From Hydrogenophaga sp. (GTDB lineage Bacteria > Pseudomonadota > Gammaproteobacteria > Burkholderiales > Burkholderiaceae_C): 64,000 nucleotides of DNA. Below, in pieces: positions 1 to 64,000 of this stretch (the first letter of the stretch is position 1; the number at the start of each line of letters is the position of its first letter). The notes under the pieces are model-generated. The model did no database searches. It was not told the origin of the DNA and saw nothing but the letters and a program-made list of their open reading frames with translations. Location: contig NZ_JAUCZG010000012.1 of NCBI RefSeq assembly GCF_030373225.1, positions 1 through 64,000 of the forward strand, in the 5' to 3' direction. The position numbers were made by a program, and so were the translations under genes.

Positions 1-222
1 AGGCCCAGCCCCCTCGGGGGGCAGCGGACCTCGCGCAGCGGGGGAGCGTGGGGGCTTCCGGATCCGGCTCCGGGCCGCCCCAAGCCGGATCAGCCCCCTC
101 GGGGGGCAGCGGACCTCGCGAAGCGGGGGAGCGTGGGGGCACGCAGATCCGGCGCCGGGCCGCCCCAAGCCGGATCAGCCCCCTCGGGGGGCAGCGGACC
201 TCGCGAAGCGGGGCAGCGTGGG
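1..222. repeat. 85-bp tandem GC-rich repeat, about 2.6 copies
   Basis: The segment beginning AGCCCCCTCGGGGGGCAGCG recurs at 7, 92 and 177, giving an exact 85-bp period. Each unit holds the palindromic core CCCCCTCGGGGG and an arm ending GGGGGAGCGTGGGGGC. The third copy differs by one base (GGGGCAGCG). The same unit, inverted and with an 84-bp period, lies inside the acetoacetyl-CoA synthetase gene near 44.7 kb, so it is a dispersed chromosomal element. It sits just downstream of minE. The left end is cut by the window, so total copy number is unknown. Confidence 0.9.
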
Positions 223-226
223 GGCC

Positions 227-487
227 CTACTTCCGGTCCGGCAATTCGATCTTGACTTCCAGCACATCCAGGTTGTCCTGGCGGTCGAGCTGGACCTTGA
301 TGTCGTCCGGGTTGATCTTGATGTATTTGCTGATCACGGCGACCAGTTCACGCTGCAGCGCGGGCAGGTAGTCGGGTTCGGAGGCGCTTCGGCCGCTGCG
401 TTCGTGGGCCAGGATGATCTGCAGCCGCTCCTTGGCCACGCTGGCGGTTTTTTTCTTCTCGCCGAGCAGAAAGGAAAAGATCGACAT
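227..487 (-). CDS. minE: MinE, cell-division topological specificity factor
   Basis: MinE drives pole-to-pole oscillation of the MinCD inhibitor by stimulating MinD ATPase, so that FtsZ rings form at midcell. The 86-residue protein has the family's length. Its N-terminus [13 protein letters not shown] is the usual membrane-targeting segment. The following stretch around [12 protein letters not shown] is the anti-MinCD helix that contacts MinD. The C-terminal half forms the dimerising topological domain. It begins 3 bases after the minD stop as the last gene of minCDE. The sequence match and operon context leave little doubt. Confidence 0.97.
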
Positions 488-490
488 GCG

Positions 491-1306
491 TCACTTCCCC
501 CCGAACAGGCGTTTGAAAAAACCGGCCTTCTCGGCCTCGATGAAACGCAGCGGCTTGTCTGCGCCCAGAAAGCGGTCGATCACATCGCTGTAGGCCTCGG
601 CCACATCGGTGCCCTTGAGGTGGATCGCGGGCGTGCCCTGGTTGGACGCGGTCAGCACGTTTTCGCTTTCGGGGATCACGCCGATGAGCTTGATGCGCAG
701 GATGTCCTGGATGTCCTCGAGCGAGAGCATCTGCCCGTCAGCCACGCGCGTGGGGTTGTAGCGCGTGATCAGCAGGTGTTCCTTGATGGGTTCCTTGCCT
801 TCGATGGCGCGCTGCGTCTTGCTGCCCAGCATGCCCAGGATGCGGTCGGAATCGCGCACGCTGGAGACCTCGGGGTTGGTCACGATCAATGCTTCGTCGG
901 CGTAGTGCATGGCCATGAGCGCACCGGTCTCGATGCCGGCGGGCGAATCGCACACGATGTACTCGAAGCCCATGGCAGCGAGGTCGTTGAGCACCTTGTG
1001 CACGCCTTCCTGGCTGAGCGCGTCCTTGTCCCGCGTCTGGCTGGCGGCCAGCACGAACAGGTTGTCGCACTGCTTGTCCTTGATCAGCGCCTGATTCAGG
1101 TTGGCTTCACCCTGGATCACATTGATCAGGTCATACACCACGCGCCGCTCGCACCCCATGATCAGGTCGAGGTTGCGCAGGCCGACGTCGAAGTCGATGA
1201 CGGCGGTCTTGTGACCGCGCATGGCAAGGCCGGAGGCAAAGCTGGCGCTGGTGGTGGTCTTGCCCACACCGCCCTTGCCGGAGGTGACGACAACGATTTT
1301 GGTCAT
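491..1306 (-). CDS. minD: MinD, septum-site-determining membrane ATPase
   Basis: MinD is a ParA/MinD-family ATPase that binds the inner membrane when ATP-bound, recruits MinC and is released by MinE. The 271 residues carry the deviant Walker A box KGGVGKTT at 11-18. The C-terminal amphipathic membrane anchor is visible as KAGFFKRLFGGK at the very end. Length is typical (about 270). It is the middle gene of the min operon, 34 bases after minC and 3 bases before minE. Confidence 0.98.
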   Translation of the reverse strand: MTKIVVVTSGKGGVGKTTTSASFASGLAMRGHKTAVIDFDVGLRNLDLIMGCERRVVYDLINVIQGEANLNQALIKDKQCDNLFVLAASQTRDKDALSQEGVHKVLNDLAAMGFEYIVCDSPAGIETGALMAMHYADEALIVTNPEVSSVRDSDRILGMLGSKTQRAIEGKEPIKEHLLITRYNPTRVADGQMLSLEDIQDILRIKLIGVIPESENVLTASNQGTPAIHLKGTDVAEAYSDVIDRFLGADKPLRFIEAEKAGFFKRLFGGK

Positions 1307-1340
1307 GGTGAAGGTCCTTCTGTTCGAAAAATGGGGGGTG

Positions 1341-2120
1341 TCAAACGCCGAGGGCGTCGATCACCAGCTTGTCGCCGTCGGGCCCGGGCAGCAGACGCAC
1401 CTGGGCCGGCTTGCCCTGGATGGTGTCGGGCAAGGGCACTTCGCTGGTGCGGTAGATGCCGGCGATCGAGATCAGCTCGGGTGCCATGCCCAGGGCAAAG
1501 ATGCGTGCATCGGTGTTGCCACGGGCGCCGGCGATGGCCTTGCCGCGCAGCGGTGCGTACACATGGATGTGGCCGTCGGCAATCACCTCGGCACCCGGGT
1601 TGACCATGGCCATCATCACCAGATCGCGCCCGCGGGCATACACCTGCTGGCCCGAGCGCAGGGGTTTGTCGATGACCAGCGCGCCGGGCGCGAACGCCGG
1701 GGTAGCGGGCGCTGCGGCGGCCACCGGCTCGGGCGGCACGACCATGTCGGTCGGCATCACGGACGGTGGTGCGCGCTGCACCGATGCGTCGGGTGTGTTG
1801 GTCAGACCGGCGGCCAGGGCCAGCCGGGTCTGTTCGATGGTGCCGCCGCGCACCGCCAGCGGCACCAGCCGGTACTGGCGCAACAAGGCCTGCAAGGCAC
1901 CGAAATCGGGCAAGGCCTGGGCCTCGGCCACGTTCAGGGGGTGCAGGTCGATGACCAGTGGATCGTGGTCGAAAAAGTCAGGAATGTCGCCAAAGCGCTG
2001 GGCCAGTTCGAGTGCCAGGCGATCGAGGTCGGACGACTTGAGCATGAGCGCCACCAGGGGCAGGTGGGCGCTTTTGATTTCAAAGGTGGTGGGCGCGTTT
2101 CCTGCGAGGGCAACAGACAT
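1341..2120 (-). CDS. minC: MinC, septum formation inhibitor
   Basis: MinC antagonises FtsZ assembly when held at the membrane by MinD. The 259 residues divide into an N-terminal FtsZ-inhibiting domain (about 1-105), a proline/alanine-rich linker and a C-terminal beta-helix. That last domain shows the family landmarks SGQQVYARGRDLV and ADGHIHVYAPLRGKA, the MinD-binding and dimerisation face. It is the first gene of minCDE. Its promoter should lie in the 400-bp intergenic stretch upstream. Confidence 0.96.
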   Translation of the reverse strand: MSVALAGNAPTTFEIKSAHLPLVALMLKSSDLDRLALELAQRFGDIPDFFDHDPLVIDLHPLNVAEAQALPDFGALQALLRQYRLVPLAVRGGTIEQTRLALAAGLTNTPDASVQRAPPSVMPTDMVVPPEPVAAAAPATPAFAPGALVIDKPLRSGQQVYARGRDLVMMAMVNPGAEVIADGHIHVYAPLRGKAIAGARGNTDARIFALGMAPELISIAGIYRTSEVPLPDTIQGKPAQVRLLPGPDGDKLVIDALGV

Positions 2121-2522
2121 GGGCGGAACAGGCTCACAAAAAAGGCCGCCGGCCCGCGCGTCGCAAAGCGCCGGGGGTCGGTCATGAAGCGGCGCAGTTT
2201 AACAGCCGGGCTGCACGGCGCCGGCAAGCGCATGTGCCCAGGTGTCAGGGCATGTTTCCGCCGTTCGGACAACAAACCTGTGTATATCTTTTGAACAAGC
2301 CAGCACTTATCCACAGGGCGGTTGAAAACCTGGCGGTTATCCTTTTTTCGGCCGACCGGGCCAGGGGTGCTTCACACAGCCTTTGAACGGGGCCAAGTCC
2401 TTGATCGGACAAGAGAAAGGGCGCTTGTCCACAGTGGACAGCGCCCTCTACTACTACTGCTATCTTGTATTAAAGGAATCTATAAGAACAAGCGCAGAGA
2501 AGTCCCCCGGCTTGGGAGCCGG
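2121..2522. other. Intergenic region upstream of minC with AT-rich patch and DnaA-box-like site
   Basis: No gene is visible here. The stretch must hold the leftward minC promoter and the end of the Spy-like transcript. Visible signals are a perfect TTATCCACA (2307-2315, the canonical DnaA-box sequence), a TATACA-like leftward -10 candidate near 2282-2287, a strong inverted repeat at 2418-2447, and a patch near 2460-2490 far richer in A and T than the surroundings. I could not pair a convincing -35 with any -10, so the promoter is not placed. Confidence 0.5.
2418..2447. other. Strong inverted repeat upstream of min operon
   Basis: GGGCGC, a bulged T, then TGTCCAC and, across a central A, GTGGACA and GCGCCC: thirteen paired bases with one bulge and almost no loop. 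It has no T-run on either side, so a simple intrinsic terminator is unlikely. A cruciform or a dimeric-protein operator fits better. It contains TTGTCCACA, one base from a DnaA box. The function is unknown. Confidence 0.55.
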
Positions 2523-3089
2523 TCAGATCGTGCTGCCCATGCGGTGGTGTCCGCCGCCGTGGTGGTGGTTTTTGCCGTGACCTTTCATGCCGGCGCGCTG
2601 GTAACCCTGCATCTGCCTGGCATCGAACACCTTTTGCTGTTCGGCATTGAGTGCGGCGTAAAAACTCTTGATCGCGTCGTGGCGCTGGCCCATGCGGGCA
2701 TCACGTTCGGCCTTCATGGCCGCCATCTTGTCGAGCCGCTGGGGTGTGGTCAGTGCCGACCAGTCTTCGCGCGGACCCTGACGCGCCGGTCGTGCCTGTG
2801 GCTGTGTGCGGGCCACAAAGGCGTTCCAGGCGGGCTCCTGGTCGGCGGTGATCTTCAGTTCGGCCTTCAGGGCCGCCTGACGCTCGGCCATGCGCTGCTG
2901 CATGCGGGCCATGCGCTCGGCGCGTTTTGCATCGCGCTGGCCATCCCTGGCGCCTTCCTGCGCTTGCTGGGTGGTGGTGGGTGCTGCGGGAGCCGCCGGG
3001 GTGTTCTGGGCGATGGCGGTGGCCGAGAGGCCGGCAAAGGCAGCTGCCAGGGCGGCAGCCATCAGTGCACGTTTGGGAATCGATGTCAT
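2523..3089 (-). CDS. Spy/CpxP-like (LTXXQ) periplasmic protein with His-rich tail
   Basis: Likely a periplasmic chaperone or stress protein of the Spy/CpxP type. The 188 residues open with a signal peptide ending AIA at 25-27 (predicted cut before Gln28). The mature part is charged, helical and Arg/Met/Gln-rich. It carries the LTxxQ-like segment LTTPQRLDK and a second half resembling a repeat (LNAEQQKVFD). The C-terminus is His/Gly-rich (KNHHHGGGHHR), suggesting metal binding. The ATG at 3089 was chosen because AAGGAG precedes it by 6 bases. Longer upstream frame has no ribosome site. Its neighbours are copper-response genes, so a role in metal stress is a reasonable inference. Confidence 0.75.
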   Translation of the reverse strand: MTSIPKRALMAAALAAAFAGLSATAIAQNTPAAPAAPTTTQQAQEGARDGQRDAKRAERMARMQQRMAERQAALKAELKITADQEPAWNAFVARTQPQARPARQGPREDWSALTTPQRLDKMAAMKAERDARMGQRHDAIKSFYAALNAEQQKVFDARQMQGYQRAGMKGHGKNHHHGGGHHRMGSTI

Positions 3090-3153
3090 GTTCACTCCTT
3101 GTGACCGTTGAAGAAAAATCACCACAGCCATGGGAAGCGGCTCTGGAATGGCT

Positions 3154-3684
3154 TCAGTGTGGTCGGGGGGTGTTTCTGCGCGGTGCGGCCGTTGTGGCGG
3201 GCTTGTAAAGTTTTGTTCCGCTTTTCGCGGCCGTTGCCGGCTCGTCGGGCGCATGCGCGAAGTTGTCCAGGATCGGACAGTCCGGGCGGCCATCGCCCGG
3301 GCACAGGTGCATCAGGCTGTCGAGCGTTCGCTGCATGGCCTGCAAGGCCTGGATGCGCTGCGCGAGTTCGTCCAGGTGCTTGCGGGTGATGCGTTTGACG
3401 GTCGCGCTGCTGCGCTTGCGGTTGTGCCACAGGCTCACCAGCTCCGCGATGGCGTCCAGGCCGAAGCCCATGTCGCGGGCGCGGCGGATGAAGCGCAGCG
3501 TGTGGACATCGGCCAGCGTGTACTGGCGGTAGTTGCTGTCGGTGCGCACCACGCCACCGAGCAGCCCCGATGCTTCGTAGTGGCGCAGCATCTTGGGTGA
3601 GATGCCGCTGAGCGCTGCGGCCTTGCCGATGTTGATCGGCCAGGCAATCCGCAGTTCGGGTGCTTCGTCCTGCAGGGTGTTCAT
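3154..3684 (-). CDS. cueR: CueR, MerR-family copper-responsive activator
   Basis: CueR senses cytoplasmic Cu(I) and untwists promoters with over-long spacers. The 176 residues show the MerR winged helix (about 17-85, with NIGKAAALSGISPKMLRHYE), a dimerisation coiled coil, and the metal loop MHLCPGDGRPDCPILDN whose two cysteines are spaced as in CueR. A C-terminal tail of about 35 residues rich in Ala, Thr and Pro extends beyond classical CueR. It lies 14 bases after copZ, apparently one transcript, and faces divergent copA. CueR-type operators for both directions are visible upstream. Confidence 0.93.
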   Translation of the reverse strand: MNTLQDEAPELRIAWPINIGKAAALSGISPKMLRHYEASGLLGGVVRTDSNYRQYTLADVHTLRFIRRARDMGFGLDAIAELVSLWHNRKRSSATVKRITRKHLDELAQRIQALQAMQRTLDSLMHLCPGDGRPDCPILDNFAHAPDEPATAAKSGTKLYKPATTAAPRRNTPRPH

Positions 3685-3698
3685 GGCGCCGGCGGTGA

Positions 3699-3896
3699 TC
3701 AGGCGGCCACCTGGTAGCCCTCTTCGCGAATGGCCTCGGCCAGCGCGTCGCGGTCTTGTGTGGTGTCGACTTCGACGCGGTTCTGTGCCCGGTCGATCGT
3801 GACCTGTGCCTTGGGGTCGAGTCGTCGGATGGCGATGGTCACGGCCTTCTCGCAGTGACCGCAGGTCATGCCTTGCACGGTGAAGATTTCGCTCAT
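3699..3896 (-). CDS. copZ: CopZ-like copper chaperone (HMA domain)
   Basis: A 65-residue heavy-metal-associated domain protein that would carry Cu(I) in the cytoplasm and hand it to CopA or CueR. The binding motif GMTCGHC occupies 9-15, with Cys12 and Cys15 as ligands, in a standard ferredoxin-like HMA fold length. AAGGAA precedes the ATG by 6 bases. It is first in a leftward copZ-cueR unit behind a CueR-type promoter. Confidence 0.93.
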   Translation of the reverse strand: MSEIFTVQGMTCGHCEKAVTIAIRRLDPKAQVTIDRAQNRVEVDTTQDRDALAEAIREEGYQVAA

Positions 3897-3926
3897 GGGA
3901 ATTCCTTGATGGATTGGAGAGAGCGC

Positions 3927-3958
3927 ATTGTCATCCTTGACACCATGTGAAGGTCAAG
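3927..3958 (-). promoter_or_regulatory. CueR-type promoter/operator for copZ-cueR
   Basis: Reading leftward, TTGACC (-35) and GACAAT (-10) are separated by 19 bases, the over-long spacer typical of MerR-family promoters. Within the spacer lies the dyad CTTGACCTTCACATGGTGTC, close to known CueR boxes. The predicted start falls about 20 bases before the copZ ATG, leaving room for its AAGGAA site. Binding by CueR is inferred from family knowledge. Confidence 0.85.
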
Positions 3959-3969
3959 CGCAGACCCTG

Positions 3970-4001
3970 CTTGACCTTCCCATGGTGGTAAAGCTTATGC
4001 T
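3970..4001 (+). promoter_or_regulatory. CueR-type promoter/operator for copA
   Basis: TTGACC (3971-3976) and TATGCT (3996-4001) are separated by 19 bases, with the CueR-like dyad CTTGACCTTCCCATGGTGGT in between. It is arranged back to back with the copZ promoter, the two boxes being only 11 bases apart. The expected transcription start is at or next to the annotated copA ATG (4008), which would give a leaderless message. Confidence 0.88.
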
Positions 4002-4007
4002 GGCTCG

Positions 4008-6308
4008 ATGAACACGATGACCACCACAGACACTTCCCAACCGCCCGGTCGAATCGACATCGGCATTGGCGGCATGACCTGCGCCTCGTGCGTGCTTCGC
4101 GTCGAGAAGGCGTTGAAGAAACAGCCGGGCGTGTCCGAAGCCACGGTGAACCTGGCCACCGAATCGGCCCGGGTGCTGATCGAAGGTGGCGATGCGCCCG
4201 CATCGCTGGCCCGCATCAAGCGTGCGGTGCGCGATGCGGGTTACGAGCCGCGCTCGATGGATGCCATCGAAGAGGCCGCCGTGGTTGGTTGGCTCGGCTT
4301 GCCACGCGATGTTCTGCCGGTGCTGATCGGCATCGTGCTGTCGGCACCCCTGGTGCTGCCCATGGTGGGAGACCTGTTCGGCGGGCACTGGATGCTGCCG
4401 GCGTGGATGCAGTTTGTGCTGGCCACGCCGGTGCAGTTCGTGCTGGGCGCACGCTTCTACCGCGCCGGCTGGCACGCCCTCAAGGCGCGCACCGGCAACA
4501 TGGAACTGCTGGTCGCGATCGGCACCACGGCGGCCTGGGCGCTGTCCGTCTGGTTGTGGTGGCGTGCCGCTGCGGGCGACATGCCGCACCTGTATTTCGA
4601 GGCCTCGGCCGTGGTGATCACACTGGTGCTGCTGGGCAAGTGGCTTGAAGCGCGCGCCAAGCGCCAGACCACCAGCGCGATCCGGGCCTTGCAGTCCTTG
4701 CGTCCCGAGCGCGCGCACCTGTTGCCCGATGGCCTTGTGCGCACCGAGATCACCGATGTGGCGGTGGACGAGTTGTTGCCGGGTGACGTGGTGCGCGTGT
4801 TGCCGGGTGAGCGGTTCGCAGCCGATGGCACGGTGGTGCAGGGCAGCACGCAGGCCGACGAATCCATGCTCACGGGTGAGGCCATGCCGGTGCCCAAGGA
4901 AGTGGGTGACGGTGTGACCGGCGGTTCGCTCAACGGCGAAGGAGCGGTGGAGGTGAAGGTGCGCGCCATCGGTGCGCACAGCGTGCTCGCGCAGATCATT
5001 GCGCTGGTGCAGGACGCGCAGGCCGGCAAGGCGCCGGTGCAGCGGCTGGTCGACCAGGTGGCGGCCGTGTTTGTTCCAGTGGTGCTCGTGATTGCGCTGC
5101 TCACCATGCTGGGCTGGCTGTGGACCGGCACGCCCATGGAGGAAGCGTTGATCCACGCGGTGGCCGTGCTCGTGATTGCCTGCCCGTGTGCCCTGGGTCT
5201 GGCCACACCGGCGGCCATCATGGCGGGCACGGGCGTGGCGGCGAAGCACGGCATCCTGATCAAGGACGCACAGGCGCTGGAGATCGCGCACAAGGTCGAC
5301 ACCGTGGCGTTCGACAAGACCGGCACCCTGACCGAGGGGCATCCGCGCCTGTTGCTGATCGAAGCGGCCCCAGGCGTTGACGAGGTGTCGGTGCTGCAGA
5401 CGGCGGCGGCCCTGCAGGCACAGAGTGCGCACCCGCTGGCCCGCGCTGTGCTGGATGCTGCCCACGCCCGTTCGCTGGCGGTGGCACCCGATGCGGCGCA
5501 GGACGTGCAGGCCGTGTCGGGCCGCGGCAGCCAGGGCACGGTGCAGGGCACCCGCCTGTCGCTGGGCAGTTTGCGCTGGATGGCGCAGCTCGGCATCGAT
5601 CTGGGGCCACTGGCCGCGCGGGCCCAGGCGCTGCAGCAACAAGGGTCGACCGTGTCGGTGCTGGCCAGCCAGGCTGCCGGCGGCACCGGATGGTCTCCGC
5701 TGGCCTTGCTGGCCTTTGGCGACGAACCCAAGGTGGGTGCAGCCGCGGCCATCGCCGAACTGCGCGCGGCCGGCATGCGGCTGTTCATGGTGTCGGGTGA
5801 CAACCAGGGCGCGGCCCTGGCCATGGCCACGCGCCTGGGTCTGCGCGCGGCCGACGGCGAGGTGATTGCCGAGGTGTTGCCGGGTGACAAGGCGGCGGTG
5901 GTCAGCCGCTTGAAGCAGGGCGGCCATGTTGTGGTCATGGTGGGCGATGGTGTGAACGATGCCCCCGCATTGGCGGTGGCCGATGTCGGCATGGCCATGA
6001 GCCACAGCCAGGGCGGCAGCTCCGACGTGGCCATGCACGCGGCCGGCATCACGCTGATGCGGGGCGACCCGCTGATGGTGGCGGCCGCGCTCGACATCTC
6101 GCGCCGCACCGTGAGCAAGATCCGGCAGAACCTGTTCTGGGCCTTTGCCTACAACGTGGCCGGCATTCCGCTCGCGGCGCTGGGTTTCCTGAGTCCGGTG
6201 GTGGCGGGCGCGGCCATGGCGCTGAGCTCGGTCAGCGTGGTGAGCAACGCCTTGCTGCTCAAGCGCTGGAAGCCGCCACAGCGCCGGGCCCCGGGCCCGA
6301 TGCCTTGA
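4008..6308 (+). CDS. copA: CopA, Cu(I)-exporting P1B-type ATPase
   Basis: Pumps Cu(I) from cytoplasm to periplasm, hydrolysing ATP. The 766 residues contain one N-terminal HMA domain (GMTCASC at 22-28), membrane helices, the actuator TGE motif ([10 protein letters not shown]), the transport motif CPC at 392-394, the phosphorylation site DKTGTLT with Asp436, and the hinge GDGVNDAPA starting at 646. Length is normal for a one-HMA bacterial CopA. The ATG at 4008 has no ribosome-binding site and sits at the predicted transcription start. A second Met three codons later is an alternative. It is controlled by the divergent CueR promoter. Confidence 0.96.
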
Positions 6309-6381
6309 CCTGTGTCAAGGCAGGCCGGTGAATGCTGGGAGAAGCTCGGGACCTTGTTGAAGTGCATCCCAGGAGACAACC

Positions 6382-6975
6382 ATGAACCACAGTGCCCTGC
6401 GCGTGATCCGTGACGAACACGCGAGCCTGGCCGCGATGCTGAAGTCGATGCTGCAGATGATCCAGCGAGGGCCCGACGCCGATGGCAAGCACGCGCCCGA
6501 ACAGTACTTCGACGTGCTGCGCGCCATGCTGTTCTACATCGACGAGTTTCCCGAGAAGCTGCACCATCCCAAGGAGTCGGACTTGCTGTTCCCGCGTGTG
6601 GCACGTGTGGCGCCGCACGTGATGTCGACCATCGAACGCCTCGAGAGCGACCACATGAGCGGCGAGGTCCGGGTGCGCGGACTGATGCACCTGCTGATGG
6701 CCTGGGAGTACCTGGGCGAGAGCCGGCGCGCGGCGTTCGAGGAAGAAGCGCTGCGCTATGTGCAGTTCTACCTGGAGCACATGCGGCTCGAAGAATCGGT
6801 GCTCCTGCCGGAGGCCGAGAAGGGCCTGACCGAGGCCGACTGGCACGCACTCAACGTGGCCTTTGCCACCCACCGCGACCCACTTGACGAGAAGGGCGCG
6901 CGCGACCCGCAGTTCGACCGCCTGTTCACCCGGATCGTGATGCGGGCACCCGCTCCCGTGGGCCTCGGGGACTGA
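6382..6975 (+). CDS. Hemerythrin HHE-domain protein
   Basis: A 197-residue protein with a four-helix hemerythrin cation-binding domain expected to hold a di-iron centre. Ligand-like motifs occur in order: RDEH (His13), the histidine pair in KLHHPKE, LESDH, and YLEHMRLEE. Such cytoplasmic proteins are linked to oxygen, NO or iron handling in other bacteria. The exact role here cannot be read from sequence. AGGAG stands 7 bases before the ATG. It follows copA by 73 bases and could be co-transcribed, though nothing proves it. Confidence 0.85.
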   Translation: MNHSALRVIRDEHASLAAMLKSMLQMIQRGPDADGKHAPEQYFDVLRAMLFYIDEFPEKLHHPKESDLLFPRVARVAPHVMSTIERLESDHMSGEVRVRGLMHLLMAWEYLGESRRAAFEEEALRYVQFYLEHMRLEESVLLPEAEKGLTEADWHALNVAFATHRDPLDEKGARDPQFDRLFTRIVMRAPAPVGLGD

Positions 6976-7014
6976 GGGAGGACTCCCCGCGACGCCGGTG
7001 CGGCCTGTGGGTGC

Positions 7015-8376
7015 TCAGGACCGCGCCAGGGCGTCCAGCCATTCGTCGAACACGCCCAGCAGCCGCGCCACATCGCTCGGGGTCGTGGCGGGTGAGATCA
7101 GCATCATGCTGTGGAAGGGCGTGAGCAGCACGCCCCGGTTGAGCATGAAAAGGTGGACGAGGGCCTCGAGCTCGCCTTGCGCCTGATCGCGCACGTCCTG
7201 GGCGTTGCGCGGGGTGTGCGCCATGAACTGCAGTTCCATGCGGGCGCCCAGTCGGGTGACGGTCCATGGCCTGCCGGCTGCGTGGATGCGCTCGCGCAGG
7301 CCCTGCTCCAGCGCGGCCGCCACAGTCAGCATGTGGCTGTAGCTGGCCTCGGTGTGCAGGTGGTCGAGCGAGGCCTGCAGCGCGGCCAGCGTGAGCGCGT
7401 TGCCGGCGAGCGTGGTGCCGATGCCGCTGTGGCCTTCGGGAGCCGCGTTCTTGGACCGCAGCATGCGTTCGGCCACGGCCTGTGTGAAGCCGTACACCGC
7501 ACACGGCAGGCCGCCCGCCACCGCCTTGCCGACGACCATGAAGTCGGGGTCCAGCGCATGGGCACGGGCGTAGCCGCCGCGCGCGGTGGAGATGGTGTGG
7601 GTTTCGTCGCAGACGAAGAGCGCACCGTGCTCGCGGCACAGCGCGCGGGCCACCGCCCAGAAACCGGGCTCTGGCGGGACCAGGCCGAAGTTGGTGAGCG
7701 CGGGCTCGGCCAGCAGGCAGGCCACGTCGCCCTGCTTCAACGCCGTTTCCAGTGCATCCAGGTCGTTGAACGGCACCACGCGGGTGAAGGCGGCGTGGTT
7801 GTGCACCTGCCCCAGCACCGACGGACGTGCCAGCGTGGCGCCGCTGGACGGGTCCCTGTCGACCAGCGTGTCGTCGACCGCGCCGTGGTAGCAGCCGTCG
7901 AACACCAGCAGCTGGCTGCGGCCGGTGATGGCGCGCGCCCAGCGCAGCACGAAACGGTTGGCGTCGCTGGCCGACAAGGCCATCTGCCACATGGGCAGGC
8001 CGAAGGTGTTGGCGAGCGCTTCACCCACGTCGGCAGCGTTGGTGGCCGGCAGCATGCAGGTCAGTCCCCGAGCCGCCTGCGCGGCGATGGCCCGCGCCAG
8101 CGGCGGCGGGCTGTGGCCGAACATGGCGCCGGTGTCGCCAAGGCAGAAGTCGCTGTGGTGCAGGCCGTCGGCACAGGTCAGCGTGGCACCCTGCGCCTGT
8201 GCCACGAACAGGGTGGCCGGGCTGGGCCAGTCGCGCATCCAGTGCAGGGGCACGCCGAACAGGTAGTGCCGATGGGCGGCGCGTGCCAGCGCCATCGATT
8301 GCGGGTGGCTGGCGATGAAGCGTTCGCGCTCCGTGTGCAGCATCGCGCGCAGGGTGTCGGTGGCCAGTGGTTTCAT
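7015..8376 (-). CDS. Class III (PLP-dependent) aminotransferase
   Basis: A 453-residue fold-type I PLP enzyme of the omega-aminotransferase / glutamate-1-semialdehyde aminomutase group. It shows the cofactor-binding segment LFVCDETHT and the Schiff-base lysine in FMVVGKAVAGGLP. Residues around LTCADGLHHSDFCLGDTGAMFGH's family equivalent mark the N-terminal substrate part. The protein is longer than typical HemL and lacks a tetrapyrrole-gene context, so HemL is unlikely. The substrate is unknown. It stands alone, convergent with the hemerythrin gene and divergent from the MFS gene. Confidence 0.82.
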   Translation of the reverse strand: MKPLATDTLRAMLHTERERFIASHPQSMALARAAHRHYLFGVPLHWMRDWPSPATLFVAQAQGATLTCADGLHHSDFCLGDTGAMFGHSPPPLARAIAAQAARGLTCMLPATNAADVGEALANTFGLPMWQMALSASDANRFVLRWARAITGRSQLLVFDGCYHGAVDDTLVDRDPSSGATLARPSVLGQVHNHAAFTRVVPFNDLDALETALKQGDVACLLAEPALTNFGLVPPEPGFWAVARALCREHGALFVCDETHTISTARGGYARAHALDPDFMVVGKAVAGGLPCAVYGFTQAVAERMLRSKNAAPEGHSGIGTTLAGNALTLAALQASLDHLHTEASYSHMLTVAAALEQGLRERIHAAGRPWTVTRLGARMELQFMAHTPRNAQDVRDQAQGELEALVHLFMLNRGVLLTPFHSMMLISPATTPSDVARLLGVFDEWLDALARS

Positions 8377-8471
8377 GGCGGGCAGCTTAAGCCGGGCGCG
8401 GGGGCCGTGGGCGCCGCGCGCGCATTGGTTGTCTGCGGCGACCGTGAATTGGCACCGACAATGGCAGACCC

Positions 8472-9695
8472 ATGCGCGCCACCCCCTCCCCCGCAGCGAA
8501 CACCGCCGACCTCGCGTCCTGCATCCGCCTGGCGCTGGCGCTGTCGCTGGGCGCGGCCGTCTCGCTGGGCATCACGCGCTTTGCCTATGGCCTGCTGCTG
8601 CCGCCGATGCGCGACGACCTCGGCTGGAGCTACACCCTGGCCGGTGCCATGAACACCTTCAACGCGGTGGGTTACCTCATCGGTGCGCTCGCCACGCCCT
8701 GGCTCATGCGGCGGTTCTCGCCCACCGGGCTGTTGATCGCGGGGTCGCTGGGCGCATCGCTGTTCATGGGTCTGAGCGGGTTTTTCACGGCGCCTGCACC
8801 GCTGCTCGTGCAGCGCCTGCTGGCCGGTGTGGCCAGTGCGCTGGTGTTCATCGCCGGCGGGCTGCTGGCGGCGCGGCTGGGTGCGCGACAGCCGCAGCGC
8901 AGCGGTTTCCTGCTCGGCATCTACTACGGTGGCACGGGTTTGGGCATCGTGATCTCGGCGCTGGGCGTGCCGCCGGTGCTGGCCGCGGCCGCCGGGCAGC
9001 CGCACGGCTGGGCCTGGGCCTGGTGGGCGCTGGCGGCTGTGTGCCTGCTGGCCACGGCGCTGATGGCCTGGCCGGCGCGCGCGCTGGCGAACCAGCCGGC
9101 GCCCGTGGCCAGCACGGCCGCCGGCGGACAGCGCGCGTTCCGCCTGCGCGACTTCGCCTTCGCGCTGGCCGGCTACGCCGGCTTCGGCGTGGGCTACATC
9201 GGCTACATGACCTTTGTGATCGCGCTGCTGCGCGAGCAGGGCAGCTCCAGCGGCGCCATCACCCTGTTCTATGCCCTGCTCGGCCTGGCGGTGGTGGCGT
9301 CCTCGCGCATCTGGGCCGGCCTGCTGGACCGGCACCGCAACGGGCAGGCGCTGGCGCGCCTGAACGCGCTGCTGGGCCTCGCGGCAATCGTGCCGGCGCT
9401 CACCCGGGATCCTGTGTGGGTGATCGCCTCGGGCCTGCTGTTTGGTGGCGTGTTTCTGTCGGTGGTGGCGTCCACCACCGCGCTGGTGCGGCACAACCTG
9501 CCGCCGGCGCAGTGGGCGGCGGGCATCAGTGCCTTCACCATCGTGTTCGCGGCCGGACAGATCGTCGGGCCCACGGTGGTGGGCTTCATCGCCGACGGGT
9601 CCAGTGGCGCGCAGGGGCTGCGCGAAGGGCTGGTGTTTTCGGCGGTGGCGCTGTGGATCGGTGCGGCACTGGCGCTGCGCCAGCGCGCGCTCTGA
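8472..9695 (+). CDS. MFS transporter, YbfB/YjiJ family
   Basis: A 407-residue inner-membrane permease with about twelve hydrophobic segments and the usual MFS break in the middle. The first helix segment SLGITRFAYGLLLPPMRDDL is the hallmark of the YbfB/YjiJ group, whose substrates are mostly unknown. Its stop is 21 bases before the AsmA-like gene. A GACAAT hexamer lies 10 bases before the start, suggesting a very short leader. Confidence 0.85.
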   Translation: MRATPSPAANTADLASCIRLALALSLGAAVSLGITRFAYGLLLPPMRDDLGWSYTLAGAMNTFNAVGYLIGALATPWLMRRFSPTGLLIAGSLGASLFMGLSGFFTAPAPLLVQRLLAGVASALVFIAGGLLAARLGARQPQRSGFLLGIYYGGTGLGIVISALGVPPVLAAAAGQPHGWAWAWWALAAVCLLATALMAWPARALANQPAPVASTAAGGQRAFRLRDFAFALAGYAGFGVGYIGYMTFVIALLREQGSSSGAITLFYALLGLAVVASSRIWAGLLDRHRNGQALARLNALLGLAAIVPALTRDPVWVIASGLLFGGVFLSVVASTTALVRHNLPPAQWAAGISAFTIVFAAGQIVGPTVVGFIADGSSGAQGLREGLVFSAVALWIGAALALRQRAL

Positions 9696-9716
9696 TCCGC
9701 TGGGCACAATCCGCCC

Positions 9717-11021
9717 ATGCGTCGATTTTTCATCTGGACGGGGTCCGTGTCGGGGCTGGTGGTGCTGCTCTTGCTGTTGGCCGTGTGGGCCCTGGGCCAG
9801 TGGACCGGCAGCGACGGCTTTCGCCAGCGCGTGGAGCGCGAAGCCTCGGCCCGGCTCGGCCTGCCGGTGACGCTGTCGCGCGTGTCGGTGGATCTGTTCC
9901 TGCTGCCGTCCGTGGCGCTGGAAGGCCTGACCGTGCAGGCCAGTCCTGCCCTCACCGTGGCCCGTGCGCAGGCGCGCCCGGTGTGGTCGGCGCTGCTGCA
10001 GGGCCGGCTGGAGATGGCCACGCTGGTCGTGCGCAAGGCCGTGTTGCCGCAGACCACCCTGGTGCTGCTGGGAGCGCGTGCCCAGGATCCGGCCAGCACA
10101 CCGGCCGCGCCCGGCCCCGATGACCCCGCCTCCGACCTGCGCTGGCTGCCGCGCCGGGTGGTGCTGGACAACGTGACCTGGATCGGCACGCAGGGCGGCA
10201 GCAGCACGGTGCAGGCCGAACTCGCACTCGACGAGGACGGTTGGCCGGCCCGGGCCACGGTGACGGTGCTCCGGGGTGCACTGGAAGGCGCCAGGGCGGT
10301 GTTGCAACGCCAGACCGATGCGGCGACCGCCTGGGACCTGAAGGTCGAGGTGGGCGGCGGCACGCTGCAGGGACCGCTGCGGCTGCGCTTGCCCGAGGCT
10401 TCGGCCCGGGCGCGCGACCTGACGTTCGAGGGCGCGCTGGAAACCCGGGGCGTGGAGGTGTTCGCGCTGACCGCACCGAGTCGCACGCTCACCGGCCGGC
10501 TCGACGCCAGCACCACGCTGTCGGCGCGCATCAACCCGGCGGCGGGCGCCGCCGCGGTGGCGCAGGCGCTGCGCACCCAGACCCGCTTCACGGTCAACAA
10601 CGCCGTGCTGCAGGGCGTGGACCTGGCCCGCGCGGTGGCCACGGTGGGCCTGTCGCGCGGTGGCAGCACCGGGCTGGACACGCTGGCCGGGCAGGTGCGC
10701 ACACGCGGGCAGCAGATCGAACTGACGAATCTGGTGGCCAGTTCGGGGGCGCTGGCTGCCACCGGCGCGGTGACGGTGGCACCGTCCGGCGCCCTGTCGG
10801 GTCGGGTGCGGGTGGACGTGACGCGCGGTGCGGGCGGGGACGTGGTGGGTGTGCCGCTGGTGGTGGGCGGCACGCTGGACGATCCGAGCCTGAGCCTGAG
10901 CCGCTCGGCCCTGCTGGGCGCGGCGATCGGCACCGCGCTCATGCCCGGTGTGGGCACGGGCGCGGGCGCCAACCTCGGCGACCGGCTCGGGGAGGGCCTG
11001 AAAGACCTGTTCGGCCAATGA
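9717..11021 (+). CDS. AsmA-like envelope protein
   Basis: The 434 residues begin with a single transmembrane anchor (about 8-28), followed by a long periplasmic portion. Landmarks of AsmA-family C-termini are present: TTLSARINPAAG, the repeated ALAATGAVTVAPSGALSG type segment, and a final glycine-rich tail around GTALMPGVGTGAGANLGDRL. AsmA-type proteins are thought to form lipid-conducting grooves across the periplasm. At this length it is a short member. It directly follows the MFS gene. Confidence 0.75.
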   Translation: MRRFFIWTGSVSGLVVLLLLLAVWALGQWTGSDGFRQRVEREASARLGLPVTLSRVSVDLFLLPSVALEGLTVQASPALTVARAQARPVWSALLQGRLEMATLVVRKAVLPQTTLVLLGARAQDPASTPAAPGPDDPASDLRWLPRRVVLDNVTWIGTQGGSSTVQAELALDEDGWPARATVTVLRGALEGARAVLQRQTDAATAWDLKVEVGGGTLQGPLRLRLPEASARARDLTFEGALETRGVEVFALTAPSRTLTGRLDASTTLSARINPAAGAAAVAQALRTQTRFTVNNAVLQGVDLARAVATVGLSRGGSTGLDTLAGQVRTRGQQIELTNLVASSGALAATGAVTVAPSGALSGRVRVDVTRGAGGDVVGVPLVVGGTLDDPSLSLSRSALLGAAIGTALMPGVGTGAGANLGDRLGEGLKDLFGQ

Positions 11022-11129
11022 GCACCGGCGTCGGTGGACGCTGGTCAGCCGACCGAATTGGACTCACGTGCCCCGTTCACGAGGGGTATCTTCTGGCTCC
11101 ACTTCGCCACACTCCACCGAGGATCCACC

Positions 11130-12059
11130 ATGGCCATGGGTCAGTTTGCCTACGCCAGCAACAGCAACCGATTCCTGGGTTGCGCACCGCTGACCGACCA
11201 GGCGTTTGCCATCTCCGGCGTGCCCTTCGACGGCGTGGTGACCAACCGCCCCGGCGCGCGTTTCGGTCCGCAGGCCATTCGCTCGGCCAGCCTGATGTTG
11301 TGCGACGGCATCCACCCGGTGTTCAACGTCTCGCCGCTGGAGCACCTGGGCGACGCGCTCGACATGCGCCTGCCCAACGCCTCGCCGCTGCCCGAAGTGC
11401 GACAGCACATCGAGGCCCAGGCCGCGGCCCTGATGGCCCGGCACCACTGCGTGTTCCTGGGAGGTGACCATTCGGTGACGCTCTCGCTGCTGCGCGCGGC
11501 GAAGGCCCGCCACGGCGGCGAGCCGCTGGCGCTCGTCCATTTCGACGCCCACTGCGACACCTGGAGCGACCATTTCGGCGAGCCCTCGGGCCACGGCACC
11601 TGGACCTTCGAGGCGCTGCAGCAAGGCCTGGTGAGCGCGACCCACACGGTGCAGATCGGCATCCGCTCCAGCGGCGAGCGCGCCGCGCGCGAGTACGTGG
11701 CCGACCAGGGTGGGCAGATCTTCACCGCACGCGCCCTGCGCGGGCTTGACGGCGCCGGGCTGCAGCCTGTCATCGACGCGATCCGTGCGCGCATCGGCGA
11801 GCGGCCGGTGTACCTCACGCTGGACATCGACTGCCTGGACCCCGCGTTTGCCCCCGGCACCGGCACACCCGAGCCCGGCGGCATGACAAGTTCGCAGGTG
11901 CTGACCCTGCTGGAGGAACTCGCCCCCTTGAACTGGGTGGGCATGGACTGCGTGGAAGTGGCCCCGGCCTACGACCACGCAGAGCTCACCAGCAACGCAG
12001 CGGCCACTTTCGTGTGGACCTACCTGAGTGGTCAGGTCGCCAAACACGAGGGAGCCTGA
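11130..12059 (+). CDS. speB: Agmatinase
   Basis: Hydrolyses agmatine to putrescine and urea, using two manganese ions. The 309-residue ureohydrolase shows all metal ligands: His114 in GGDHSV, Asp139, His141 and Asp143 in HFDAHCD, and Asp232 and Asp234 in DIDCLDP. The segment PGTGTPEPGG is also diagnostic. The ATG at 11130 was chosen over an upstream in-frame start because GAGGA sits 6-7 bases before it. It is the first gene of a rightward pair with puuB and supplies putrescine to the degradation genes downstream. Confidence 0.94.
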   Translation: MAMGQFAYASNSNRFLGCAPLTDQAFAISGVPFDGVVTNRPGARFGPQAIRSASLMLCDGIHPVFNVSPLEHLGDALDMRLPNASPLPEVRQHIEAQAAALMARHHCVFLGGDHSVTLSLLRAAKARHGGEPLALVHFDAHCDTWSDHFGEPSGHGTWTFEALQQGLVSATHTVQIGIRSSGERAAREYVADQGGQIFTARALRGLDGAGLQPVIDAIRARIGERPVYLTLDIDCLDPAFAPGTGTPEPGGMTSSQVLTLLEELAPLNWVGMDCVEVAPAYDHAELTSNAAATFVWTYLSGQVAKHEGA

Positions 12060-12061
12060 AC

Positions 12062-13366
12062 ATGGCCTCGTTGATCGGTTCCGACACCCAGCTCAACCAG
12101 AAGAGTTATTACGAGGCCAGCGTGCAGCGCCCGCCCGCCTGCGCCGCCTTGCGCGAGTCGCTGAGCGTGGACGTGGTGGTGGTGGGCGCGGGTTTCAGCG
12201 GGCTGAGCGCCGCGCTCGAACTCGCGCAGCGTGGCCTGAGCGTGGTGCTGCTGGAGGCCGAGCGCATCGGCAGCGGCGCCAGCGGGCGCAACGGTGGCCA
12301 GGCCATCGTGGGGTTTGCCAGCGGCCAGGGGCCTTTTGAAGACCAGCTGGGCGCCGCCGATGCCCGGCGCGCCTGGGACATGTCGCTGCAGGCGATCGAC
12401 CTGATCGACGCGCGCATCGCTGGGCACGGCATCGAATGCGACCGGGTGCATGGCTATGTGTACGTGGCCGACTCGGCGCGCAAGCAGCGAGCGCTGATCG
12501 AGGAAGTGGACGGTCTGCGGCAGCGCGGCATCGAGGTGGACTGGGCCGAAGGCGCCGACCTGCCGCGCCTGATCGGCAGTCCGCGCTACGTGGCCGCCGC
12601 GCGCGAGCAGCGCTCGGGCCACCTGCACCCGCTGAAATACGCACTGGGGCTGGCGCGCGCGGCACAGGCCGCCGGCGTTCGCATCTTCGAACACTCACCG
12701 GTGACCGACCTGCAGCGCGGCGCCGCGCTCGTGGCGCGCACCGCGCAAGGGCAGGTGAGGGCGCGCTTCGCCGTGCTGGCCGGCAACTGCATGCTCCCCG
12801 AATACGGCCCGGCGGTCGCGCCCGAAATCGCGCCGCGCATCATGCCGGTGGGCACCTACATCGTTGGCACGGCGCCGCTCGATCCCGAGCTCTGTGCGCG
12901 CCTGATTCCGGGCAACGCAGCCGTGTGCGACAACAACTTCGTGCTCGACTATTTCCGTTTCAGCGCCGATCACCGCATGCTGTTTGGCGGCCGGGTGAGC
13001 TACACCACGCGCACGCCGGCCAGGCTGTCGGCCGTGATGGCGCACCGCATGGGCGAGGTGTTCCCGGCGCTGGCGCAGGCGCCGGTCGAGTTCGTCTGGG
13101 GCGGGTTTGTCGACATCAGCATGAACCGGGCGCCCGATTTCGGGCGGCTGGGTGACAACGTGTACTACCTGCAGGGCTTCAGCGGCCACGGCGTGGCGCT
13201 CACGGGCCTGGCGGGCCAGCTGGTGGCCGAAGCGGTGGCCGGGCAGGCCGGGCGCTTCGACGTGTTCGCCCGGCTGCAGCATCGCCGGTTTCCCGGCGGG
13301 TCGCTGCTGCGCACGCCCAGCCTGGCGCTGGGCATGCTCTGGCACCGCCTGCGCGACGCGCTCTGA
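12062..13366 (+). CDS. puuB: Gamma-glutamylputrescine oxidase (FAD-dependent)
   Basis: A DAO-family flavoprotein of 434 residues that would oxidise gamma-glutamylputrescine to gamma-glutamylaminobutyraldehyde with release of ammonia and peroxide. The FAD dinucleotide-binding motif GAGFSG is at 42-47. GSGASGRNGGQ and the C-terminal GFSGHGVALTGLAGQ are typical of PuuB/OrdL proteins. The start is 3 bases after the speB stop, with GAGGGAG inside the speB end, so the two are probably co-translated. The substrate is assigned by the neighbouring puuD, puuA and puuC. Confidence 0.88.
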   Translation: MASLIGSDTQLNQKSYYEASVQRPPACAALRESLSVDVVVVGAGFSGLSAALELAQRGLSVVLLEAERIGSGASGRNGGQAIVGFASGQGPFEDQLGAADARRAWDMSLQAIDLIDARIAGHGIECDRVHGYVYVADSARKQRALIEEVDGLRQRGIEVDWAEGADLPRLIGSPRYVAAAREQRSGHLHPLKYALGLARAAQAAGVRIFEHSPVTDLQRGAALVARTAQGQVRARFAVLAGNCMLPEYGPAVAPEIAPRIMPVGTYIVGTAPLDPELCARLIPGNAAVCDNNFVLDYFRFSADHRMLFGGRVSYTTRTPARLSAVMAHRMGEVFPALAQAPVEFVWGGFVDISMNRAPDFGRLGDNVYYLQGFSGHGVALTGLAGQLVAEAVAGQAGRFDVFARLQHRRFPGGSLLRTPSLALGMLWHRLRDAL

Positions 13367-13390
13367 GCCAGCGAACCGGCCGCTCGCGGG

Positions 13391-14518
13391 TCAGCGCGGC
13401 TCGTCGGGCTCACGCGGCTCGCCGCGCTCGTTGACGGTGATGCGGTTGCCGGGCGCAGCAGCGGTCTGAACGCGGTGCTCGGTGCCGCGGAATTGGTAGG
13501 TCACATCCCAGTACGCAGGTTGTGCGCCGCCGGGCACCGCCTCGCAGCGCTGCACGTCCTGCGTCGTGGGTTTGCCGTCGCGACCGAACTGGGCGCCGAT
13601 CGCGCCCCCGGCCACCACGCCACCCACGGTGGCAACGTCCTGGCCGGTGCCGTTGCCGACCTGGTGACCCAGGATGCCGCCGAGCAGGGCGCCCACCACG
13701 GCGGCCGGGATGTTCGCACCGCCGCGCTCGGCCGGCACCTGCGTGCTCTCGACCCAGCAGCGCTGGCCGGAAGTGGCCAGCACGGCGCGCGACGAGCTGA
13801 TCTCTGCCTCATACAGGCGCTCGCCGTTGCGGCGGCGTCCGTCGTAGGCCAGCATCGGGGCGGGCGCATAGCGGTCGTCGGCCACACGGGCGCTGCGCGC
13901 CACGGCGCGCACCGAGGAGACCTCGTCGTTCAGGCCCATGGCGGCCAGCGAGGGGTATGGCCCCGGCTTGAGCACCATGCACTGGCCCCTGTAGCGGTTG
14001 TTGTCGCAGACCTCCCAGCGCTCGCCCGACACCACGGCCGACTGGGCGCGCTCGTTGAAGCCGGTGCGGCGCAGGTTGGGCACCTGTCCGGAGGCGGTGT
14101 AGGAGCGACCCTGGAAACGCTCGCCCTCGAAGAAGGTGATGCTCACGGCGGCCGGCGCGGTGCCGGGCAGCGGCGCGTAGCGGTTCTCGCTCACGCGTTC
14201 GTCGGCGGCCAGCACGCGCGCCGAGGAAATGCCGTCTTCGATGCCGAGCTGCGACAGGGCGGTGTAGCGTCTCGGGCGCAACACCGTGCAGCGTCCCCGG
14301 AAGCTGTCGTCCTCGCACACCTCCAGGCGGTTGCCCACCACCACGATCGAGGACGCGCGATTGTCGAAGTTGTAGCGCTTGAGACTGGGCACCTGGTTGG
14401 TCATGCGCAGCGACTGTCCGGCGAAGTTGTCGTTGGCAAAGAGCGTGGCCTGGGCGGCCGCCTGCGTGCTCAGCGCCAGCGTGGAAGTGGTCAGCAAAAG
14501 GCCGAAAAAGTGTTTCAT
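13391..14518 (-). CDS. Secreted beta/gamma-crystallin protein with C-terminal glycine-zipper segment
   Basis: A 375-residue exported protein. It has a signal peptide (1-22, ending near TQAAAQA) and two beta/gamma-crystallin domains (roughly 24-107 and 125-205). Each domain has the pattern x-F-x-x-x-x-F-x-G (LFANDNFAGQSL; FFEGERFQGRSY) and a second Greek key with LEVCEDDSFRGRC or WEVCDNNRYRGQC. The C-terminal third carries a glycine-zipper, outer-membrane-lipoprotein-like hydrophobic pair (AAVVGALLGGILGHQVGNG, VGGVVAGGAIGAQFGRDG). The start was placed at the ATG opening the signal peptide. It lies opposite to and within the polyamine island. A stress or envelope role is a guess. Confidence 0.8.
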   Translation of the reverse strand: MKHFFGLLLTTSTLALSTQAAAQATLFANDNFAGQSLRMTNQVPSLKRYNFDNRASSIVVVGNRLEVCEDDSFRGRCTVLRPRRYTALSQLGIEDGISSARVLAADERVSENRYAPLPGTAPAAVSITFFEGERFQGRSYTASGQVPNLRRTGFNERAQSAVVSGERWEVCDNNRYRGQCMVLKPGPYPSLAAMGLNDEVSSVRAVARSARVADDRYAPAPMLAYDGRRRNGERLYEAEISSSRAVLATSGQRCWVESTQVPAERGGANIPAAVVGALLGGILGHQVGNGTGQDVATVGGVVAGGAIGAQFGRDGKPTTQDVQRCEAVPGGAQPAYWDVTYQFRGTEHRVQTAAAPGNRITVNERGEPREPDEPR

Positions 14519-14664
14519 GTCAACGTCTCCTGTGGGGGTGACGCCGACATTGAGCGCAGCCCGCCGCAGGGTCTGTGCGTTGCCGCACAAGGCCGTGGCG
14601 CGAAACCTGCGGCGAGCAGGGTCTTTACCCGACAGACACGGAATGCGTGATGTCCGTCCGCCCG

Positions 14665-16146
14665 TCAGGCCCTCAGGGCCTGCCCCACCAGGCCGGCCAG
14701 CACCGGCCCGCAACGCGCGATGTCGGCCAGCGGTGCATAGCCGTAGCCGATCACCAGGCCCTTGAGGTCCTGGCGTTGCAGGCAGTAGGCCGAGAGCGGG
14801 CGCACGGTGAGGCCCTGCTGGGCGATGCGCTGGGCCAGCGCCCGGTCGTCGATGTCGCCGGGCAGCCGCAGGCACAGGTGCAGGCCCTGTTCGGCGCCGC
14901 TGATGTACGGGCCGCCAGGCGTGAGCACGGGTTTGAGTGCGCCCAGAAGGCACTGGCGGCGCTCGGCGTAGTTCTGCCGCGCGCGGCGCAAGGCGCTGGA
15001 GAAGTGGCCCATCTCGATGAACTCGGCGAGCGCGGCCTGCACCGGCATCTGGCCCGGGCGGTTGAGGTCGTAGTGGGCCTGCTTGAACGCCGCCACCAGC
15101 GGTTTGGGCACCACCAGGTAGCCCAGCTTCAGGCCGGGGTAGAGCACCTTGGAGAAGGTGCCCATGTAGAGCACGCGGCCGTCGGTGTCCAGGCCCTCCA
15201 GGCTGGAGATGGGTGGACCGCTGAAACGGTATTCGCTGTCGTAGTCGTCTTCCAGCACCCAGGCGTCGTGCGCGCGCGCCGTGGCCAGCAGCTGGTGGCG
15301 CCGCGGCAGCGTCATCACCGCGCCGGTGGGGTACTGGTGGGAGGGTGTCACATAAATCAGGCGTGGCGGGTGGGTGCTGTCGCCCGCACTCGGGCTGATG
15401 CCCTGCTCGTCCACCGGCACCGGGTGAATGGCCAGGCCCGTGGCCATGAAGGCCTTGACCGCGCCCCAGTAGGCCGGGTCCTCCACCCACACCGTGTCGC
15501 CGTGGTCGGCCAGCAGGCGCGCGCAGAGTTCGAGCGACTGCTGCGTGCCGCTGGTGATCACCACCTGGTCGGCCTCGAGGTGCACGCTGCGGAACACGCG
15601 CAGGTAGTCGGCGACAGCGCGGCGCAGCGGCGCGTAGCCGCCCGAGGTGTTGTAGTCCAGCATGTCCGGGTAGGTCATGCGCCAGTGCTTGTTTTGCAGC
15701 CGCTGCCACAGCGCGACGGGGAAGGCGCTGAAGTCGACCATGCCGGGTGTGAAGGGCTGCACCTCGAGCTCGGTGGCGCAGAAGGTGGTGGACAGCGCAA
15801 TGCCCCGCGCGGACAGCCGCCCGGCCTGCAAGGTGGCGGGCTGGCCACCGCTGCGGGCACCCCGGCCGGGCGCGGCGCGCGGCACGTTGTCGTTCACATA
15901 GGTGCCGCTGCCCACGCGGCTGGCCAGATAGCCTTCGACACTGAGCTGGTTGATCGCCGCCACCACCGTGTTGCGGGAGAGCTGGAGGTCCTCGGCCAGG
16001 TCGCGGCTGGAAGGCAGGCGCTCGCCCGCGCCGAGCTTGCCGTCGAGCATGGCGCGGCGCAGCGCCTCGTACAGCTGGCGGTGCAGCGGCAGCGCGTCCT
16101 GGGTGCCCAGGCGGTTCATTTCGGCGAGCAGGAATTCGGACAGCAT
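14665..16146 (-). CDS. MocR-type (GntR + aminotransferase-fold) regulator
   Basis: A 493-residue PLP-dependent transcription regulator. The N-terminal GntR winged helix contains RLPSSRDLAEDLQLSRNTVV and EGYLASRVGSGTYV (about 15-80). The rest is a fold-type I aminotransferase-like sensor whose PLP lysine should be in YMGTFSKVLYPGLKLGYL. Relatives include GabR and PdxR. It is read away from puuD and shares its intergenic region, where two overlapping palindromes lie, so it is the likely controller of the putrescine/GABA genes. That assignment is by position. Confidence 0.9.
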   Translation of the reverse strand: MLSEFLLAEMNRLGTQDALPLHRQLYEALRRAMLDGKLGAGERLPSSRDLAEDLQLSRNTVVAAINQLSVEGYLASRVGSGTYVNDNVPRAAPGRGARSGGQPATLQAGRLSARGIALSTTFCATELEVQPFTPGMVDFSAFPVALWQRLQNKHWRMTYPDMLDYNTSGGYAPLRRAVADYLRVFRSVHLEADQVVITSGTQQSLELCARLLADHGDTVWVEDPAYWGAVKAFMATGLAIHPVPVDEQGISPSAGDSTHPPRLIYVTPSHQYPTGAVMTLPRRHQLLATARAHDAWVLEDDYDSEYRFSGPPISSLEGLDTDGRVLYMGTFSKVLYPGLKLGYLVVPKPLVAAFKQAHYDLNRPGQMPVQAALAEFIEMGHFSSALRRARQNYAERRQCLLGALKPVLTPGGPYISGAEQGLHLCLRLPGDIDDRALAQRIAQQGLTVRPLSAYCLQRQDLKGLVIGYGYAPLADIARCGPVLAGLVGQALRA

Positions 16147-16230
16147 CTAAAGGATTCCAATTCAGAAGGCGGAGCGACGTGCCCCTTCCAGACACACCGC
16201 GGAACTGGCTCTGCCAGGCCGCAGGTGTGG

Positions 16231-16271
16231 TCCCCCCAGCAGGGGGAAGCCGCGAAGCGGCGCAGGGGGGC
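16231..16271. repeat. GC-rich palindromic intergenic element (type 2)
   Basis: The pattern CCCCCC, AGCAGGGGG, then GCCGCGAAGCGGC and GCAGGGGGG can fold into nested stems. Copies of the same design occur at 22586, 26154 and 62330, always between genes. It sits between the MocR gene and its divergent target puuD. Confidence 0.8.
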
Positions 16272-16320
16272 TTTCAAGTGGCACCACGGGGTGGGCTCAA
16301 CTGGCCCTCAGTGTGAACCA

Positions 16321-16347
16321 ATTGTGTCCTCACAATGGGTCCCATTG
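16321..16347. promoter_or_regulatory. Overlapping palindromes upstream of puuD, candidate MocR operator
   Basis: ATTGTG-TCCT-CACAAT (16321-16336) is a perfect dyad overlapping CAATGGG-T-CCCATTG (16333-16347). The same region can be read as direct repeats TGTGTCC and TGGGTCC 13 bases apart, the arrangement often bound by MocR regulators. It ends 13 bases before the puuD start, so occupancy could affect transcription of puuD. Confidence 0.55.
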
Positions 16348-16360
16348 CATTGGAGAGAAC

Positions 16361-17170
16361 ATGAACAAGCCGCCGAGCATGGTCTGGCTGCCTGCCGACC
16401 ACCGTCTGATGGGTGACCACGGTCACCAGATGCCCTTCTTGCTGCTGGGCGACAAGTACGCCCGGGCGGTCAAGGTGGGGGCGCAGGCCCAGCCGGTGAT
16501 GTTCCCCCTGGCCGACACCGACCAGATCAGCGACCTGCTGGCGCTGGTGGACGGCGTGATGCTGACCGGTTCCCCCTCCAACGTGCACCCCTCGCACTTC
16601 GCCGAGGACGTGGCGGACCCGAGCCTGCCACTGGATGCCGATCGCGACCTGCTCACCCTCGCCCTGGTGAAGGCCTGCGTGCGCGAGGGCGTGCCGCTGC
16701 TGGGCATCTGCCGCGGCTTCCAGGAAATCAACGTGGCCCTGGGCGGCACGCTGCACCAGCGCGTGCAGGAGGTGCCCGGCCTGATGGACCACCGCGAACC
16801 CAAGACGGCGCCACCCGACGAACAGTACGCGCCGAGCCACAGCGTGCGCTTCGCCCCCGGCAGCGTGTTCGAGCAGTGGGCCGGCGGCCCCGAGACCCAG
16901 GTCAATTCGCTGCACGGCCAGGGCATCAACCGACTGGCCGAGGGCCTGGAGGCACTGGCCCACGCGCCCGACGGCGTGGTCGAAGCGTTCGGCGTGCGCG
17001 GCGCGCGCACCTTTGCCTACGCCGTGCAGTTCCACCCCGAATGGCGTTGCTGGGAAACGCCGTTCTACGCCGCCATCTTTGAAGCGTTCGGCCGTGCCTG
17101 CCGTTCGCGCAACAGCCTGCGCCTGCAGGCCGCCGACCTGTCGCGCAGCCCGGCCAGTTCGAGTGCCTGA
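16361..17170 (+). CDS. puuD: Gamma-glutamyl-GABA hydrolase
   Basis: A class I glutamine-amidotransferase-fold hydrolase that releases GABA and glutamate from gamma-glutamyl-GABA. In the 269 residues the nucleophile is Cys117 in LLGICRGFQ. His225 and Glu227 in FHPEW complete the triad. The ATG at 16361 has GGAGAG 4-9 bases ahead, whereas the in-frame upstream start lies inside the operator region. It begins the rightward degradation gene run. Confidence 0.92.
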   Translation: MNKPPSMVWLPADHRLMGDHGHQMPFLLLGDKYARAVKVGAQAQPVMFPLADTDQISDLLALVDGVMLTGSPSNVHPSHFAEDVADPSLPLDADRDLLTLALVKACVREGVPLLGICRGFQEINVALGGTLHQRVQEVPGLMDHREPKTAPPDEQYAPSHSVRFAPGSVFEQWAGGPETQVNSLHGQGINRLAEGLEALAHAPDGVVEAFGVRGARTFAYAVQFHPEWRCWETPFYAAIFEAFGRACRSRNSLRLQAADLSRSPASSSA

Positions 17171-17251
17171 CATGAACACCGCATCCCGGGCCGGCGGAGC
17201 CGGGCCCTTGATGCCCCTGGACATTCTTTGCGACCACAACGGAGACGGCAC

Positions 17252-18622
17252 ATGACAGCCACTGACAAGAAAATGACCTTCAACGATCTGGAACGCTGGC
17301 TCAACGAGAACCGCGTGACCGAGGTCGAGTGCCTCGTGCCCGACCTGACCGGGGTGGCGCGCGGCAAGATCCTGCCGCGCGAGAAGTTCACCGAGGACCG
17401 CGGCATGCGTCTGCCGCAGGCGATCGTGGCGATGGGGGTGACGGGCGAGTTTCCGGCCAGCGGGCCGTACTACGACGTGATCGAGCCGACCGACCGCGAC
17501 ATGCAGTTGCGCCCGGACCCGACCACCGCGCGCATCGTGCCCTGGGCCACCGACCCCACCGCGCAGGTGATCCACGATTGTTTCGATCACGACGGCAAGC
17601 TGGTGCCTTTTGCGCCGCGCAGTGTGCTGCGCCACGTGTGCGAGCTGTTCGACGCCGAGGGCCTGAACCCGGTGGTGGCCCCCGAGCTGGAGTTCTACCT
17701 GACGGCGCGCAACACCGATCCGAACACGCTGCTCAAGCCGCCGATCGGGCGCAGCGGACGTGCCGAGACCTCGCGCCAGTCCTACAGCATCGACGCGGTC
17801 AACGAATTCGACCCGCTGTTCGAGGAGATCTACGACTACTGCGACAAGATGAAGCTCAACGTGGACACGCTGATCCACGAGGCCGGTGCCGGGCAGATGG
17901 AAATCAACTTCTTCCATGCCCATCCGCTGGGCCTGGCCGACGAGGTGTTCTTCTTCAAGCGCACGGTGCGCGAGTCGGCGCTGCGCCACGACATGTACGC
18001 CACCTTCATGGCCAAGCCGATCGCCGGCGAGCCGGGCTCGGCGATGCACGTCCACCAGAGCATCCTGAGCAAGGCCACCGGCAAGAACATTTTCAGCAAC
18101 GACGACGGCACGCCTTCCGAATCGTTCTACCACTACATCGGCGGCCTGCAGCGCTACATTCCCGCGGCCATGGTGCTGGTGGCGCCGTACGTCAACAGCT
18201 ACCGCCGTCTCTCGCGCCACACCGCGGCTCCCATCAACATCGAATGGGGCCACGACAACCGCACGGTGGGCATCCGTTCGCCAATCTCCAGTCCCGAAGC
18301 GCGCCGGGTGGAAAACCGGGTGATCGGCGCCGACGCCAACCCCTACGTGGCCATGGCGATGACGCTGGCCTGCGGCTATCTGGGCCTGAAGAACAAGATC
18401 AAGCCCAAGCCCGAGATGAAGGGCGACGCCTACCTCTCGCCCTATTCGCTGCCACGCAGCCTGGGCGAGGCGCTCGACTGGCTGCGCCGCGAGACCGACC
18501 TGCACGACGTGCTGGGCAAGGAATTCATCACCATCTACACCGAGATCAAGGAGCTCGAATTCGACGAGTTCATGAAGGTGATCTCGCCGTGGGAACGCGA
18601 GCATCTGCTGCTGCACGTTTGA
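17252..18622 (+). CDS. puuA: Gamma-glutamylputrescine synthetase (glutamine-synthetase family)
   Basis: Ligates glutamate to putrescine with ATP, the first step of the Puu pathway. The 456 residues carry glutamine synthetase landmarks: ELEFYLTAR, the EAGAGQMEIN metal-site segment, HVHQSI, and HDNRTVGIRSPISS. It is slightly shorter than housekeeping GlnA and lacks its adenylylation region. Between puuD and a putrescine transaminase, PuuA is the best reading. GGAGA lies 8 bases before the ATG. Confidence 0.88.
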   Translation: MTATDKKMTFNDLERWLNENRVTEVECLVPDLTGVARGKILPREKFTEDRGMRLPQAIVAMGVTGEFPASGPYYDVIEPTDRDMQLRPDPTTARIVPWATDPTAQVIHDCFDHDGKLVPFAPRSVLRHVCELFDAEGLNPVVAPELEFYLTARNTDPNTLLKPPIGRSGRAETSRQSYSIDAVNEFDPLFEEIYDYCDKMKLNVDTLIHEAGAGQMEINFFHAHPLGLADEVFFFKRTVRESALRHDMYATFMAKPIAGEPGSAMHVHQSILSKATGKNIFSNDDGTPSESFYHYIGGLQRYIPAAMVLVAPYVNSYRRLSRHTAAPINIEWGHDNRTVGIRSPISSPEARRVENRVIGADANPYVAMAMTLACGYLGLKNKIKPKPEMKGDAYLSPYSLPRSLGEALDWLRRETDLHDVLGKEFITIYTEIKELEFDEFMKVISPWEREHLLLHV

Positions 18623-18644
18623 ACCAATCACGAAGGATCCCGTC

Positions 18645-20057
18645 ATGAACGCACCGATCGACCCGAAGCACCTGAGCACGCAGGACATCCAGGCCCTGGA
18701 CAGCGCGCACTTCATCCACCCCTTCACCGACCACGGTGACCTGGCCACACGCGGCGCGCGCGTGATCACCCACGCCGACAACATCTACGTGTGGGATTCC
18801 GAGGGCAACAAGATCATGGACGCCATGAGCGGCCTGTGGTGCGTGAACGTGGGCTATGGCCAGAAGGCCCTGGCCGATGCCGCGCACCAGCAGATGATGA
18901 CGCTGCCCTTCTACAACAGCTTCTTCCAGACCACCAACGTGCCGGCGGTGCAGCTGGCGGCCAAGCTGGCCTCGCTGGCACCCACCATCGGCGGTCGCAG
19001 CTTCGAGCACGTGTTCTATTCGAGCAGCGGCAGCGAGAGCAACGACTCCAACGTGCGCATGGTGCGCCGCTACTGGGACCTGCTGGGCCAGCCGCAGCGC
19101 AAGGTCATCATCGGCCGGCTCAACGCCTACCACGGCAGCACCATGGCCGGTGCATCGCTGGGTGGCATGAGCGGCATGCACGCGCAGGGCGACCTGCCCA
19201 TTCCCAACATCACGCACATCGGCCAGCCCTACTTCTTCGAGAACGCGCTGCCCGGTGAAAGCAAGGACGCCTTCGGCCTGCGCGCTGCCGGCTGGCTGGA
19301 AGAGAAGATCCTGGAACTGGGCGCCGACAAGGTGGCGGCCTTCATTGCCGAGCCGGTGCAGGGCGCCGGCGGCGTGATCATCCCGCCCGACACCTACTGG
19401 CCCGAGATCCAGCGCATCGTCGACAAGTACGGCATCCTGCTGATCTCCGACGAGGTGATCTGCGCCTTCGGCCGTCTGGGCCACTGGTTCGCCTACGAGA
19501 AGTTCGGCTACCGGCCCGACCTCATCACCTTCGCCAAGGCGGTGACCAGCGGCTACATCCCGCTGGGCGGCGTGATGGTGGGCGACCGTGTGGCCAAGGT
19601 GTTGATCGAGCAGGGCGGTGAGTTCAACCACGGCTACACCTACAGCGGCCACCCGGTGGCCTGTGCGGTGGCGCTGGCCAACATCGAGTTGATGGAGCGC
19701 GAGAACCTGCCGGGACGGGTGAAGGACGACATCGGGCCCTACCTGGCGCAGCGCTTTGCCGAGCTCAACGAACATCCGCTGGTGGGCGTGGCCGAAACCT
19801 GCGGCTTCGTCGCCGGGCTGGTGCTGGTGAAGGACAAGGCCACCGGCGCCAGCTTCGATCCGGACCTCGGCGTGGGCATGATGTGCCGTGCCCATTGCTT
19901 CAGGAACGGACTGATCATGCGCGCCGTGGGCGACCGCATGATCATCTCGCCGCCCCTGGTCATGACGCGGGTCCAGATCGACGAGATGATGGCGCTGATC
20001 CACACCTGCCTGGACGCCACTCTGGCCCAGTTGCGCGCCGCTGGTCAGCATGCGTGA
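18645..20057 (+). CDS. spuC: Putrescine-pyruvate aminotransferase (SpuC-like)
   Basis: A 470-residue class III aminotransferase that would convert putrescine and pyruvate to 4-aminobutanal and alanine. The PLP lysine is Lys298 in TFAKAVTSGYIPLGGV, with LLISDEVICAFGRLG as the cofactor-binding Asp segment. The N-terminal HFIHPFTDH and the SGLWCVNVGYGQ segment match SpuC and related omega-transaminases. It follows puuA by 22 bases. Its presence gives a second, non-glutamylated entry to the pathway. Confidence 0.87.
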   Translation: MNAPIDPKHLSTQDIQALDSAHFIHPFTDHGDLATRGARVITHADNIYVWDSEGNKIMDAMSGLWCVNVGYGQKALADAAHQQMMTLPFYNSFFQTTNVPAVQLAAKLASLAPTIGGRSFEHVFYSSSGSESNDSNVRMVRRYWDLLGQPQRKVIIGRLNAYHGSTMAGASLGGMSGMHAQGDLPIPNITHIGQPYFFENALPGESKDAFGLRAAGWLEEKILELGADKVAAFIAEPVQGAGGVIIPPDTYWPEIQRIVDKYGILLISDEVICAFGRLGHWFAYEKFGYRPDLITFAKAVTSGYIPLGGVMVGDRVAKVLIEQGGEFNHGYTYSGHPVACAVALANIELMERENLPGRVKDDIGPYLAQRFAELNEHPLVGVAETCGFVAGLVLVKDKATGASFDPDLGVGMMCRAHCFRNGLIMRAVGDRMIISPPLVMTRVQIDEMMALIHTCLDATLAQLRAAGQHA

Positions 20058-20209
20058 ATAGAATGCGCCTTGCAGCGCGCCGAAATGCACCGTTGAGGTG
20101 CCATTGCGGCAGCAGCGGGTCTGGAACTTGCTAGACGTTTGTTGAGTCATTTCCACGCCTTTCGGTTCGATTTGTCGTTGATCAACCCCTCTCAGGAGCG
20201 AGCCCCACC

Positions 20210-21388
20210 ATGAAGAAACACGTACTGGTTATTGCGATGTCGGCCATCTTGCTGGCTGCCTGTGGCAAGAAGGAAGAACCCGTTGCCGCGCCGGCCGCGC
20301 CCGCGCCTGTGGCCGCCGCGCCGGCCGCGCCCGCAGCCCCTGCCGGCCCGGTGCTGGACGACGAGAAGATCCTCAACATCTACAACTGGCCCGACTACAT
20401 CACCGAAACCCTGGTGGCCGATTTCGAGAAGGAGTTCGGCATCAAGGTCAACTACGACACCTTCGAGAACAACGAGGCCCTGCACGCCAAGCTGGTGGCC
20501 GGCAACTCGGGCTACGACATCGTGATCCCCACCGCCGGCTTCGCCAAGAAGCAGGTCGAGGGCGGCCTCTACCAGCCGATCGACAAGAGCAAGATCCCCA
20601 ACCACGCCAACCTGGACACCGAGTTCATGGCCAAGATCGCCGGCGTGGACCCCGACAACAAGCACCTGGTGCCCTGGGCCTGGGGCTTCACCACGGTGGG
20701 CATCAACAAGCAGAAGGTCGAGAAGGCCCTGGGCGGCATGCCCATGCCCGAGAACGCGTGGGACCTGGTCTTCAAGCCCGAGTACTCCAGCAAGCTGCGC
20801 TCCTGCGGCATCGCCTACCTGGATTCACCCAGCGAGATCCTGCCGGTGGCGCTGAACTACGTGGGCAAGCCTGCGTACAGCGAGAACCCGGAAGACTTCA
20901 AGCTCGCCGGTGAGATGCTGATGAAGGTGCGCAAGGACGTGCGCCTGTTCTCCAGCACCATGATCGACGACATCGCCGGCGGCAAGGCCTGCGCCTTCAT
21001 CGGCTGGTCGGGCGACATCAACATCGCTGCCGACCGCGTGAAGGAAACCGGCGGCAAGGACGAGATCATCCCGCTGCTGCCCACGGGTGGCGGTCTGGTG
21101 TTCATCGACACCATGGCCATCCCCAAGGACGCCAAGCACGTCAACAACGCGCACGCCTTCATCGACTTCTACCTTCGCGCTGCCAATGGTGCGGCCATGG
21201 CCAACGAGATGAACTACCCCACCGGCAACAAGGCTGCCCTGGCCGACATCAAGGACGAGGTCAAGAACAACAAGACCATCTTCCTGAGCGATGAAGACAC
21301 CGCGCGCCTGATCCCCACCGGTGGCTACTCCAACGACATCGCCAGCACGCTCAACGACACCTACAACGCGTTCAAGCGCGGCAAGTAA
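20210..21388 (+). CDS. potF: Polyamine ABC transporter substrate-binding lipoprotein
   Basis: Captures putrescine or spermidine outside the inner membrane. The 392-residue PotF/SpuD-type protein begins with a lipoprotein signal: lipobox LAAC with Cys18. It is followed by an unusual 25-residue Ala/Pro linker before the binding domain (ILNIYNWPDYI, family-typical). Enterobacterial PotF is soluble, so lipid anchoring through a flexible tether is a lineage feature. A hairpin with a T-run directly after the gene probably makes it more abundant than the rest of the transporter. Confidence 0.92.
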   Translation: MKKHVLVIAMSAILLAACGKKEEPVAAPAAPAPVAAAPAAPAAPAGPVLDDEKILNIYNWPDYITETLVADFEKEFGIKVNYDTFENNEALHAKLVAGNSGYDIVIPTAGFAKKQVEGGLYQPIDKSKIPNHANLDTEFMAKIAGVDPDNKHLVPWAWGFTTVGINKQKVEKALGGMPMPENAWDLVFKPEYSSKLRSCGIAYLDSPSEILPVALNYVGKPAYSENPEDFKLAGEMLMKVRKDVRLFSSTMIDDIAGGKACAFIGWSGDINIAADRVKETGGKDEIIPLLPTGGGLVFIDTMAIPKDAKHVNNAHAFIDFYLRAANGAAMANEMNYPTGNKAALADIKDEVKNNKTIFLSDEDTARLIPTGGYSNDIASTLNDTYNAFKRGK

Positions 21389-21410
21389 GCGGGCCACGCG
21401 CAGGCTCCCG

Positions 21411-21446
21411 GGGCTGTTCTTCCACTGCGGTTGAACAGCCCTTTTT
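21411..21446 (+). terminator. Terminator/attenuator hairpin after potF
   Basis: GGGCTGTTC (21411-21419) pairs with GAACAGCCC (21433-21441) and is followed by TTTTT. Because the remaining transporter genes follow in the same direction, partial read-through would set a binding-protein excess. Confidence 0.85.
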
Positions 21447-21490
21447 CATTGGGTCAGCTCGCTGGCAGCAGCGAAGAAACGGAATCCACG

Positions 21491-22585
21491 ATGGCAGAGT
21501 CAACGGGTTATCTGGTCACCGAGAAACTGGTCAAGCGGTTCGACGATGCCACCGCGGTGGACGAGGTCTCGCTGTCGATCGGCAAGGGCGAAATCTTCGC
21601 GCTGCTGGGCAGTTCGGGCTGCGGCAAGTCCACCTTGCTGCGCATGCTGGCCGGCTTCGAGAAGCCGACCTCGGGATGCATCCTGCTGGGCGGCCAGGAC
21701 GTGGCGTCCATGCCGCCCTACGAGCGCCCGGTCAACATGATGTTCCAGTCGTACGCGCTGTTTCCGCACCTGAGCATCTGGGAAAACGTGGCCTTCGGCC
21801 TGAAACGCGAAGGCCTGCCCAAGGCCGAGGTGAAACAACGCACCGACGAGATGCTCGCCCTGGTGCAGCTCACCCCGTTCGCCCAGCGCAAGCCGCACCA
21901 GCTCTCCGGCGGCCAGCAGCAGCGGGTGGCGCTGGCGCGCAGTCTGGCCAAGCGGCCCAAGATGCTGCTGCTGGACGAACCCCTGGGCGCGCTCGACAAG
22001 AAACTGCGCGAGCAGACCCAGTTCGAGCTGGTCAACATCATCGAGAAAGTGGGCGTGACCGTGGTGATGGTCACCCACGACCAGGAAGAGGCCATGACCA
22101 TGGCGAGCCGCATCGCCATCATGAGCAAGGGGCGCGTGCTGCAGGTGGGCACACCCGAGGAGATCTACGAACACCCGGCCAACCGCTTCGTGGCCGACTT
22201 CATCGGCAACGTGAACCTGTTCGAAGGCAAGCTCAGCCAGGACGAGCCCAACCGCTGCGCGGTGCTGACCGCCATCGGCGAGATGCAGGTCGGCCATGGT
22301 GTGCCGGGCCACCTCAACATGCCGGTGGCCCTGGCCGTGCGGCCCGAGAAGATCGAGATCAGCAAGCAGCGCCCCGAAGGCGTGTCGGTCAACCTGTTCA
22401 CGGGTGTGGTGAAGGAGATCGCCTACTTCGGCTCCTACAACACCTACATCGTTCAGGCCAGCGACGGCAGCAAGCTCAAGATCACCGAGGCCAACACCTC
22501 GCGCCAGGACCTCTCGGACATCACCTGGGAAGACACGGTGTATTTCTGGTGGAGCGATGTGGCCGGCGTGGTGCTCAGGGATTGA
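21491..22585 (+). CDS. potG: Polyamine ABC transporter ATP-binding protein
   Basis: Energises polyamine uptake. The 364 residues show Walker [10 protein letters not shown] (40-48), signature [15 protein letters not shown], Walker B MLLLDEP, the switch histidine in [10 protein letters not shown] and a C-terminal TOBE domain. The ATG at 21491 gives the family N-terminus. The frame runs 20 codons further upstream, but into the potF terminator, which argues against an earlier start. Ribosome binding is weak (GGAA), consistent with lower expression than potF. Confidence 0.92.
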
Positions 22586-22657
22586 CCCCCCTGCGCCGCT
22601 TCGCGGCCATCCCCCCTGGTAGGGGGACGGCGCGAGAGGCCCGGCGAAGCCGGTTCC
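22586..22657. repeat. GC-rich palindromic element after potG (type 2)
   Basis: Begins at the base after the potG stop. It contains CCCCCCTGCGCCGCTTCGCG, CCCCCCTGGTAGGGGG and GGCCCGGCGAAGCCGGTTCC. The same blocks in the same order and orientation follow puuC at 26154. The stems could block decay or terminate weakly inside the transporter operon. Confidence 0.8.
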
Positions 22658-22710
22658 TCCGCACCCCTGGTTGAAGGCCCTTTCGCCGACTGAAGTTCTG
22701 GAGCACAACG

Positions 22711-23613
22711 ATGGCATCTTCACTTCCTGTTCCCGGCAAACGCTTCGTGATCGGCGTGCCCTTTCTCTGGCTGATCGTCTTCTTCTTTCTGCCGTTCCTG
22801 ATCCTGCTCTACATCAGCTTTGTCGACATGGGCGGGGACATCAGCCCGTTCAAGCCGATCTGGGATCCGGTGACCGGCATCCTGAGCTTGAGGTACGAGA
22901 ACTACCTCGCGATCTTCCGCACCGAGGAGGGCGCGCCGCTGTTCAAGACGCTGTATGTCGATGCCTACATCCGGTCCATCGGCTACGCGCTGGCCACGGC
23001 GTTTTTCTGCCTGGTGATCGGTTATCCGTTCGCCTATTTCATCGCCCGCTCGCCGGCCAGTGTCCGCCCGGCCTTGCTGCTCATGGTGATGCTGCCGTTC
23101 TGGACGTCCTTCCTGCTGCGCGTCTACGCCTGGAAGGGCATCCTGACCGACCAGGGCGTGCTCAACCGGCTGATGATGTCGCTGGGCATCATCGACGAGC
23201 CGATCCAGATGCTCTACACCAATGTGTCGATGCTGATCGGCATGACCTATGTGTACCTGCCCTTCATGGTGCTGCCGCTCTACGCCAACCTGGTGAAGAT
23301 GGACTTCCGCCTGCTGGAGGCCGCTTACGACCTGGGCACCACGCCGTTCAAGGCCTTCTGGCTGGTCACCGTGCCGCTGTCCAAGGCCGGCATCGTGGCC
23401 GGCTTCATGCTCGTCTTCATTCCCTGCGTGGGTGAGTTCGTGATTCCGTCGCTGCTGGGCGGACCGGAAAACCTCATGATCGGGCGCGTGGTGTGGGACG
23501 AGATGTTCACCGCCAACGACTGGCCTCGCGCCACGGCGCTGGCGGTGGTGATGATCGCGCTGATCGTCGTTCCGCTGGCGATGTACTACCGCTCCACGGC
23601 AGACGACAAATGA
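22711..23613 (+). CDS. potH: Polyamine ABC transporter permease
   Basis: A 300-residue inner-membrane component with about six helices. It carries the permease coupling motif region (EAAYDLGTTPFKAFWLVTVP) that docks on the ATPase. The N-terminal VIGVPFLWLIVFFFLPFLI is a typical first helix. It follows potG after a repeat element and precedes potI by 31 bases. PotH is the best match by order and length. Confidence 0.9.
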   Translation: MASSLPVPGKRFVIGVPFLWLIVFFFLPFLILLYISFVDMGGDISPFKPIWDPVTGILSLRYENYLAIFRTEEGAPLFKTLYVDAYIRSIGYALATAFFCLVIGYPFAYFIARSPASVRPALLLMVMLPFWTSFLLRVYAWKGILTDQGVLNRLMMSLGIIDEPIQMLYTNVSMLIGMTYVYLPFMVLPLYANLVKMDFRLLEAAYDLGTTPFKAFWLVTVPLSKAGIVAGFMLVFIPCVGEFVIPSLLGGPENLMIGRVVWDEMFTANDWPRATALAVVMIALIVVPLAMYYRSTADDK

Positions 23614-23644
23614 CCGCCCCGGGCCCATTCGCGAAGGACTCCCG

Positions 23645-24481
23645 ATGAAACAACTGCTCGAGAAACATTTCGGCAAGGCCTGGCTGGCACTGGTGTTCGC
23701 CTTCCTGTACCTGCCGCTGCTGTTCATGATCGTGTTTTCGTTCAACAGCACCCGGCAGGACGCTCGCTTCACCGGTTTCTCGTTGCGCTGGTACGAGGCG
23801 CTGATGCGCGACTCCAAGATCGTCGATGCCTTCTGGCTGTCGATCAAGGTCGCGGCGGTCACCGGTGTGCTCTCGGCGGTGCTGGCCACCTTTGCCGCCT
23901 TCGTGCTGGTGCGCTACCGCCGCTTCATCGGTCGCACCGTCTTCAGTGGCATGGTGAACGCGCCGCTGGTGATGCCCGAGGTGATCATCGGCCTGTCGCT
24001 GCTGTTGCTCTTTGTGGGTGCGCAGAACCTGTTCGGCTGGCCGCAGCGCGGCCTGATCACCATCATCGCCGGCCACACGCTGCTGGGCATGGCCTACGGC
24101 ATGGTGGTGATCCAGAGCCGGTTGATGGAGATGGACCGCTCCATTGAAGAGGCGGCCATGGACCTGGGCGCCCGGCCGCACCAGGTGTTCTTCCTGATCA
24201 CGCTGCCCAACATCTTCCAGGCCATCCTGGCGGCCTTCCTGCTTGCGTTCACGCTCTCGTTCGATGACGTGGTGATTGCCGAATTCCTCTCCGGGCCGGG
24301 TGTGAACACCTTGCCGCAGGTGATCTTCGGCTACGCGCGGCGCGGCATCAACCCCACGGTCTATGCCGCGGCCACGCTGCTGATCGTGACGGTGACCATC
24401 GTGATCGTGGGCTATGCGGTGTGGGTGGCGCGCTCGACCAGAAAGCGCGAACGGGAAGTGGCGGCGGCGCTGCGGTCCTGA
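23645..24481 (+). CDS. potI: Polyamine ABC transporter permease
   Basis: The second permease, 278 residues and about six helices, with the coupling segment EEAAMDLGARPHQVFFLITLP. FSFNSTRQDARFTGFSLRWYE after the first helix is typical of PotI/PotC. It completes the F-G-H-I transporter set. A REP element follows its stop. Confidence 0.9.
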   Translation: MKQLLEKHFGKAWLALVFAFLYLPLLFMIVFSFNSTRQDARFTGFSLRWYEALMRDSKIVDAFWLSIKVAAVTGVLSAVLATFAAFVLVRYRRFIGRTVFSGMVNAPLVMPEVIIGLSLLLLFVGAQNLFGWPQRGLITIIAGHTLLGMAYGMVVIQSRLMEMDRSIEEAAMDLGARPHQVFFLITLPNIFQAILAAFLLAFTLSFDDVVIAEFLSGPGVNTLPQVIFGYARRGINPTVYAAATLLIVTVTIVIVGYAVWVARSTRKREREVAAALRS

Positions 24482-24568
24482 GCCCCACTGGATCGCTGGA
24501 CGCCGGGCAAAGTGGCTTTGCAGCAGCGAGTGTTTCGGGCGTAGCATGAGGCCACTTGTTCACCCCCT

Positions 24569-24639
24569 CCGTTCGGGCTGAGCTTGTCGAAGCCCTCGCC
24601 ATAGCGTTGGTGAGCCTTCGACAAGCTCAGGGCGAACGG
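24569..24639. repeat. REP-like element (CCGTTCGGGCTGAGC type)
   Basis: CCGTTCGGGCTGAGCTTGTC and its inverted partner ending GCTCAGGGCGAACGG flank a short loop, giving a roughly 27-base imperfect stem. The same element lies inside the acetoacetyl-CoA synthetase gene at 44299. Such sequences are abundant in Comamonadaceae and pseudomonads. Mobilisation by a REP-associated transposase is family knowledge; none is in the window. Confidence 0.88.
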
Positions 24640-24656
24640 GATTCACCACCGCCACC

Positions 24657-26147
24657 ATGACCGCCATCTCGCCCCAGGCCTCAGCCCTTTCCTTCGACGG
24701 CCGCGCCTTCATCAACGGCGAGCGCACCGCTGCGCGCGACGGCCAGACCTTTGACTGCATTTCGCCGGTGGACGGTCGCCTGCTCACCGCTGTTGCGCGT
24801 TGTGGCGAGGCCGACATCGATGCGGCGGTGGCTGCCGGCCGTGCCGCCTTTGAAGACCGCCGCTGGAGCGGCATGGCGCCGGCGCAGCGCAAACGCATCA
24901 TGATCAAGTTCGCCGAGCAGGTGAGCGCCCACGCCGACGAACTGGCCCTGATCGAAACGCTGGACATGGGCAAACCGATCAAGTACGCCAAGGGCGTTGA
25001 CGTGAACAGCGCGGCCAACTGCATCCGCTGGTATGGCGAGGCGGTGGACAAGGTGTACGACGAGATCGCGCCCACGGGCCGCCAGGCGCTGGCGCTGATC
25101 ACCCGCGAGCCGGTGGGTGTGGTGGGTGTGATCGTGCCCTGGAACTACCCCATGATCATGGCGGCCTGGAAGATCGCACCCGCGCTGGCCGCGGGCAACT
25201 CGGTGGTCTTGAAGCCCAGCGAGAAGAGCCCGCTGTCTGCCTTGCGCCTGGCCGAGCTGGCGCTGGCCGCCGGCATCCCGCCGGGGGTGTTCAACGTGGT
25301 GCCCGGCTACGGCCCCGAGGCCGGCAGCCCGCTGGCGTTGCACATGGACGTGGACTGCATTGCCTTCACCGGCAGCACGCGGGTGGGCAAGCAGATCCAC
25401 GTGATGGCCGGGCAGAGCAACCTCAAGCGGGCCTGGACCGAACTCGGTGGCAAGTCGCCCAACATCGTGTTCGCCGACTGCCCCGACCTCGACCGCGCGG
25501 TGGAGGCCGCCGTGGGCAGCATCTTCTTCAACCAGGGCGAGAGCTGCAACGCGCCCTCGCGCCTGTTCATCGAGGCCTCGATCAAGGACGCGTTTCTGGA
25601 AAAAGCCCTGAAGCTGGTGCCGCAGTACCAGCCGGGCAACCCGCTGGACAAGGCCACCACCATGGGCGCCATCGTCGACAAGGTGCAGATGGACACGGTG
25701 CTGCGTTACATCGCATCGGGCAAGAGCGAGGGCGCCACATTGCTGGCCGGCGGCGAGGCCTCGATGCCGGTGGCCGGTGGCAACTACGTGCTGCCCACCA
25801 TCTTTGACGGCGTGACGCCGCAGATGACGATCGCGCGCGAGGAAATCTTCGGCCCGGTGCTCTCGGTGCTCAGCTTCATCGACGCGGCCGAGGTGGTGCG
25901 CGAGGCCAACAACAGTGTGTATGGGCTGCAGGCTGCGGTCTGGACGCGCGACATCAACAAGGCGCACGGCGTGGCGCGTGCGCTGCGCGCCGGCACGGTG
26001 CATGTGAACCAGTACGACGAGGACGACATCACCGTGCCGTTTGGCGGCTTCAAGCAGAGCGGTGTGGGGCGGGACAAGTCGCTGCATGCGTTCGACAAGT
26101 ACACCGAGACCAAGACCACCTGGATCCGGATCGACAGCCCGGTTTAA
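24657..26147 (+). CDS. puuC: Gamma-glutamyl-gamma-aminobutyraldehyde dehydrogenase
   Basis: An NAD(P)-dependent aldehyde dehydrogenase of 496 residues, oxidising the aldehyde made by PuuB and likely 4-aminobutanal from the transaminase. The catalytic Cys297 is in NQGESCNAP, the general base lies in TELGGKSP, and the substrate anchor is in GFKQSGVGRDKS. PuuC/KauB-type proteins match in length and N-terminus. It is placed between the transporter and gabT. Confidence 0.88.
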   Translation: MTAISPQASALSFDGRAFINGERTAARDGQTFDCISPVDGRLLTAVARCGEADIDAAVAAGRAAFEDRRWSGMAPAQRKRIMIKFAEQVSAHADELALIETLDMGKPIKYAKGVDVNSAANCIRWYGEAVDKVYDEIAPTGRQALALITREPVGVVGVIVPWNYPMIMAAWKIAPALAAGNSVVLKPSEKSPLSALRLAELALAAGIPPGVFNVVPGYGPEAGSPLALHMDVDCIAFTGSTRVGKQIHVMAGQSNLKRAWTELGGKSPNIVFADCPDLDRAVEAAVGSIFFNQGESCNAPSRLFIEASIKDAFLEKALKLVPQYQPGNPLDKATTMGAIVDKVQMDTVLRYIASGKSEGATLLAGGEASMPVAGGNYVLPTIFDGVTPQMTIAREEIFGPVLSVLSFIDAAEVVREANNSVYGLQAAVWTRDINKAHGVARALRAGTVHVNQYDEDDITVPFGGFKQSGVGRDKSLHAFDKYTETKTTWIRIDSPV

Positions 26148-26153
26148 CCGTCG

Positions 26154-26220
26154 CCCCCCGCGCCGCTTCGCGTCACCCCCCAGAGGGGGGCGGCACTGGC
26201 GGCCCGGCAAAGCCGGTTCC
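26154..26220. repeat. GC-rich palindromic element after puuC (type 2)
   Basis: CCCCCCGCGCCGCTTCGCG, CCCCCCAGAGGGGGG and GGCCCGGCAAAGCCGGTTCC repeat the layout found after potG, in the same orientation. The two copies bracket potH, potI and puuC. Confidence 0.8.
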
Positions 26221-26279
26221 GCGGTGCCCTTGGAAAAGACACCTCGCAGCCCCTCGTTGGTATTTAAAGGAGACGCACC

Positions 26280-27587
26280 ATGAACGCACCGCAAAAGTCC
26301 GAGCACCTGAACGCACCCCACACCAACGCCGCCTGGCACCAGCGCCGGCTCGACGCCACACCGCGCGGCGTGGGCGTGATGGGAGACTTCTTCATCGACA
26401 AGGCGAAGAATGCCGAGTTCTGGGACATCGAGGGTCGCCGTTTCATCGACTTCGCCGGCGGCATCGCGGTGCTCAACACCGGCCACCTGCACCCCAAGGT
26501 GCAGGCGGCGATCGCTGCCCAGTTGCAGCGCTTCACGCACAGCTGCTACCAGGTCGTGCCGTACACCGAGTACGTGGCGCTGGCCGAGCGCATCAATGCC
26601 ATCGTGCCGATCGACGGCCCGGTGAAGACCGCGTTTTTCTCCACCGGCGCAGAAGCCATCGAGAACGCGATGAAGATCGCGCGCTACAGCACCGGGCGCA
26701 CCGGTGTCATTGCGTTTGGCGGTGCGTTTCACGGCCGCAGCATGTTCTCGGTGGCGCTCACCGGCAAGGTCCAGCCCTACAAGGCCGGCTTCGGCCCGTT
26801 CCCGCCCGAGATCTACCACGTGCCGTTTCCGTGCCACTGCGCGTCGCTCGACGACACCAGGCACGCGATGGAGCAGCTCTTCAAGTGCGACATCGAGCCC
26901 AGCCGCGTGGCGGCCATCGTGTTCGAACCGGTGCAGGGCGAGGGCGGCTTCAACCCGATCCAGCCGGCGGCCGTGAAGTGGCTGCGTGAGCTGTGCGACC
27001 AGCACGGCATCCTGCTGGTGGCCGACGAGGTGCAAACCGGTTTTGCGCGCACCGGCAAGATGTTTGCCATGGAGCACTACGGCGTGAGCCCCGACCTCAT
27101 GACCATGGCCAAGAGCATGGCCGGCGGCACCACGCTGTCGGCGGTGTCGGGCAAGGCCGCCATCATGGACGGTCCGGGCCCCGGCGGCCTCGGTGGCACG
27201 TATGCGGGCAACCCGCTGGCCATCGCCGCGTCGCACGCGGTGCTGGATGTGATGGCCGAGGAGCGCCTGCCCGAGCGCGCGCAGAAGCTGGGCGACCAGC
27301 TGATCGGCCACCTGATTGCGCAGCGTGCCGTGTACCCCAAGCGTCTGGGTGACGTGCGCGGCCTGGGCGCCATGGTGGCCTGCGAGTTCATCGACGCGAC
27401 CGGCGCGCCCGATGCCGACACCACGAAGAAGGTGCAGGCTGCAGCACTCCGGCGCGGCCTGCTGCTGCTGACCTGCGGCGTGTATGGCAACGTGATCCGT
27501 TTCCTGTTCCCGCTCACCATTGAAGACAGCGTGTTCGCCGAAGGGCTGGCCGTGTTCGACGCAGCGCTGTCCGAGGTGCTCGCTTGA
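26280..27587 (+). CDS. gabT: 4-aminobutyrate aminotransferase
   Basis: Transfers the amino group of GABA to 2-oxoglutarate, giving succinate semialdehyde. The 435-residue class III enzyme has Lys278 in MTMAKSMAGGT, LLVADEVQTGFARTGK and the N-terminal PRGVGVMGDFFIDKAKNAE region of GabT. AAAGGAG precedes the ATG. The stop overlaps the next gene's TTG start by four bases. No gabD lies in the window, so the semialdehyde must be oxidised by an enzyme elsewhere or by PuuC. Confidence 0.92.
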   Translation: MNAPQKSEHLNAPHTNAAWHQRRLDATPRGVGVMGDFFIDKAKNAEFWDIEGRRFIDFAGGIAVLNTGHLHPKVQAAIAAQLQRFTHSCYQVVPYTEYVALAERINAIVPIDGPVKTAFFSTGAEAIENAMKIARYSTGRTGVIAFGGAFHGRSMFSVALTGKVQPYKAGFGPFPPEIYHVPFPCHCASLDDTRHAMEQLFKCDIEPSRVAAIVFEPVQGEGGFNPIQPAAVKWLRELCDQHGILLVADEVQTGFARTGKMFAMEHYGVSPDLMTMAKSMAGGTTLSAVSGKAAIMDGPGPGGLGGTYAGNPLAIAASHAVLDVMAEERLPERAQKLGDQLIGHLIAQRAVYPKRLGDVRGLGAMVACEFIDATGAPDADTTKKVQAAALRRGLLLLTCGVYGNVIRFLFPLTIEDSVFAEGLAVFDAALSEVLA

Positions 27588-28918
27588 GCCTGTCGCTGGA
27601 AGACCGGATGGCGGCCCTGCGCGCGCAGGGCATCCACTCGGTGCTGACCACTTTCACCGACCTGCCCGGCGGCCCCAAGGGCAAGCTGGTGCCGCTCGAC
27701 GGCCTGCCTGGTGCGGTGAGCGCGGGTGCCGGCTTCTCCGGCCCCAGCATCAGCGGCACCGGCCTGCCGCGCATGGGCGCACGCAGCGAGTACATGGGCC
27801 GGGTGGTGCCGCAGAGCCTGCGCCCCTTGCCTTTCATGCCCGGTGTGGCGCACGCGGTGTGCGACGGCTTTGCCGGTGGCGAGCCGCTGGACACCTGCTC
27901 TCGCCAGGTGCTCAAGCGCCAGGTCGAACGCCTCCGGGCTCGCGGCTGGACGCTGTGGGTCGGCATCGAGCCCGAGTTCTTCCTGCTCAAACGCGACGCA
28001 CAGGGCCGCTGGCAGGTGGCCGATGCGCAGGACCTGCTCGCCAAACCCTCGTACGACCTGCAGGCCATCGGCCGCAACTTCGCGTTTCTCGAGGCGATGC
28101 GCCAGACGCTCACCGGGCTCGGTTTCCAGTTGCAGCAGATCGACCACGAAGACGCGTGTGGCCAGTACGAGATCAACTACCAGCACGACGAGGCGCTCGC
28201 CGCCGCCGACCGCTACCAGCTCTTCAAGCTCGCCGCGCAGGCGGTGGCGGCGCAGCATGGCGTGGTGTTTTCCACCATGCCCAAGCCGCTGGCGCACGCG
28301 CCGGGCAGCGGCTTGCATTTCCACCTGAGCCTGACCGATGACCAGGGTCGGGCGGTGATGTCCGACGCCAGCGGCGCGCTGGGCTTGAGCCCCACCGGTC
28401 ACCAGTTTGCCGCCGGCCTGCTGCACCACGCCGACGCGCTGGCCGCGCTGTGCGCGCCCACGGTCAACAGCTACAAGCGGCTGGCCGCCAGCCGCAGCGC
28501 CTCGGGCACCACCTGGTCGCCGGTGTGGAAGGCCATCGGCGACAACAACCGCACCTGCCTCGTGCGCGCCGTGGCCGGGCGCATCGAATGGCGCCTGCCC
28601 GACCCGTCGTGCAACGTGTACGCCGCCATCGCCGCCACACTGGCGGCCGGTCTGTCGGGCATCGAGCAGTCGCTGCCGGCTGCCTCACCCTGCGCCGATG
28701 ACCTGTACGAGGTGCATGCGCGTGGCGGTGCCCTGCCCGAAGCGCTGCCACGCGACCTGTTCGCCGCGCTGCAGGCGCTGGAGCGCGACGGGACGCTGCG
28801 CGCTGCCGTGGGCGAAGCCTTCTGCGCGGAATTCCTCGCGCTCAAACACGCCGAGTGGGCCAGCCACAGCCAGCAGGTGAGTGACTGGGAGTTGGAGCGC
28901 TACGGCAACGCAGCCTGA
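27584..28918 (+). CDS. Glutamine-synthetase-like ligase (GlnT/type III-like)
   Basis: A 444-residue second member of the glutamine synthetase family. It shows GIEPEFFLL, EDACGQYEINYQH, GLHFHLSLTD and RIEWRLPDPSCN, so the ATP and metal sites look intact. It begins with TTG inside a TTGA overlap with gabT, indicating translational coupling. It may glutamylate another amine or polyamine, or serve as an auxiliary glutamine synthetase. The N-terminal segment FTDLPGGPKGKLVPLD is unlike GlnA. Confidence 0.8.
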   Translation: MSLSLEDRMAALRAQGIHSVLTTFTDLPGGPKGKLVPLDGLPGAVSAGAGFSGPSISGTGLPRMGARSEYMGRVVPQSLRPLPFMPGVAHAVCDGFAGGEPLDTCSRQVLKRQVERLRARGWTLWVGIEPEFFLLKRDAQGRWQVADAQDLLAKPSYDLQAIGRNFAFLEAMRQTLTGLGFQLQQIDHEDACGQYEINYQHDEALAAADRYQLFKLAAQAVAAQHGVVFSTMPKPLAHAPGSGLHFHLSLTDDQGRAVMSDASGALGLSPTGHQFAAGLLHHADALAALCAPTVNSYKRLAASRSASGTTWSPVWKAIGDNNRTCLVRAVAGRIEWRLPDPSCNVYAAIAATLAAGLSGIEQSLPAASPCADDLYEVHARGGALPEALPRDLFAALQALERDGTLRAAVGEAFCAEFLALKHAEWASHSQQVSDWELERYGNAA

Positions 28919-28971
28919 CCGCCGGCACCCTGCGCCGCTGCCCCCGGGGGTTTTCGGGATAATCCGGCTGC

Positions 28972-29724
28972 TTGAACACCCCCGCCGCCACTGCCGCCCC
29001 GACCGCGTCCGCCAAGACCTGGACCAAGACCGCCGACCGGCCGCTGCGCAGCTGGCGCAAGTCCGCCAGCATCTGGCTGTTCGCGCATTTTGTCGGCGTG
29101 CCGGTGCCGTGGCACGCGGTGCGCCAGACCGATGGCGCCGAGCTGCTGGCCTTCGAGCACCAGCGCCTGCTGGACCTGGCCGCCGCCGGCGAGCGCGTTC
29201 CTGCCGTGCTGGCGTTCGATGGTTTTTCCCTCACCACCAGTGACATCGGTGACACGCTGGACCACGTGTTGCACCGGTCGCCCGGCACCGAGCGGCTGGC
29301 GCTGATGTGTGCGGCCAGCGCCGATCTCGCGGCATTCCACGCGCGCGGCCACTGGCACGGCGGCGCGCAGACGCGAAACCTCACCTGGAACGGCGAGCAC
29401 TTTGCCCGGCTCGACTTTGAAGAGCGCCTGAGGCCCGGCATGGCGCTGGCGCTGGTGCAGGTCTACGACGCCTTGCAGTTGCTGCTGTCGCTGGCGCGCT
29501 ACCTTCAGCCGCTGGGGCCGGATGCGGTGCGCGCGGTGCTGCAGGCCTATGCCGACGCCGGCACCGGCGGCCCGGCGCTGCACGACTTCATCGCCCACCT
29601 GCTGCCCCGCCTGGGACGGGTGTCCAGGCTGGCGGCGTTGTCATCCCGGCTGGACGGTTCGCGCGAGCTCATGCGCTTGCGCACGGTGCTCGAGGGCATG
29701 ACCGCCTTCGTCGGTCGGGTCTAG
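28972..29724 (+). CDS. Predicted atypical kinase (LPS-kinase/BUD32-like fold)
   Basis: A 250-residue cytoplasmic protein beginning with TTG. The central HARGHWHGGAQTRNLTW resembles the catalytic loop of Kdo/LPS-kinase-type atypical kinases (His-Gly and Asn spacing), followed by RLDFEE in the position of the metal-binding DFG/DFE. A clear glycine loop is not seen, so activity is unproven. GATAAT lies about 10 bases before the TTG, implying a minimal leader. It converges on the aldolase gene, sharing the four bases CTAG as both stops. Confidence 0.55.
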   Translation: MNTPAATAAPTASAKTWTKTADRPLRSWRKSASIWLFAHFVGVPVPWHAVRQTDGAELLAFEHQRLLDLAAAGERVPAVLAFDGFSLTTSDIGDTLDHVLHRSPGTERLALMCAASADLAAFHARGHWHGGAQTRNLTWNGEHFARLDFEERLRPGMALALVQVYDALQLLLSLARYLQPLGPDAVRAVLQAYADAGTGGPALHDFIAHLLPRLGRVSRLAALSSRLDGSRELMRLRTVLEGMTAFVGRV

Positions 29725-30491
29725 GATTTGTAGCCCGCATCGAGCCGCTCGACCTTGCGCAGCAGCGCCGGCCAGGCCAGCTGCGACCCCAGCCCCGCAG
29801 TGGCCACGCGCATCACGTCGGCCATGTTGGCCAGGATGGCAGGGTCGACCTGGGTGAGTTCGGTGCCGCCGGCCAGCGCGTCGATCTGGATGCGGCAGGT
29901 GTTCTCCAGCGTGTACATGGCCAGGAAGGCGTCGGGGATGGTCTTGCCCACGGTGAGCAGGCCGTGGTTGCGAAGCACCAGGTGATTGGCGGTGCCCAGG
30001 TCGGCCTGCAGCCGCAGCTTCTCTTCGGAGCGCAGGGCCACGCCTTCGTAGGCGTGGTACGCGAGCGAGGCAAGCACGAAGGTGCTCTGCTGGCTGATGG
30101 GCAGGATGCCGGCCTTCTGTGCGCTCACGGCCACGCCGGCGCGCGAATGCGTGTGCATCACGCAGCCGGCCTCGGGCCGGGCTTCATGCACGGCGCTGTG
30201 GATCACGAAGCCCGCCGGGTTGACCGGGAAGGGCGAGTCCAGCAGCTTGTTGCAGGCCATGTCGACCTTGACCAGGCTGCTGGCCGTGATCTCGTCGAAC
30301 GTGAGCCCGTACGGGTTGATGAGGAACTGGTGCTCGCCGCCGGTGACCGAATCGGGCAGCTTGGCGCTGATGTGGGTGAAGACCAGATCGCTCCAGCCGT
30401 AGGCAGCCACCAGCCGGTAGCAGGCGGCGAGGTCGCAGCGCAGCGCCCATTCTTCGGCGCTGACCACTTCCTTGAGGGACGGGATGTGCAT
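29721..30491 (-). CDS. Class II aldolase/adducin-domain protein
   Basis: A 256-residue member of the class II aldolase/adducin family, zinc enzymes that cleave or epimerise phospho-sugars. Some members have other roles. VFTHISAKLP, the metal motif HTHSRAGVAVSA and LVLRNHGLLTVGKT supply the expected zinc histidines. The ATG at 30491 has AGGAG 7 bases upstream. The sugar substrate cannot be read from sequence. Confidence 0.87.
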   Translation of the reverse strand: MHIPSLKEVVSAEEWALRCDLAACYRLVAAYGWSDLVFTHISAKLPDSVTGGEHQFLINPYGLTFDEITASSLVKVDMACNKLLDSPFPVNPAGFVIHSAVHEARPEAGCVMHTHSRAGVAVSAQKAGILPISQQSTFVLASLAYHAYEGVALRSEEKLRLQADLGTANHLVLRNHGLLTVGKTIPDAFLAMYTLENTCRIQIDALAGGTELTQVDPAILANMADVMRVATAGLGSQLAWPALLRKVERLDAGYKS

Positions 30492-30591
30492 GGTGTGTCT
30501 CCTGGCGCGCCCCGGGCGGGCGCGAGCCATGCACTGTATGCCGCTCAGGCGAACTTGTCGTGTCCCAGCGAGGACAAGTTCACCGGCGCGC

Positions 30592-30783
30592 TCACTTCTT
30601 CATCGAGCAGGTGTTGAAGCCCAGCATGGCGTAAGGGGGGCACCAGCCCACCAGGCCGGTGAGCAGGGGCACCACGCCGAGATAGCCCCACCAGCCCACG
30701 GTGCCGGTGGCGGCCGCGGCAATGAGGGCCAGGCCGAGGGTGATGCGAAGGCCGCGGTCGATGCCGCCGACGTTTTTGGTCAT
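30592..30783 (-). CDS. DUF2892 inner-membrane protein
   Basis: A 63-residue protein with two membrane helices, matching the DUF2892 unit that also forms the C-terminus of the rhodanese YgaP. It opens with TKNVGGIDRGLRI and ends WCPPYAMLGFNTC, a conserved pair of cysteines near the second helix. In other bacteria the family occurs with sulfur or persulfide metabolism. A Crp-type dyad lies 78-93 bases upstream of its start. Confidence 0.85.
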   Translation of the reverse strand: MTKNVGGIDRGLRITLGLALIAAAATGTVGWWGYLGVVPLLTGLVGWCPPYAMLGFNTCSMKK

Positions 30784-30860
30784 GGTGTTTCTCCGTTGAA
30801 AGAAGCCGCCCCGGGTTGAGGTGGCTTGAGGTCATTGGACCTGTGCGCGCGCTTCGGGTA

Positions 30861-30876
30861 TGTGACCTGGGTCACA
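30861..30876. promoter_or_regulatory. Perfect TGTGA-N6-TCACA Crp-type operator
   Basis: TGTGACCTGGGTCACA is an exact match to the CRP consensus dyad. It lies between the Crp/Fnr gene's end and the DUF2892 start, oriented to serve the latter. An activator at class II distance would place the start near 30827, where CAATGA could be a weak -10. The adjacent regulator keeps the R-E-x-x-x-R recognition residues expected for such a site. Confidence 0.8.
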
Positions 30877-30890
30877 CAGGCTGGCGGCGT

Positions 30891-31550
30891 TCAGCGGGGC
30901 TGCAGGGCGGCCAGCGAGCGCAGGGCGGCGCTGTCGCGCACGGTGATGCATTCGCGCGAGAGTTCCACCCAGCCATCGCGCTCGAAGCGGTGCAGCAGGC
31001 GGGTGACGATTTCGCGCACGGTGCCGAGTTCGTCGGCCAGCGCCTGGTGGGTGGCGTGCACCTGGGTGCCGTGGCCTAGCAGGGCAGCGGCCAGACGGCT
31101 GTCCAGGCGCTGGAAGGCGATGGCCTCGATCAGGCCGGTGAGGTCGGCCAGGCGCGCGGCGAACAGGCCGAGCACGAAGTCGCGAAAGCCGGGGTGGGCC
31201 AGCGCGTCGCGAAAGGCGGCGGGCGCCAGCAGTGCGAGCCGGGTCGGCTTGACCGTGACGCCGTGCGCGCTCAGCGGCTGGTCCACAAACAGGCACGACG
31301 ACGACACCAGGCACATCTCGCCCGGCACCACGCGGTAGAGCTCGAGCTCGCGCCCGCTGCTGGCCGAGCGCGAGACCCGCACCTCACCGCTGAGCAGCAG
31401 CGGGAAGCCGCCGCAGCGCTCCTGTTCACGAAACAGGGTGGTTCCGGCCGGCGCGTCCATCACGGCCAAAGCCTCGGCTTCAGGGGCGGTCACCGCATCT
31501 TGCAGTGCGGGGTAGAGGTGGGCGAGGGTCTGCCAGTCGGAGGTGTTCAT
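30891..31550 (-). CDS. Crp/Fnr-family transcription regulator
   Basis: A 219-residue regulator with an N-terminal cyclic-nucleotide-like beta-roll, dimerisation helix and C-terminal helix-turn-helix. The recognition helix reads LGTVREIVTRLL, with Arg179, Glu180 and Arg184 as in CRP. There is no Fnr-type N-terminal cysteine cluster. Cys46, Cys80 and Cys86 lie in the sensor domain and could form a thiol switch. Its ATG overlaps the YkgJ-like stop (ATGA), so the genes are coupled. It probably controls the adjacent DUF2892 gene. Confidence 0.88.
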   Translation of the reverse strand: MNTSDWQTLAHLYPALQDAVTAPEAEALAVMDAPAGTTLFREQERCGGFPLLLSGEVRVSRSASSGRELELYRVVPGEMCLVSSSCLFVDQPLSAHGVTVKPTRLALLAPAAFRDALAHPGFRDFVLGLFAARLADLTGLIEAIAFQRLDSRLAAALLGHGTQVHATHQALADELGTVREIVTRLLHRFERDGWVELSRECITVRDSAALRSLAALQPR

Positions 31551-31834
31551 GGGACGAAGGGTTGGGTGGCGCGTTCCAGCCGGGTCAACCAGGCCATGGC
31601 GTCTTCGCGGCTGTTGCCGCACATGTCGGGACCGGGAGCGAGCGAACTGCACACCGCCGGGCGAGCGGGCAGACCGAAGAGTCGGCAGCGCAGGGCGCCG
31701 TCGAGGTGCGGACAGGCCATGCCGGCCGGTTTGCCCAGCGGCAGGCCGGGCAGCGGGCTGCTGATGGACGGGGCGGTGCAGCAGGCCGCACAGCCGGGTC
31801 GGCAGGTCAGGGAGGATCGGGCGGCCGCGACCAT
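31547..31834 (-). CDS. YkgJ-type cysteine-cluster protein
   Basis: A 95-residue member of the YkgJ/Fe-S-like cysteine cluster family. Cysteines are arranged CRPGCAACC near the N-terminus, then MACPHLDGALRC and further downstream CGN, suggesting a zinc or Fe-S centre. Family members are often annotated as Fe-S oxidoreductases, but the biochemical role is unknown. It follows the FMN reductase by 9 bases and overlaps the regulator gene. Confidence 0.78.
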   Translation of the reverse strand: MVAAARSSLTCRPGCAACCTAPSISSPLPGLPLGKPAGMACPHLDGALRCRLFGLPARPAVCSSLAPGPDMCGNSREDAMAWLTRLERATQPFVP

Positions 31835-31843
31835 GGCCAGGCG

Positions 31844-32434
31844 TCAGGGCAGCAGGCGCTGGCCAGCCCACAGCACCTGGTCGACCACGCTGTGCAGGCC
31901 TTTGCGTGCGGCCTCGGAGGAGAGCTGGCCATCGGGGTCGAAGGCTTCGCCCGCGCGGGACAGCGCGAATTGCTCCGGCGCGACCCAGCACTTCAAATTC
32001 AGGAGCAGTGGCGTCAGGTGGGACAGGCTTCGCAGCCCACCCATGGCACCAGGCGAGGCACTCATCAGCCCCACCACCTTGCCCGCAAACGGCTTGGTGC
32101 CGCTGGACCAGAGCGGGTCTCCCTTGACGGGGCTGGAGACCCAGTCGATGGTGTTTTTCAAGAGGCCGGTGTAGCTGCCGTTGTACTCGGGCGAAGCGAT
32201 GAGCCAGGCCGGATGGGCGTGAAAGAGCTCCTTGAGCCGGATGGCGGCGGCGGGCGTGCCGCGCGCTTCGAGGTCGGCGTTGTAGAGCGGCAGGTCGAAG
32301 TCGGCGAGTTCAAGGTGGGTGACCCGGGCCCCGGCGCGGCCGGCGTGCGCTGCGGCCGCGGTGGCGAGCTGTCGGTTGAAGGATTTTCCGCGCGTGCTGC
32401 CGGCGAAGACGAGGAGGTTCAGGGGTGTGCTCAT
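31844..32434 (-). CDS. NADPH-dependent FMN reductase
   Basis: A 196-residue flavodoxin-fold oxidoreductase. The phosphate-binding [15 protein letters not shown] (9-23) and the flavin-contacting [18 protein letters not shown] are diagnostic of the ChrR/azoreductase-like NADPH:FMN family, which reduces quinones, azo dyes or metals. The ATG at 32434 gives the family N-terminus. It is the first gene of a four-gene leftward cluster with a YkgJ protein, Crp-type regulator and DUF2892 protein. Confidence 0.87.
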
Positions 32435-32580
32435 GCGCCCATTGTGGCCGAGGCCTGCCGACCCCGAGGCCCCCGGGGCTGGCGCGGGCACAAACCGCGC
32501 GAAGGTGGGAAAATCGCGGGTTGCCTCAGCGAGGCCCCTGTTTGAATGGCGGACCCTCGCGGTCCCGGAGCACCACGGTC

Positions 32581-34566
32581 ATGTTGTATCCCCAGGAATT
32601 TGATGTCATCGTCGTTGGCGGCGGTCATGCCGGCACCGAGGCCGCGCTCGCCGCCGCGCGCATGGGCCAAACGACGCTGCTGCTGACCCACAACATCGAG
32701 ACGCTGGGCCAGATGAGCTGCAACCCCAGCATCGGTGGCATTGGCAAGGGCCACCTGGTCAAGGAGGTGGACGCCATGGGCGGTGCCATGGCGCTGGCCA
32801 CCGACGAAGGCGGCATCCAGTTCCGCATCCTCAACAGCTCCAAGGGCCCCGCCGTTCGTGCCACCCGGGCCCAGGCCGACCGTGTGCTCTACAAGGCCGC
32901 CATCCGCCGGATGCTGGAGAACCAGCCCGGGCTCTGGCTGTTCCAGCAGGCGGTGGACGACCTGATGGTCGAGGGTGACCGCGTGGTGGGCGCCGTGACG
33001 CAAGTGGGCATCCGCTTCCGCAGCCGCACGGTGGTGCTCACCGCCGGTACCTTCCTCGACGGCAAGATCCATGTGGGCCTGAACAACTACGCCGCCGGCC
33101 GTGCGGGCGACCCGCCGGCGGTGTCGCTGTCGGCGCGCCTGAAGGAGCTCAAGCTGCCGCAAGGCCGCCTGAAGACCGGCACGCCACCGCGGCTCGATGG
33201 CCGCAGCATCGACCATTCCCTGTGCACCGAACAACCCGGCGATGGCGTGCCCGGCGGCATGAACGCCGACAAGCCCGTGCCGGTGTTCAGCTTCATGGGC
33301 AACACCGCCATGCACCCGCGGCAGGTGCCGTGCTGGATCACCCACACCAACGAGCGCACGCACGACATCATCCGCAGCGGCTTCGACCGCAGCCCCATGT
33401 TCACCGGCAAGATCGAGGGGGTCGGTCCGCGCTATTGCCCGAGCGTCGAGGACAAGATCAACCGCTTTGCCGACAAGGACAGCCACCAGATCTTTCTCGA
33501 GCCCGAGGGCCTGAGCACACACGAGGTCTATCCCAACGGCATCTCCACCAGCCTGCCGTTCGACATCCAGTACCAGCTGGTGCGCAGCATGAAGGGGCTG
33601 GAGAACGCGCACATCCTGCGCCCGGGTTACGCCATCGAATACGACTACTTCGATCCGCGCTCGCTCAAGAGCAGCTTCGAGACGAAACAGATCCAGGGCC
33701 TGTTTTTTGCGGGCCAGATCAACGGCACCACGGGATACGAGGAGGCGGCAGCGCAAGGCATGTTTGCCGGCATCAATGCCGCGCTGCAATGCCGGGGCGA
33801 GGGCGCCTGGCTGCCCGGGCGCGACGAGGCCTACCTCGGTGTGCTGGTGGACGACCTGATCACCCAGGGCGTGACCGAGCCCTACCGCATGTTCACCAGC
33901 CGGGCCGAGTTCCGGCTGCAGCTGCGCGAGGACAACGCCGACCTGCGCCTGACCGAAGCCGGGCGCCGCATGGGCCTGGTGGGCGATGCGCAGTGGGACG
34001 CTTTTTGCCGCAAGCGCGATGCGGTTTCACGTGAAACCGAGCGCCTGAAAGCCACCTGGGTGAACCCGCGCAACCTGCCTGCGGCCGAGTCCGAGCGGGT
34101 GCTGGGCAAGGCGATCGAACACGAGCACAACCTGTTCGACCTGCTGCGCCGGCCCGGCGTGGCTTATGCCGATCTGGTCGGGCTCGATGGCGGCAGACAT
34201 GCCGGCGCGGACGTTTCACGTGAAACACTGGGTGTGCTGCTGGAGCCGGTGGTGGAGCAGGTGGAGATCGCGGCCAAGTACTCGGGCTACATAGACCGCC
34301 AGAAAACCGAGGTGGAGCGGGCTTCCCATTACGAAGGTCTGAAGCTGCCTGCCGATCTCGACTACCTGCAGGTGGCGGCCCTGTCCATCGAGGCGCGGCA
34401 AAAGCTGGCGAAACACCGGCCCGAAACGCTGGGACAGGCCTCGCGCATCTCGGGCATCACGCCCGCGAGCATTTCGTTGCTGCTGATCCACCTGAAGAAG
34501 GGCGGTTTCAAGGGCTTCGCCACCTTGCCGGTGGCGGCCGACCTTTCCAGCGACGTGGCGGCATGA
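32581..34566 (+). CDS. mnmG: MnmG (GidA), tRNA wobble-uridine modification flavoprotein
   Basis: With MnmE it adds carboxymethylaminomethyl to U34 of certain tRNAs. The 661 residues include the FAD motif [10 protein letters not shown] near the start, [12 protein letters not shown], and the signature [21 protein letters not shown]. The ATG at 32581 gives the family N-terminus ([13 protein letters not shown]). Two parS-like sites lie inside its 3' half, each coding VSRET. It overlaps rsmG by four bases. Confidence 0.97.
34023..34038. other. parS-like centromere site inside mnmG (1)
   Basis: GGTTTCACGTGAAACC is a perfect palindrome matching the 14-base ParB core GTTTCACGTGAAAC. It is read in frame as V-S-R-E-T in MnmG. 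parA and parB lie 2-3 kb downstream. Confidence 0.93.
34212..34227. other. parS-like centromere site inside mnmG (2)
   Basis: CGTTTCACGTGAAACA contains the perfect 14-base core and is also read as V-S-R-E-T in the same frame, 189 bases after the first. Confidence 0.93.
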
Positions 34567-35237
34567 GCGAACTGAGGGCCACCCTGCAGGCGGGTCTGCA
34601 ATCGCTCCGGCTCGCGCTCGACGCGCGCCAGGTCGACCTGTTGCTGGACTACCTGGGCCTGCTCCAGAAGTGGAACAAGGTTTACAACCTCACGGCCGTG
34701 CGCGATCCGGCCGAGATGATGACCCACCACCTGCTCGACAGTCTGGCGGCCATCACACCCCTGCTTGAGCAGGTCGGCGATCGGCCGGTGAAGCTGCTCG
34801 ACGTCGGCTCCGGTGGCGGGCTTCCTGGTGTGGTGATCGCCATCGCCTGCCCGCAGATTGAGGTGACCTGCGTGGACACGGTGGCCAAAAAAGCGGCGTT
34901 CATCCAGCAGGCCGCCGCCACCCTCAAGCTGCCCAACCTGCGTGGTCTGCACGCCCGCGTGGAAAGCCTCAACGCCTTGTCGGGGCAGGGCCATGACGTG
35001 GTGTGTTCGCGCGCCTTCGCTTCGCTCGTGGACTTCACCCGCTGGTCGCAGGCGGCGCTGAACCCGGGCGGCATCTGGATGGCCATGAAGGGCAAACACC
35101 CCGGCGACGAGCTGGCCACGTTGCAGGCAGAGGCCGGCGCCGTGGATGTGTTTCACGTGGAACAGCTCCGGGTGCCCGGGCTGGACGCCGAGCGCTGCAT
35201 CGTCTGGATGCGGCCGGGGCCGCCGGCTGTGGCTTGA
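34563..35237 (+). CDS. rsmG: RsmG (GidB), 16S rRNA G527 methyltransferase
   Basis: Methylates N7 of G527 in 16S rRNA using S-adenosylmethionine. The 224 residues show the SAM loop [13 protein letters not shown] and the family segments [14 protein letters not shown] and [10 protein letters not shown]. The start overlaps the mnmG stop (ATGA), as is usual in this conserved block. Near the end its sequence contains a one-mismatch parS site. Confidence 0.96.
35149..35164. other. parS-like site inside rsmG, one mismatch
   Basis: TGTTTCACGTGGAACA differs from the perfect palindrome at one base. It encodes F-H-V-E in RsmG. Variant sites of this form are bound by ParB in other bacteria, so it is probably functional. 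Confidence 0.8.
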
Positions 35238-35317
35238 GGCGCACGAAACGCGGAGTTGAGCCCGGGGCCAGGAGACCCTTCACGTAAACTCGACCCTCCA
35301 CATCCCGGGGGTTCTCC

Positions 35318-35932
35318 ATGTTCGGCATCGCAGACCACGGCGCTTTTGTCGCCGCCATCGTCGTGTTCCTGCTCATTCCCGGCCCGGGCAATCTGGCGCT
35401 GGTGACATCCACCGGCAAGGGCGGCATCCGGGGCGGGCTGGCTGCCACCCTCGGCGTGATCGCCGGCGACCAGGTGCTGATGTGGCTTGCGGTCGCCGGG
35501 GTGGCGGCGCTGCTGACGGCATACCCCGCTGCCTTCGGGGCGGTGCAGTGGATGGGCGCGGCGTATCTGGCCTGGCTCGGGTTCAAGATGCTGGCCGCCA
35601 GGCCGGGCGACGCGCCCATCCTCAACATCCGCCCGCGCCAGTATTTCCAGCAAGCGATCGTCATCACCCTGCTCAACCCCAAGGCCATCGTTTTCTACAT
35701 GGCTTTTTTCCCGTTGTTTGTGGACCCGGCACGTCACCAGGGCCTGGTGACCTTCAGCGCCATGGCCGCCACCATCGCGGTGCTCACCTTTGCCTACGGC
35801 CTCGCGGTCACCCTGCTCACCCATTTTCTCGCCGCCCGCATGCGCGCCAATCCCGTGATTGGCCGCATTCTCGAAAAGGTGGCAGGTCTGTTCCTCATCG
35901 GTTTCGGCATCAAGCTGGCCATCTCGAAGTAA
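35318..35932 (+). CDS. LysE/RhtB-family amino-acid exporter
   Basis: A 204-residue inner-membrane exporter with about six helices. The N-terminal segment FLLIPGPGNLALVTSTGKGG is the LysE family signature, and LLNPKAIVFYMAFFP is the second. It exports an amino acid or derivative, not identifiable from sequence. It stands between rsmG and parA, 6 bases before parA, so the two may be co-transcribed. Confidence 0.88.
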   Translation: MFGIADHGAFVAAIVVFLLIPGPGNLALVTSTGKGGIRGGLAATLGVIAGDQVLMWLAVAGVAALLTAYPAAFGAVQWMGAAYLAWLGFKMLAARPGDAPILNIRPRQYFQQAIVITLLNPKAIVFYMAFFPLFVDPARHQGLVTFSAMAATIAVLTFAYGLAVTLLTHFLAARMRANPVIGRILEKVAGLFLIGFGIKLAISK

Positions 35933-35938
35933 GCACAC

Positions 35939-36709
35939 ATGGCCAAGATCTTTTGCATTGCGAACCAGAAGGGTGGCGTCGGCAAGACCACCACCACGGT
36001 GAATCTGGCGGCGGGTTTGGCCAAGGTGGGCCAGCGGGTGCTGATGGTCGATCTCGACCCCCAGGGCAACGCCACCATGGGCTCGGGCGTGGACAAGCGG
36101 CAGATGGCGCTTTCGGTGTACGACGTGCTGCTGGAGTCCGCCTCGGTGGCGGAGGCGGCGGTGTACTCGGAGAAGTGTGGCTACCACGTGCTGGGCGCCA
36201 ATCGGGAGCTGGCCGGCGCCGAGGTGGAGCTGGTGGAGGTGGAGCGGCGTGAAAAGCGCCTGAAAACCGCGCTGGCCGAGGTGCTGGACAGCTACGATTT
36301 CGTGCTGATCGATTGCCCGCCGTCGCTGAGCATGCTCACCCTCAACGGCCTGTGCGCCGCGCACGGGGTGATCGTGCCCATGCAGTGCGAGTACTTCGCA
36401 CTCGAAGGCCTGACCGATCTGGTCAACACCATCAAGCAGGTGCACGCCAACCTCAACAAGGATCTCGCCATCATCGGGTTGCTGCGGGTCATGTTCGACC
36501 CGCGCATCACACTCCAGCAGCAGGTGAGTGACCAGCTCAAGGCCCACTTCGGCGACAAGGTGTTCGACACGGTCATCCCGCGCAACGTGCGCCTGGCCGA
36601 AGCGCCCAGCTACGGCCTGCCGGGCGTGATCTTCGACCCCTCGGCACGCGGCAGCCAGGCGTTCGTGGCGTTCGCTTCCGAAATGGTGGCGCGCATCGGC
36701 AAGTTCTAG
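35939..36709 (+). CDS. parA: ParA (Soj), chromosome-partitioning ATPase
   Basis: Binds DNA non-specifically when ATP-bound and moves ParB-parS complexes during chromosome segregation. In 256 residues the deviant Walker A KGGVGKTTT is at 11-19, Walker A' and B appear as LMVDLDPQGNATMG and VLIDCPPSLSMLT. Short N-terminus without a helix-turn-helix marks a chromosomal type. A parS site starts 5 bases after its stop. Confidence 0.96.
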   Translation: MAKIFCIANQKGGVGKTTTTVNLAAGLAKVGQRVLMVDLDPQGNATMGSGVDKRQMALSVYDVLLESASVAEAAVYSEKCGYHVLGANRELAGAEVELVEVERREKRLKTALAEVLDSYDFVLIDCPPSLSMLTLNGLCAAHGVIVPMQCEYFALEGLTDLVNTIKQVHANLNKDLAIIGLLRVMFDPRITLQQQVSDQLKAHFGDKVFDTVIPRNVRLAEAPSYGLPGVIFDPSARGSQAFVAFASEMVARIGKF

Positions 36710-36713
36710 GGCC

Positions 36714-36729
36714 TGTTTCACGTGAAACC
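36714..36729. other. parS-like site spanning a GTG start codon
   Basis: TGTTTCACGTGAAACC has the perfect 14-base core, and the GTG at 36722-36724 inside it is the start codon of the hydrolase gene. ParB bound here would sit on the gene's translation start region in DNA. Effects on its transcription are plausible. Confidence 0.92.
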
Positions 36730-37261
36730 CCACAACGTCCTCATCCTGCCGGGTTGGCAGAACAGCGGCCCGGACCACTGGCAAAGTCGCTGGGAAGCCA
36801 GCCATGCCTACCGCCGGGTGGACCAGCACGACTGGATCCGGCCCCGGCGTGGCGACTGGATCGCCCGGCTGGAGGAGGTGCTGTTCACCTGCGACGAGCC
36901 GGCCGTGCTGGTGGCGCACAGCCTGGGTTGCCTGCACACGGCGGCCTGGGCCGCGCATTCGCAGAACACGTCCCGGGTGAAGGCTGCGCTGCTGGTGGCG
37001 CCCGGTGATGCCGAACACGAGTCGATGCGCCCGATCCTGCCCGGCTGGGCACCCATTCACACGCAGCGCCTGCCCTTCCCCAGTGTGCTGGTGGGCAGCC
37101 GCAACGACCCGTACTGCAGCTTCGAGCGCGCGCAAAGCCTGGCGGCCGCCTGGGGATCGCGCTTCGTTGACCTGGGCGATGCGGGCCACATCAACGCCGA
37201 GTCCGGCCTGGGTGACTGGCCCAGCGGCCATGCCGTGCTGGCCGAACTCATGAACCTCTGA
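36722..37261 (+). CDS. RBBP9/YdeN-type serine hydrolase
   Basis: A 179-residue alpha/beta hydrolase. The N-terminal ILPGWQNSGPDHWQSRWE is characteristic of the RBBP9/YdeN family. The nucleophile serine is in LVAHSLGCL, the Asp probably in GSRNDPYC, and the His in GDAGHINAESG. It starts with GTG within a parS site, with AGGG about ten bases before. Physiological substrate is unknown. It separates parA from parB. Confidence 0.83.
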   Translation: MKPHNVLILPGWQNSGPDHWQSRWEASHAYRRVDQHDWIRPRRGDWIARLEEVLFTCDEPAVLVAHSLGCLHTAAWAAHSQNTSRVKAALLVAPGDAEHESMRPILPGWAPIHTQRLPFPSVLVGSRNDPYCSFERAQSLAAAWGSRFVDLGDAGHINAESGLGDWPSGHAVLAELMNL

Positions 37262-37285
37262 CATTTTTCGAAAGCACCACGATCC

Positions 37286-38203
37286 ATGGTCACCAAAAAA
37301 CCCAAAGGCCTCGGCCGCGGACTCGAAGCCCTGCTGGGCCCGAAGGTGGTGGACAGCGCACCGGCGGATCCGGGCAGCCTGCCCTCGAGCCTGCCCCTGA
37401 GCGCGCTGGTGGCCGGCCAGTACCAGCCCCGCACCCGCATGGACGAGGGCGCCCTCTACGAACTGGCCGAGAGCATCAAGGCCCAGGGCGTGATGCAGCC
37501 GATCCTGGTGCGTCAGCTCGCGAGCGGTCCCGACGCCGGCAAGTACGAGATCATCGCGGGCGAGCGCCGCTTCCGCGCTTCCCGGCTTGCCGGGCTCGAA
37601 AGCGTGCCCGTGCTGGTGCGCGATGTGCCGGACGAGTCCGCCGCGGCCATGGCACTGATCGAGAACATGCAGCGTGAAGACCTCAACCCACTGGAGGAGG
37701 CGCACGGCTTGCAACGTCTGGTGAAGGAGTTTGGACTCACTCACGAACAGGCGGCCCAGGCCGTGGGCCGCTCGCGCAGCGCCGCCAGCAACCTGTTGCG
37801 CCTGCTGCAACTGGCCGAACCGGTGCAGACGATGCTGATGGCAGGAGACCTGGACATGGGCCATGCACGCGCCTTGCTGGCGCTGGACAAGGCCAGCCAG
37901 ATCACCGCCGGCAACCAGATCGCCGCCAGAAAGATGTCGGTGCGTGAAGCGGAAAGCCTGGTGAAGAAGCTCGGGGCGGAGTTTGCGCTTTCGCCCCAGA
38001 AGCTCAAGAAAGACAAGTCGCGCGACACCCGCCGCGTGGAGGAAGAACTGGCCGACCTGCTGATGGCCGAGGTCGAGGTGCGGGTGAAGAAGCGCGTCAA
38101 GCGCCACGGTCGCATCGAGGAGATGGGCGAAATCGCGATCCAGTTCGGCTCCCTCGACGCTCTCAACGGCCTGATCGACAAGCTGCGCGGCGGCGGGCAC
38201 TGA
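37286..38203 (+). CDS. parB: ParB (Spo0J), parS-binding CTPase
   Basis: Nucleates on parS and spreads as a CTP-dependent clamp, organising the origin region. The 305 residues start with KKPKGLGRGLEALLG, the ParA-stimulating tail. The CTP-binding box GERRFRASRLAGL and the NMQREDLNPLEEA segment follow, then a helix-turn-helix (LTHEQAAQAVGRSRSAASNLLRL's family position) and a C-terminal dimer domain. It is 25 bases after the hydrolase gene. Confidence 0.96.
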   Translation: MVTKKPKGLGRGLEALLGPKVVDSAPADPGSLPSSLPLSALVAGQYQPRTRMDEGALYELAESIKAQGVMQPILVRQLASGPDAGKYEIIAGERRFRASRLAGLESVPVLVRDVPDESAAAMALIENMQREDLNPLEEAHGLQRLVKEFGLTHEQAAQAVGRSRSAASNLLRLLQLAEPVQTMLMAGDLDMGHARALLALDKASQITAGNQIAARKMSVREAESLVKKLGAEFALSPQKLKKDKSRDTRRVEEELADLLMAEVEVRVKKRVKRHGRIEEMGEIAIQFGSLDALNGLIDKLRGGGH

Positions 38204-38210
38204 GCGCGCG

Positions 38211-38234
38211 GGCCACCGCGCCCGCGTGGCCTTT
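38211..38234 (+). terminator. Hairpin terminator after parB
   Basis: GGCCAC (38211-38216) pairs with GTGGCC (38226-38231) across a 9-base loop and is followed by TTT, which abuts the stop of the convergent DUF1508 gene. The T-run is short, so efficiency is uncertain. Confidence 0.6.
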
Positions 38235-38566
38235 CAGGCGGCGCTGCGGACGTCCGTGGTCGAGCCGTTGGCCTGAACCGACGCGATGCCCGCACTGCGG
38301 CTGGCCGCGGTGCTGTACATCTGGCTGGTGCCGATGACCTGGTGGTTGGCGGCCTTGAGGTTGAAGTAGAAGCGGCCGTCCGAGGCCTCGGCGCTCGCGT
38401 AGGCCGCCTCCATGGGACTGTTTTTCTGCACCGATGCGATCCCGCCGTCGGCGCCAGCGCGCGACTCGTAGAGTTCGCTGCGAAGAATGACCTCGCCGTT
38501 GCCCGCCTTGAGGACAAACGAAAACTGGCCCTTGGCGTTCTTGTTCACTTCGTACCAACCTGCCAT
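38234..38566 (-). CDS. YegP-family DUF1508 protein, two repeats
   Basis: A 110-residue protein made of two DUF1508 repeats: the first around GQFSFVLKAGNGEVILRSELY, the second around GRFYFNLKAANHQVIGTSQM, each followed by A-G-I-A-S-V-Q. YegP-type proteins are small and of unknown role. The ATG at 38566 has GGAGG 6 bases ahead, ruling out the longer upstream frame. It converges on parB. Confidence 0.9.
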   Translation of the reverse strand: MAGWYEVNKNAKGQFSFVLKAGNGEVILRSELYESRAGADGGIASVQKNSPMEAAYASAEASDGRFYFNLKAANHQVIGTSQMYSTAASRSAGIASVQANGSTTDVRSAA

Positions 38567-38669
38567 GTGACCTCCGGGACGTGATGATGAAGGGAATGTC
38601 ATCCTATCGGCGCCGGCAGCGGCCCGGGAGCGGGACATCCCGGGGGCCGTCACCGCGGCAGGCCGCCGC

Positions 38670-40094
38670 TCACATCGCGAAGATCTTGCCCGGGTTCATG
38701 ATGTTGTCGGGATCGAGCGCGCGCTTGATGGTGCGCATCATGTCCACCGCGCCGCTGCCGGCCTCGGTGAGCAGGAAGTCCATCTTGTGCAGGCCCACGC
38801 CGTGTTCGCCGGTGCAGGTGCCTTCCAGCCGGAGTGCGCGCGCCACCAGCTGGTGGTTGAGCTGCTCGGCCAGGGTGTGCTCTTCGGGCTTGGTCGGGTC
38901 GATCAGATAACCGAAATGGAAGTTGCCGTCGCCCACGTGCCCGACCAGAAAGTAGGGCAGGCCGGCGGCGTCGGCCTCCAGCACGGAGTCGAGCAGGCAG
39001 TCAGCCAGGCGCGAGATGGGCACGCAGGTGTCGGTGCTGATCGCACGGCAGCCGGGCTTGCTCTGGATGGCGGCGAAGTAGGCGTTGTGCCGCGCGGTCC
39101 ACAGCCGGGTGCGCTCCTCGGGGGTGTCGGCCCATTCGAAGGCCTGGCCGCCGAAGTCGCCCGCGATCTCCTGCACTGTTTCGGCCTGTTCCTTCACGCT
39201 CGCGGGTGAGCCGTGGAATTCCATCAACAGCATGTTTTCCTCGCGCAGGCCGAGCTTGCTGTGTGCGTTGACCATGCGCACCGTGTTGTGGTCGATCAGC
39301 TCGCAGCGCGCGATCGGCACGCCGAGCTGGATCACCTGGATGACGGTGCGCACCGCCGCCTCGATGTTCGGAAACGAGCAGGTGGCGGCCGAAATGGCTT
39401 CGGGCAGCGGGTAGAGCTTGAGCGTGACCTCGGTGATCACGCCCAGCGTGCCCTCGCTGCCCACCATCAGGCGCGTGAGGTCGTAGCCGGCCGATGACTT
39501 CCTGGCGCGCGTGCCGGTGCGAATGACCTCACCGCTGGCGGTGACCACCTGCAGCGCCAGCACGTTCTCGCGCATGGTGCCGTAGCGCACCGCGTTCGTG
39601 CCGCTGGCGCGGGTGGCCGCCATGCCACCGATGGAGGCGTCGGCACCCGGGTCGATCGGGAAGAACAGGCCCTCGCTCTTGACCGCCTCGTTGACCGCCT
39701 TGCGCGTCACGCCGGGCTGCACCGTCACGGTCAGGTCTTCGGCGTTGATGGCCAGCACGCTGTTCATGCGGCTCACGTCGATGCTGATGCCACCCTGCAC
39801 GGCCAGCAGGTGGCCTTCGAGCGAAGAGCCCACGCCGAACGGGATCACCGGCACCCGGTGCGCCGCAGCCAGCTTCACCGCGTCGGCCACGTCCTGGGTG
39901 CTCTGGGCGAACACCACCGCCGCCGGAGGCGGCACCTCGTACACGGACTCGTCCCGTCCGTGCTGCTCGCGCACCACCAGCGCGGTGGAACATTGCGCGC
40001 CGAAGCGGGCCTGCAGCGCGCTGATCAGTTCGGGCGGCACCGCGCGCTGGTGGACTTGCGGGGCCAGGTGGCTGTGGGCGGTGGGGGCGTTCAT
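38670..40094 (-). CDS. FAD-linked oxidase (GlcD/D-lactate dehydrogenase-like)
   Basis: A 474-residue flavoprotein of the vanillyl-alcohol-oxidase superfamily. The PCMH FAD-binding domain shows VIPFGVGSSLEGHLLAV and DPGADASIGGMAATRASG. The C-terminal catalytic cap ends with GTCTGEHGVGLHKMDFL. Nearest relatives are glycolate oxidase subunit GlcD and D-lactate dehydrogenase. No GlcE or GlcF genes are adjacent, so a single-subunit D-2-hydroxyacid dehydrogenase is more likely. Confidence 0.87.
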   Translation of the reverse strand: MNAPTAHSHLAPQVHQRAVPPELISALQARFGAQCSTALVVREQHGRDESVYEVPPPAAVVFAQSTQDVADAVKLAAAHRVPVIPFGVGSSLEGHLLAVQGGISIDVSRMNSVLAINAEDLTVTVQPGVTRKAVNEAVKSEGLFFPIDPGADASIGGMAATRASGTNAVRYGTMRENVLALQVVTASGEVIRTGTRARKSSAGYDLTRLMVGSEGTLGVITEVTLKLYPLPEAISAATCSFPNIEAAVRTVIQVIQLGVPIARCELIDHNTVRMVNAHSKLGLREENMLLMEFHGSPASVKEQAETVQEIAGDFGGQAFEWADTPEERTRLWTARHNAYFAAIQSKPGCRAISTDTCVPISRLADCLLDSVLEADAAGLPYFLVGHVGDGNFHFGYLIDPTKPEEHTLAEQLNHQLVARALRLEGTCTGEHGVGLHKMDFLLTEAGSGAVDMMRTIKRALDPDNIMNPGKIFAM

Positions 40095-40172
40095 GGGCGG
40101 TCTCCGGGCTGTTTTGTGCAGCCGGCCAGTTTAAGCCCGGCGTCCCGCGCAGGGGGTCTCGCACGGGCCCGT

Positions 40173-40406
40173 TCAGCTGCGGGCTTTCCCGCCCTGCAGC
40201 AACACCGCCGGGGCGCGTGTTGCGCCGGTGTTGCCGGAGGCGGCGGGGTGGCCGCCTGCGCCCGTGAGGCTGGTGGCCTGGCCGGTGATGCGCGCTGCCT
40301 GGCCGGGCGGCACGCTCGCCATGCCGGCCAGGCCCAGCGTGCAGGCGGCGATCAGTTGCACGCTGCGGGCTTCAAAGTCGGCGAGTCGTTGTCGGCGTTG
40401 CTTCAT
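40173..40406 (-). CDS. Small hypothetical protein
   Basis: A 77-residue open frame beginning KQRRQRLADFEARSVQLIAA, with one hydrophobic stretch (about 17-33) and an Ala/Gly/Thr-rich tail. GGGAGA stands 5 bases before its ATG, which supports translation. The hydrophobic stretch could be a signal peptide (cut near GQA). I recognise no family. It is divergent from the adenosyltransferase gene. Confidence 0.5.
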   Translation of the reverse strand: MKQRRQRLADFEARSVQLIAACTLGLAGMASVPPGQAARITGQATSLTGAGGHPAASGNTGATRAPAVLLQGGKARS

Positions 40407-40558
40407 CGGTGTCTCCCGAAGGAATGAACAGGCGCCCATTAACGCTTGCCCCCGCGCCCCGTGCCAGCGGTTTTGCCCGTTGTTGCCTGATGGACAACTC
40501 GCTTGCACCAGACACAATCCCGCACAATTCACAGCTTTCGTCATTTCAAGGATCTCCC

Positions 40559-41125
40559 ATGGGCAACCGCCTCACCCAGATCGCCACCCGCACCGGCGAC
40601 GCCGGCACCACCGGCCTGGGCGACAACACCCGCGTCTCCAAGAACAGCCTGCGCGTGCACGCCATGGGCGAGGTGGACGAACTCAACTCCAACATCGGCG
40701 TGCTGCTGTGCGAAGACATGGCGCCCGAGGTCAGAGGCCTGCTGGTGGAGATCCAGCACCAACTGTTCAACCTGGGTGGCGAGCTGTCCATTCCAGGCTA
40801 CGAGCTGCTCAAGCCCGAGGCCGTGATCGCACTCGACCAAGCGCTGGCCAACCACAACGAAACGCTGCCGCGCCTGCAGGAATTCATCCTGCCCGCCGGC
40901 ACACGGGCCGCCAGCCTGGCCCACGTCTGCCGCACCGTGGCGCGCCGTGCCGAGCGCGCGGTCGTGGCCCTGGGCAACGAAGAGGCGCTGAAGGAAACGC
41001 CACGCCAGTACCTCAACCGCCTGAGCGATCTCATGTTCGTGCTGGCCCGCGTGCTCAACCGCATGAACGGCGGCGACGACGTGTACTGGAAGAGCGAGCG
41101 CATGGCCAAGGGCGCGGCCGAATGA
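40559..41125 (+). CDS. Cob(I)alamin adenosyltransferase, PduO type
   Basis: Transfers adenosyl from ATP to cob(I)alamin, making adenosylcobalamin. The 188 residues carry the ATP loop TRTGDAGTTGLGDN (10-23), the VDELNSNIG segment, RTVARRAERAVV and the C-terminal YLNRLSDLMFVLAR. AAGGA precedes the ATG by 8 bases. Its stop overlaps the next gene's start (ATGA). Confidence 0.93.
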   Translation: MGNRLTQIATRTGDAGTTGLGDNTRVSKNSLRVHAMGEVDELNSNIGVLLCEDMAPEVRGLLVEIQHQLFNLGGELSIPGYELLKPEAVIALDQALANHNETLPRLQEFILPAGTRAASLAHVCRTVARRAERAVVALGNEEALKETPRQYLNRLSDLMFVLARVLNRMNGGDDVYWKSERMAKGAAE

Positions 41126-41481
41126 AGGCGGCGCTGATGCTGGCGGGCGGGGTGGCCAGCGCGCTGTCGCTCGCGGCCGCAGCGCAGAACAAGGCGCCCG
41201 CCCAAGCCGCCCCCAAGGCCAGCGAAGTGACGCTGGTCTGCGAAGCGGTTTACCTGCCCGCCCGGACCACCTGGACGCGCACGGTCCTCATCGCTTACGA
41301 CGACCGGCGGGTGCGATCGGTGCAGATCGACGGCGTGCCGGTGTACACCTTCGCGATCCAGGAGACGGTGATCCTCACCGCCATCGACAACGAACGCATC
41401 CAGATCGACACGGCCGCGCAGACCTGGAGCAGCGATTTCCGGGGTCAGGCGACGGCCCAGGGGCGCTGCGAACGCAGCTAA
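41122..41481 (+). CDS. Hypothetical secreted protein
   Basis: A 119-residue protein with a signal peptide (about 1-21, ending SLAAAAQ) and a mature part with a single Cys pair (VTLVCEAVYLP; QGRCERS at the end). It is translationally coupled to the adenosyltransferase gene by a four-base overlap. I recognise no family. The two cysteines may form a disulfide. Confidence 0.65.
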   Translation: MKAALMLAGGVASALSLAAAAQNKAPAQAAPKASEVTLVCEAVYLPARTTWTRTVLIAYDDRRVRSVQIDGVPVYTFAIQETVILTAIDNERIQIDTAAQTWSSDFRGQATAQGRCERS

Positions 41482-41494
41482 CGCCCCCGGACGC

Positions 41495-42850
41495 TCAGGC
41501 CTTGCGGCGGCTCAGCAGCCAGTAGAGAAAAATCGCGCCGAAGGTGGCGGTTCCGATGCCGCCCAGGCCGAATTCGCCGAACTTCAGCGTGTACTCGCCG
41601 GTGCCCAGGATGATCGGGATGGCGGCCACCAGCAGGTTCCTGTTGTCTGAAAAGTCAACCTTGTTGTCGACCCAGATCTTGGCGCCGGCGATCGCGATCA
41701 GGCCGAACACCACGATCGACACGCCGCCCATCACGGCCAGCGGAATCGCCTGGATCAACGCGCCGAATTTCGGCGAGAAGCCCAGCACGATGGCGATGCA
41801 GGCGGCCACGACAAACATGGCGGTGGAATAGATCTTGGTGGCGGCCATCACGCCGATGTTCTCGGCGTAGGTGGTCACGCCGGTGCCGCCGGACGCGCCG
41901 CTGAGCATGGTGGCCACACCGTCGCCGATGAAGGCCCTGCCGAGATACGGGTTGAGGTCACGCCCGGTCATGGCGCTCACGGCCTTGATGTGGCCCAGGT
42001 TTTCTGCCACCAGGATCAGCGCCACCGGCGCGATCAGCAGGATGGCCTGGGCCTGGAACACCGGCGCGGCGAAGGTCGGCAGGCCGAACCAGGCGGCGTT
42101 GGCGATGCCCGACAGATCGATGGGTTTGCCCAGGCCCAGGCCATTGGTGAGCACGGCATAGACCACGCTGGCGGCGATCAGGCCGACCAGGATCAGCAGG
42201 CGCTGCGTCATGCCACGCGCGTACACGGCCACCAGCGCCACGCTGATGAAGGTGATGGCCTGCATCCAGGCGTCAAAGCCGGTGGGGGCCATGTTCTTGA
42301 TGGGAATGGCCGCCAGGTTCAGGCCGATGACCGCCACCACGGTACCGGTGACCACCGGCGGCATGAGGCGCTCGATCCAGTGCACGGCTGCGCCTTCGTC
42401 CACCTCGTCCACTTCCATGCCGGCCATGGGTTGCGACTTGTGGTGCTTCACATTGGTGGCGTGCACGATGACGCCAATGACGGTGTAGACCAGGCCGCAG
42501 ATGATGATGCCGCCCAGTGCCACGCCCAGGTTGGCGTTGGGGCCTGGCCCGGCGTAGCCGCTGGCGGCGATCACCACGCCGATGAAGGCAAAGCTGGAGC
42601 CGAGGTAGCTCGGCACCTTGCCGCCGGTGATGACAAAGAAGATCAGCGTGCCGATGCCGCTCATGAGGATGGCGACGTTGGGGTTGAAGCCCATGAGCAG
42701 CGGCGCCAGCACCGTGGCCCCGAACATCGCGATCACGTGCTGCACGCCCATGACGGTGGTCTGTGGCCACGGCAGGCGCTCGTCGGGGGCGATCACGCCT
42801 CCTTGGTCCAGCACCGAGGTGCTCTTTTCTGTCCAGTTCAACATGCCCAT
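41495..42850 (-). CDS. NCS2 nucleobase permease (uracil/xanthine type)
   Basis: A 451-residue inner-membrane permease with about fourhelix-rich halves of seven segments each. GVQHVIAMFGATVLAPLLMGF near the start and AENLGHIKAVSAMTGRDLNPYL later are NCS2 family landmarks. The substrate is uracil or a purine; UraA-like is favoured by the first motif. GGAGA lies 6 bases before the ATG at 42850. Confidence 0.88.
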   Translation of the reverse strand: MGMLNWTEKSTSVLDQGGVIAPDERLPWPQTTVMGVQHVIAMFGATVLAPLLMGFNPNVAILMSGIGTLIFFVITGGKVPSYLGSSFAFIGVVIAASGYAGPGPNANLGVALGGIIICGLVYTVIGVIVHATNVKHHKSQPMAGMEVDEVDEGAAVHWIERLMPPVVTGTVVAVIGLNLAAIPIKNMAPTGFDAWMQAITFISVALVAVYARGMTQRLLILVGLIAASVVYAVLTNGLGLGKPIDLSGIANAAWFGLPTFAAPVFQAQAILLIAPVALILVAENLGHIKAVSAMTGRDLNPYLGRAFIGDGVATMLSGASGGTGVTTYAENIGVMAATKIYSTAMFVVAACIAIVLGFSPKFGALIQAIPLAVMGGVSIVVFGLIAIAGAKIWVDNKVDFSDNRNLLVAAIPIILGTGEYTLKFGEFGLGGIGTATFGAIFLYWLLSRRKA

Positions 42851-42986
42851 GGCGGTTCTCCGAGTCGATGATGGGTCGATCGTAGTCGGAGCCGGGCACG
42901 CCTCCTGCCCCCGGGCGCCACCTTTGCCCGAACGATCGCCGCACCACGCGCTGCGCTGCTACCCTTGCATGAAAAAGGACACCCGA

Positions 42987-45410
42987 ATGAACGAGACAAG
43001 CACACCTCCCTTCACGCCACAGATCCGTCTGTACCAGCAGTGGCTGGCCGAGCAGCGCGGCCTGAGCTTCGACAGCTACGAGGCGCTCTGGCACTGGTCC
43101 ACGACCGACCTCGACGCCTTCTGGCAGAGCATCTGGGACTATTTCGACATGCGCTCGCCCACCCCGCACACCGCGGTGCTGGAGCGCAACGTGATGCCCG
43201 GCGCCAGGTGGTTCCCGGGCGCCCAGGTCAACTACGCCCAGCAGGTGTTTCGCCACGTGCAGCCCGCGCACGAGGCCGGTTTCATGGCGATCGTGAGCCG
43301 CAATGAAAAGGGCCGGCATGTGGAGCTGAGCTGGCCCGAGTTGCGCCGCCAGGCGGCCTCGCTGGCCTTGCACCTGCAGGACCAGGGCGTCAAGCCCGGC
43401 GACCGCGTGGCCGCCTACCTGCCCAACATCCCCGAAGCGATGGTGGCGTTTCTGGCCACGGTGAGCATCGGTGGCGTCTGGAGCATCTGTGCGCCCGACA
43501 TGGGCACCAACGCCGTGCTCGACCGCTTCCGCCAGATCGAGCCGGTGGTGCTGATCGCCTGCGACGGCGTGACCTATGGCGGGCGCGACTTCGACCGCCT
43601 GGCCGTGGTGGCCGAACTGCGCGCGGCCCTGCCCACGGTGCGGCATGTGGTGCTGCACACCAACCTGGCGGCCGACGCCGAGGATGTGGCCGAGGCCACC
43701 GACCGGGCCTTGCAGGCTGCCGCACCCTGCACCAGCTTCGCCGAGGCGCTGTCGCGCATGGACACGGCGGTGGCGCAGTTCCAGCCACTCTGGCTGCCCT
43801 TCGACCACCCGCTGTGGATCGTCTACTCCAGCGGCACCACCGGCCTGCCCAAGCCCATCGTGCACGGCCACGGCGGCACCACCATCGTGGCACTGGCACT
43901 GAAGATCCTGCACAACGACATCGGCTGCAGCTACGAGCCCAACAGCTGGGGCGAGCGCTACCACTGGTACAGCTCCACCGGCTGGGTGATGTGGAACGCC
44001 CAGGCCGGCGGGCTGCTGGGCGGCACCACCTGCGTGATCTTCGACGGCAACCCCGGCGGCTCCCGAGACAAGCCCGACTGGACCACGCTGTGGCGCTTCG
44101 CCGCCGAGCAGCGCGTGACTTTCTTCGGCGCAGGTGCGGCGTTCTTCGCCAACTGCCTCAAGGCCGGCGTGGACCTGTCGACCTGCGGTGATCTGTCGTC
44201 GGTGCGCGCGCTCGGAAGCACCGGCTCGCCGCTGTCGGAAGACGCGCAGAACTGGGGGACGCAGCAGTTCCGCAGGGTGCGCAAGCGCCAAGCCCTGTCC
44301 GTTCGCCCTGAGCCTGTCGAAGGGCTCCCTCATGCGGGGCTTCGACAGGCTCAGCCCGAACGGGGCGTGGCTCCGCTGGAGCAAGGGATGGCTCAGCCGG
44401 AGCAGGATCAGGACATCTGGTGGTGCAACATCTCGGGCGGCACCGACTTCGCCGGCGCCTTCATCGGCGGCAACCGCGATCTTCCCCAGACTGCCGGGCG
44501 CATGCAGTGCCGCCTGATGGGTTGCGCGGTGGAGGCCTGGAACGAGCAGGGCGAGCCGGTGGTCGACGAGGTGGGTGAGCTGGTGTGCACGCAACCCATT
44601 CCCTCGATGCCGCTGTACTTCGTGGGCGATGTCGGCAACCAGCGCCTGCTGGGCAGCTACTTCGACATGTATCCGCCCGGTCATGGGCGCAAGCCTGGAG
44701 GGGCTCTCCCTGTCTTGGGGCGGCCCGGCGACAGCATGGCTGAGCCCCCACGCTCCCCCGCTGCGCGAGGTCCGCTGCCCCCCGAGGGGGCTGATTCACC
44801 TTGGGGCGGCCCGGCGGTGAATCCTTCGCCCCAACACTCCCCCGCTGCGCGAGGTCCGCTGCCCCCCGAGGGGGCTCTCCCTGTCTTGGGGCGGCCCGGC
44901 GACAGGGATCTGGGCCCGGAGGCCGGTGCCGTCTGGCGCCACGGCGACTGGCTGCGCATCCACCCGGACGGCTCCTGCGTGATCTATGGCCGCTCGGACG
45001 CCACCATCAACCGCCACGGCCTGCGCATGGGCACCAGCGAGCTCTACAGCGCGGTCGAAGCCTTGCCCGAGGTGATGGACTCCATGGTGGTGGATCTCGA
45101 GTACCTCGGTCGCGAGAGCTACATGCCCTTGTTCGTGGTGCTGCGCGATGGCCTGGTGCTCGACGACGGGACACGTCAGCGCATCCACGACCGCATCAAG
45201 ACCGCACTGTCGCCGCGCTTCGTGCCCAACGAGATCCTGCAGGTGGCCGAGATCCCGCGCACGCTCTCGGGCAAGAAGCAGGAGCTCCCGATCAAGAAAC
45301 TGTTGCTCGGCCAGCCGCTGGAGAAGGTGATCAACAAGGAGGCCATGGCCAACCCGGGATGTCTGGCGTGGTACGAGGCGTTTGCGCAGCGCCATCTCGC
45401 GGGCGACTGA
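42987..45410 (+). CDS. Acetoacetyl-CoA synthetase with two in-frame repeat insertions
   Basis: Activates acetoacetate to acetoacetyl-CoA. The protein is 807 residues, against about 650-670 in the family. The ANL core is recognisable: N-terminal PQIRLYQQWLAEQ, the P-loop YSSGTTGLPKPIVHG, NISGGTDFAGAF, VWRHGDWLRI and the C-terminal LSGKKQELPIKK with the acetylation lysine. The extra length is two chromosomal repeat elements, REP-type at 44299-44363 and a tandem element at 44698-44905, both in frame and stop-free. The flanking conserved segments are intact. ATG 42987 follows AAAGGA by 8 bases. It may be active if the loops are tolerated, or a gene in decay. Confidence 0.9.
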   Translation: MNETSTPPFTPQIRLYQQWLAEQRGLSFDSYEALWHWSTTDLDAFWQSIWDYFDMRSPTPHTAVLERNVMPGARWFPGAQVNYAQQVFRHVQPAHEAGFMAIVSRNEKGRHVELSWPELRRQAASLALHLQDQGVKPGDRVAAYLPNIPEAMVAFLATVSIGGVWSICAPDMGTNAVLDRFRQIEPVVLIACDGVTYGGRDFDRLAVVAELRAALPTVRHVVLHTNLAADAEDVAEATDRALQAAAPCTSFAEALSRMDTAVAQFQPLWLPFDHPLWIVYSSGTTGLPKPIVHGHGGTTIVALALKILHNDIGCSYEPNSWGERYHWYSSTGWVMWNAQAGGLLGGTTCVIFDGNPGGSRDKPDWTTLWRFAAEQRVTFFGAGAAFFANCLKAGVDLSTCGDLSSVRALGSTGSPLSEDAQNWGTQQFRRVRKRQALSVRPEPVEGLPHAGLRQAQPERGVAPLEQGMAQPEQDQDIWWCNISGGTDFAGAFIGGNRDLPQTAGRMQCRLMGCAVEAWNEQGEPVVDEVGELVCTQPIPSMPLYFVGDVGNQRLLGSYFDMYPPGHGRKPGGALPVLGRPGDSMAEPPRSPAARGPLPPEGADSPWGGPAVNPSPQHSPAARGPLPPEGALPVLGRPGDRDLGPEAGAVWRHGDWLRIHPDGSCVIYGRSDATINRHGLRMGTSELYSAVEALPEVMDSMVVDLEYLGRESYMPLFVVLRDGLVLDDGTRQRIHDRIKTALSPRFVPNEILQVAEIPRTLSGKKQELPIKKLLLGQPLEKVINKEAMANPGCLAWYEAFAQRHLAGD
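44299..44363. repeat. REP-like element inside acetoacetyl-CoA synthetase
   Basis: CCGTTCGCCCTGAGCCTGTC and its inverted partner GGCTCAGCCCGAACGG match the intergenic element at 24569. It is translated as S-V-R-P-E-P-V-E-G, then L-R-Q-A-Q-P-E-R-G, typical REP-encoded peptides. It lies between the GSTGSPLSEDAQNWG and NISGGTDF segments. Confidence 0.92.
44698..44905. repeat. Tandem 84-bp repeat inside acetoacetyl-CoA synthetase
   Basis: CTCCCCCGCTGCGCGAGGTC blocks start at 44753 and 44837, 84 bases apart. The block GGGGCTCTCCCTGTCTTGGG occurs at 44700 and 44871. It is the inverted form of the 85-bp unit at 1-222. The peptide SPAARGPLPPEGA is produced twice. The 84-base period keeps frame. It separates SYFDMYPPGHG from GAVWRHGDW. 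Confidence 0.92.
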
Positions 45411-45456
45411 GGCGGTGAGCCCCTGGGGCAGGGCAGGAAGAACCGGGCGGGCCTCG

Positions 45457-46356
45457 CTAGCGTTTGCTGACCAGCACGATGCCGACCGCCACGCCCACCA
45501 GGGCCAGCACCAGCTGCAGCGTGAGCGGCTCGCCCAGCAGCACCACGCCGAACAGCAAGGCGAACACCGGTGTGAGAAAGGTGAAGGTCGACATCTGGGT
45601 GGCCGGGTACACGCGCAGCATCCACATCCAGGTGAGGTAGCTGGCGAAAGCGCCCACCACGGTCTGCAGGCCGATGGACGTCCACGCCCTGGCCGAGTAG
45701 TCCAGCGCCCAGGCCTCGCCCAGCGCCAGCGACAGGAAGGGCGCCACCACGGCCGTGACGGCCACCTGGTAGAACAGCGTCTTTTCGGCACTGGCCGTGG
45801 ACAGGCGGGAGGCGCGGATGGTCAGCGTGGTCAGGCCCCAGAGCAGGCCGGCCGCCAGTCCCAGGGCGTCGCCGCGCCACTGGCCCGGGGCCGAAGGGGC
45901 CGTGAAGCCCTCGCTGAACGCCACCGCCACCGCCGCAAACGCCAGGCTCAGTCCGATCCACTGAATGCGCCGCAGCTTTTCACCCGGCACCACGCGCGGC
46001 AGCAGCAGCGCCACGACGAAGGGGCTGGTGTAGAGAAACACTGTGAGGCGTGACGCACTGGTGTGCATCAGGCCGAGGTAGATGCCGGCGAACTCACCGG
46101 CGAACAGCAGCCCGGCCAGCAAGCCGGCCTTGAGCGTGCCGTCGCGGTTGAACAGCGGCACACCACGGGCCCGGCACCACATCCACAGCAGCGCGGTGGC
46201 ACCCCAGAATCGCAGCGAGGCCTGCCACAGCGGCGGCACTTCGCCCACCGTGGCCTTGATCAGGATCTGCTGAAAGCCCCAGAAAGCGCAGCACACCACC
46301 AGCAAGGTGATGGCCAGGGTGTCGAGGTGGGTTTTGCGAACGGTGGCGGGGCTCAT
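45457..46356 (-). CDS. EamA/DMT-family permease
   Basis: A 299-residue inner-membrane protein with ten hydrophobic segments in two EamA repeats (WGFQQILIKATVGEVPPLW in the first and WGLTTLTIRASRL in the second). Substrate is unknown; relatives export amino acids or other metabolites. It converges on the acetoacetyl-CoA synthetase gene, the ends being 46 bases apart. Confidence 0.88.
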   Translation of the reverse strand: MSPATVRKTHLDTLAITLLVVCCAFWGFQQILIKATVGEVPPLWQASLRFWGATALLWMWCRARGVPLFNRDGTLKAGLLAGLLFAGEFAGIYLGLMHTSASRLTVFLYTSPFVVALLLPRVVPGEKLRRIQWIGLSLAFAAVAVAFSEGFTAPSAPGQWRGDALGLAAGLLWGLTTLTIRASRLSTASAEKTLFYQVAVTAVVAPFLSLALGEAWALDYSARAWTSIGLQTVVGAFASYLTWMWMLRVYPATQMSTFTFLTPVFALLFGVVLLGEPLTLQLVLALVGVAVGIVLVSKR

Positions 46357-46426
46357 GCAGGCGATTGTCGCGAGGTCGGTGCGCGTTGCCTGTCGCCCGG
46401 GCTCGCAGAGCCGGGCGGGCCATGAC

Positions 46427-46948
46427 TCACAGCGGGTGTTCGGTGTAGAAACGCCCGCCGTGGAACAGCAGCGGCGGCGCTTCCGCCCGGTGGCTGCAAC
46501 GTTCCACCTCGCCCACGAAGATCACGTGGTCACCCTCGGCGTACTGGCTGCGGTTGAAGCATTCGAAGGTGGCGGCGGCACCTTCGAGCAGCGGCGCGCC
46601 GTTGCCGCCCTCGCGAAACGCCACACCGGCCCAGCGGTCGGTGTCCTTGGCGGCGAACTGTTCGGCCAGCGCCTGCTGGTCGGCCGCCAGCACATTGATG
46701 GCGTAATGCAGGCCGTTGGAAAAGGCGGGCAGGGAGCCGGCCGCCCGGCCCAGGCTCCAGAGCACCAGCGGCGGATTCAGCGAGACCGAGTTGAACGAGT
46801 TGGCCGTCAGCCCCACCAGTTCGCCACGGTCGGTGCGGGCGGTGACGATGGTCACGCCCGTGGCGAACATCCCCAGCGAGGCGCGGAACTCGCGAGCCGA
46901 AAAATCGGGTGAGCGGGCCTGGAGGGCGGTGGATCGGTCAGAGGACAT
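46427..46948 (-). CDS. Flavin reductase-like FMN-binding protein
   Basis: A 173-residue split-barrel FMN-binding protein, likely reducing flavin for a partner monooxygenase. REFRASLGMFATGVTIVTAR and LTANSFNSVSLNPPLVLWSL are family landmarks, and the C-terminal LLFHGGRFY closes the fold. The ATG at 46948 gives the family N-terminus; the frame runs further upstream without support. No monooxygenase gene is adjacent. Confidence 0.86.
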   Translation of the reverse strand: MSSDRSTALQARSPDFSAREFRASLGMFATGVTIVTARTDRGELVGLTANSFNSVSLNPPLVLWSLGRAAGSLPAFSNGLHYAINVLAADQQALAEQFAAKDTDRWAGVAFREGGNGAPLLEGAAATFECFNRSQYAEGDHVIFVGEVERCSHRAEAPPLLFHGGRFYTEHPL

Positions 46949-47094
46949 GCGAAAGAAGGCGTGGAGCGGCAGAGCGTTGATTCTCTGCGATCGGCGGCGG
47001 GTCGCGGTGCCGTCCCTGGAATGCCGTGATGCATCGACCCCACAGATGGCCTTCTGGCGGTATGGACGGATCGTTCTGCCGACCTGCAGCCTGT

Positions 47095-48450
47095 TCAGGC
47101 CTGGCCGGGTGGCTGGGCGACCCGCAGTCGCGACGAAACCGGAGTGCTGCGCCTCGTCGGCGGCATGCCCCGAAAGCCGAAGTCCATGGCGGGTTGCTCT
47201 CCATGGATCAGCTCGGCCAGCGCCTTGCCCGAGCCGGCGCCGTGGGTCCAGCCCAGGGTGCCATGCCCGGCATTGATCCAGAGATTCCTCAGCGGCAGCC
47301 GGCCAATCAGGGGAATGTTGGTCGGCGTGGCCGGGCGCAGGCCGCACCAGTATTGCGGGTCGCCGCCCTGCTCGGGCGTGCGGGTGTCGGCCACGCCGGG
47401 AAACACCTGCTCGATGCGGCGCACGAGCATGTCACAGCGCTTGCGCGCCAGCGGTGTCTCCAGCGACAGGTCGAACCCGCCCAGTTCAATCGTGCCGGCC
47501 ACGCGCAGCTGGTTGCCCAGTCGGGAGACAGCGATCTTGAGCTGGTCGTCGATCATGCTCACCTCGGGCGCCCGCTCGGGCTTGAGCAAGGGCAGCGTGG
47601 CGCTGTAGCCTTTGCCGGGGTAGATCGGCACATCCACACCGATCGTCTTGAGCAGCGGCGTGGTGTAGGAACCGCAGGCCACCACAAACGCGTCGGACTT
47701 GAGCACGCGGACCTGGCCGCTCTGCCGGTCGCGCACCTGCACTTCGCGAATCTCGCGGCCATCGCTGTCCAGGCGTTGAATGTCGTGACCGAACATCAGC
47801 CGTGCGCCACGCTGGCCGCACAGGGTTGCGAGCTGCTGGGTGAAGCTGCGCGCATCGCCCGACTCGTCGCTCTGGGTGTAGGTGCCCCCCACGATGTGCT
47901 CGGCAAAGGCGCCCAGCGCGGGCTCGATCTTGAGCAGTTCGCTGAGCGAGACCACCCGGCGCTTGACGCCGAAGCGCTGCATCACGGCGGCGGCTTCGGC
48001 CGCGCCGTCAAAGGATTTCCGGTCGGTGTAGTAGTGCGCGATGCCGCGCTCAAGGCGGTTGTATTCGATGCCGGTGTCGGCCACCACCGCCTTCAGGGCG
48101 GCGTGGCTGTAGGAGCCCAGGGCCACCAGCTGCGCCACGTTGCGCTCGAACGCCGCGTCGTTGCATTGCGCGAGAAACTGCAGGCCCCAGCGCCACTGTG
48201 CCCAGTCGAGTTGCGGACGGAACAGCAGCGGTGATTCGTCCGAGAACATCCACTTCAGGGTTTTGAGCGGCGCGTCCTTGTTGGCCCAGGGCTCGCAGTA
48301 GCTCACCGAGATCTGTGCTGCATTGGCAAAGCTGGTCTCCAGCGCCGCGTCGGCCTGCCGGTCGACCAAGGTGACCTCGTGACCGCGCTGCATCAGGTGC
48401 CATGCGGTGCTGACGCCGATGATGCCTGCGCCCAGAATGGTGACCTGCAT
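47095..48450 (-). CDS. dadA: D-amino acid dehydrogenase
   Basis: Oxidatively deaminates D-amino acids and feeds electrons to the respiratory chain. The 451 residues begin with the FAD motif ILGAGIIGVSTAWHLMQRG and contain YCEPWANKDAPLKTLKWM and the C-terminal NAGHGTLGWTHGAGSGKALAEL, typical of DadA. GAGGAG stands 6 bases before the ATG. It is divergent from an ArgP-like LysR gene, the probable regulator. No alanine racemase dadX follows. Confidence 0.92.
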   Translation of the reverse strand: MQVTILGAGIIGVSTAWHLMQRGHEVTLVDRQADAALETSFANAAQISVSYCEPWANKDAPLKTLKWMFSDESPLLFRPQLDWAQWRWGLQFLAQCNDAAFERNVAQLVALGSYSHAALKAVVADTGIEYNRLERGIAHYYTDRKSFDGAAEAAAVMQRFGVKRRVVSLSELLKIEPALGAFAEHIVGGTYTQSDESGDARSFTQQLATLCGQRGARLMFGHDIQRLDSDGREIREVQVRDRQSGQVRVLKSDAFVVACGSYTTPLLKTIGVDVPIYPGKGYSATLPLLKPERAPEVSMIDDQLKIAVSRLGNQLRVAGTIELGGFDLSLETPLARKRCDMLVRRIEQVFPGVADTRTPEQGGDPQYWCGLRPATPTNIPLIGRLPLRNLWINAGHGTLGWTHGAGSGKALAELIHGEQPAMDFGFRGMPPTRRSTPVSSRLRVAQPPGQA

Positions 48451-48567
48451 GAACTGCTCCTCAGGGTATTGAACTGGGTGCAGTATCTGAAGAAGGCTCT
48501 GCGAAGTGAAGCGCAATTAAACTAAAATTTTGGGCATCAGATCTGCTTATATGACCAGCGAGCACCC

Positions 48568-49485
48568 ATGAGCACTTTCGATCCCGATGCCCTCGAATGT
48601 CTGGCCGCCATCATTGAAGAGGGCGGATTCGAACGTGCTGCGCAGCGGCTGTCCATCACGCAGTCGGCGGTGTCGCAGCGATTGCGTGCCCTGGAGGCAC
48701 AGGTCGGCACCGTGCTGATCGTGCGCAGCCGCCCGCTCAAACCCACGCCGGCCGGGCAGCTCATGCTCAAGCACGCCAAGATGATGCGGCTGCTGCGCGC
48801 CGATCTGGAGAAAGACCTCAAGGAGCTCGCGCCCAGCTCCACCGGCAGCGGCCGCGAAGAAGAGCGGATCTCGGTGGCCATCAACGCCGACAGCATCGCC
48901 ACCTGGGCATTGCCGGCGCTAGACGCGCTGGCGCAGAACGGCCTGCCGATCGAAATCATCACCGACGACCAGGAGTTCACCCACGAGTGGCTGCGGGAAG
49001 GCCAGGTGCTGGGCTGTGTCACGTCGCTGGGGCAGGCGCTGCGCGGCTGCAAGATGGAAGCCCTGGGGTCGATGGACTACGTGGCCGTGGCGCAAGCCGA
49101 CTTCGCCGCGCTGCATCTGCCCAAAGGCCTGACCGCACACAACTTCCACAAGGTTCCGTTCGTGGCTTTCAACCGCAAGGACAACCTGCAGCATGGGTTC
49201 GTGACCAAAGCCTTCGGTCTGCCACGGGTCATGTTGAAACAGCTGTTCGTGCCATCCAGCGAGGGGCAGGTGCGCGCGGTGCAGGCTGGCTGGGGTGTGA
49301 GCGTGCTGCCCGAATTGCGGGTGCGGGGGCTGATCGAGTCGGGTGAACTGGTCAATCTGGCCCCGCGCCACCGGCTCGGTGTGGCGCTGTACTGGCACTG
49401 CTGGAACCTGAGCTCCGACGTGCTGGACGGACTGAGCAAGGCCTTGCGCGTGGCGGCCAGCAACAATTTGCGGCCAGTGGCCTGA
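48568..49485 (+). CDS. argP: ArgP/IciA-type LysR regulator
   Basis: A 305-residue LysR-type regulator. The winged helix is DPDALECLAAIIEEGGFERA and AAQRLSITQSAVSQRLRALE (6-48), characteristic of ArgP/LysG, which sense lysine and arginine. The effector domain follows (from about 95). It faces dadA over a 117-base AT-rich gap containing AATTAAACTAAAATTTT, a possible operator. It may also act on the LysE-type exporter gene far upstream, but that is speculation. Confidence 0.85.
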   Translation: MSTFDPDALECLAAIIEEGGFERAAQRLSITQSAVSQRLRALEAQVGTVLIVRSRPLKPTPAGQLMLKHAKMMRLLRADLEKDLKELAPSSTGSGREEERISVAINADSIATWALPALDALAQNGLPIEIITDDQEFTHEWLREGQVLGCVTSLGQALRGCKMEALGSMDYVAVAQADFAALHLPKGLTAHNFHKVPFVAFNRKDNLQHGFVTKAFGLPRVMLKQLFVPSSEGQVRAVQAGWGVSVLPELRVRGLIESGELVNLAPRHRLGVALYWHCWNLSSDVLDGLSKALRVAASNNLRPVA

Positions 49486-49487
49486 CG

Positions 49488-49516
49488 AAAAAAGCCCCGC
49501 GCGTGCGGGGATTTTT
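49488..49516. terminator. Bidirectional terminator
   Basis: AAAAAA, then CCCCGC-GCGT-GCGGGG, then ATTTTT: a hairpin with runs on both sides, placed between the convergent argP and fasciclin genes. Confidence 0.92.
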
Positions 49517-49532
49517 GAGAGCAAGTGCCAAC

Positions 49533-49988
49533 TTATTTGGGCATGATGACGGTGTCGATCACATGGATCACGCCGTTGTCGACCGCGATGTCGGTCTTGA
49601 CGACGTTCGCGGCGTCCACTTTCACGCCACCCATGGTGGCCACCGTGATCGAGCTGCCCTGAACGGTTTTCACCATGCCGGCCTTCACGTCGGCGGCCAT
49701 CACCTTGCCAGGCACCACGTGGTAGGTCAGCACCTTGGTCAGGGCGGCCTTGTCCTTCAGCAGTGCATCCAGCGTGGCCTTGGGGATCTTGGCGAAGGCC
49801 TCGTCGGTCGGTGCGAACACGGTGAACGGGCCCGGACCCTTGAGCGTGTCGACCAGCCCGGCAGCCTGCACCGCCGTCATCAGGGTCTTGAAGGAGCCGG
49901 CGGCCACAGCGGTGTCCACGATGTCGGCGGCCTGTGCGGAGCCCAGCGCGCCCAGGGCGAGGATGGAGGCGATCAATGTCTTTTTCAT
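49533..49988 (-). CDS. Secreted fasciclin (FAS1) domain protein
   Basis: A 151-residue protein with a signal peptide (1-20, ending SAQA) and one FAS1 domain. The H1 box is [13 protein letters not shown] and the H2 box is [11 protein letters not shown], with the YHVVPGK segment between. Such domains mediate adhesion or matrix contacts. Bacterial functions are largely unknown. It has its own upstream gap shared with the TetR gene. Confidence 0.93.
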
Positions 49989-50075
49989 GGGAGTCCTTGT
50001 TTCGGGTTGAGGAGGGGGTAGCGCATGTCAACAGCGGCTTTGGCTGCTGTCCGGAGCGGATGCTATCCCGACTGG

Positions 50076-50105
50076 TTGATAAATAGACTGAATAGTCTGT
50101 AACAT
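50076..50105 (+). promoter_or_regulatory. Promoter of tetR-type gene with central palindrome
   Basis: TTGATA (-35, 50076-50081) and TAACAT (-10, 50100-50105) are 18 bases apart. Between them lies the dyad AGACT-GAAT-AGTCT (50085-50098). A TetR-family protein bound there would exclude polymerase, so autorepression is likely. Confidence 0.7.
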
Positions 50106-50176
50106 TACTTTTCGGTAGGGATATCGACGGGATCGTCGAACTCGGGCAGAATCGCGTCCGTCCCAAAAGGTTGTCC

Positions 50177-50821
50177 ATGACCAGCGCAGTCCCGAAATCC
50201 CCTGACGAAACCCCTCTGAAACGCAGCTTCCGCCAACAGATGCACCTGGCGCGCGAAGACGCGATCGTCTCGGCCGTGAACCGGTTGCTGGCCGAAAAAG
50301 GGTTTGACGCCATGACGGTGGACGAGGTGGCGGCCGAGGTCGGCATCGCCAAGGCCAGCCTCTACAAACATTTCCCCAGCAAGGAAGATCTGGCGGCTGC
50401 GGCCATGGTCCGCGTCATGGACCGGGCGCGTGCCTTCCTGGACAGCCTGGAAGGACGCGCGAACCAGCAGCCGATCGAACAGTTGCGTGCCGTGGCCCGT
50501 TGGACCATGGAGGTACAGCTGGCTGGCGAGATGCCGTCGCTGCCGAGCGAAAACTCCAGCCTGCGCGCCTCGCTGACGACCAACAAGGCCTACGTTGATG
50601 GCCTCATGGACGTGAGCGAGCGGCTGGGCAACTGGATCACCCTCGCCCAGGCCGACGGCAGCCTCAACAACACCTTGCCCGCCATCGCCGTGCTCTACAC
50701 CCTGTTCGCCCGCGCCTGCGATCCGGTGCTCGGCTTTCTCAAGGGTTCGGGGCAGTACGGCAACGACGAGATCATCGACATGGTGCTGAGCACCTGTTTC
50801 GACGGGCTGAAATCCCGCTGA
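50177..50821 (+). CDS. TetR-family regulator
   Basis: A 214-residue repressor with a TetR-type DNA-binding domain (about 24-70, including KGFDAMTVDEVAAEVGIAKASLYKHF) and a ligand domain with many helices. The ATG at 50177, preceded by AAAAGG at 6 bases, is favoured over the TTG two codons earlier. The ligand is unknown. A palindrome in its own promoter suggests autoregulation, possibly also of the divergent fasciclin gene. Confidence 0.9.
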   Translation: MTSAVPKSPDETPLKRSFRQQMHLAREDAIVSAVNRLLAEKGFDAMTVDEVAAEVGIAKASLYKHFPSKEDLAAAAMVRVMDRARAFLDSLEGRANQQPIEQLRAVARWTMEVQLAGEMPSLPSENSSLRASLTTNKAYVDGLMDVSERLGNWITLAQADGSLNNTLPAIAVLYTLFARACDPVLGFLKGSGQYGNDEIIDMVLSTCFDGLKSR

Positions 50822-50842
50822 CCGCGCCGCCCGGCTGCAACG

Positions 50843-50867
50843 AAAAAGGCCGCGGTTGCGGCCTTTT
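50843..50867. terminator. Bidirectional terminator between tetR-type gene and uspA
   Basis: AAAAA, GGCCGC-GGTT-GCGGCC and TTTT, between converging genes. Confidence 0.92.
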
Positions 50868-50885
50868 CAGTGGGCGAAGCAGGCC

Positions 50886-51308
50886 TCAGCGAACCAGCAG
50901 CACCGGCACGCTGCAGTGCGCCAGCACCTTGGTGGCCACCGAGCCCATCACGAGGTTGCCCAGGGCGCTGTGGCCGTGCGAGCCCATCATCAGCAGGTCG
51001 AACTTGCCCTCGTTGGCGACCTTGGCGATCAGCTCTCCCGGTGTGCCCACCTTGGACACGACCGTGGGCTCCATGCCGTGGCGCTTGAGGAACTTGACGA
51101 CGGGTGCCGTGACCTTGGCCGACTCGTCGGCGTAATAGCCGTTGGCGATGTCGGCACCCACGGCCGCGCGGGCACGCGGCGGCAAAGGCAGCTGCACGGT
51201 CACCAGGGTGATGGTGTTGTTGGTGCCGAACATCTCGTCGTGCGTGGCGAGGTAGGCCAGCATCTTCTTGGTGTACGCGCTGCCATCGACGGCGAGCAGG
51301 ATCTTCAT
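50886..51308 (-). CDS. Universal stress protein (UspA family)
   Basis: A 140-residue cytoplasmic protein of the ATP-binding UspA type. The motif G-x2-G-x9-G-S/T is visible as GSHGHSALGNLVMGSVATKV, and KILLAVDGSAYTKK holds the beta-1 ligand. The ATG at 51308 follows CAAGGAGA. It is stress-linked by family; there is nothing more specific in the sequence. Confidence 0.92.
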   Translation of the reverse strand: MKILLAVDGSAYTKKMLAYLATHDEMFGTNNTITLVTVQLPLPPRARAAVGADIANGYYADESAKVTAPVVKFLKRHGMEPTVVSKVGTPGELIAKVANEGKFDLLMMGSHGHSALGNLVMGSVATKVLAHCSVPVLLVR

Positions 51309-51380
51309 GGCGGTCTCCTTGGGTTTCGATGAGGTTCTCACCGAGTTTAGGGGCATCGCGCGCCGTTTTCTTGCGCTGGC

Positions 51381-52301
51381 TCAAACTGCTGGCGGGTGAA
51401 CAGGAGCCACCCCCTCCGCGCTCACATCGATGCATCGCGCCGGCACGAATGACGCCTGCTCGTTCTTGTCGTGGTAGCCGAGTGGATTGGCGACGATGCG
51501 GCATCGCCCCACCTGCACGTCGGTCGGGCAATGCAGGTGACCGTGCAGCCAGAAGTCGGCGTGCGAAAGCAAATCGTCCAGGCCGTTGCAAAAGCCCGCC
51601 GTGCCCGGCGTCATGCCGTAGCGCGGGTCCATGCTGTGCAACGTGGGCGCGAAGTGGGTGACGACCACCGTGGGCCCGTCAAACGGTTCGGCCAGCGCAG
51701 CGCGCAGCCAGTGCTGGCAGTCCAGAGCCAGCGAGCGCATGGCTTCGGCGTCGAACAGCCGCCCGTTGCGCTGGCTGGCCATCGTCTGCAGATAGTGATT
51801 GGCCGCGCGAAAGGCCTTCTCGCGCTGGCGCAGGCGGTGCGTCAGAGGGTCGGGTGCGCGCTTCAAGGCCACCGCACCGGCGCGGCTGTGCCGCGCGGGC
51901 GTGGGCGTCGGGGCATGGTCGGCCAGGGCATCGAAATCACTCCAGAGGGTGGTGCCGATGAGGCGAACGCCGTGCGTCTGGAGGCTTTCCCGCTCCAGCC
52001 ACTGGATGCCGAGGCGTTCGCAAGCCTTCCGCAACGCGGCGTGGGTCTCGTCCACGTCCAGCGCGTCGTACTCGTGGTTGCCCGGAACAAAGACCACCGG
52101 CACCGGCCAGCCGGCGTGACCCGGCAACGGGGAAAACCGCTGCAGACCCCAGTCGGGCTCGTTCATCACGCTGCCGTCCCGGCGGGTCTGGTAGGAGCCG
52201 ATGTCACCGGCGAGCACCAGCAGATCGGCCTCGGGCGCCGGGACCGCGACGAATCCGGGATTGGCTTCCAGGTGCAGGTCGCTGAGCAGTTGGATCTTCA
52301 T
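51381..52301 (-). CDS. Calcineurin-like metallophosphoesterase
   Basis: A 306-residue cytoplasmic enzyme. All five family motifs occur in order: SDLHLE (Asp8, His10), GDIGSY, GNHEYD, VTHFAPT and HGHLH. The substrate is unknown and could be a nucleotide or phosphodiester. The start at 52301 gives KIQLLSDLHL at the N-terminus, the usual first strand. It stands 24 bases after the LysR gene in the same direction and may share its transcript. Confidence 0.92.
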   Translation of the reverse strand: MKIQLLSDLHLEANPGFVAVPAPEADLLVLAGDIGSYQTRRDGSVMNEPDWGLQRFSPLPGHAGWPVPVVFVPGNHEYDALDVDETHAALRKACERLGIQWLERESLQTHGVRLIGTTLWSDFDALADHAPTPTPARHSRAGAVALKRAPDPLTHRLRQREKAFRAANHYLQTMASQRNGRLFDAEAMRSLALDCQHWLRAALAEPFDGPTVVVTHFAPTLHSMDPRYGMTPGTAGFCNGLDDLLSHADFWLHGHLHCPTDVQVGRCRIVANPLGYHDKNEQASFVPARCIDVSAEGVAPVHPPAV

Positions 52302-52324
52302 GCGGGCATTGTCGGCCAGCCCTG

Positions 52325-53341
52325 TCAAACGGAATCTGGCGGCTTGCGTGTTCGGCGCCGGGACGGTTTGGAAGCGGAGGATTCGGCACTGCGGAACCCG
52401 ACCGCCGACGCCCGTTCCACCACCTGGCGCAACCAGCGGTGGCCACTGCTGTGGGTCGCCTGGCGGTGCCACAGCGCGTCCACATGCACGGCGGGCACCG
52501 GCAGGGGCAGGTCCAGCAGGGCCAGTTCGTGCTCGATCCCGGTGGCGCCGACGAAGTGGCGTGGCAGCACGGTGAGCAAGTCGGTGGTGGCCACCACACG
52601 GCCGGCGGTGAAGAACTGGTTGACCGTGAGCACGACGCGCCGCTGTCGCGAGAGCGCGGCCAGCGACTCGTCCACGAAACCGAACGGCCGCCCGGAGAAG
52701 CTCACCAGCAGGTGGCGTGCGTCGCAGTAGGCGTCCAGGGTCAGCGGCTGCCCGGCCAGGGGATGGCCCTTGCGCATGACCACCACGTACTCGCCGTCGT
52801 ACAGGCGCTGATGCAGGAACTGCGGGTTGTTCTCCTGCAGGTGCAAGGCGCCGAGTTCGGCGAGCACGCCCGGAAAATGCCCGATGGCCAGGTCGGCCGA
52901 GCCGTCTTCGAGCAGACCGCGTGGATCGCGCGTCGTGAGCGGCACCACCCGCAGGTTCACACCGGGCGCCTCGGTTTCGAAAATGTCGATCAGGCCGGGC
53001 ACCAGCTTGGCGGCCGTGGCGTCCGCCATCGCCAGCACGAATGCGTTGTGGGCGCTCAGCGGGTCGAAGGTGCCCGGCGCCAGCGACTCTCGCAGCAGGT
53101 GCAGCGCGTCCCGAACGGATGGCCACAGGCTCAATGCCAGCGGCGTGGGCTCCACGCCATAGCCCGACCGGCGCACCAGATCGTCGCCAACCACCTCGCG
53201 CAGGCGACGCAGGGCGTTGCTCACCGCCGGCTGCGTCATCGAGAGACTGTGGGCGGCCCGGGTGAGGTTTCGCTCGGTCATCACCTCGTCGAACACACGC
53301 AGCAGGTTCAGGTCGAGGTTGCGGAAGTTCAGGCTATTCAT
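52325..53341 (-). CDS. LysR-type regulator (NodD-like)
   Basis: A 338-residue regulator with the winged helix FDEVMTERNLTRAAHSLSMT and QPAVSNALRRLRE near the N-terminus. The first residues NSLNFRNLDLNLL are typical of the NodD/SyrM-like branch. An in-frame GTG lies one codon before the ATG at 53341; ATG was chosen. It has a dyad just upstream and is divergent from a membrane protein gene. The effector is unknown. Confidence 0.88.
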   Translation of the reverse strand: MNSLNFRNLDLNLLRVFDEVMTERNLTRAAHSLSMTQPAVSNALRRLREVVGDDLVRRSGYGVEPTPLALSLWPSVRDALHLLRESLAPGTFDPLSAHNAFVLAMADATAAKLVPGLIDIFETEAPGVNLRVVPLTTRDPRGLLEDGSADLAIGHFPGVLAELGALHLQENNPQFLHQRLYDGEYVVVMRKGHPLAGQPLTLDAYCDARHLLVSFSGRPFGFVDESLAALSRQRRVVLTVNQFFTAGRVVATTDLLTVLPRHFVGATGIEHELALLDLPLPVPAVHVDALWHRQATHSSGHRWLRQVVERASAVGFRSAESSASKPSRRRTRKPPDSV

Positions 53342-53346
53342 CACCC

Positions 53347-53365
53347 TGATGAATGTAAGACATCA
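53347..53365. promoter_or_regulatory. Candidate LysR operator (TGATG-N9-CATCA)
   Basis: TGATG and CATCA are separated by nine bases, a dyad of the LysR type, directly before the LysR start and 81 bases from the divergent gene. Too short to be certain. Confidence 0.45.
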
Positions 53366-53445
53366 CAAAGATAAATTGGCGTGAAATGCGGGTTAACCCT
53401 AGTATTGCGTGGTCCAAAAGACATTCTTTCCTTCAGGAGCCCGCC

Positions 53446-53988
53446 ATGAGCACCCTCGCATCCAACCCCACTGTTTCCATTGGCCTCGGCCGCACCTCCC
53501 CGGCTGGCCGCCAGCCGCGCCGAGCCGACAGCTCGCGTGGCCTGGCCGCCCTGTTGCTCGCCGCTGTGGTGGCCGCCATGGTCATCCTTGCCGACCGCCT
53601 GATCAGCACCTGGGCCGATGGGCATCTCTTCCTGGCCTGGGTGTTGCTGTGGGTGGTGGTGTTCGCCGGTCTGGCGCTGTTTGCCGACTCGGCCCGCCGC
53701 CTCGCCCGTCGCGGCATCGTGGTGCTGGACAGCTGGTCGCAGTCGCTGGCCGAGGCGCGTGCCGAAACCCGCCTGTGGGAAATGGCCCGTCACGACCCGC
53801 GTCTGATGGGCGAGTTGACGCTGGCCCGCACCCGCGCCGAAGCGGACGAGCCCGCCGGCACCTTCGACACCGCGCTCGCTCCGCTGGGCCTGCCAGTGGC
53901 GTCCGGCGCCGCGGCACCGACCGCATCTTATTGGGAGCGTCTGGGCCAGGCCCGCGCCGCGCGCCACATGCACAACCACTACCTCTGA
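53446..53988 (+). CDS. Two-helix inner-membrane protein of unknown function
   Basis: A 180-residue protein with two transmembrane segments (about 31-50 and 60-80: GLAALLLAAVVAAMVILAD and LFLAWVLLWVVVFAGLALF). A cytoplasmic or periplasmic helical tail with charged residues (AEARAETRLWEMARHD) follows. CAGGAG precedes the ATG by 6 bases. Its divergence from a LysR gene suggests regulation by it. No family recognised. Confidence 0.75.
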   Translation: MSTLASNPTVSIGLGRTSPAGRQPRRADSSRGLAALLLAAVVAAMVILADRLISTWADGHLFLAWVLLWVVVFAGLALFADSARRLARRGIVVLDSWSQSLAEARAETRLWEMARHDPRLMGELTLARTRAEADEPAGTFDTALAPLGLPVASGAAAPTASYWERLGQARAARHMHNHYL

Positions 53989-54011
53989 ACGCCCGTTTGC
54001 CGGGCGCCCAC

Positions 54012-54043
54012 AAAAAAGCCACCGGGTGCGGTGGCTTTTTTTT
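54012..54043. terminator. Bidirectional terminator
   Basis: AAAAAA, GCCACC-GGGTGC-GGTGGC, TTTTTTTT. It lies between the membrane-protein gene and pckG, which converge, so it serves both. Confidence 0.95.
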
Positions 54044-54118
54044 CGTCCGGGCTTCTTGGCCCGGGGTGCGGCGGTGGGTGGCAGATCGTGCCGCCCGACC
54101 GTGTCGGGGCCGGCGGCC

Positions 54119-55975
54119 TCAGGCGGCCAGGCGCTTCTCGATCTTCGTTTTTGTCTCCTCGAGTTCCCTTGGCAAATGGTGGGCGAGCTGGGTGAACAGC
54201 TCGCTGTGCAGCGCAAGCTCCGTGCTCCATGCTGCGCGGTCGATGTGTGTGACCGTCCGGTACTGTTCGGCCGAGAAATTCAGGCCGTCCCAGTGGATGT
54301 CTTCAAAACGCGGGCTCACGCCAAAGGCGTGTTCGACACCCTGGCCGCGACCTTCGAGGCGGTCGATCATCCACTTGAGCACGCGCATGTTTTCGCCGAA
54401 ACCGGGCCAGACGAACTTGCCCGCCTCGTCCTTGCGGAACCAGTTGACGCAGAAGATGCCCGGTAGTTTGGCGCCCTGGGCTTGCAGTTTCGCGCCCATG
54501 TCCAGCCAGTGCTGGAAGTAGTCGCTCATGTTGTAGCCGGTGAAAGGCAACATGGCGAACGGGTCGCGGCGCACCACGCCTTGCGCGCCGAAGGCGGCAG
54601 CGGTGGTCTCGGAACCCATGGTGGCGGCCATGTACACGCCTTCGGTCCAGTCGCGGGCTTCGGTCACCAGTGGCACGGTGGTCGAGCGGCGTCCGCCGAA
54701 GATGAAGGCATCGATCGCCACGCCGGCGGGGTCGTCCCAGGCCGCATCGAGCGCCGGATTGTTGGTCGCGGCCACGGTGAAACGGGCGTTCGGGTGCGCA
54801 GCCTTGGCGCCTGTTTCCCTGGCGATCTGCGGCGTCCAGTCCTTGCCTTGCCAGTCGATGGCGTGCGCCGGTGCATCGCTCATGCCTTCCCACCACACGT
54901 CGCCGTCGTCGGTCAGGGCCACGTTGGTGAAGATCACGTCGCGGTCCAGGCTGGCCATGCAGTTGGGGTTGGTCAGGGTGTTGGTGCCCGGGGCCACGCC
55001 GAAGTAGCCCGCTTCCGGGTTGATCGCATAGAGGCGGCCGTCGGCGTGCGGCTTGATCCAGGCGATGTCGTCGCCGATGGTGGTGACCTTCCAGCCCTCG
55101 AAGCCCTTGGGCGGGATCAGCATGGCGAAGTTGGTCTTGCCGCAGGCGCTCGGGAAGGCCGCAGCCACGTGGTACTTCCGGCCTTCAGGGTTGGTCACGC
55201 CCAGGATGAGCATGTGTTCTGCCAGCCAGCCCTGTTGTTTGCCCATGGTGGAGGCGATGCGCAGCGCGAAGCACTTCTTGCCCAGCAGCGCGTTGCCGCC
55301 GTAGCCCGAGCCATAGCTCCAGATCTCGCGGGTTTCAGGGTAGTGGACGATGTACTTGGTGGTCGGGTTGCAGGGCCAGCCGGTCTGGTCGGTTTCGCCC
55401 GCAGCCAGTGGCGCGCCCACGGTGTGCACGCAGGGCACGAACTCGCCGTCGGTGCCCAGCACGTCGAACACGGCCTTGCCCATGCGCGTCATCAGCTTCA
55501 TGTTGACGGCGACATAGGCGCTGTCGGTGAGCTCGATGCCGATGTGGGCGATCGGGCTGCCGAGCGGGCCCATGCTGAAGGGCACCACGTACATGGTGCG
55601 CCCGCGCATGCATCCGTCAAACAGCGGCTGCAGCGTGGCGCGCATCTCGGCCGGTGCCTTCCAGTTGTTGGTCGGGCCGGCGTCTTCCTGCTGCTCGCTG
55701 CAGATGAAGGTGCGGTCTTCCACACGGGCCACGTCCGACGGGTCGGAGCAGGCCAGAAAGCTGTTGGGCCGCTTCACCGGGTCGAGCCGCTTCATCGTGC
55801 CGGCGCTCACCAGCAGTTCGCACAGGCGCGCGTATTCCTCGTCGCTGCCGTCGCACCAGAGCACGTTGTCGGGCTTGCACAGGGCCACCATGTCGGCCAC
55901 CCAGGCGATCAGTCGGGCATTTCTGACATGGGAAGGGGTGTTGAGGGTCAGTCCCTGCATCACGGGAGAGTTCAT
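54119..55975 (-). CDS. pckG: Phosphoenolpyruvate carboxykinase (GTP)
   Basis: Converts oxaloacetate and GTP to phosphoenolpyruvate, CO2 and GDP, the committed step of gluconeogenesis. The 618 residues contain the kinase P-loop [13 protein letters not shown] (with the reactive-cysteine loop of the GTP class), [20 protein letters not shown] and RRSTTVPLV. Length and these motifs fit the GTP-dependent class rather than the ATP class. GGAG precedes the ATG. The leader upstream is strongly structured. Confidence 0.96.
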
Positions 55976-56017
55976 GGGAAGGCTCCAGAAGTTGATAACC
56001 GGTGCGCACCAGAGACG

Positions 56018-56061
56018 CCGACAGCCGCGGGCTGCAGGGCATGCAGCAGGGCGGCTGTCGG
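56018..56061 (-). promoter_or_regulatory. Long hairpin in the pckG 5' leader
   Basis: CCGACAGCCGC (56018-56028) and GCGGCTGTCGG (56051-56061) are perfectly complementary over 11 bases, with an inner stem CTGCA/TGCAG in the loop. It lies 43-86 bases upstream of pckG's start, within the likely untranslated leader. No T-run follows, so a terminator is not indicated. A role in mRNA stability or control is possible. Confidence 0.6.
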
Positions 56062-56207
56062 GTGTCCCTTGTGCTTGAAAGGGGTGGTCGGCGCGGTGGG
56101 CTCAACAGCGGTTGGCGCTGGTCAGCCAGAGGACAAGGGGCGGGTTGGTGTGCCCGCGGCTCGGTCCGTGTGTCGTCCTTGCTCCGATTTTATGAAACCG
56201 GGCGCCG

Positions 56208-56224
56208 GGTTACGAACTGGTTAC
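56208..56224. promoter_or_regulatory. GGTTAC direct repeats upstream of pckG
   Basis: GGTTAC at 56208-56213 and 56219-56224 are 11 bases apart, one helical turn, and lie near the expected leftward promoter, where TAAAAT (read leftward) around 56190 is a -10 candidate. They are a possible activator or repressor site. No known motif was recognised. The rest of the gap (55976-56336) shows no gene. Confidence 0.45.
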
Positions 56225-56279
56225 ATGCAAAACCCGCATAACGTGATGCATTAAACGGTCTGGGCCTGCACGGGCCGCC

Positions 56280-56316
56280 AAACAAAACGGCCGAACGCCC
56301 CCGGGGCGTTCGGCCG
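56280..56316 (-). terminator. Hairpin terminator for the 47-residue membrane protein gene
   Basis: CGGCCGAACGCCC pairs with GGGCGTTCGGCCG over 13 bases around a 3-base loop. Read leftward it is followed by TTTTGTTT. It lies 20 bases after the small gene's stop. Confidence 0.9.
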
Positions 56317-56336
56317 TCGGGCCGGTGCCGGGTGCG

Positions 56337-56480
56337 TCAGGCCATGAAAACGGCGATGAAGGCCAGCAGGAACATCAGCACGCCGCCGGCCACCGGCAGC
56401 ACCACGGGCATGAAAGGAACGATGGACTCGACCATGTCCTGGGGTTGGTCGCTGGGGGTGTGGGCGTCGTGGTGGTCCAT
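56337..56480 (-). CDS. 47-residue single-helix membrane protein
   Basis: A short frame reading M-D-H-H-D-A-H-T, then a proline/acidic stretch, then one hydrophobic helix (VVLPVAGGVLMFLLAFIAVF) ending at F-M-A. AGGA stands about 8 bases before the ATG, and a strong terminator follows, supporting a real gene. The His-rich N-terminus and single helix resemble small accessory subunits of membrane complexes, but I cannot name the family. Confidence 0.75.
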   Translation of the reverse strand: MDHHDAHTPSDQPQDMVESIVPFMPVVLPVAGGVLMFLLAFIAVFMA

Positions 56481-56530
56481 GTTTTGGGTCCTGCGGAAGA
56501 TGAAACTGGCGGGATTTTAAGGCAGTCGCC

Positions 56531-56959
56531 TCACAGCAGGGCGTACGTGGTGCTGGCGCGGCACACGCTGCGCCCGTCGGTGGCACCGGCGATGTCGATT
56601 TCGCCGAACACCAGGTTCTTGCCCGCCCGCACCACCCGGGCGGTGACGCGGGCGTCCTGGCCCGACAGCGGTTTGAGGAAGCTGGTGTTGAGCTGCACGG
56701 TGGTCATGGGACGCTGATCACCGAGCTGGGTCACGATGGCCAGCACCATGGCGGTGTCGGCGGCCGACATCATGGCCTGGCCGCACAACATGCCGCCCAC
56801 GCGCGCGAGTTGGTCGTTCTGCGGCAAACGCAGCGTGACCACGCCGTCGGCAAACGACTCGACCTGCAGCCCGAGCGCCTGCACCCAGGGCGCGAACCAG
56901 GCCGTGAGCAGGCCTTGCAGCGATTCCACCGAAACAGGGGCGGGCGTTTGTTGACCCAT
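56531..56959 (-). CDS. PaaI-type hotdog-fold thioesterase
   Basis: A 142-residue hotdog-fold protein likely hydrolysing an acyl- or aryl-CoA. GGMLCGQAMMSAADTAM corresponds to the family's active-site region and MTTVQLNTSFLKPL to the long strand, with C-terminal strands following. Its ATG directly abuts the stop of the upstream channel gene, so they are co-transcribed, an odd pairing. The substrate is unknown. Confidence 0.86.
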   Translation of the reverse strand: MGQQTPAPVSVESLQGLLTAWFAPWVQALGLQVESFADGVVTLRLPQNDQLARVGGMLCGQAMMSAADTAMVLAIVTQLGDQRPMTTVQLNTSFLKPLSGQDARVTARVVRAGKNLVFGEIDIAGATDGRSVCRASTTYALL

Positions 56960-58420
56960 TCAATCCTCCTTGCGCCAGCGCGCGAGCCAGTGGTCCATGA
57001 GTTTGCCGGCTGCTTCCCGCCCACCCAGGCCGAACGACAGCGCAAACGCCACCGCCACCGCGCCCAGTGTGAGCCCGAAGGCCAGATTGACGATGTCGTC
57101 GGCGATGCCCATGGCACGCAGGCCCATGGCGATCACCAGCGCCAGGATGGCATAGCGGCCGACGCGCGCCAGTCCCTGGGTGCCGGCGCCGCTGGCACGG
57201 TCGATGGCGTCGTGCGCCACGTTGGCCAGCCAGAAGCCGATCACCAGAATGGCCGAACCGAGCAGGATGTCGCCCCCGAAGCGGATGAAGCTGGCGACCA
57301 TGTCGCTGACCTGGCCGAACCCGAGTTGTGCCGCTGCTTCGACCGTCGCAAAGAGCATGGCGAAGAACAGCACCACCCGGCCAACCAGCCGGGACGCGCT
57401 GGTGTTCTCGAACGCATGGGCCAGCTGGACGCGGGCCGGCAGGGTGTCGAAACCCAGCGCGGCGAGCAGGCTGGTCAGCAACTGGCTGGCGAAGCTGGCG
57501 ACCAGCCAGGTGACGACCAGGATCAAGCCGGCCGCCACGATGTTGGGCACGGCCTGCATCAGGCGCGACAGCATGTCGGTGGCTGGCCGGGAGATGGCCT
57601 CGATCTTCAGCGCATCGAGCGCTGCGATCAGCGATGGCAGGAACACGGCCATGAACACCAGCAGGCCGATCACGCTGGACAGCTGCACCGTGCCGGCCAG
57701 ACCCGCGCGGCTGCCGAGCCAGTCGATGCCGGCGGTGCGGCTGAGGTGGGTGCTGAGTTTGCGCAGCACGGTGGCCACGATCCAGCCGACACCACCGATC
57801 ACGAAGGCGGCCACCGCGTTGGGCAGCATGTCCAGGGTCTTGGTCACCATGCCGCGCAACGGGTCGAGCAGGCCCTCGAGTTGCAGCGCACCCAGGATCG
57901 CGGGCACGAACAGCAGGATCACCAGCCAGAACAGCGCTCCTGCGAGACCTTCGCCGAGGGGCGCCATGTCGGCGTGTTCGGACAGTTTTTCATCGAGCGT
58001 GGTCTTGTCCAGCAGTTTTTGCGCGACGGCGCGCACCACGCTGGCCACCAGCCAGCCCACCAGCGCCAGCACCAGGCCCCCCAACAGGCGGGGCGCGTAT
58101 TCAAAGAGCTGTGTGGTGAAGGCCGAAAAAGGACCGGAGACGATCGCCAGGTCCAGGGAATTGAACACCGCAACGAGGGTGAGCAGGATCACCACCCAGA
58201 ACAGGCCGAGCGCGACCGCGCCCTCGATGTCCACCCCCGTGCCGGTGAGTTTGCCGAAGCGGTGGTTCACGCCGACAAAGCCCAGGCTCTTGCGCGTGGC
58301 CGCCCGCACCAGCACGGCGATCAGCCAGCCCAGGATGAAGATCGCAAGCGCGCCGAGCAACTGGGGGATGTGGGTGCCCAGGTTGTTCTGCAGCGAGTCC
58401 CACAAGGCATTGGTGTTCAT
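56960..58420 (-). CDS. Mechanosensitive-channel-like membrane protein with helix repeats
   Basis: A 486-residue inner-membrane protein with many helices. Repeats resembling the conserved TM helix of MscS-like proteins occur (GALAIFILGWLIAVLVRAAT near 23-45, GGLVLALVGWLVASVVRAV, VVTWLVASFASQLL and so on), each with a glycine-rich turn and charged residues after. It lacks an obvious C-terminal MscS cytoplasmic vestibule, so ion-channel function is inferred only from the helix pattern. Followed immediately by the thioesterase gene. Confidence 0.75.
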   Translation of the reverse strand: MNTNALWDSLQNNLGTHIPQLLGALAIFILGWLIAVLVRAATRKSLGFVGVNHRFGKLTGTGVDIEGAVALGLFWVVILLTLVAVFNSLDLAIVSGPFSAFTTQLFEYAPRLLGGLVLALVGWLVASVVRAVAQKLLDKTTLDEKLSEHADMAPLGEGLAGALFWLVILLFVPAILGALQLEGLLDPLRGMVTKTLDMLPNAVAAFVIGGVGWIVATVLRKLSTHLSRTAGIDWLGSRAGLAGTVQLSSVIGLLVFMAVFLPSLIAALDALKIEAISRPATDMLSRLMQAVPNIVAAGLILVVTWLVASFASQLLTSLLAALGFDTLPARVQLAHAFENTSASRLVGRVVLFFAMLFATVEAAAQLGFGQVSDMVASFIRFGGDILLGSAILVIGFWLANVAHDAIDRASGAGTQGLARVGRYAILALVIAMGLRAMGIADDIVNLAFGLTLGAVAVAFALSFGLGGREAAGKLMDHWLARWRKED

Positions 58421-58503
58421 GGCGTTGCTCCGGTTCGTGAGTCGGGACCGAACCCATGATGCAGAGCCCTCCGGCCAGCGTCAACCTCGACCGGGCCGCG
58501 ATG

Positions 58504-59703
58504 TCAGAGCAGCGACGTGTCGAAACCGGCTTGCTGCAGACGCTCGATCACCTGCGCGATGTGCTCCCGCCCACGCGTTTGCAGCACCAGTTCGATGGCG
58601 ACGTTCTGCGCCGCGAGCAGGGTGAAGGCGCGCTGGTGGTGCACCTCGTCGATGTTGGCGCCGGCGTCGGCCACCGTGGCCGTGATGCGGGCAAGGTTGC
58701 CCGGCACGTCGCGCGCATTGACCTGGATGCGCGCCAGCCGGCCCGCGCGCACCATGCCGCGCTCGATGATGGAGGCCAGCAACAGCGGGTCGATGTTGCC
58801 GCCGCACAGCACCAGCCCCACGCGTTGGCCGGCAAAGCGCTGCGGATGCCGGATGAGCGCGGCCAGGCCGGCGGCCCCCGCGCCTTCGACCAGGGTTTTC
58901 TCGATCTCCAGCAGCATCACGATGGCCTGTTCGATGTCACCCTCGTCGACGAGCAACAGGTCGTCCACCTTGTGGCGCACGATCGCTTCGGTGATCACGC
59001 CGGGCGTGCCCACGGCAATGCCTTCGGCAATCGTGCTGGTGCCCTGGGGCAGGTGGGTGCCCTTGATCGCATTGAACATGGCGGGAAAACGCTCGGTCTG
59101 CACGCCGATGATCTGGATGTCCGGGCGGATCGCCTTGGCGGCGGTGGCCATGCCGGCGATGAGGCCGCCGCCGCCGATGGCCACCACCAGCGTGTCGAGG
59201 TCGGGTTGCACGCGCAGCATCTCCAGCGCGACCGTGCCCTGGCCCGCCACGATGTCTTCGTCGTCGTACGGGTGCACGAACACCAGACCCTGCCGTTGCG
59301 CCAGTTCGTGCGCATGGGCACGGGATTCATCGAGCGTGTCGCCGTGCAGCACCACCTCGGCGCCGAAGCCGCGCGTGCGCTCCACCTTCACACCGGGCGT
59401 GAAGCGCGGCATGACGATCACCGCGCGCAGACCCAGGCGCTGGGCGTGGTACGCCACGCCCTGGGCATGGTTGCCTGCGCTCATGGCGACCACACCGCGC
59501 GCCCGCTCGTCGGTGCCCAGCTGGGCCAGCTTGTTGCAGGCACCGCGTTCCTTGAACGAAGCGGTGTACTGGAGGTTCTCGAACTTCAGGAACACCTGGC
59601 AGCCCGTGAGCTGCGAAATGGTCCGCGATTCGACGAAGGGCGTGTCCAGCACCTGCCCGGTGAGACGGGCGGCGGCGGCTTGAATGTCTTTGAGTTCCAG
59701 CAT
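58504..59703 (-). CDS. ilvA: Threonine dehydratase with C-terminal ACT-like domain
   Basis: PLP enzyme deaminating threonine (or serine) to 2-oxobutyrate. The 399 residues show the cofactor Lys51 in YTASFKERGA, MSAGNHAQGVAYHAQRLG and the PLP phosphate loop VAIGGGGLIAG. The C-terminal quarter is an ACT-like domain (from about 325). The length is closer to the catabolic-type enzyme with one ACT than to the long IlvA, so the symbol is provisional. The start at 59703 was chosen as the family N-terminus; the frame runs further upstream. Confidence 0.85.
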   Translation of the reverse strand: MLELKDIQAAAARLTGQVLDTPFVESRTISQLTGCQVFLKFENLQYTASFKERGACNKLAQLGTDERARGVVAMSAGNHAQGVAYHAQRLGLRAVIVMPRFTPGVKVERTRGFGAEVVLHGDTLDESRAHAHELAQRQGLVFVHPYDDEDIVAGQGTVALEMLRVQPDLDTLVVAIGGGGLIAGMATAAKAIRPDIQIIGVQTERFPAMFNAIKGTHLPQGTSTIAEGIAVGTPGVITEAIVRHKVDDLLLVDEGDIEQAIVMLLEIEKTLVEGAGAAGLAALIRHPQRFAGQRVGLVLCGGNIDPLLLASIIERGMVRAGRLARIQVNARDVPGNLARITATVADAGANIDEVHHQRAFTLLAAQNVAIELVLQTRGREHIAQVIERLQQAGFDTSLL

Positions 59704-59873
59704 CGCGAGATTGTGAACCGGCGCAGCGTGCGCCGCGCTTCCATAAAGCCGGACAAATCCCACAAACACGCTTCATCACTCGCTTCCATGATTGATCAAG
59801 CTGGGTTATGGTCCATTTGAATGCCGGATGTCCCGGCACGGCGTCACTGGAAGCACGTTCTGGAGGGGTCTGG

Positions 59874-62282
59874 ATGATCAAGCGTTCCGTGCTGCCTGCA
59901 CCCCCTGCAGGCCGTACCCTGGTCGATCCGCGGGAGGGCCGAAACCCCTTTGTGGGCGAGGGACGGGTGTTCGTGCCGCACGGTCTTCGCCAGGCCCCCG
60001 TGCTCGACCTCATGTGCTCGCACTTCGTGCTAACGCTCGCGGCTCGCCAGGGGCCCCGCTTCAACGTGCGCCGCGACCTCAACACCTTGCTCTCGCTCGC
60101 CGGCCGACATCTGGTGTGGCCGCTCACCGTGCTGTCGCGGCTGCGCGAGTTTCTGCAGCGCCGCTGCAAGGACAACGAACTCTGGAGCGGGCACGACAAG
60201 CTCCCCACCACCGCCTTCATGGAGCGCTATGGTGTGTGGCGCGGCCCCTACGAAGAAGGCACGCTCTTCTTCTACCTCGACGAATATGCCAAGGAGTCGC
60301 CCAAAGACCTGCTCTCGGTGCTCGCCGTCACCGGCGAATGGCTCAGCCATGCGCTCAAGAAACAATCGACGCTGGTGGAGAAAAACATCGACGCCCTCGC
60401 CGGCCTGCTGCAGCTCAACCGCGCCGAACGCGCCTTGCTGCTCTACGGAACGCTCGCGCGCTACCAGCGCGACCTGCGCTCCATCCTGGTGGAGTTCAAG
60501 GTCAACAACGCGCCCGAGGCCTATGCGGCCATTGCCGACGTGGCCGGCGTGAAGGCCAGCGAGGTGGGCGAGGCGCTGCGCGCGGGCTCGCGGCTGGAGC
60601 GCATCGGCATGGTGGAGAACCTGATCTCCGAACACAACATCACCGACCTGGCCGACCTGATGAAGGTCAGTGAAAAGCTGCCGCCGGTGCTCATGCGCGA
60701 GTACCGCACGCAAAGCGAACTCATGGCGGTGTTCACGCGCCCGGCGGCGCGCTCGGCGCTCACGCCGAAGGACTTCGATTACGTGGGCGAAGACGTGCGC
60801 CTGCTGTGCGGCCTGCTGCGCGAGGCGGTCGCGCGCAAGGAGCCGGGCGTGAACGTGCTGATGTACGGCCCCCCGGGCACCGGCAAGACCGAGCTCGCGC
60901 GGGTGCTGGCACAGGCCGCTGGTCTGGAGCTGTTCGAAGTGGAATACGCCGACCGCGACGGCAATGCCCTTTCGGGCCGCGACCGCTACCGCTCGCTGCA
61001 GATCGCGCAGGTCTTCCTCAAGGGCACCGCGCATTCGGCCCTGTTGTTCGACGAGGTGGAAGACGTGTTTCCGCCGATCTCCAGCGAGGCCGCGCAGATC
61101 ATGGCGCGGGCCGAGCATGTGGCTTCCTCGCACACCGGCAGTGTCAGCGGCAAGGCCTGGGTCAACCAGATCCTGGAAACCAACGCCGTGCCCACGATCT
61201 GGGTGACCAACCGCATCGAACAGATCGACCCGGCGTTTCGCCGGCGCTTTGCCTACCACCTCGAACTCAAGAGCCCGCCGCCCGGTGCGCGTGAACAGCT
61301 GGTGCGCAAGACGCTCGAAGGCGTGCCGGTGTCCGACGCGCTGGTGGCCCGCCTGACCGAGCGCAAGGGCCTCACACCGGCCCAGATCCGCACCGCTGTG
61401 CGTTTCGCCGGGCTCGCCGCCAGCCCCGCCAAACCGGCCACGCGCCGCAGCGTCAAGGCGCGCGCGGCGTCGGCACCGATGCTCGACGAGTTGATCGAGC
61501 GGCAACTGAAAAACGCCGACCTCGCGCTCGGCCGCAAGCCCGATCCCGTGCAGCGCCCGGGCGTCACCCAGTACAGCCTGGACATGCTCAACGTCGAGTC
61601 GCGCTACGAACTGCCGCGCGTGATCGCCGCGCTCAAGGCGCGCGGCCACGGCTGCCTGTGTTTCCATGGGGCTCCCGGCACCGGCAAGACCGCGCTGGCC
61701 GAGCACCTCGCCCAACAGCTCGAGCGCCCGCTGATGATCCGCCGCGCCAGTGACCTGGTGAGCAAGTTCGTGGGCGAGACCGAGCAGCAGATGGCCGCCA
61801 TGTTCCGCGAGGCCGAGGCCGAGAAAGCCGTGCTGCTGCTGGACGAGGCAGACAGCTTCCTGCAGGACCGCCGGGGTGCGCAACGCACCTACGAGGTGAC
61901 CGAGGTCAACGAGATGCTGCAAGGCATGGAGCGATTTGCCGGCATCTTCATCTGCACCACCAACCTGATGGACCGCATCGACCAGGCGGCACTGCGGCGC
62001 TTCACCTTCAAGATCCGTTTCAAGCCGCTCACGGCCGAGCAGCGCGAAGCCATGTTCGTGGTGGAGGCGCTTGCAGGCGAGCGCTCACGGCTGGACGTCG
62101 CGCACGCCGCCCGCCTGGCCAGGCTCGACCAGCTCTGCCCGGGTGACTTCGCGGCGGTGAAGCGTCAGGTGGAGATCCTGGCCGAGGTGCTCGAGCCCGA
62201 GGAGTTCATTGCCCAGCTGGAAGCCGAGCACCGCATCAAGCCCGAGGTGCGCGAGGCACGCGGCATGGGGTTTGTGCACTGA
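59874..62282 (+). CDS. Tandem AAA-family ATPase of unknown role
   Basis: An 802-residue cytoplasmic protein with two AAA modules. The N-terminal third (1-300) is helical and without a known domain. Module 1 has Walker A GPPGTGKT (332-339) and Walker B LLFDEVED (390-397). Module 2 has GAPGTGKT (599-606) and LLLDEADSF (from about 654). Arginine-finger-like FRRRF and LRRFTF motifs follow each. A p97/VAT-like double-ring layout is suggested, but the N-domain differs. GGAGGGG lies 4 bases before the ATG. It is followed by a terminator. Confidence 0.8.
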   Translation: MIKRSVLPAPPAGRTLVDPREGRNPFVGEGRVFVPHGLRQAPVLDLMCSHFVLTLAARQGPRFNVRRDLNTLLSLAGRHLVWPLTVLSRLREFLQRRCKDNELWSGHDKLPTTAFMERYGVWRGPYEEGTLFFYLDEYAKESPKDLLSVLAVTGEWLSHALKKQSTLVEKNIDALAGLLQLNRAERALLLYGTLARYQRDLRSILVEFKVNNAPEAYAAIADVAGVKASEVGEALRAGSRLERIGMVENLISEHNITDLADLMKVSEKLPPVLMREYRTQSELMAVFTRPAARSALTPKDFDYVGEDVRLLCGLLREAVARKEPGVNVLMYGPPGTGKTELARVLAQAAGLELFEVEYADRDGNALSGRDRYRSLQIAQVFLKGTAHSALLFDEVEDVFPPISSEAAQIMARAEHVASSHTGSVSGKAWVNQILETNAVPTIWVTNRIEQIDPAFRRRFAYHLELKSPPPGAREQLVRKTLEGVPVSDALVARLTERKGLTPAQIRTAVRFAGLAASPAKPATRRSVKARAASAPMLDELIERQLKNADLALGRKPDPVQRPGVTQYSLDMLNVESRYELPRVIAALKARGHGCLCFHGAPGTGKTALAEHLAQQLERPLMIRRASDLVSKFVGETEQQMAAMFREAEAEKAVLLLDEADSFLQDRRGAQRTYEVTEVNEMLQGMERFAGIFICTTNLMDRIDQAALRRFTFKIRFKPLTAEQREAMFVVEALAGERSRLDVAHAARLARLDQLCPGDFAAVKRQVEILAEVLEPEEFIAQLEAEHRIKPEVREARGMGFVH

Positions 62283-62302
62283 GCGTGCACGCCCAGGGAA
62301 AA

Positions 62303-62326
62303 GGCCACCCGAGGGTGGCCTTGTTT
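62303..62326 (+). terminator. Terminator after the tandem-AAA gene
   Basis: GGCCACC-CGAG-GGTGGCC followed by TTGTTT, twenty bases after the stop. Confidence 0.93.
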
Positions 62327-62329
62327 CAT

Positions 62330-62365
62330 CCCCCCTGGGGGTGACGCCGCAGGCGGCGCGGGGGG
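62330..62365. repeat. GC-rich palindromic intergenic element (type 2)
   Basis: CCCCCCTGGGGG, GCCGCAGGCGGC and GCGGGGGG are the same design as the elements at 16231, 22586 and 26154. It lies in the convergent gap after the AAA-gene terminator. Confidence 0.8.
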
Positions 62366-62366
62366 T

Positions 62367-62711
62367 TCAATGCAGCAGCGTCATGGGCTTGCTGGGGAGT
62401 TCGTCCGGCGAATAGTCCGGGTGGTTGTCCACGAAGAAGCGCAGCTTCTGGTCCAGGCGCGAAATGCGGGTGTTGGCCACGCTCTCGCAGTGGTGCTTGG
62501 AGATCAGGGCAAAGAGTTTGCTGCGCAGGAACCAGAGGTCCTTGGGGCTCTGGCACGAGAGCAACGCGGCATGGATGCGCACGCGCACGGGGTCCTGGAT
62601 GTCGGCCATGGCCGCGTGGAACTCGTCGACCAGAAAGTCCAGCTCCAGCACTTGCGTGTCGTGGTACTGGACCCGTTTGCTTTTGCCAATCCAGGGCAGC
62701 CAGGAAAACAT
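62367..62711 (-). CDS. Small cytoplasmic protein, function unknown
   Basis: A 114-residue protein beginning M-F-S-W-L-P-W and containing the segments VLELDFLVDEFHAAM and LLSCQSPKDLWFLRSKLFA, followed by a basic, helical C-terminus. CGGAGC precedes the ATG (62711) by about 8 bases. The frame runs further upstream without a ribosome site. It converges on the tandem-AAA gene and is itself followed by a palindromic repeat. No family recognised. Confidence 0.7.
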   Translation of the reverse strand: MFSWLPWIGKSKRVQYHDTQVLELDFLVDEFHAAMADIQDPVRVRIHAALLSCQSPKDLWFLRSKLFALISKHHCESVANTRISRLDQKLRFFVDNHPDYSPDELPSKPMTLLH

Positions 62712-62886
62712 GCAGTGCTCCGTTCGAGATGTTCGGGGTGACCGGGACGAACCCCGGGTACACCTCAAGCATCGTCAGAGCCGGCGCGTTCTTGAGCGGT
62801 GAACGGTCTGAAAACGCCTCTTTGCGATGAACGGTGGCGCCTGTCAGCCGATGGTGGTCGTGGGGGTCGCGACGTTCCGGGACCGC

Positions 62887-64000
62887 TCACCCGAAAGCAC
62901 TCACCACCCGCAACACCTCGGCGCCATAGGCCTCGCGTTTTTTCACGCCCAGGCCGGCAATGCCGTCGAGATCGGCCAGGGTTTGCGGCTGGCGTGCGGC
63001 GATCGCACGCAAGGTCGCGTCGTGAAAGATCACGAAGGCCGGCAGGTTGTGCTCTCTGGCCACGCCGGCGCGCCACGCCTTGAGGGCGTCCAGGCAGTCG
63101 CGCGCCGCCAGCGTGAGCGGCTGGCCGTCGTCCGCCACGGCGGCGCGTGCGCTGCGCTGGCGACTCACCCGGCCCGGGCCCGCCGCTTTCTCCGCGAGCG
63201 ACTTCAGCCACACCGCGCTCTGCCCCTTGAGGATCTCGCGCGCCGCGTCCTGCAGGTGCAGCGTGTTGTAGTGCGCTGCGTCCACCTGCACCGCCTCGCG
63301 GGCGATCAGCTGGCGCAGCAGGGCGCGCCATTGCGTCTCGGACAGGTCGGCGCCGATGCCGAAGGTGGAGAGCTTGTCGTGCCCGTGCTGGGTCACTTTC
63401 TCGGTGACCTTGCCACGCAGGATGTCCATGATGTGCCCGGCGCCAAATGCCATGCCGCTGGACTGCTGCACGCGGTAGATGCACGAGAGCAGCTTGCGCG
63501 CCGATTCGGTGGCGTCAAAGAGCTGCGGCGGGTGCAGGCAGTTGTCGCAGTTGCCACACGGTTTGCTGTCTTCTCCGAAGTACGAAAGCAGGCGCACGCG
63601 GCGGCAGTCACTGGCTTCAGCGAGCGTGAGCAAGGCGTCGAGCTTGCCCCGCATCACCTGCTTGAACTCGTCGGCCGCCGGGCTCTCGTCGATCATGCGG
63701 CGCTGGTTCACGACGTCCTGCAGCCCGTAGGCCATCCAGGCGTTGGCAGGCTCCCCGTCGCGGCCGGCGCGGCCGGTCTCCTGGTAATAGCCCTCGATGT
63801 TCTTGGGCATGTCCAGGTGCGCCACAAAACGCACGTCGGGCTTGTCGATGCCCATGCCGAACGCGATCGTGGCCACCATGATCAGGCCCTCTTCGCGCAG
63901 GAATCGGTCCTGGTGTTTTTGCCGCACGGCCGCGTCCAGGCCGGCGTGGTACGGCAGCGCATGCAGCCCCGCCTCGCACAGCAGCTTGGCCACCTCTTCC
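62887..64000 (-). CDS. recQ: ATP-dependent DNA helicase RecQ, C-terminal part
   Basis: 3'-5' DNA helicase acting in recombination and repair. The part in the window includes helicase motif V ([14 protein letters not shown]), motif VI ([12 protein letters not shown]), the zinc site with Cys in [12 protein letters not shown] and CGNCDNC, the RQC region and the final HRDC domain ([21 protein letters not shown]). The N-terminal helicase domain continues beyond the window edge, so the gene is truncated here by the window, not by mutation. Confidence 0.95.

Follow-up and report, generated by a model that had tools for sequence, protein, structure and literature searches.

What are two stretches of repetitive DNA doing inside the reading frame of an acetoacetate–CoA ligase (acetoacetyl-CoA synthetase, AACS), and is this a peculiarity of one gene? 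The gene lies in the window, a stretch of 64,000 nucleotides from the start of a Hydrogenophaga sp. contig (NZ_JAUCZG010000012.1, here C12). The evidence below indicates that two scattered palindromic repeats very probably keep entering coding genes, where they are retained in frame in turns of the encoded proteins.

The AACS gene and its loops

The AACS reading frame starts with an ATG at position 42987 and runs stop-free to 45410, encoding 807 residues. The protein exceeded the cut-offs of two curated profiles (NF002937, 928.7 versus 639 bits; TIGR01217, 622.4 versus 520.9 bits), and its predicted model had the fold of a solved acetoacetate–CoA ligase (PDB 4wd1). It was the single close copy in the genome, the remaining AMP-ligase matches having at most 33% identity, repeat matches aside. 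The features of the gene are listed below (loci are numbered L, genomes G and contigs C).

42987-45410, plus strand: acetoacetate–CoA ligase gene, 807 aa, frame intact
44271-44411, plus strand: loop 1, residues 429-475; 47 aa versus 10 aa in empty orthologues, e.g., L020 and L022
44299-44363, plus strand: REP-like palindrome in loop 1, with 24-nt arms
44619-44654, plus strand: third permissive turn, residues 545-556; empty here, holding the GC element in L073, L100, L104 and L117
44676-44930, plus strand: loop 2, residues 564-648; 85 aa versus 18 aa in empty orthologues, e.g., L020 and L022
44700-44905, minus strand (element orientation): GC-rich hairpin array in loop 2, unit spacing 84 bp
44707-44734, minus strand: hairpin 1; in plus-strand reading, arm TCCCTGTC, constant 15-nt loop, shortened arm GACAG
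44793-44823, minus strand: hairpin 2; in plus-strand reading, arms GATTCACC and GGTGAATC with the constant 15-nt loop between
44878-44908, minus strand: hairpin 3; in plus-strand reading, arms TCCCTGTC and GACAGGGA with the constant 15-nt loop between

The REP arms (44299-44322 and 44340-44363) were 92% complementary. The GC array contained two copies of 49 nt (96%) at a distance of 84 bp, and an exact 35-nt repeat (44700-44734 and 44871-44905). Together, the two loops added 104 aa over empty sister genes. Four empty orthologues from the same group (L020, L022, L026 and L103) were 692-702 aa long, the window AACS exceeding them by 105-115 aa; some other empty rows were slightly longer, with uncertain starts.

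These results confirmed the first-pass annotation in its main claim, that the gene has absorbed two kinds of repeat in frame, and both were at the places it gave. The alignment to related AACS that it proposed as a check had gaps at both insert places, empty sister genes lacking the extra residues. The conserved segments, which it considered intact on either side, belong to the same gene in one frame, and the rest of the protein is predicted to fold as PDB 4wd1. Its estimate of about 140 extra residues holds against the distant family (model length 657), but not against empty genes of the same group.

The AlphaFold2 model, built from 67 sequences, had a mean pLDDT of 80.7 and a pTM of 0.85, and its best solved structural match was the acetoacetyl-CoA synthetase 4wd1. 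The pLDDT dropped below 50 in residues 447-474 and 573-639. In the alignment to 4wd1, AACS residues 428 to 475 (loop 1) corresponded to a step from 408 to 413 in the solved chain, and residues 563 to 649 (loop 2) to a step from 501 to 503, so that this enzyme of Streptomyces lividans has no comparable extra residues at either loop. The inserts are therefore predicted to be disordered loops on a normal fold, presumably at the protein surface. The earlier suggestion that the enzyme tolerates long disordered loops gains support from this model, from the empty sister genes and from a low dN/dS (0.08-0.13, see below).

The repeat elements

Genome-wide, we found 59 matches to the GC element and 71 to the REP. 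The GC element was present in all 24 genomes of the group and in none of 16 from other families of the order, while the REP was found in 19 of the 24 and 2 of the 16. Both occurred elsewhere in the window between genes, as first annotated:

7-225, minus strand: GC-element copies at the contig start, period 85; outside genes by the ORF list only
24569-24639, no strand assigned: REP-like copy between the ORFs 23645-24481 and 24657-26147

GC-rich arrays were located at the start of contig C12 (window 6-225) and at the starts or ends of C3, C4, C5, C8, C13, C28, C33 and C45.

The GC element is built of a constant 15-nt loop with 8-nt arms on both sides, after which come a second GC hairpin and a conserved tail. 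In 53 copies whose arms are distinct, standard pairs made up 87.7% of the pair cells, versus 64.6% in shuffles, and 108 cells were changed on both sides, versus 30.4. None of 500 shuffles was as high for either figure, and sliding the partner abolished the signal. Seven pairs showed a double change, which is not above the shuffled expectation (6.3). The arms may stay paired through selection, or because the pairing is restored when one arm serves as template for the other.

The last units of 69 GC arrays measured 78 nt (29 arrays), 80 nt (21), 81 nt (9), 79 nt (6) and 77 nt (2), with two outliers. The first-pass annotation had seen in the 84-base period of the AACS array, as opposed to 85, the means by which the frame is kept. 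The periods themselves were found as described, 84 in the AACS array and 85 at the contig start, but outside AACS loci a period of 84 was found in 10 of 33 tandems and the remainder had 75-89. With unit lengths and tandem periods this variable, we do not claim a unit built to keep the frame. The composite of the GC element was open in five of the six reading frames.

Target-site duplications were detected in 8 of 47 arrays outside AACS loci, versus 2.7 by shuffling (8 of 2000 shuffles reached 8), and at 7 of 22 AACS loci, versus 4.8 expected (195 of 2000 shuffles); the signal is weak and we do not claim such duplications. A Y1_Tnp gene was matched exactly once in 18 of the 24 group genomes, twice in two and not at all in four. 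The sole Y1_Tnp gene of the present genome (C1:107274) had no REP among the contig C1 matches listed and none in the surrounding 3.4 kb. Neither an insertion event nor an active transposase came to light; the copies are presumably mobile.

Rfam gave nothing in the window at the gathering score, and four hits below the threshold at the REP (microRNA/mraW) were taken as chance. There was no element match in the phage collection. Three plasmid records had partial element matches, one of them under an annotated Fic family gene (NZ_CP019241.1 of Rhodoferax antarcticus, GC-element match at 24220-24290), possibly another coding insertion.

Filling of the AACS loops in related genomes

The orthologue set was drawn from 108 loci with a match, keeping the best ORF per locus. 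Six distant rows below 900 bits (L030-L035), the near-copies L039, L041 and L046, and L028 were dropped, leaving 98 rows, 97 of them different (L029 is identical to L111). L028, from G002, was considered as a frame-broken gene, being the only locus that splits into two ORFs, but its long loop-1 element array holds a run of N, so that the gene may be intact or broken.

Judged by peptide patterns of our own making, loop 1 was filled in 26 of the 98 rows and empty in 72. The filling was the GC element in 20 rows, the REP in four, both in one, and in L043 (Hydrogenophaga sp. A37) the peptide PLPQGEGRGEG, which we take to be a third repeat type. L021, called REP, had part of a GC element in addition. 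Loop 2 was filled in six rows and empty in 92. With strict DNA anchors, 22 rows were filled at loop 1 and five at loop 2, and four rows (L073, L100, L104 and L117) had the GC element in a third turn, located between loops 1 and 2. No anchors were found in the 119,931 nt upstream of loop 1 (counted from the motif IRLYQQW) or in the 44,808 nt downstream of loop 2. Of the 65 anchors, 59 fell within the two loops, which account for 5.7% of the nucleotides; with related rows, and with filling itself adding length to a loop, this figure is descriptive only.

The GC element had one orientation in loop 1, where it began in two different frames depending on the species, and mostly the opposite orientation in loop 2. 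When L013 was compared with L022, loop 1 had GAC on both sides of the insert, the pattern that a duplicated 3-nt target would leave.

Other conserved genes with in-frame elements

In this genome, we examined the best 30 GC and best 30 REP loci of the 59 and 71 matches. A locus was called coding when an ORF ran across the element and both sides had coding base composition in one frame, which applied to 5 of 30 GC and 4 of 30 REP loci. All nine had family matches on either side of the element within the spanning ORF. They correspond to seven genes: AACS (both loops), MetX, an MsbA-like ABC protein, a PRK08255 hydroxylase/oxidoreductase (two copies), a formate-dehydrogenase-like alpha subunit, RecJ and dihydrolipoyl dehydrogenase (in the linker). 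Long ORFs across elements that had no family matches (e.g., L119, L132 and L139) were not counted as genes. The PRK08255-like gene with its in-frame GC element was present twice (L140 and L141, on contigs C14 and C51 of G000), the copies being 99.2% identical over 1975 bp.

For three of these genes we looked at the orthologues, which were mostly empty as well. For MetX this was the case in 22 of 24 rows, and L229 carried the GC element in the opposite orientation, as judged by peptide. The MsbA-like gene was filled in this genome only (1 of 21 rows). RecJ (25 rows from 23 genomes) had the REP here; in G003 and G008 that turn held the GC element, and the remaining 20 genomes were empty. In the single-contig genome G005, 103 matches were grouped into 40 sites, four of which passed the same ORF and composition test: AACS, UvrA, Mfd and kynureninase, the latter three with the GC element in frame (L326, L340 and L344). 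The fillings thus recur in relatives and in other conserved genes, and the phenomenon is not the one-gene peculiarity that it had first appeared to be.

A rougher frame test was applied to 96 of the 100 sites, leaving out four own-genome sites at contig starts. It agreed with the coding calls for 5 of 5 own GC, 3 of 4 own REP and 2 of 4 G005 sites. Four further in-frame calls had no spanning ORF (L150, L169, L320 and L353), and at ten sites the coding flanks shared a strand and differed in frame; these sites may be borders between genes, or genes that have been broken.

Turnover of the filled loops

To follow gain and loss, we used a tree of 41 rows with the loops excluded. The GC label, carried by 14 rows, required 13 changes, at least nine of them forced by well-supported branches, and a single clade of the 14 GC rows was rejected (AU p 2.4e-8). 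The label was not clustered (447 of 500 shuffles had as few changes), while REP rows were closer to being clustered (48 of 500 as low). Changes between filled and empty numbered 13 for loop 1 and three for loop 2. On the tree of all 98 rows, the fully empty label was clustered (8 of 500 shuffles as low), which would follow if filling is rare in large outer clades such as Limnohabitans.

The four genomes with a REP in loop 1 each had at least 29-51 REP among the matches listed. The other 18 genomes with AACS, including G002, whose loop was not judged, had 0-35 among the matches listed, two of them at least 30 (exact p 0.0005 for the four versus the 18). These two REP-rich genomes, G001 (35) and G008 (30), have AACS but no REP in loop 1.

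Alternative explanations

It is extremely unlikely that the repeats were wrongly joined into the AACS gene during assembly. At least nine contigs of the genome, that of the window included, begin or end within the GC array, so that arrays break the assembly and their copy numbers are uncertain. Each insert, however, is flanked on both sides by the same gene in one frame, and filled AACS loops are also found in the single-contig genomes G005 and G023 (L018 and L010) and in the record of H. palleronii NBRC 102513 (L046, its loop the same as in L013). Very unlikely, too, is the early decay suggested by the first-pass annotation, with repeats piling up in a gene whose enzyme is no longer needed. 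The window AACS is the longest protein among the 95 orthologue rows with an assigned start. Its dN/dS against four relatives was 0.080, 0.117, 0.119 and 0.132, in three of the four comparisons above the range of six pairs of relatives, filled and empty (0.080-0.111, the sole pair with both loops empty at 0.111). At columns invariant among the other six genes, it had 22.5 synonymous and 8.5 nonsynonymous private changes, a ratio of 0.38, second-highest of the six genes tested (0.04-0.60 in the other five). Yet its frame is intact, dN/dS stays at 0.08-0.13 overall and 0.04-0.20 by segment, signifying purifying selection outside the inserts, and the same inserts are carried by uninterrupted orthologues in many species and by RecJ, UvrA and Mfd. 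These are the substitution patterns of a gene under strong constraint, possibly with slight relaxation, and do not resemble decay.

The filled loops could instead be mainly old or exchanged, with a small number of insertions passed on through homologous recombination or lost many times, and no current insertion into genes. The loop-1 fillings of L012 and L014 are almost the same although the two are not sisters on the tree, suggesting an exchange of the loop by recombination, and the loop-2 inserts of L023, L040 and L070 have CCCGGTC arms in common; some filled loops may thus be inherited or exchanged. The three changes required at loop 2 also fit this explanation. It is nevertheless rather unlikely for the pattern as a whole, as one site holds different element types in different frames (REP, GC, both, and PLPQGEG), REP filling tracks the genomic number of REP, and an insert of the same kind sits in the unrelated MsbA-like gene of this genome alone among the 21 rows compared. 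Repeated insertion and exchange of filled loops may each add to the pattern. Selection for a function of the inserted peptides or RNA hairpins, for example in regulating the enzyme or its mRNA, would explain why the same turns are filled repeatedly and why paired arms are kept in several coding copies. We consider it improbable, since most orthologues are empty at both loops, the inserts differ in type, frame and length, and the arms also pair in copies outside genes.

Proposed origin of the loops

Repeated insertion is the reading that we prefer. Two different short palindromic repeats, scattered in these genomes, would repeatedly enter protein-coding genes, and the insertions would be retained where they are in frame and lie in turns between conserved motifs. 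AACS would have three turns that accept repeats, the first occupied here by the REP and the second by the GC-rich hairpin array. Translation of the inserts would give disordered loops rich in proline and glycine, with the enzyme remaining functional. Short repetitive DNA thus seems, from the genomes compared, to become part of conserved proteins repeatedly and without evident harm.

A wider reading is possible but doubtful: the hairpin element of the Hydrogenophaga group and the REP might form a lineage-wide generator of new disordered loops in conserved proteins, among them DNA-repair enzymes. Turnover would be so fast that sister species differ, and movement would rewrite both arms together. 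The hairpin element in this reading is the one with the constant 15-nt loop, co-varying 8-nt arms and a unit of mostly 77-81 nt.

Comparison with known systems

The 44299-44363 repeat resembles REP elements in being a short, abundant palindrome that is mostly outside recognised genes. REP elements are linked to a RAYT gene. The present case differs from a REP/RAYT system in that 4 of 30 REP loci examined were inside genes, and no REP was seen in the 3.4 kb around the single Y1_Tnp gene of the genome. A surface search of the literature on palindromic repeats in reading frames of Hydrogenophaga, Comamonadaceae, Acidovorax and betaproteobacteria gave no evident description.

For intragenic MITEs such as ERIC, in-frame fusion with host ORFs is called “not unusual” in a review (PMC10969869). 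The elements described here share such fusions, while MITE terminal inverted repeats and target duplications are not established for them.

The closest likeness is to the palindromic elements of Rickettsia and Wolbachia. Rickettsia palindromic elements (RPEs) are described as occurring between genes and in frame within conserved genes, some orthologous sites holding different groups (PMC10969869, PMC3767692); the palindromes in Rickettsia genes are treated as unusually frequent, and a similar route of protein evolution elsewhere as conceivable (PMC10969869). Like them, our elements are palindromes dispersed in the genome (59 GC and 71 REP matches, with hairpin arms) that were inserted in frame in unrelated conserved genes (seven genes here, four in G005), at sites with differing repeats. 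The host is not a Rickettsia or Wolbachia and belongs to a different bacterial class, its close relatives being Hydrogenophaga and other Comamonadaceae. Two element types share sites here, and the unit is mostly 77-81 nt, compared with about 100-150 nt in RPEs. The elements thus appear to work like RPEs, a likeness of behaviour. In the present case two element types enter the same protein turns in betaproteobacteria of which many species have been sequenced, and closely related empty controls exist. How well repeat-born loops are tolerated, what they cost and how they turn over can thereby be measured.
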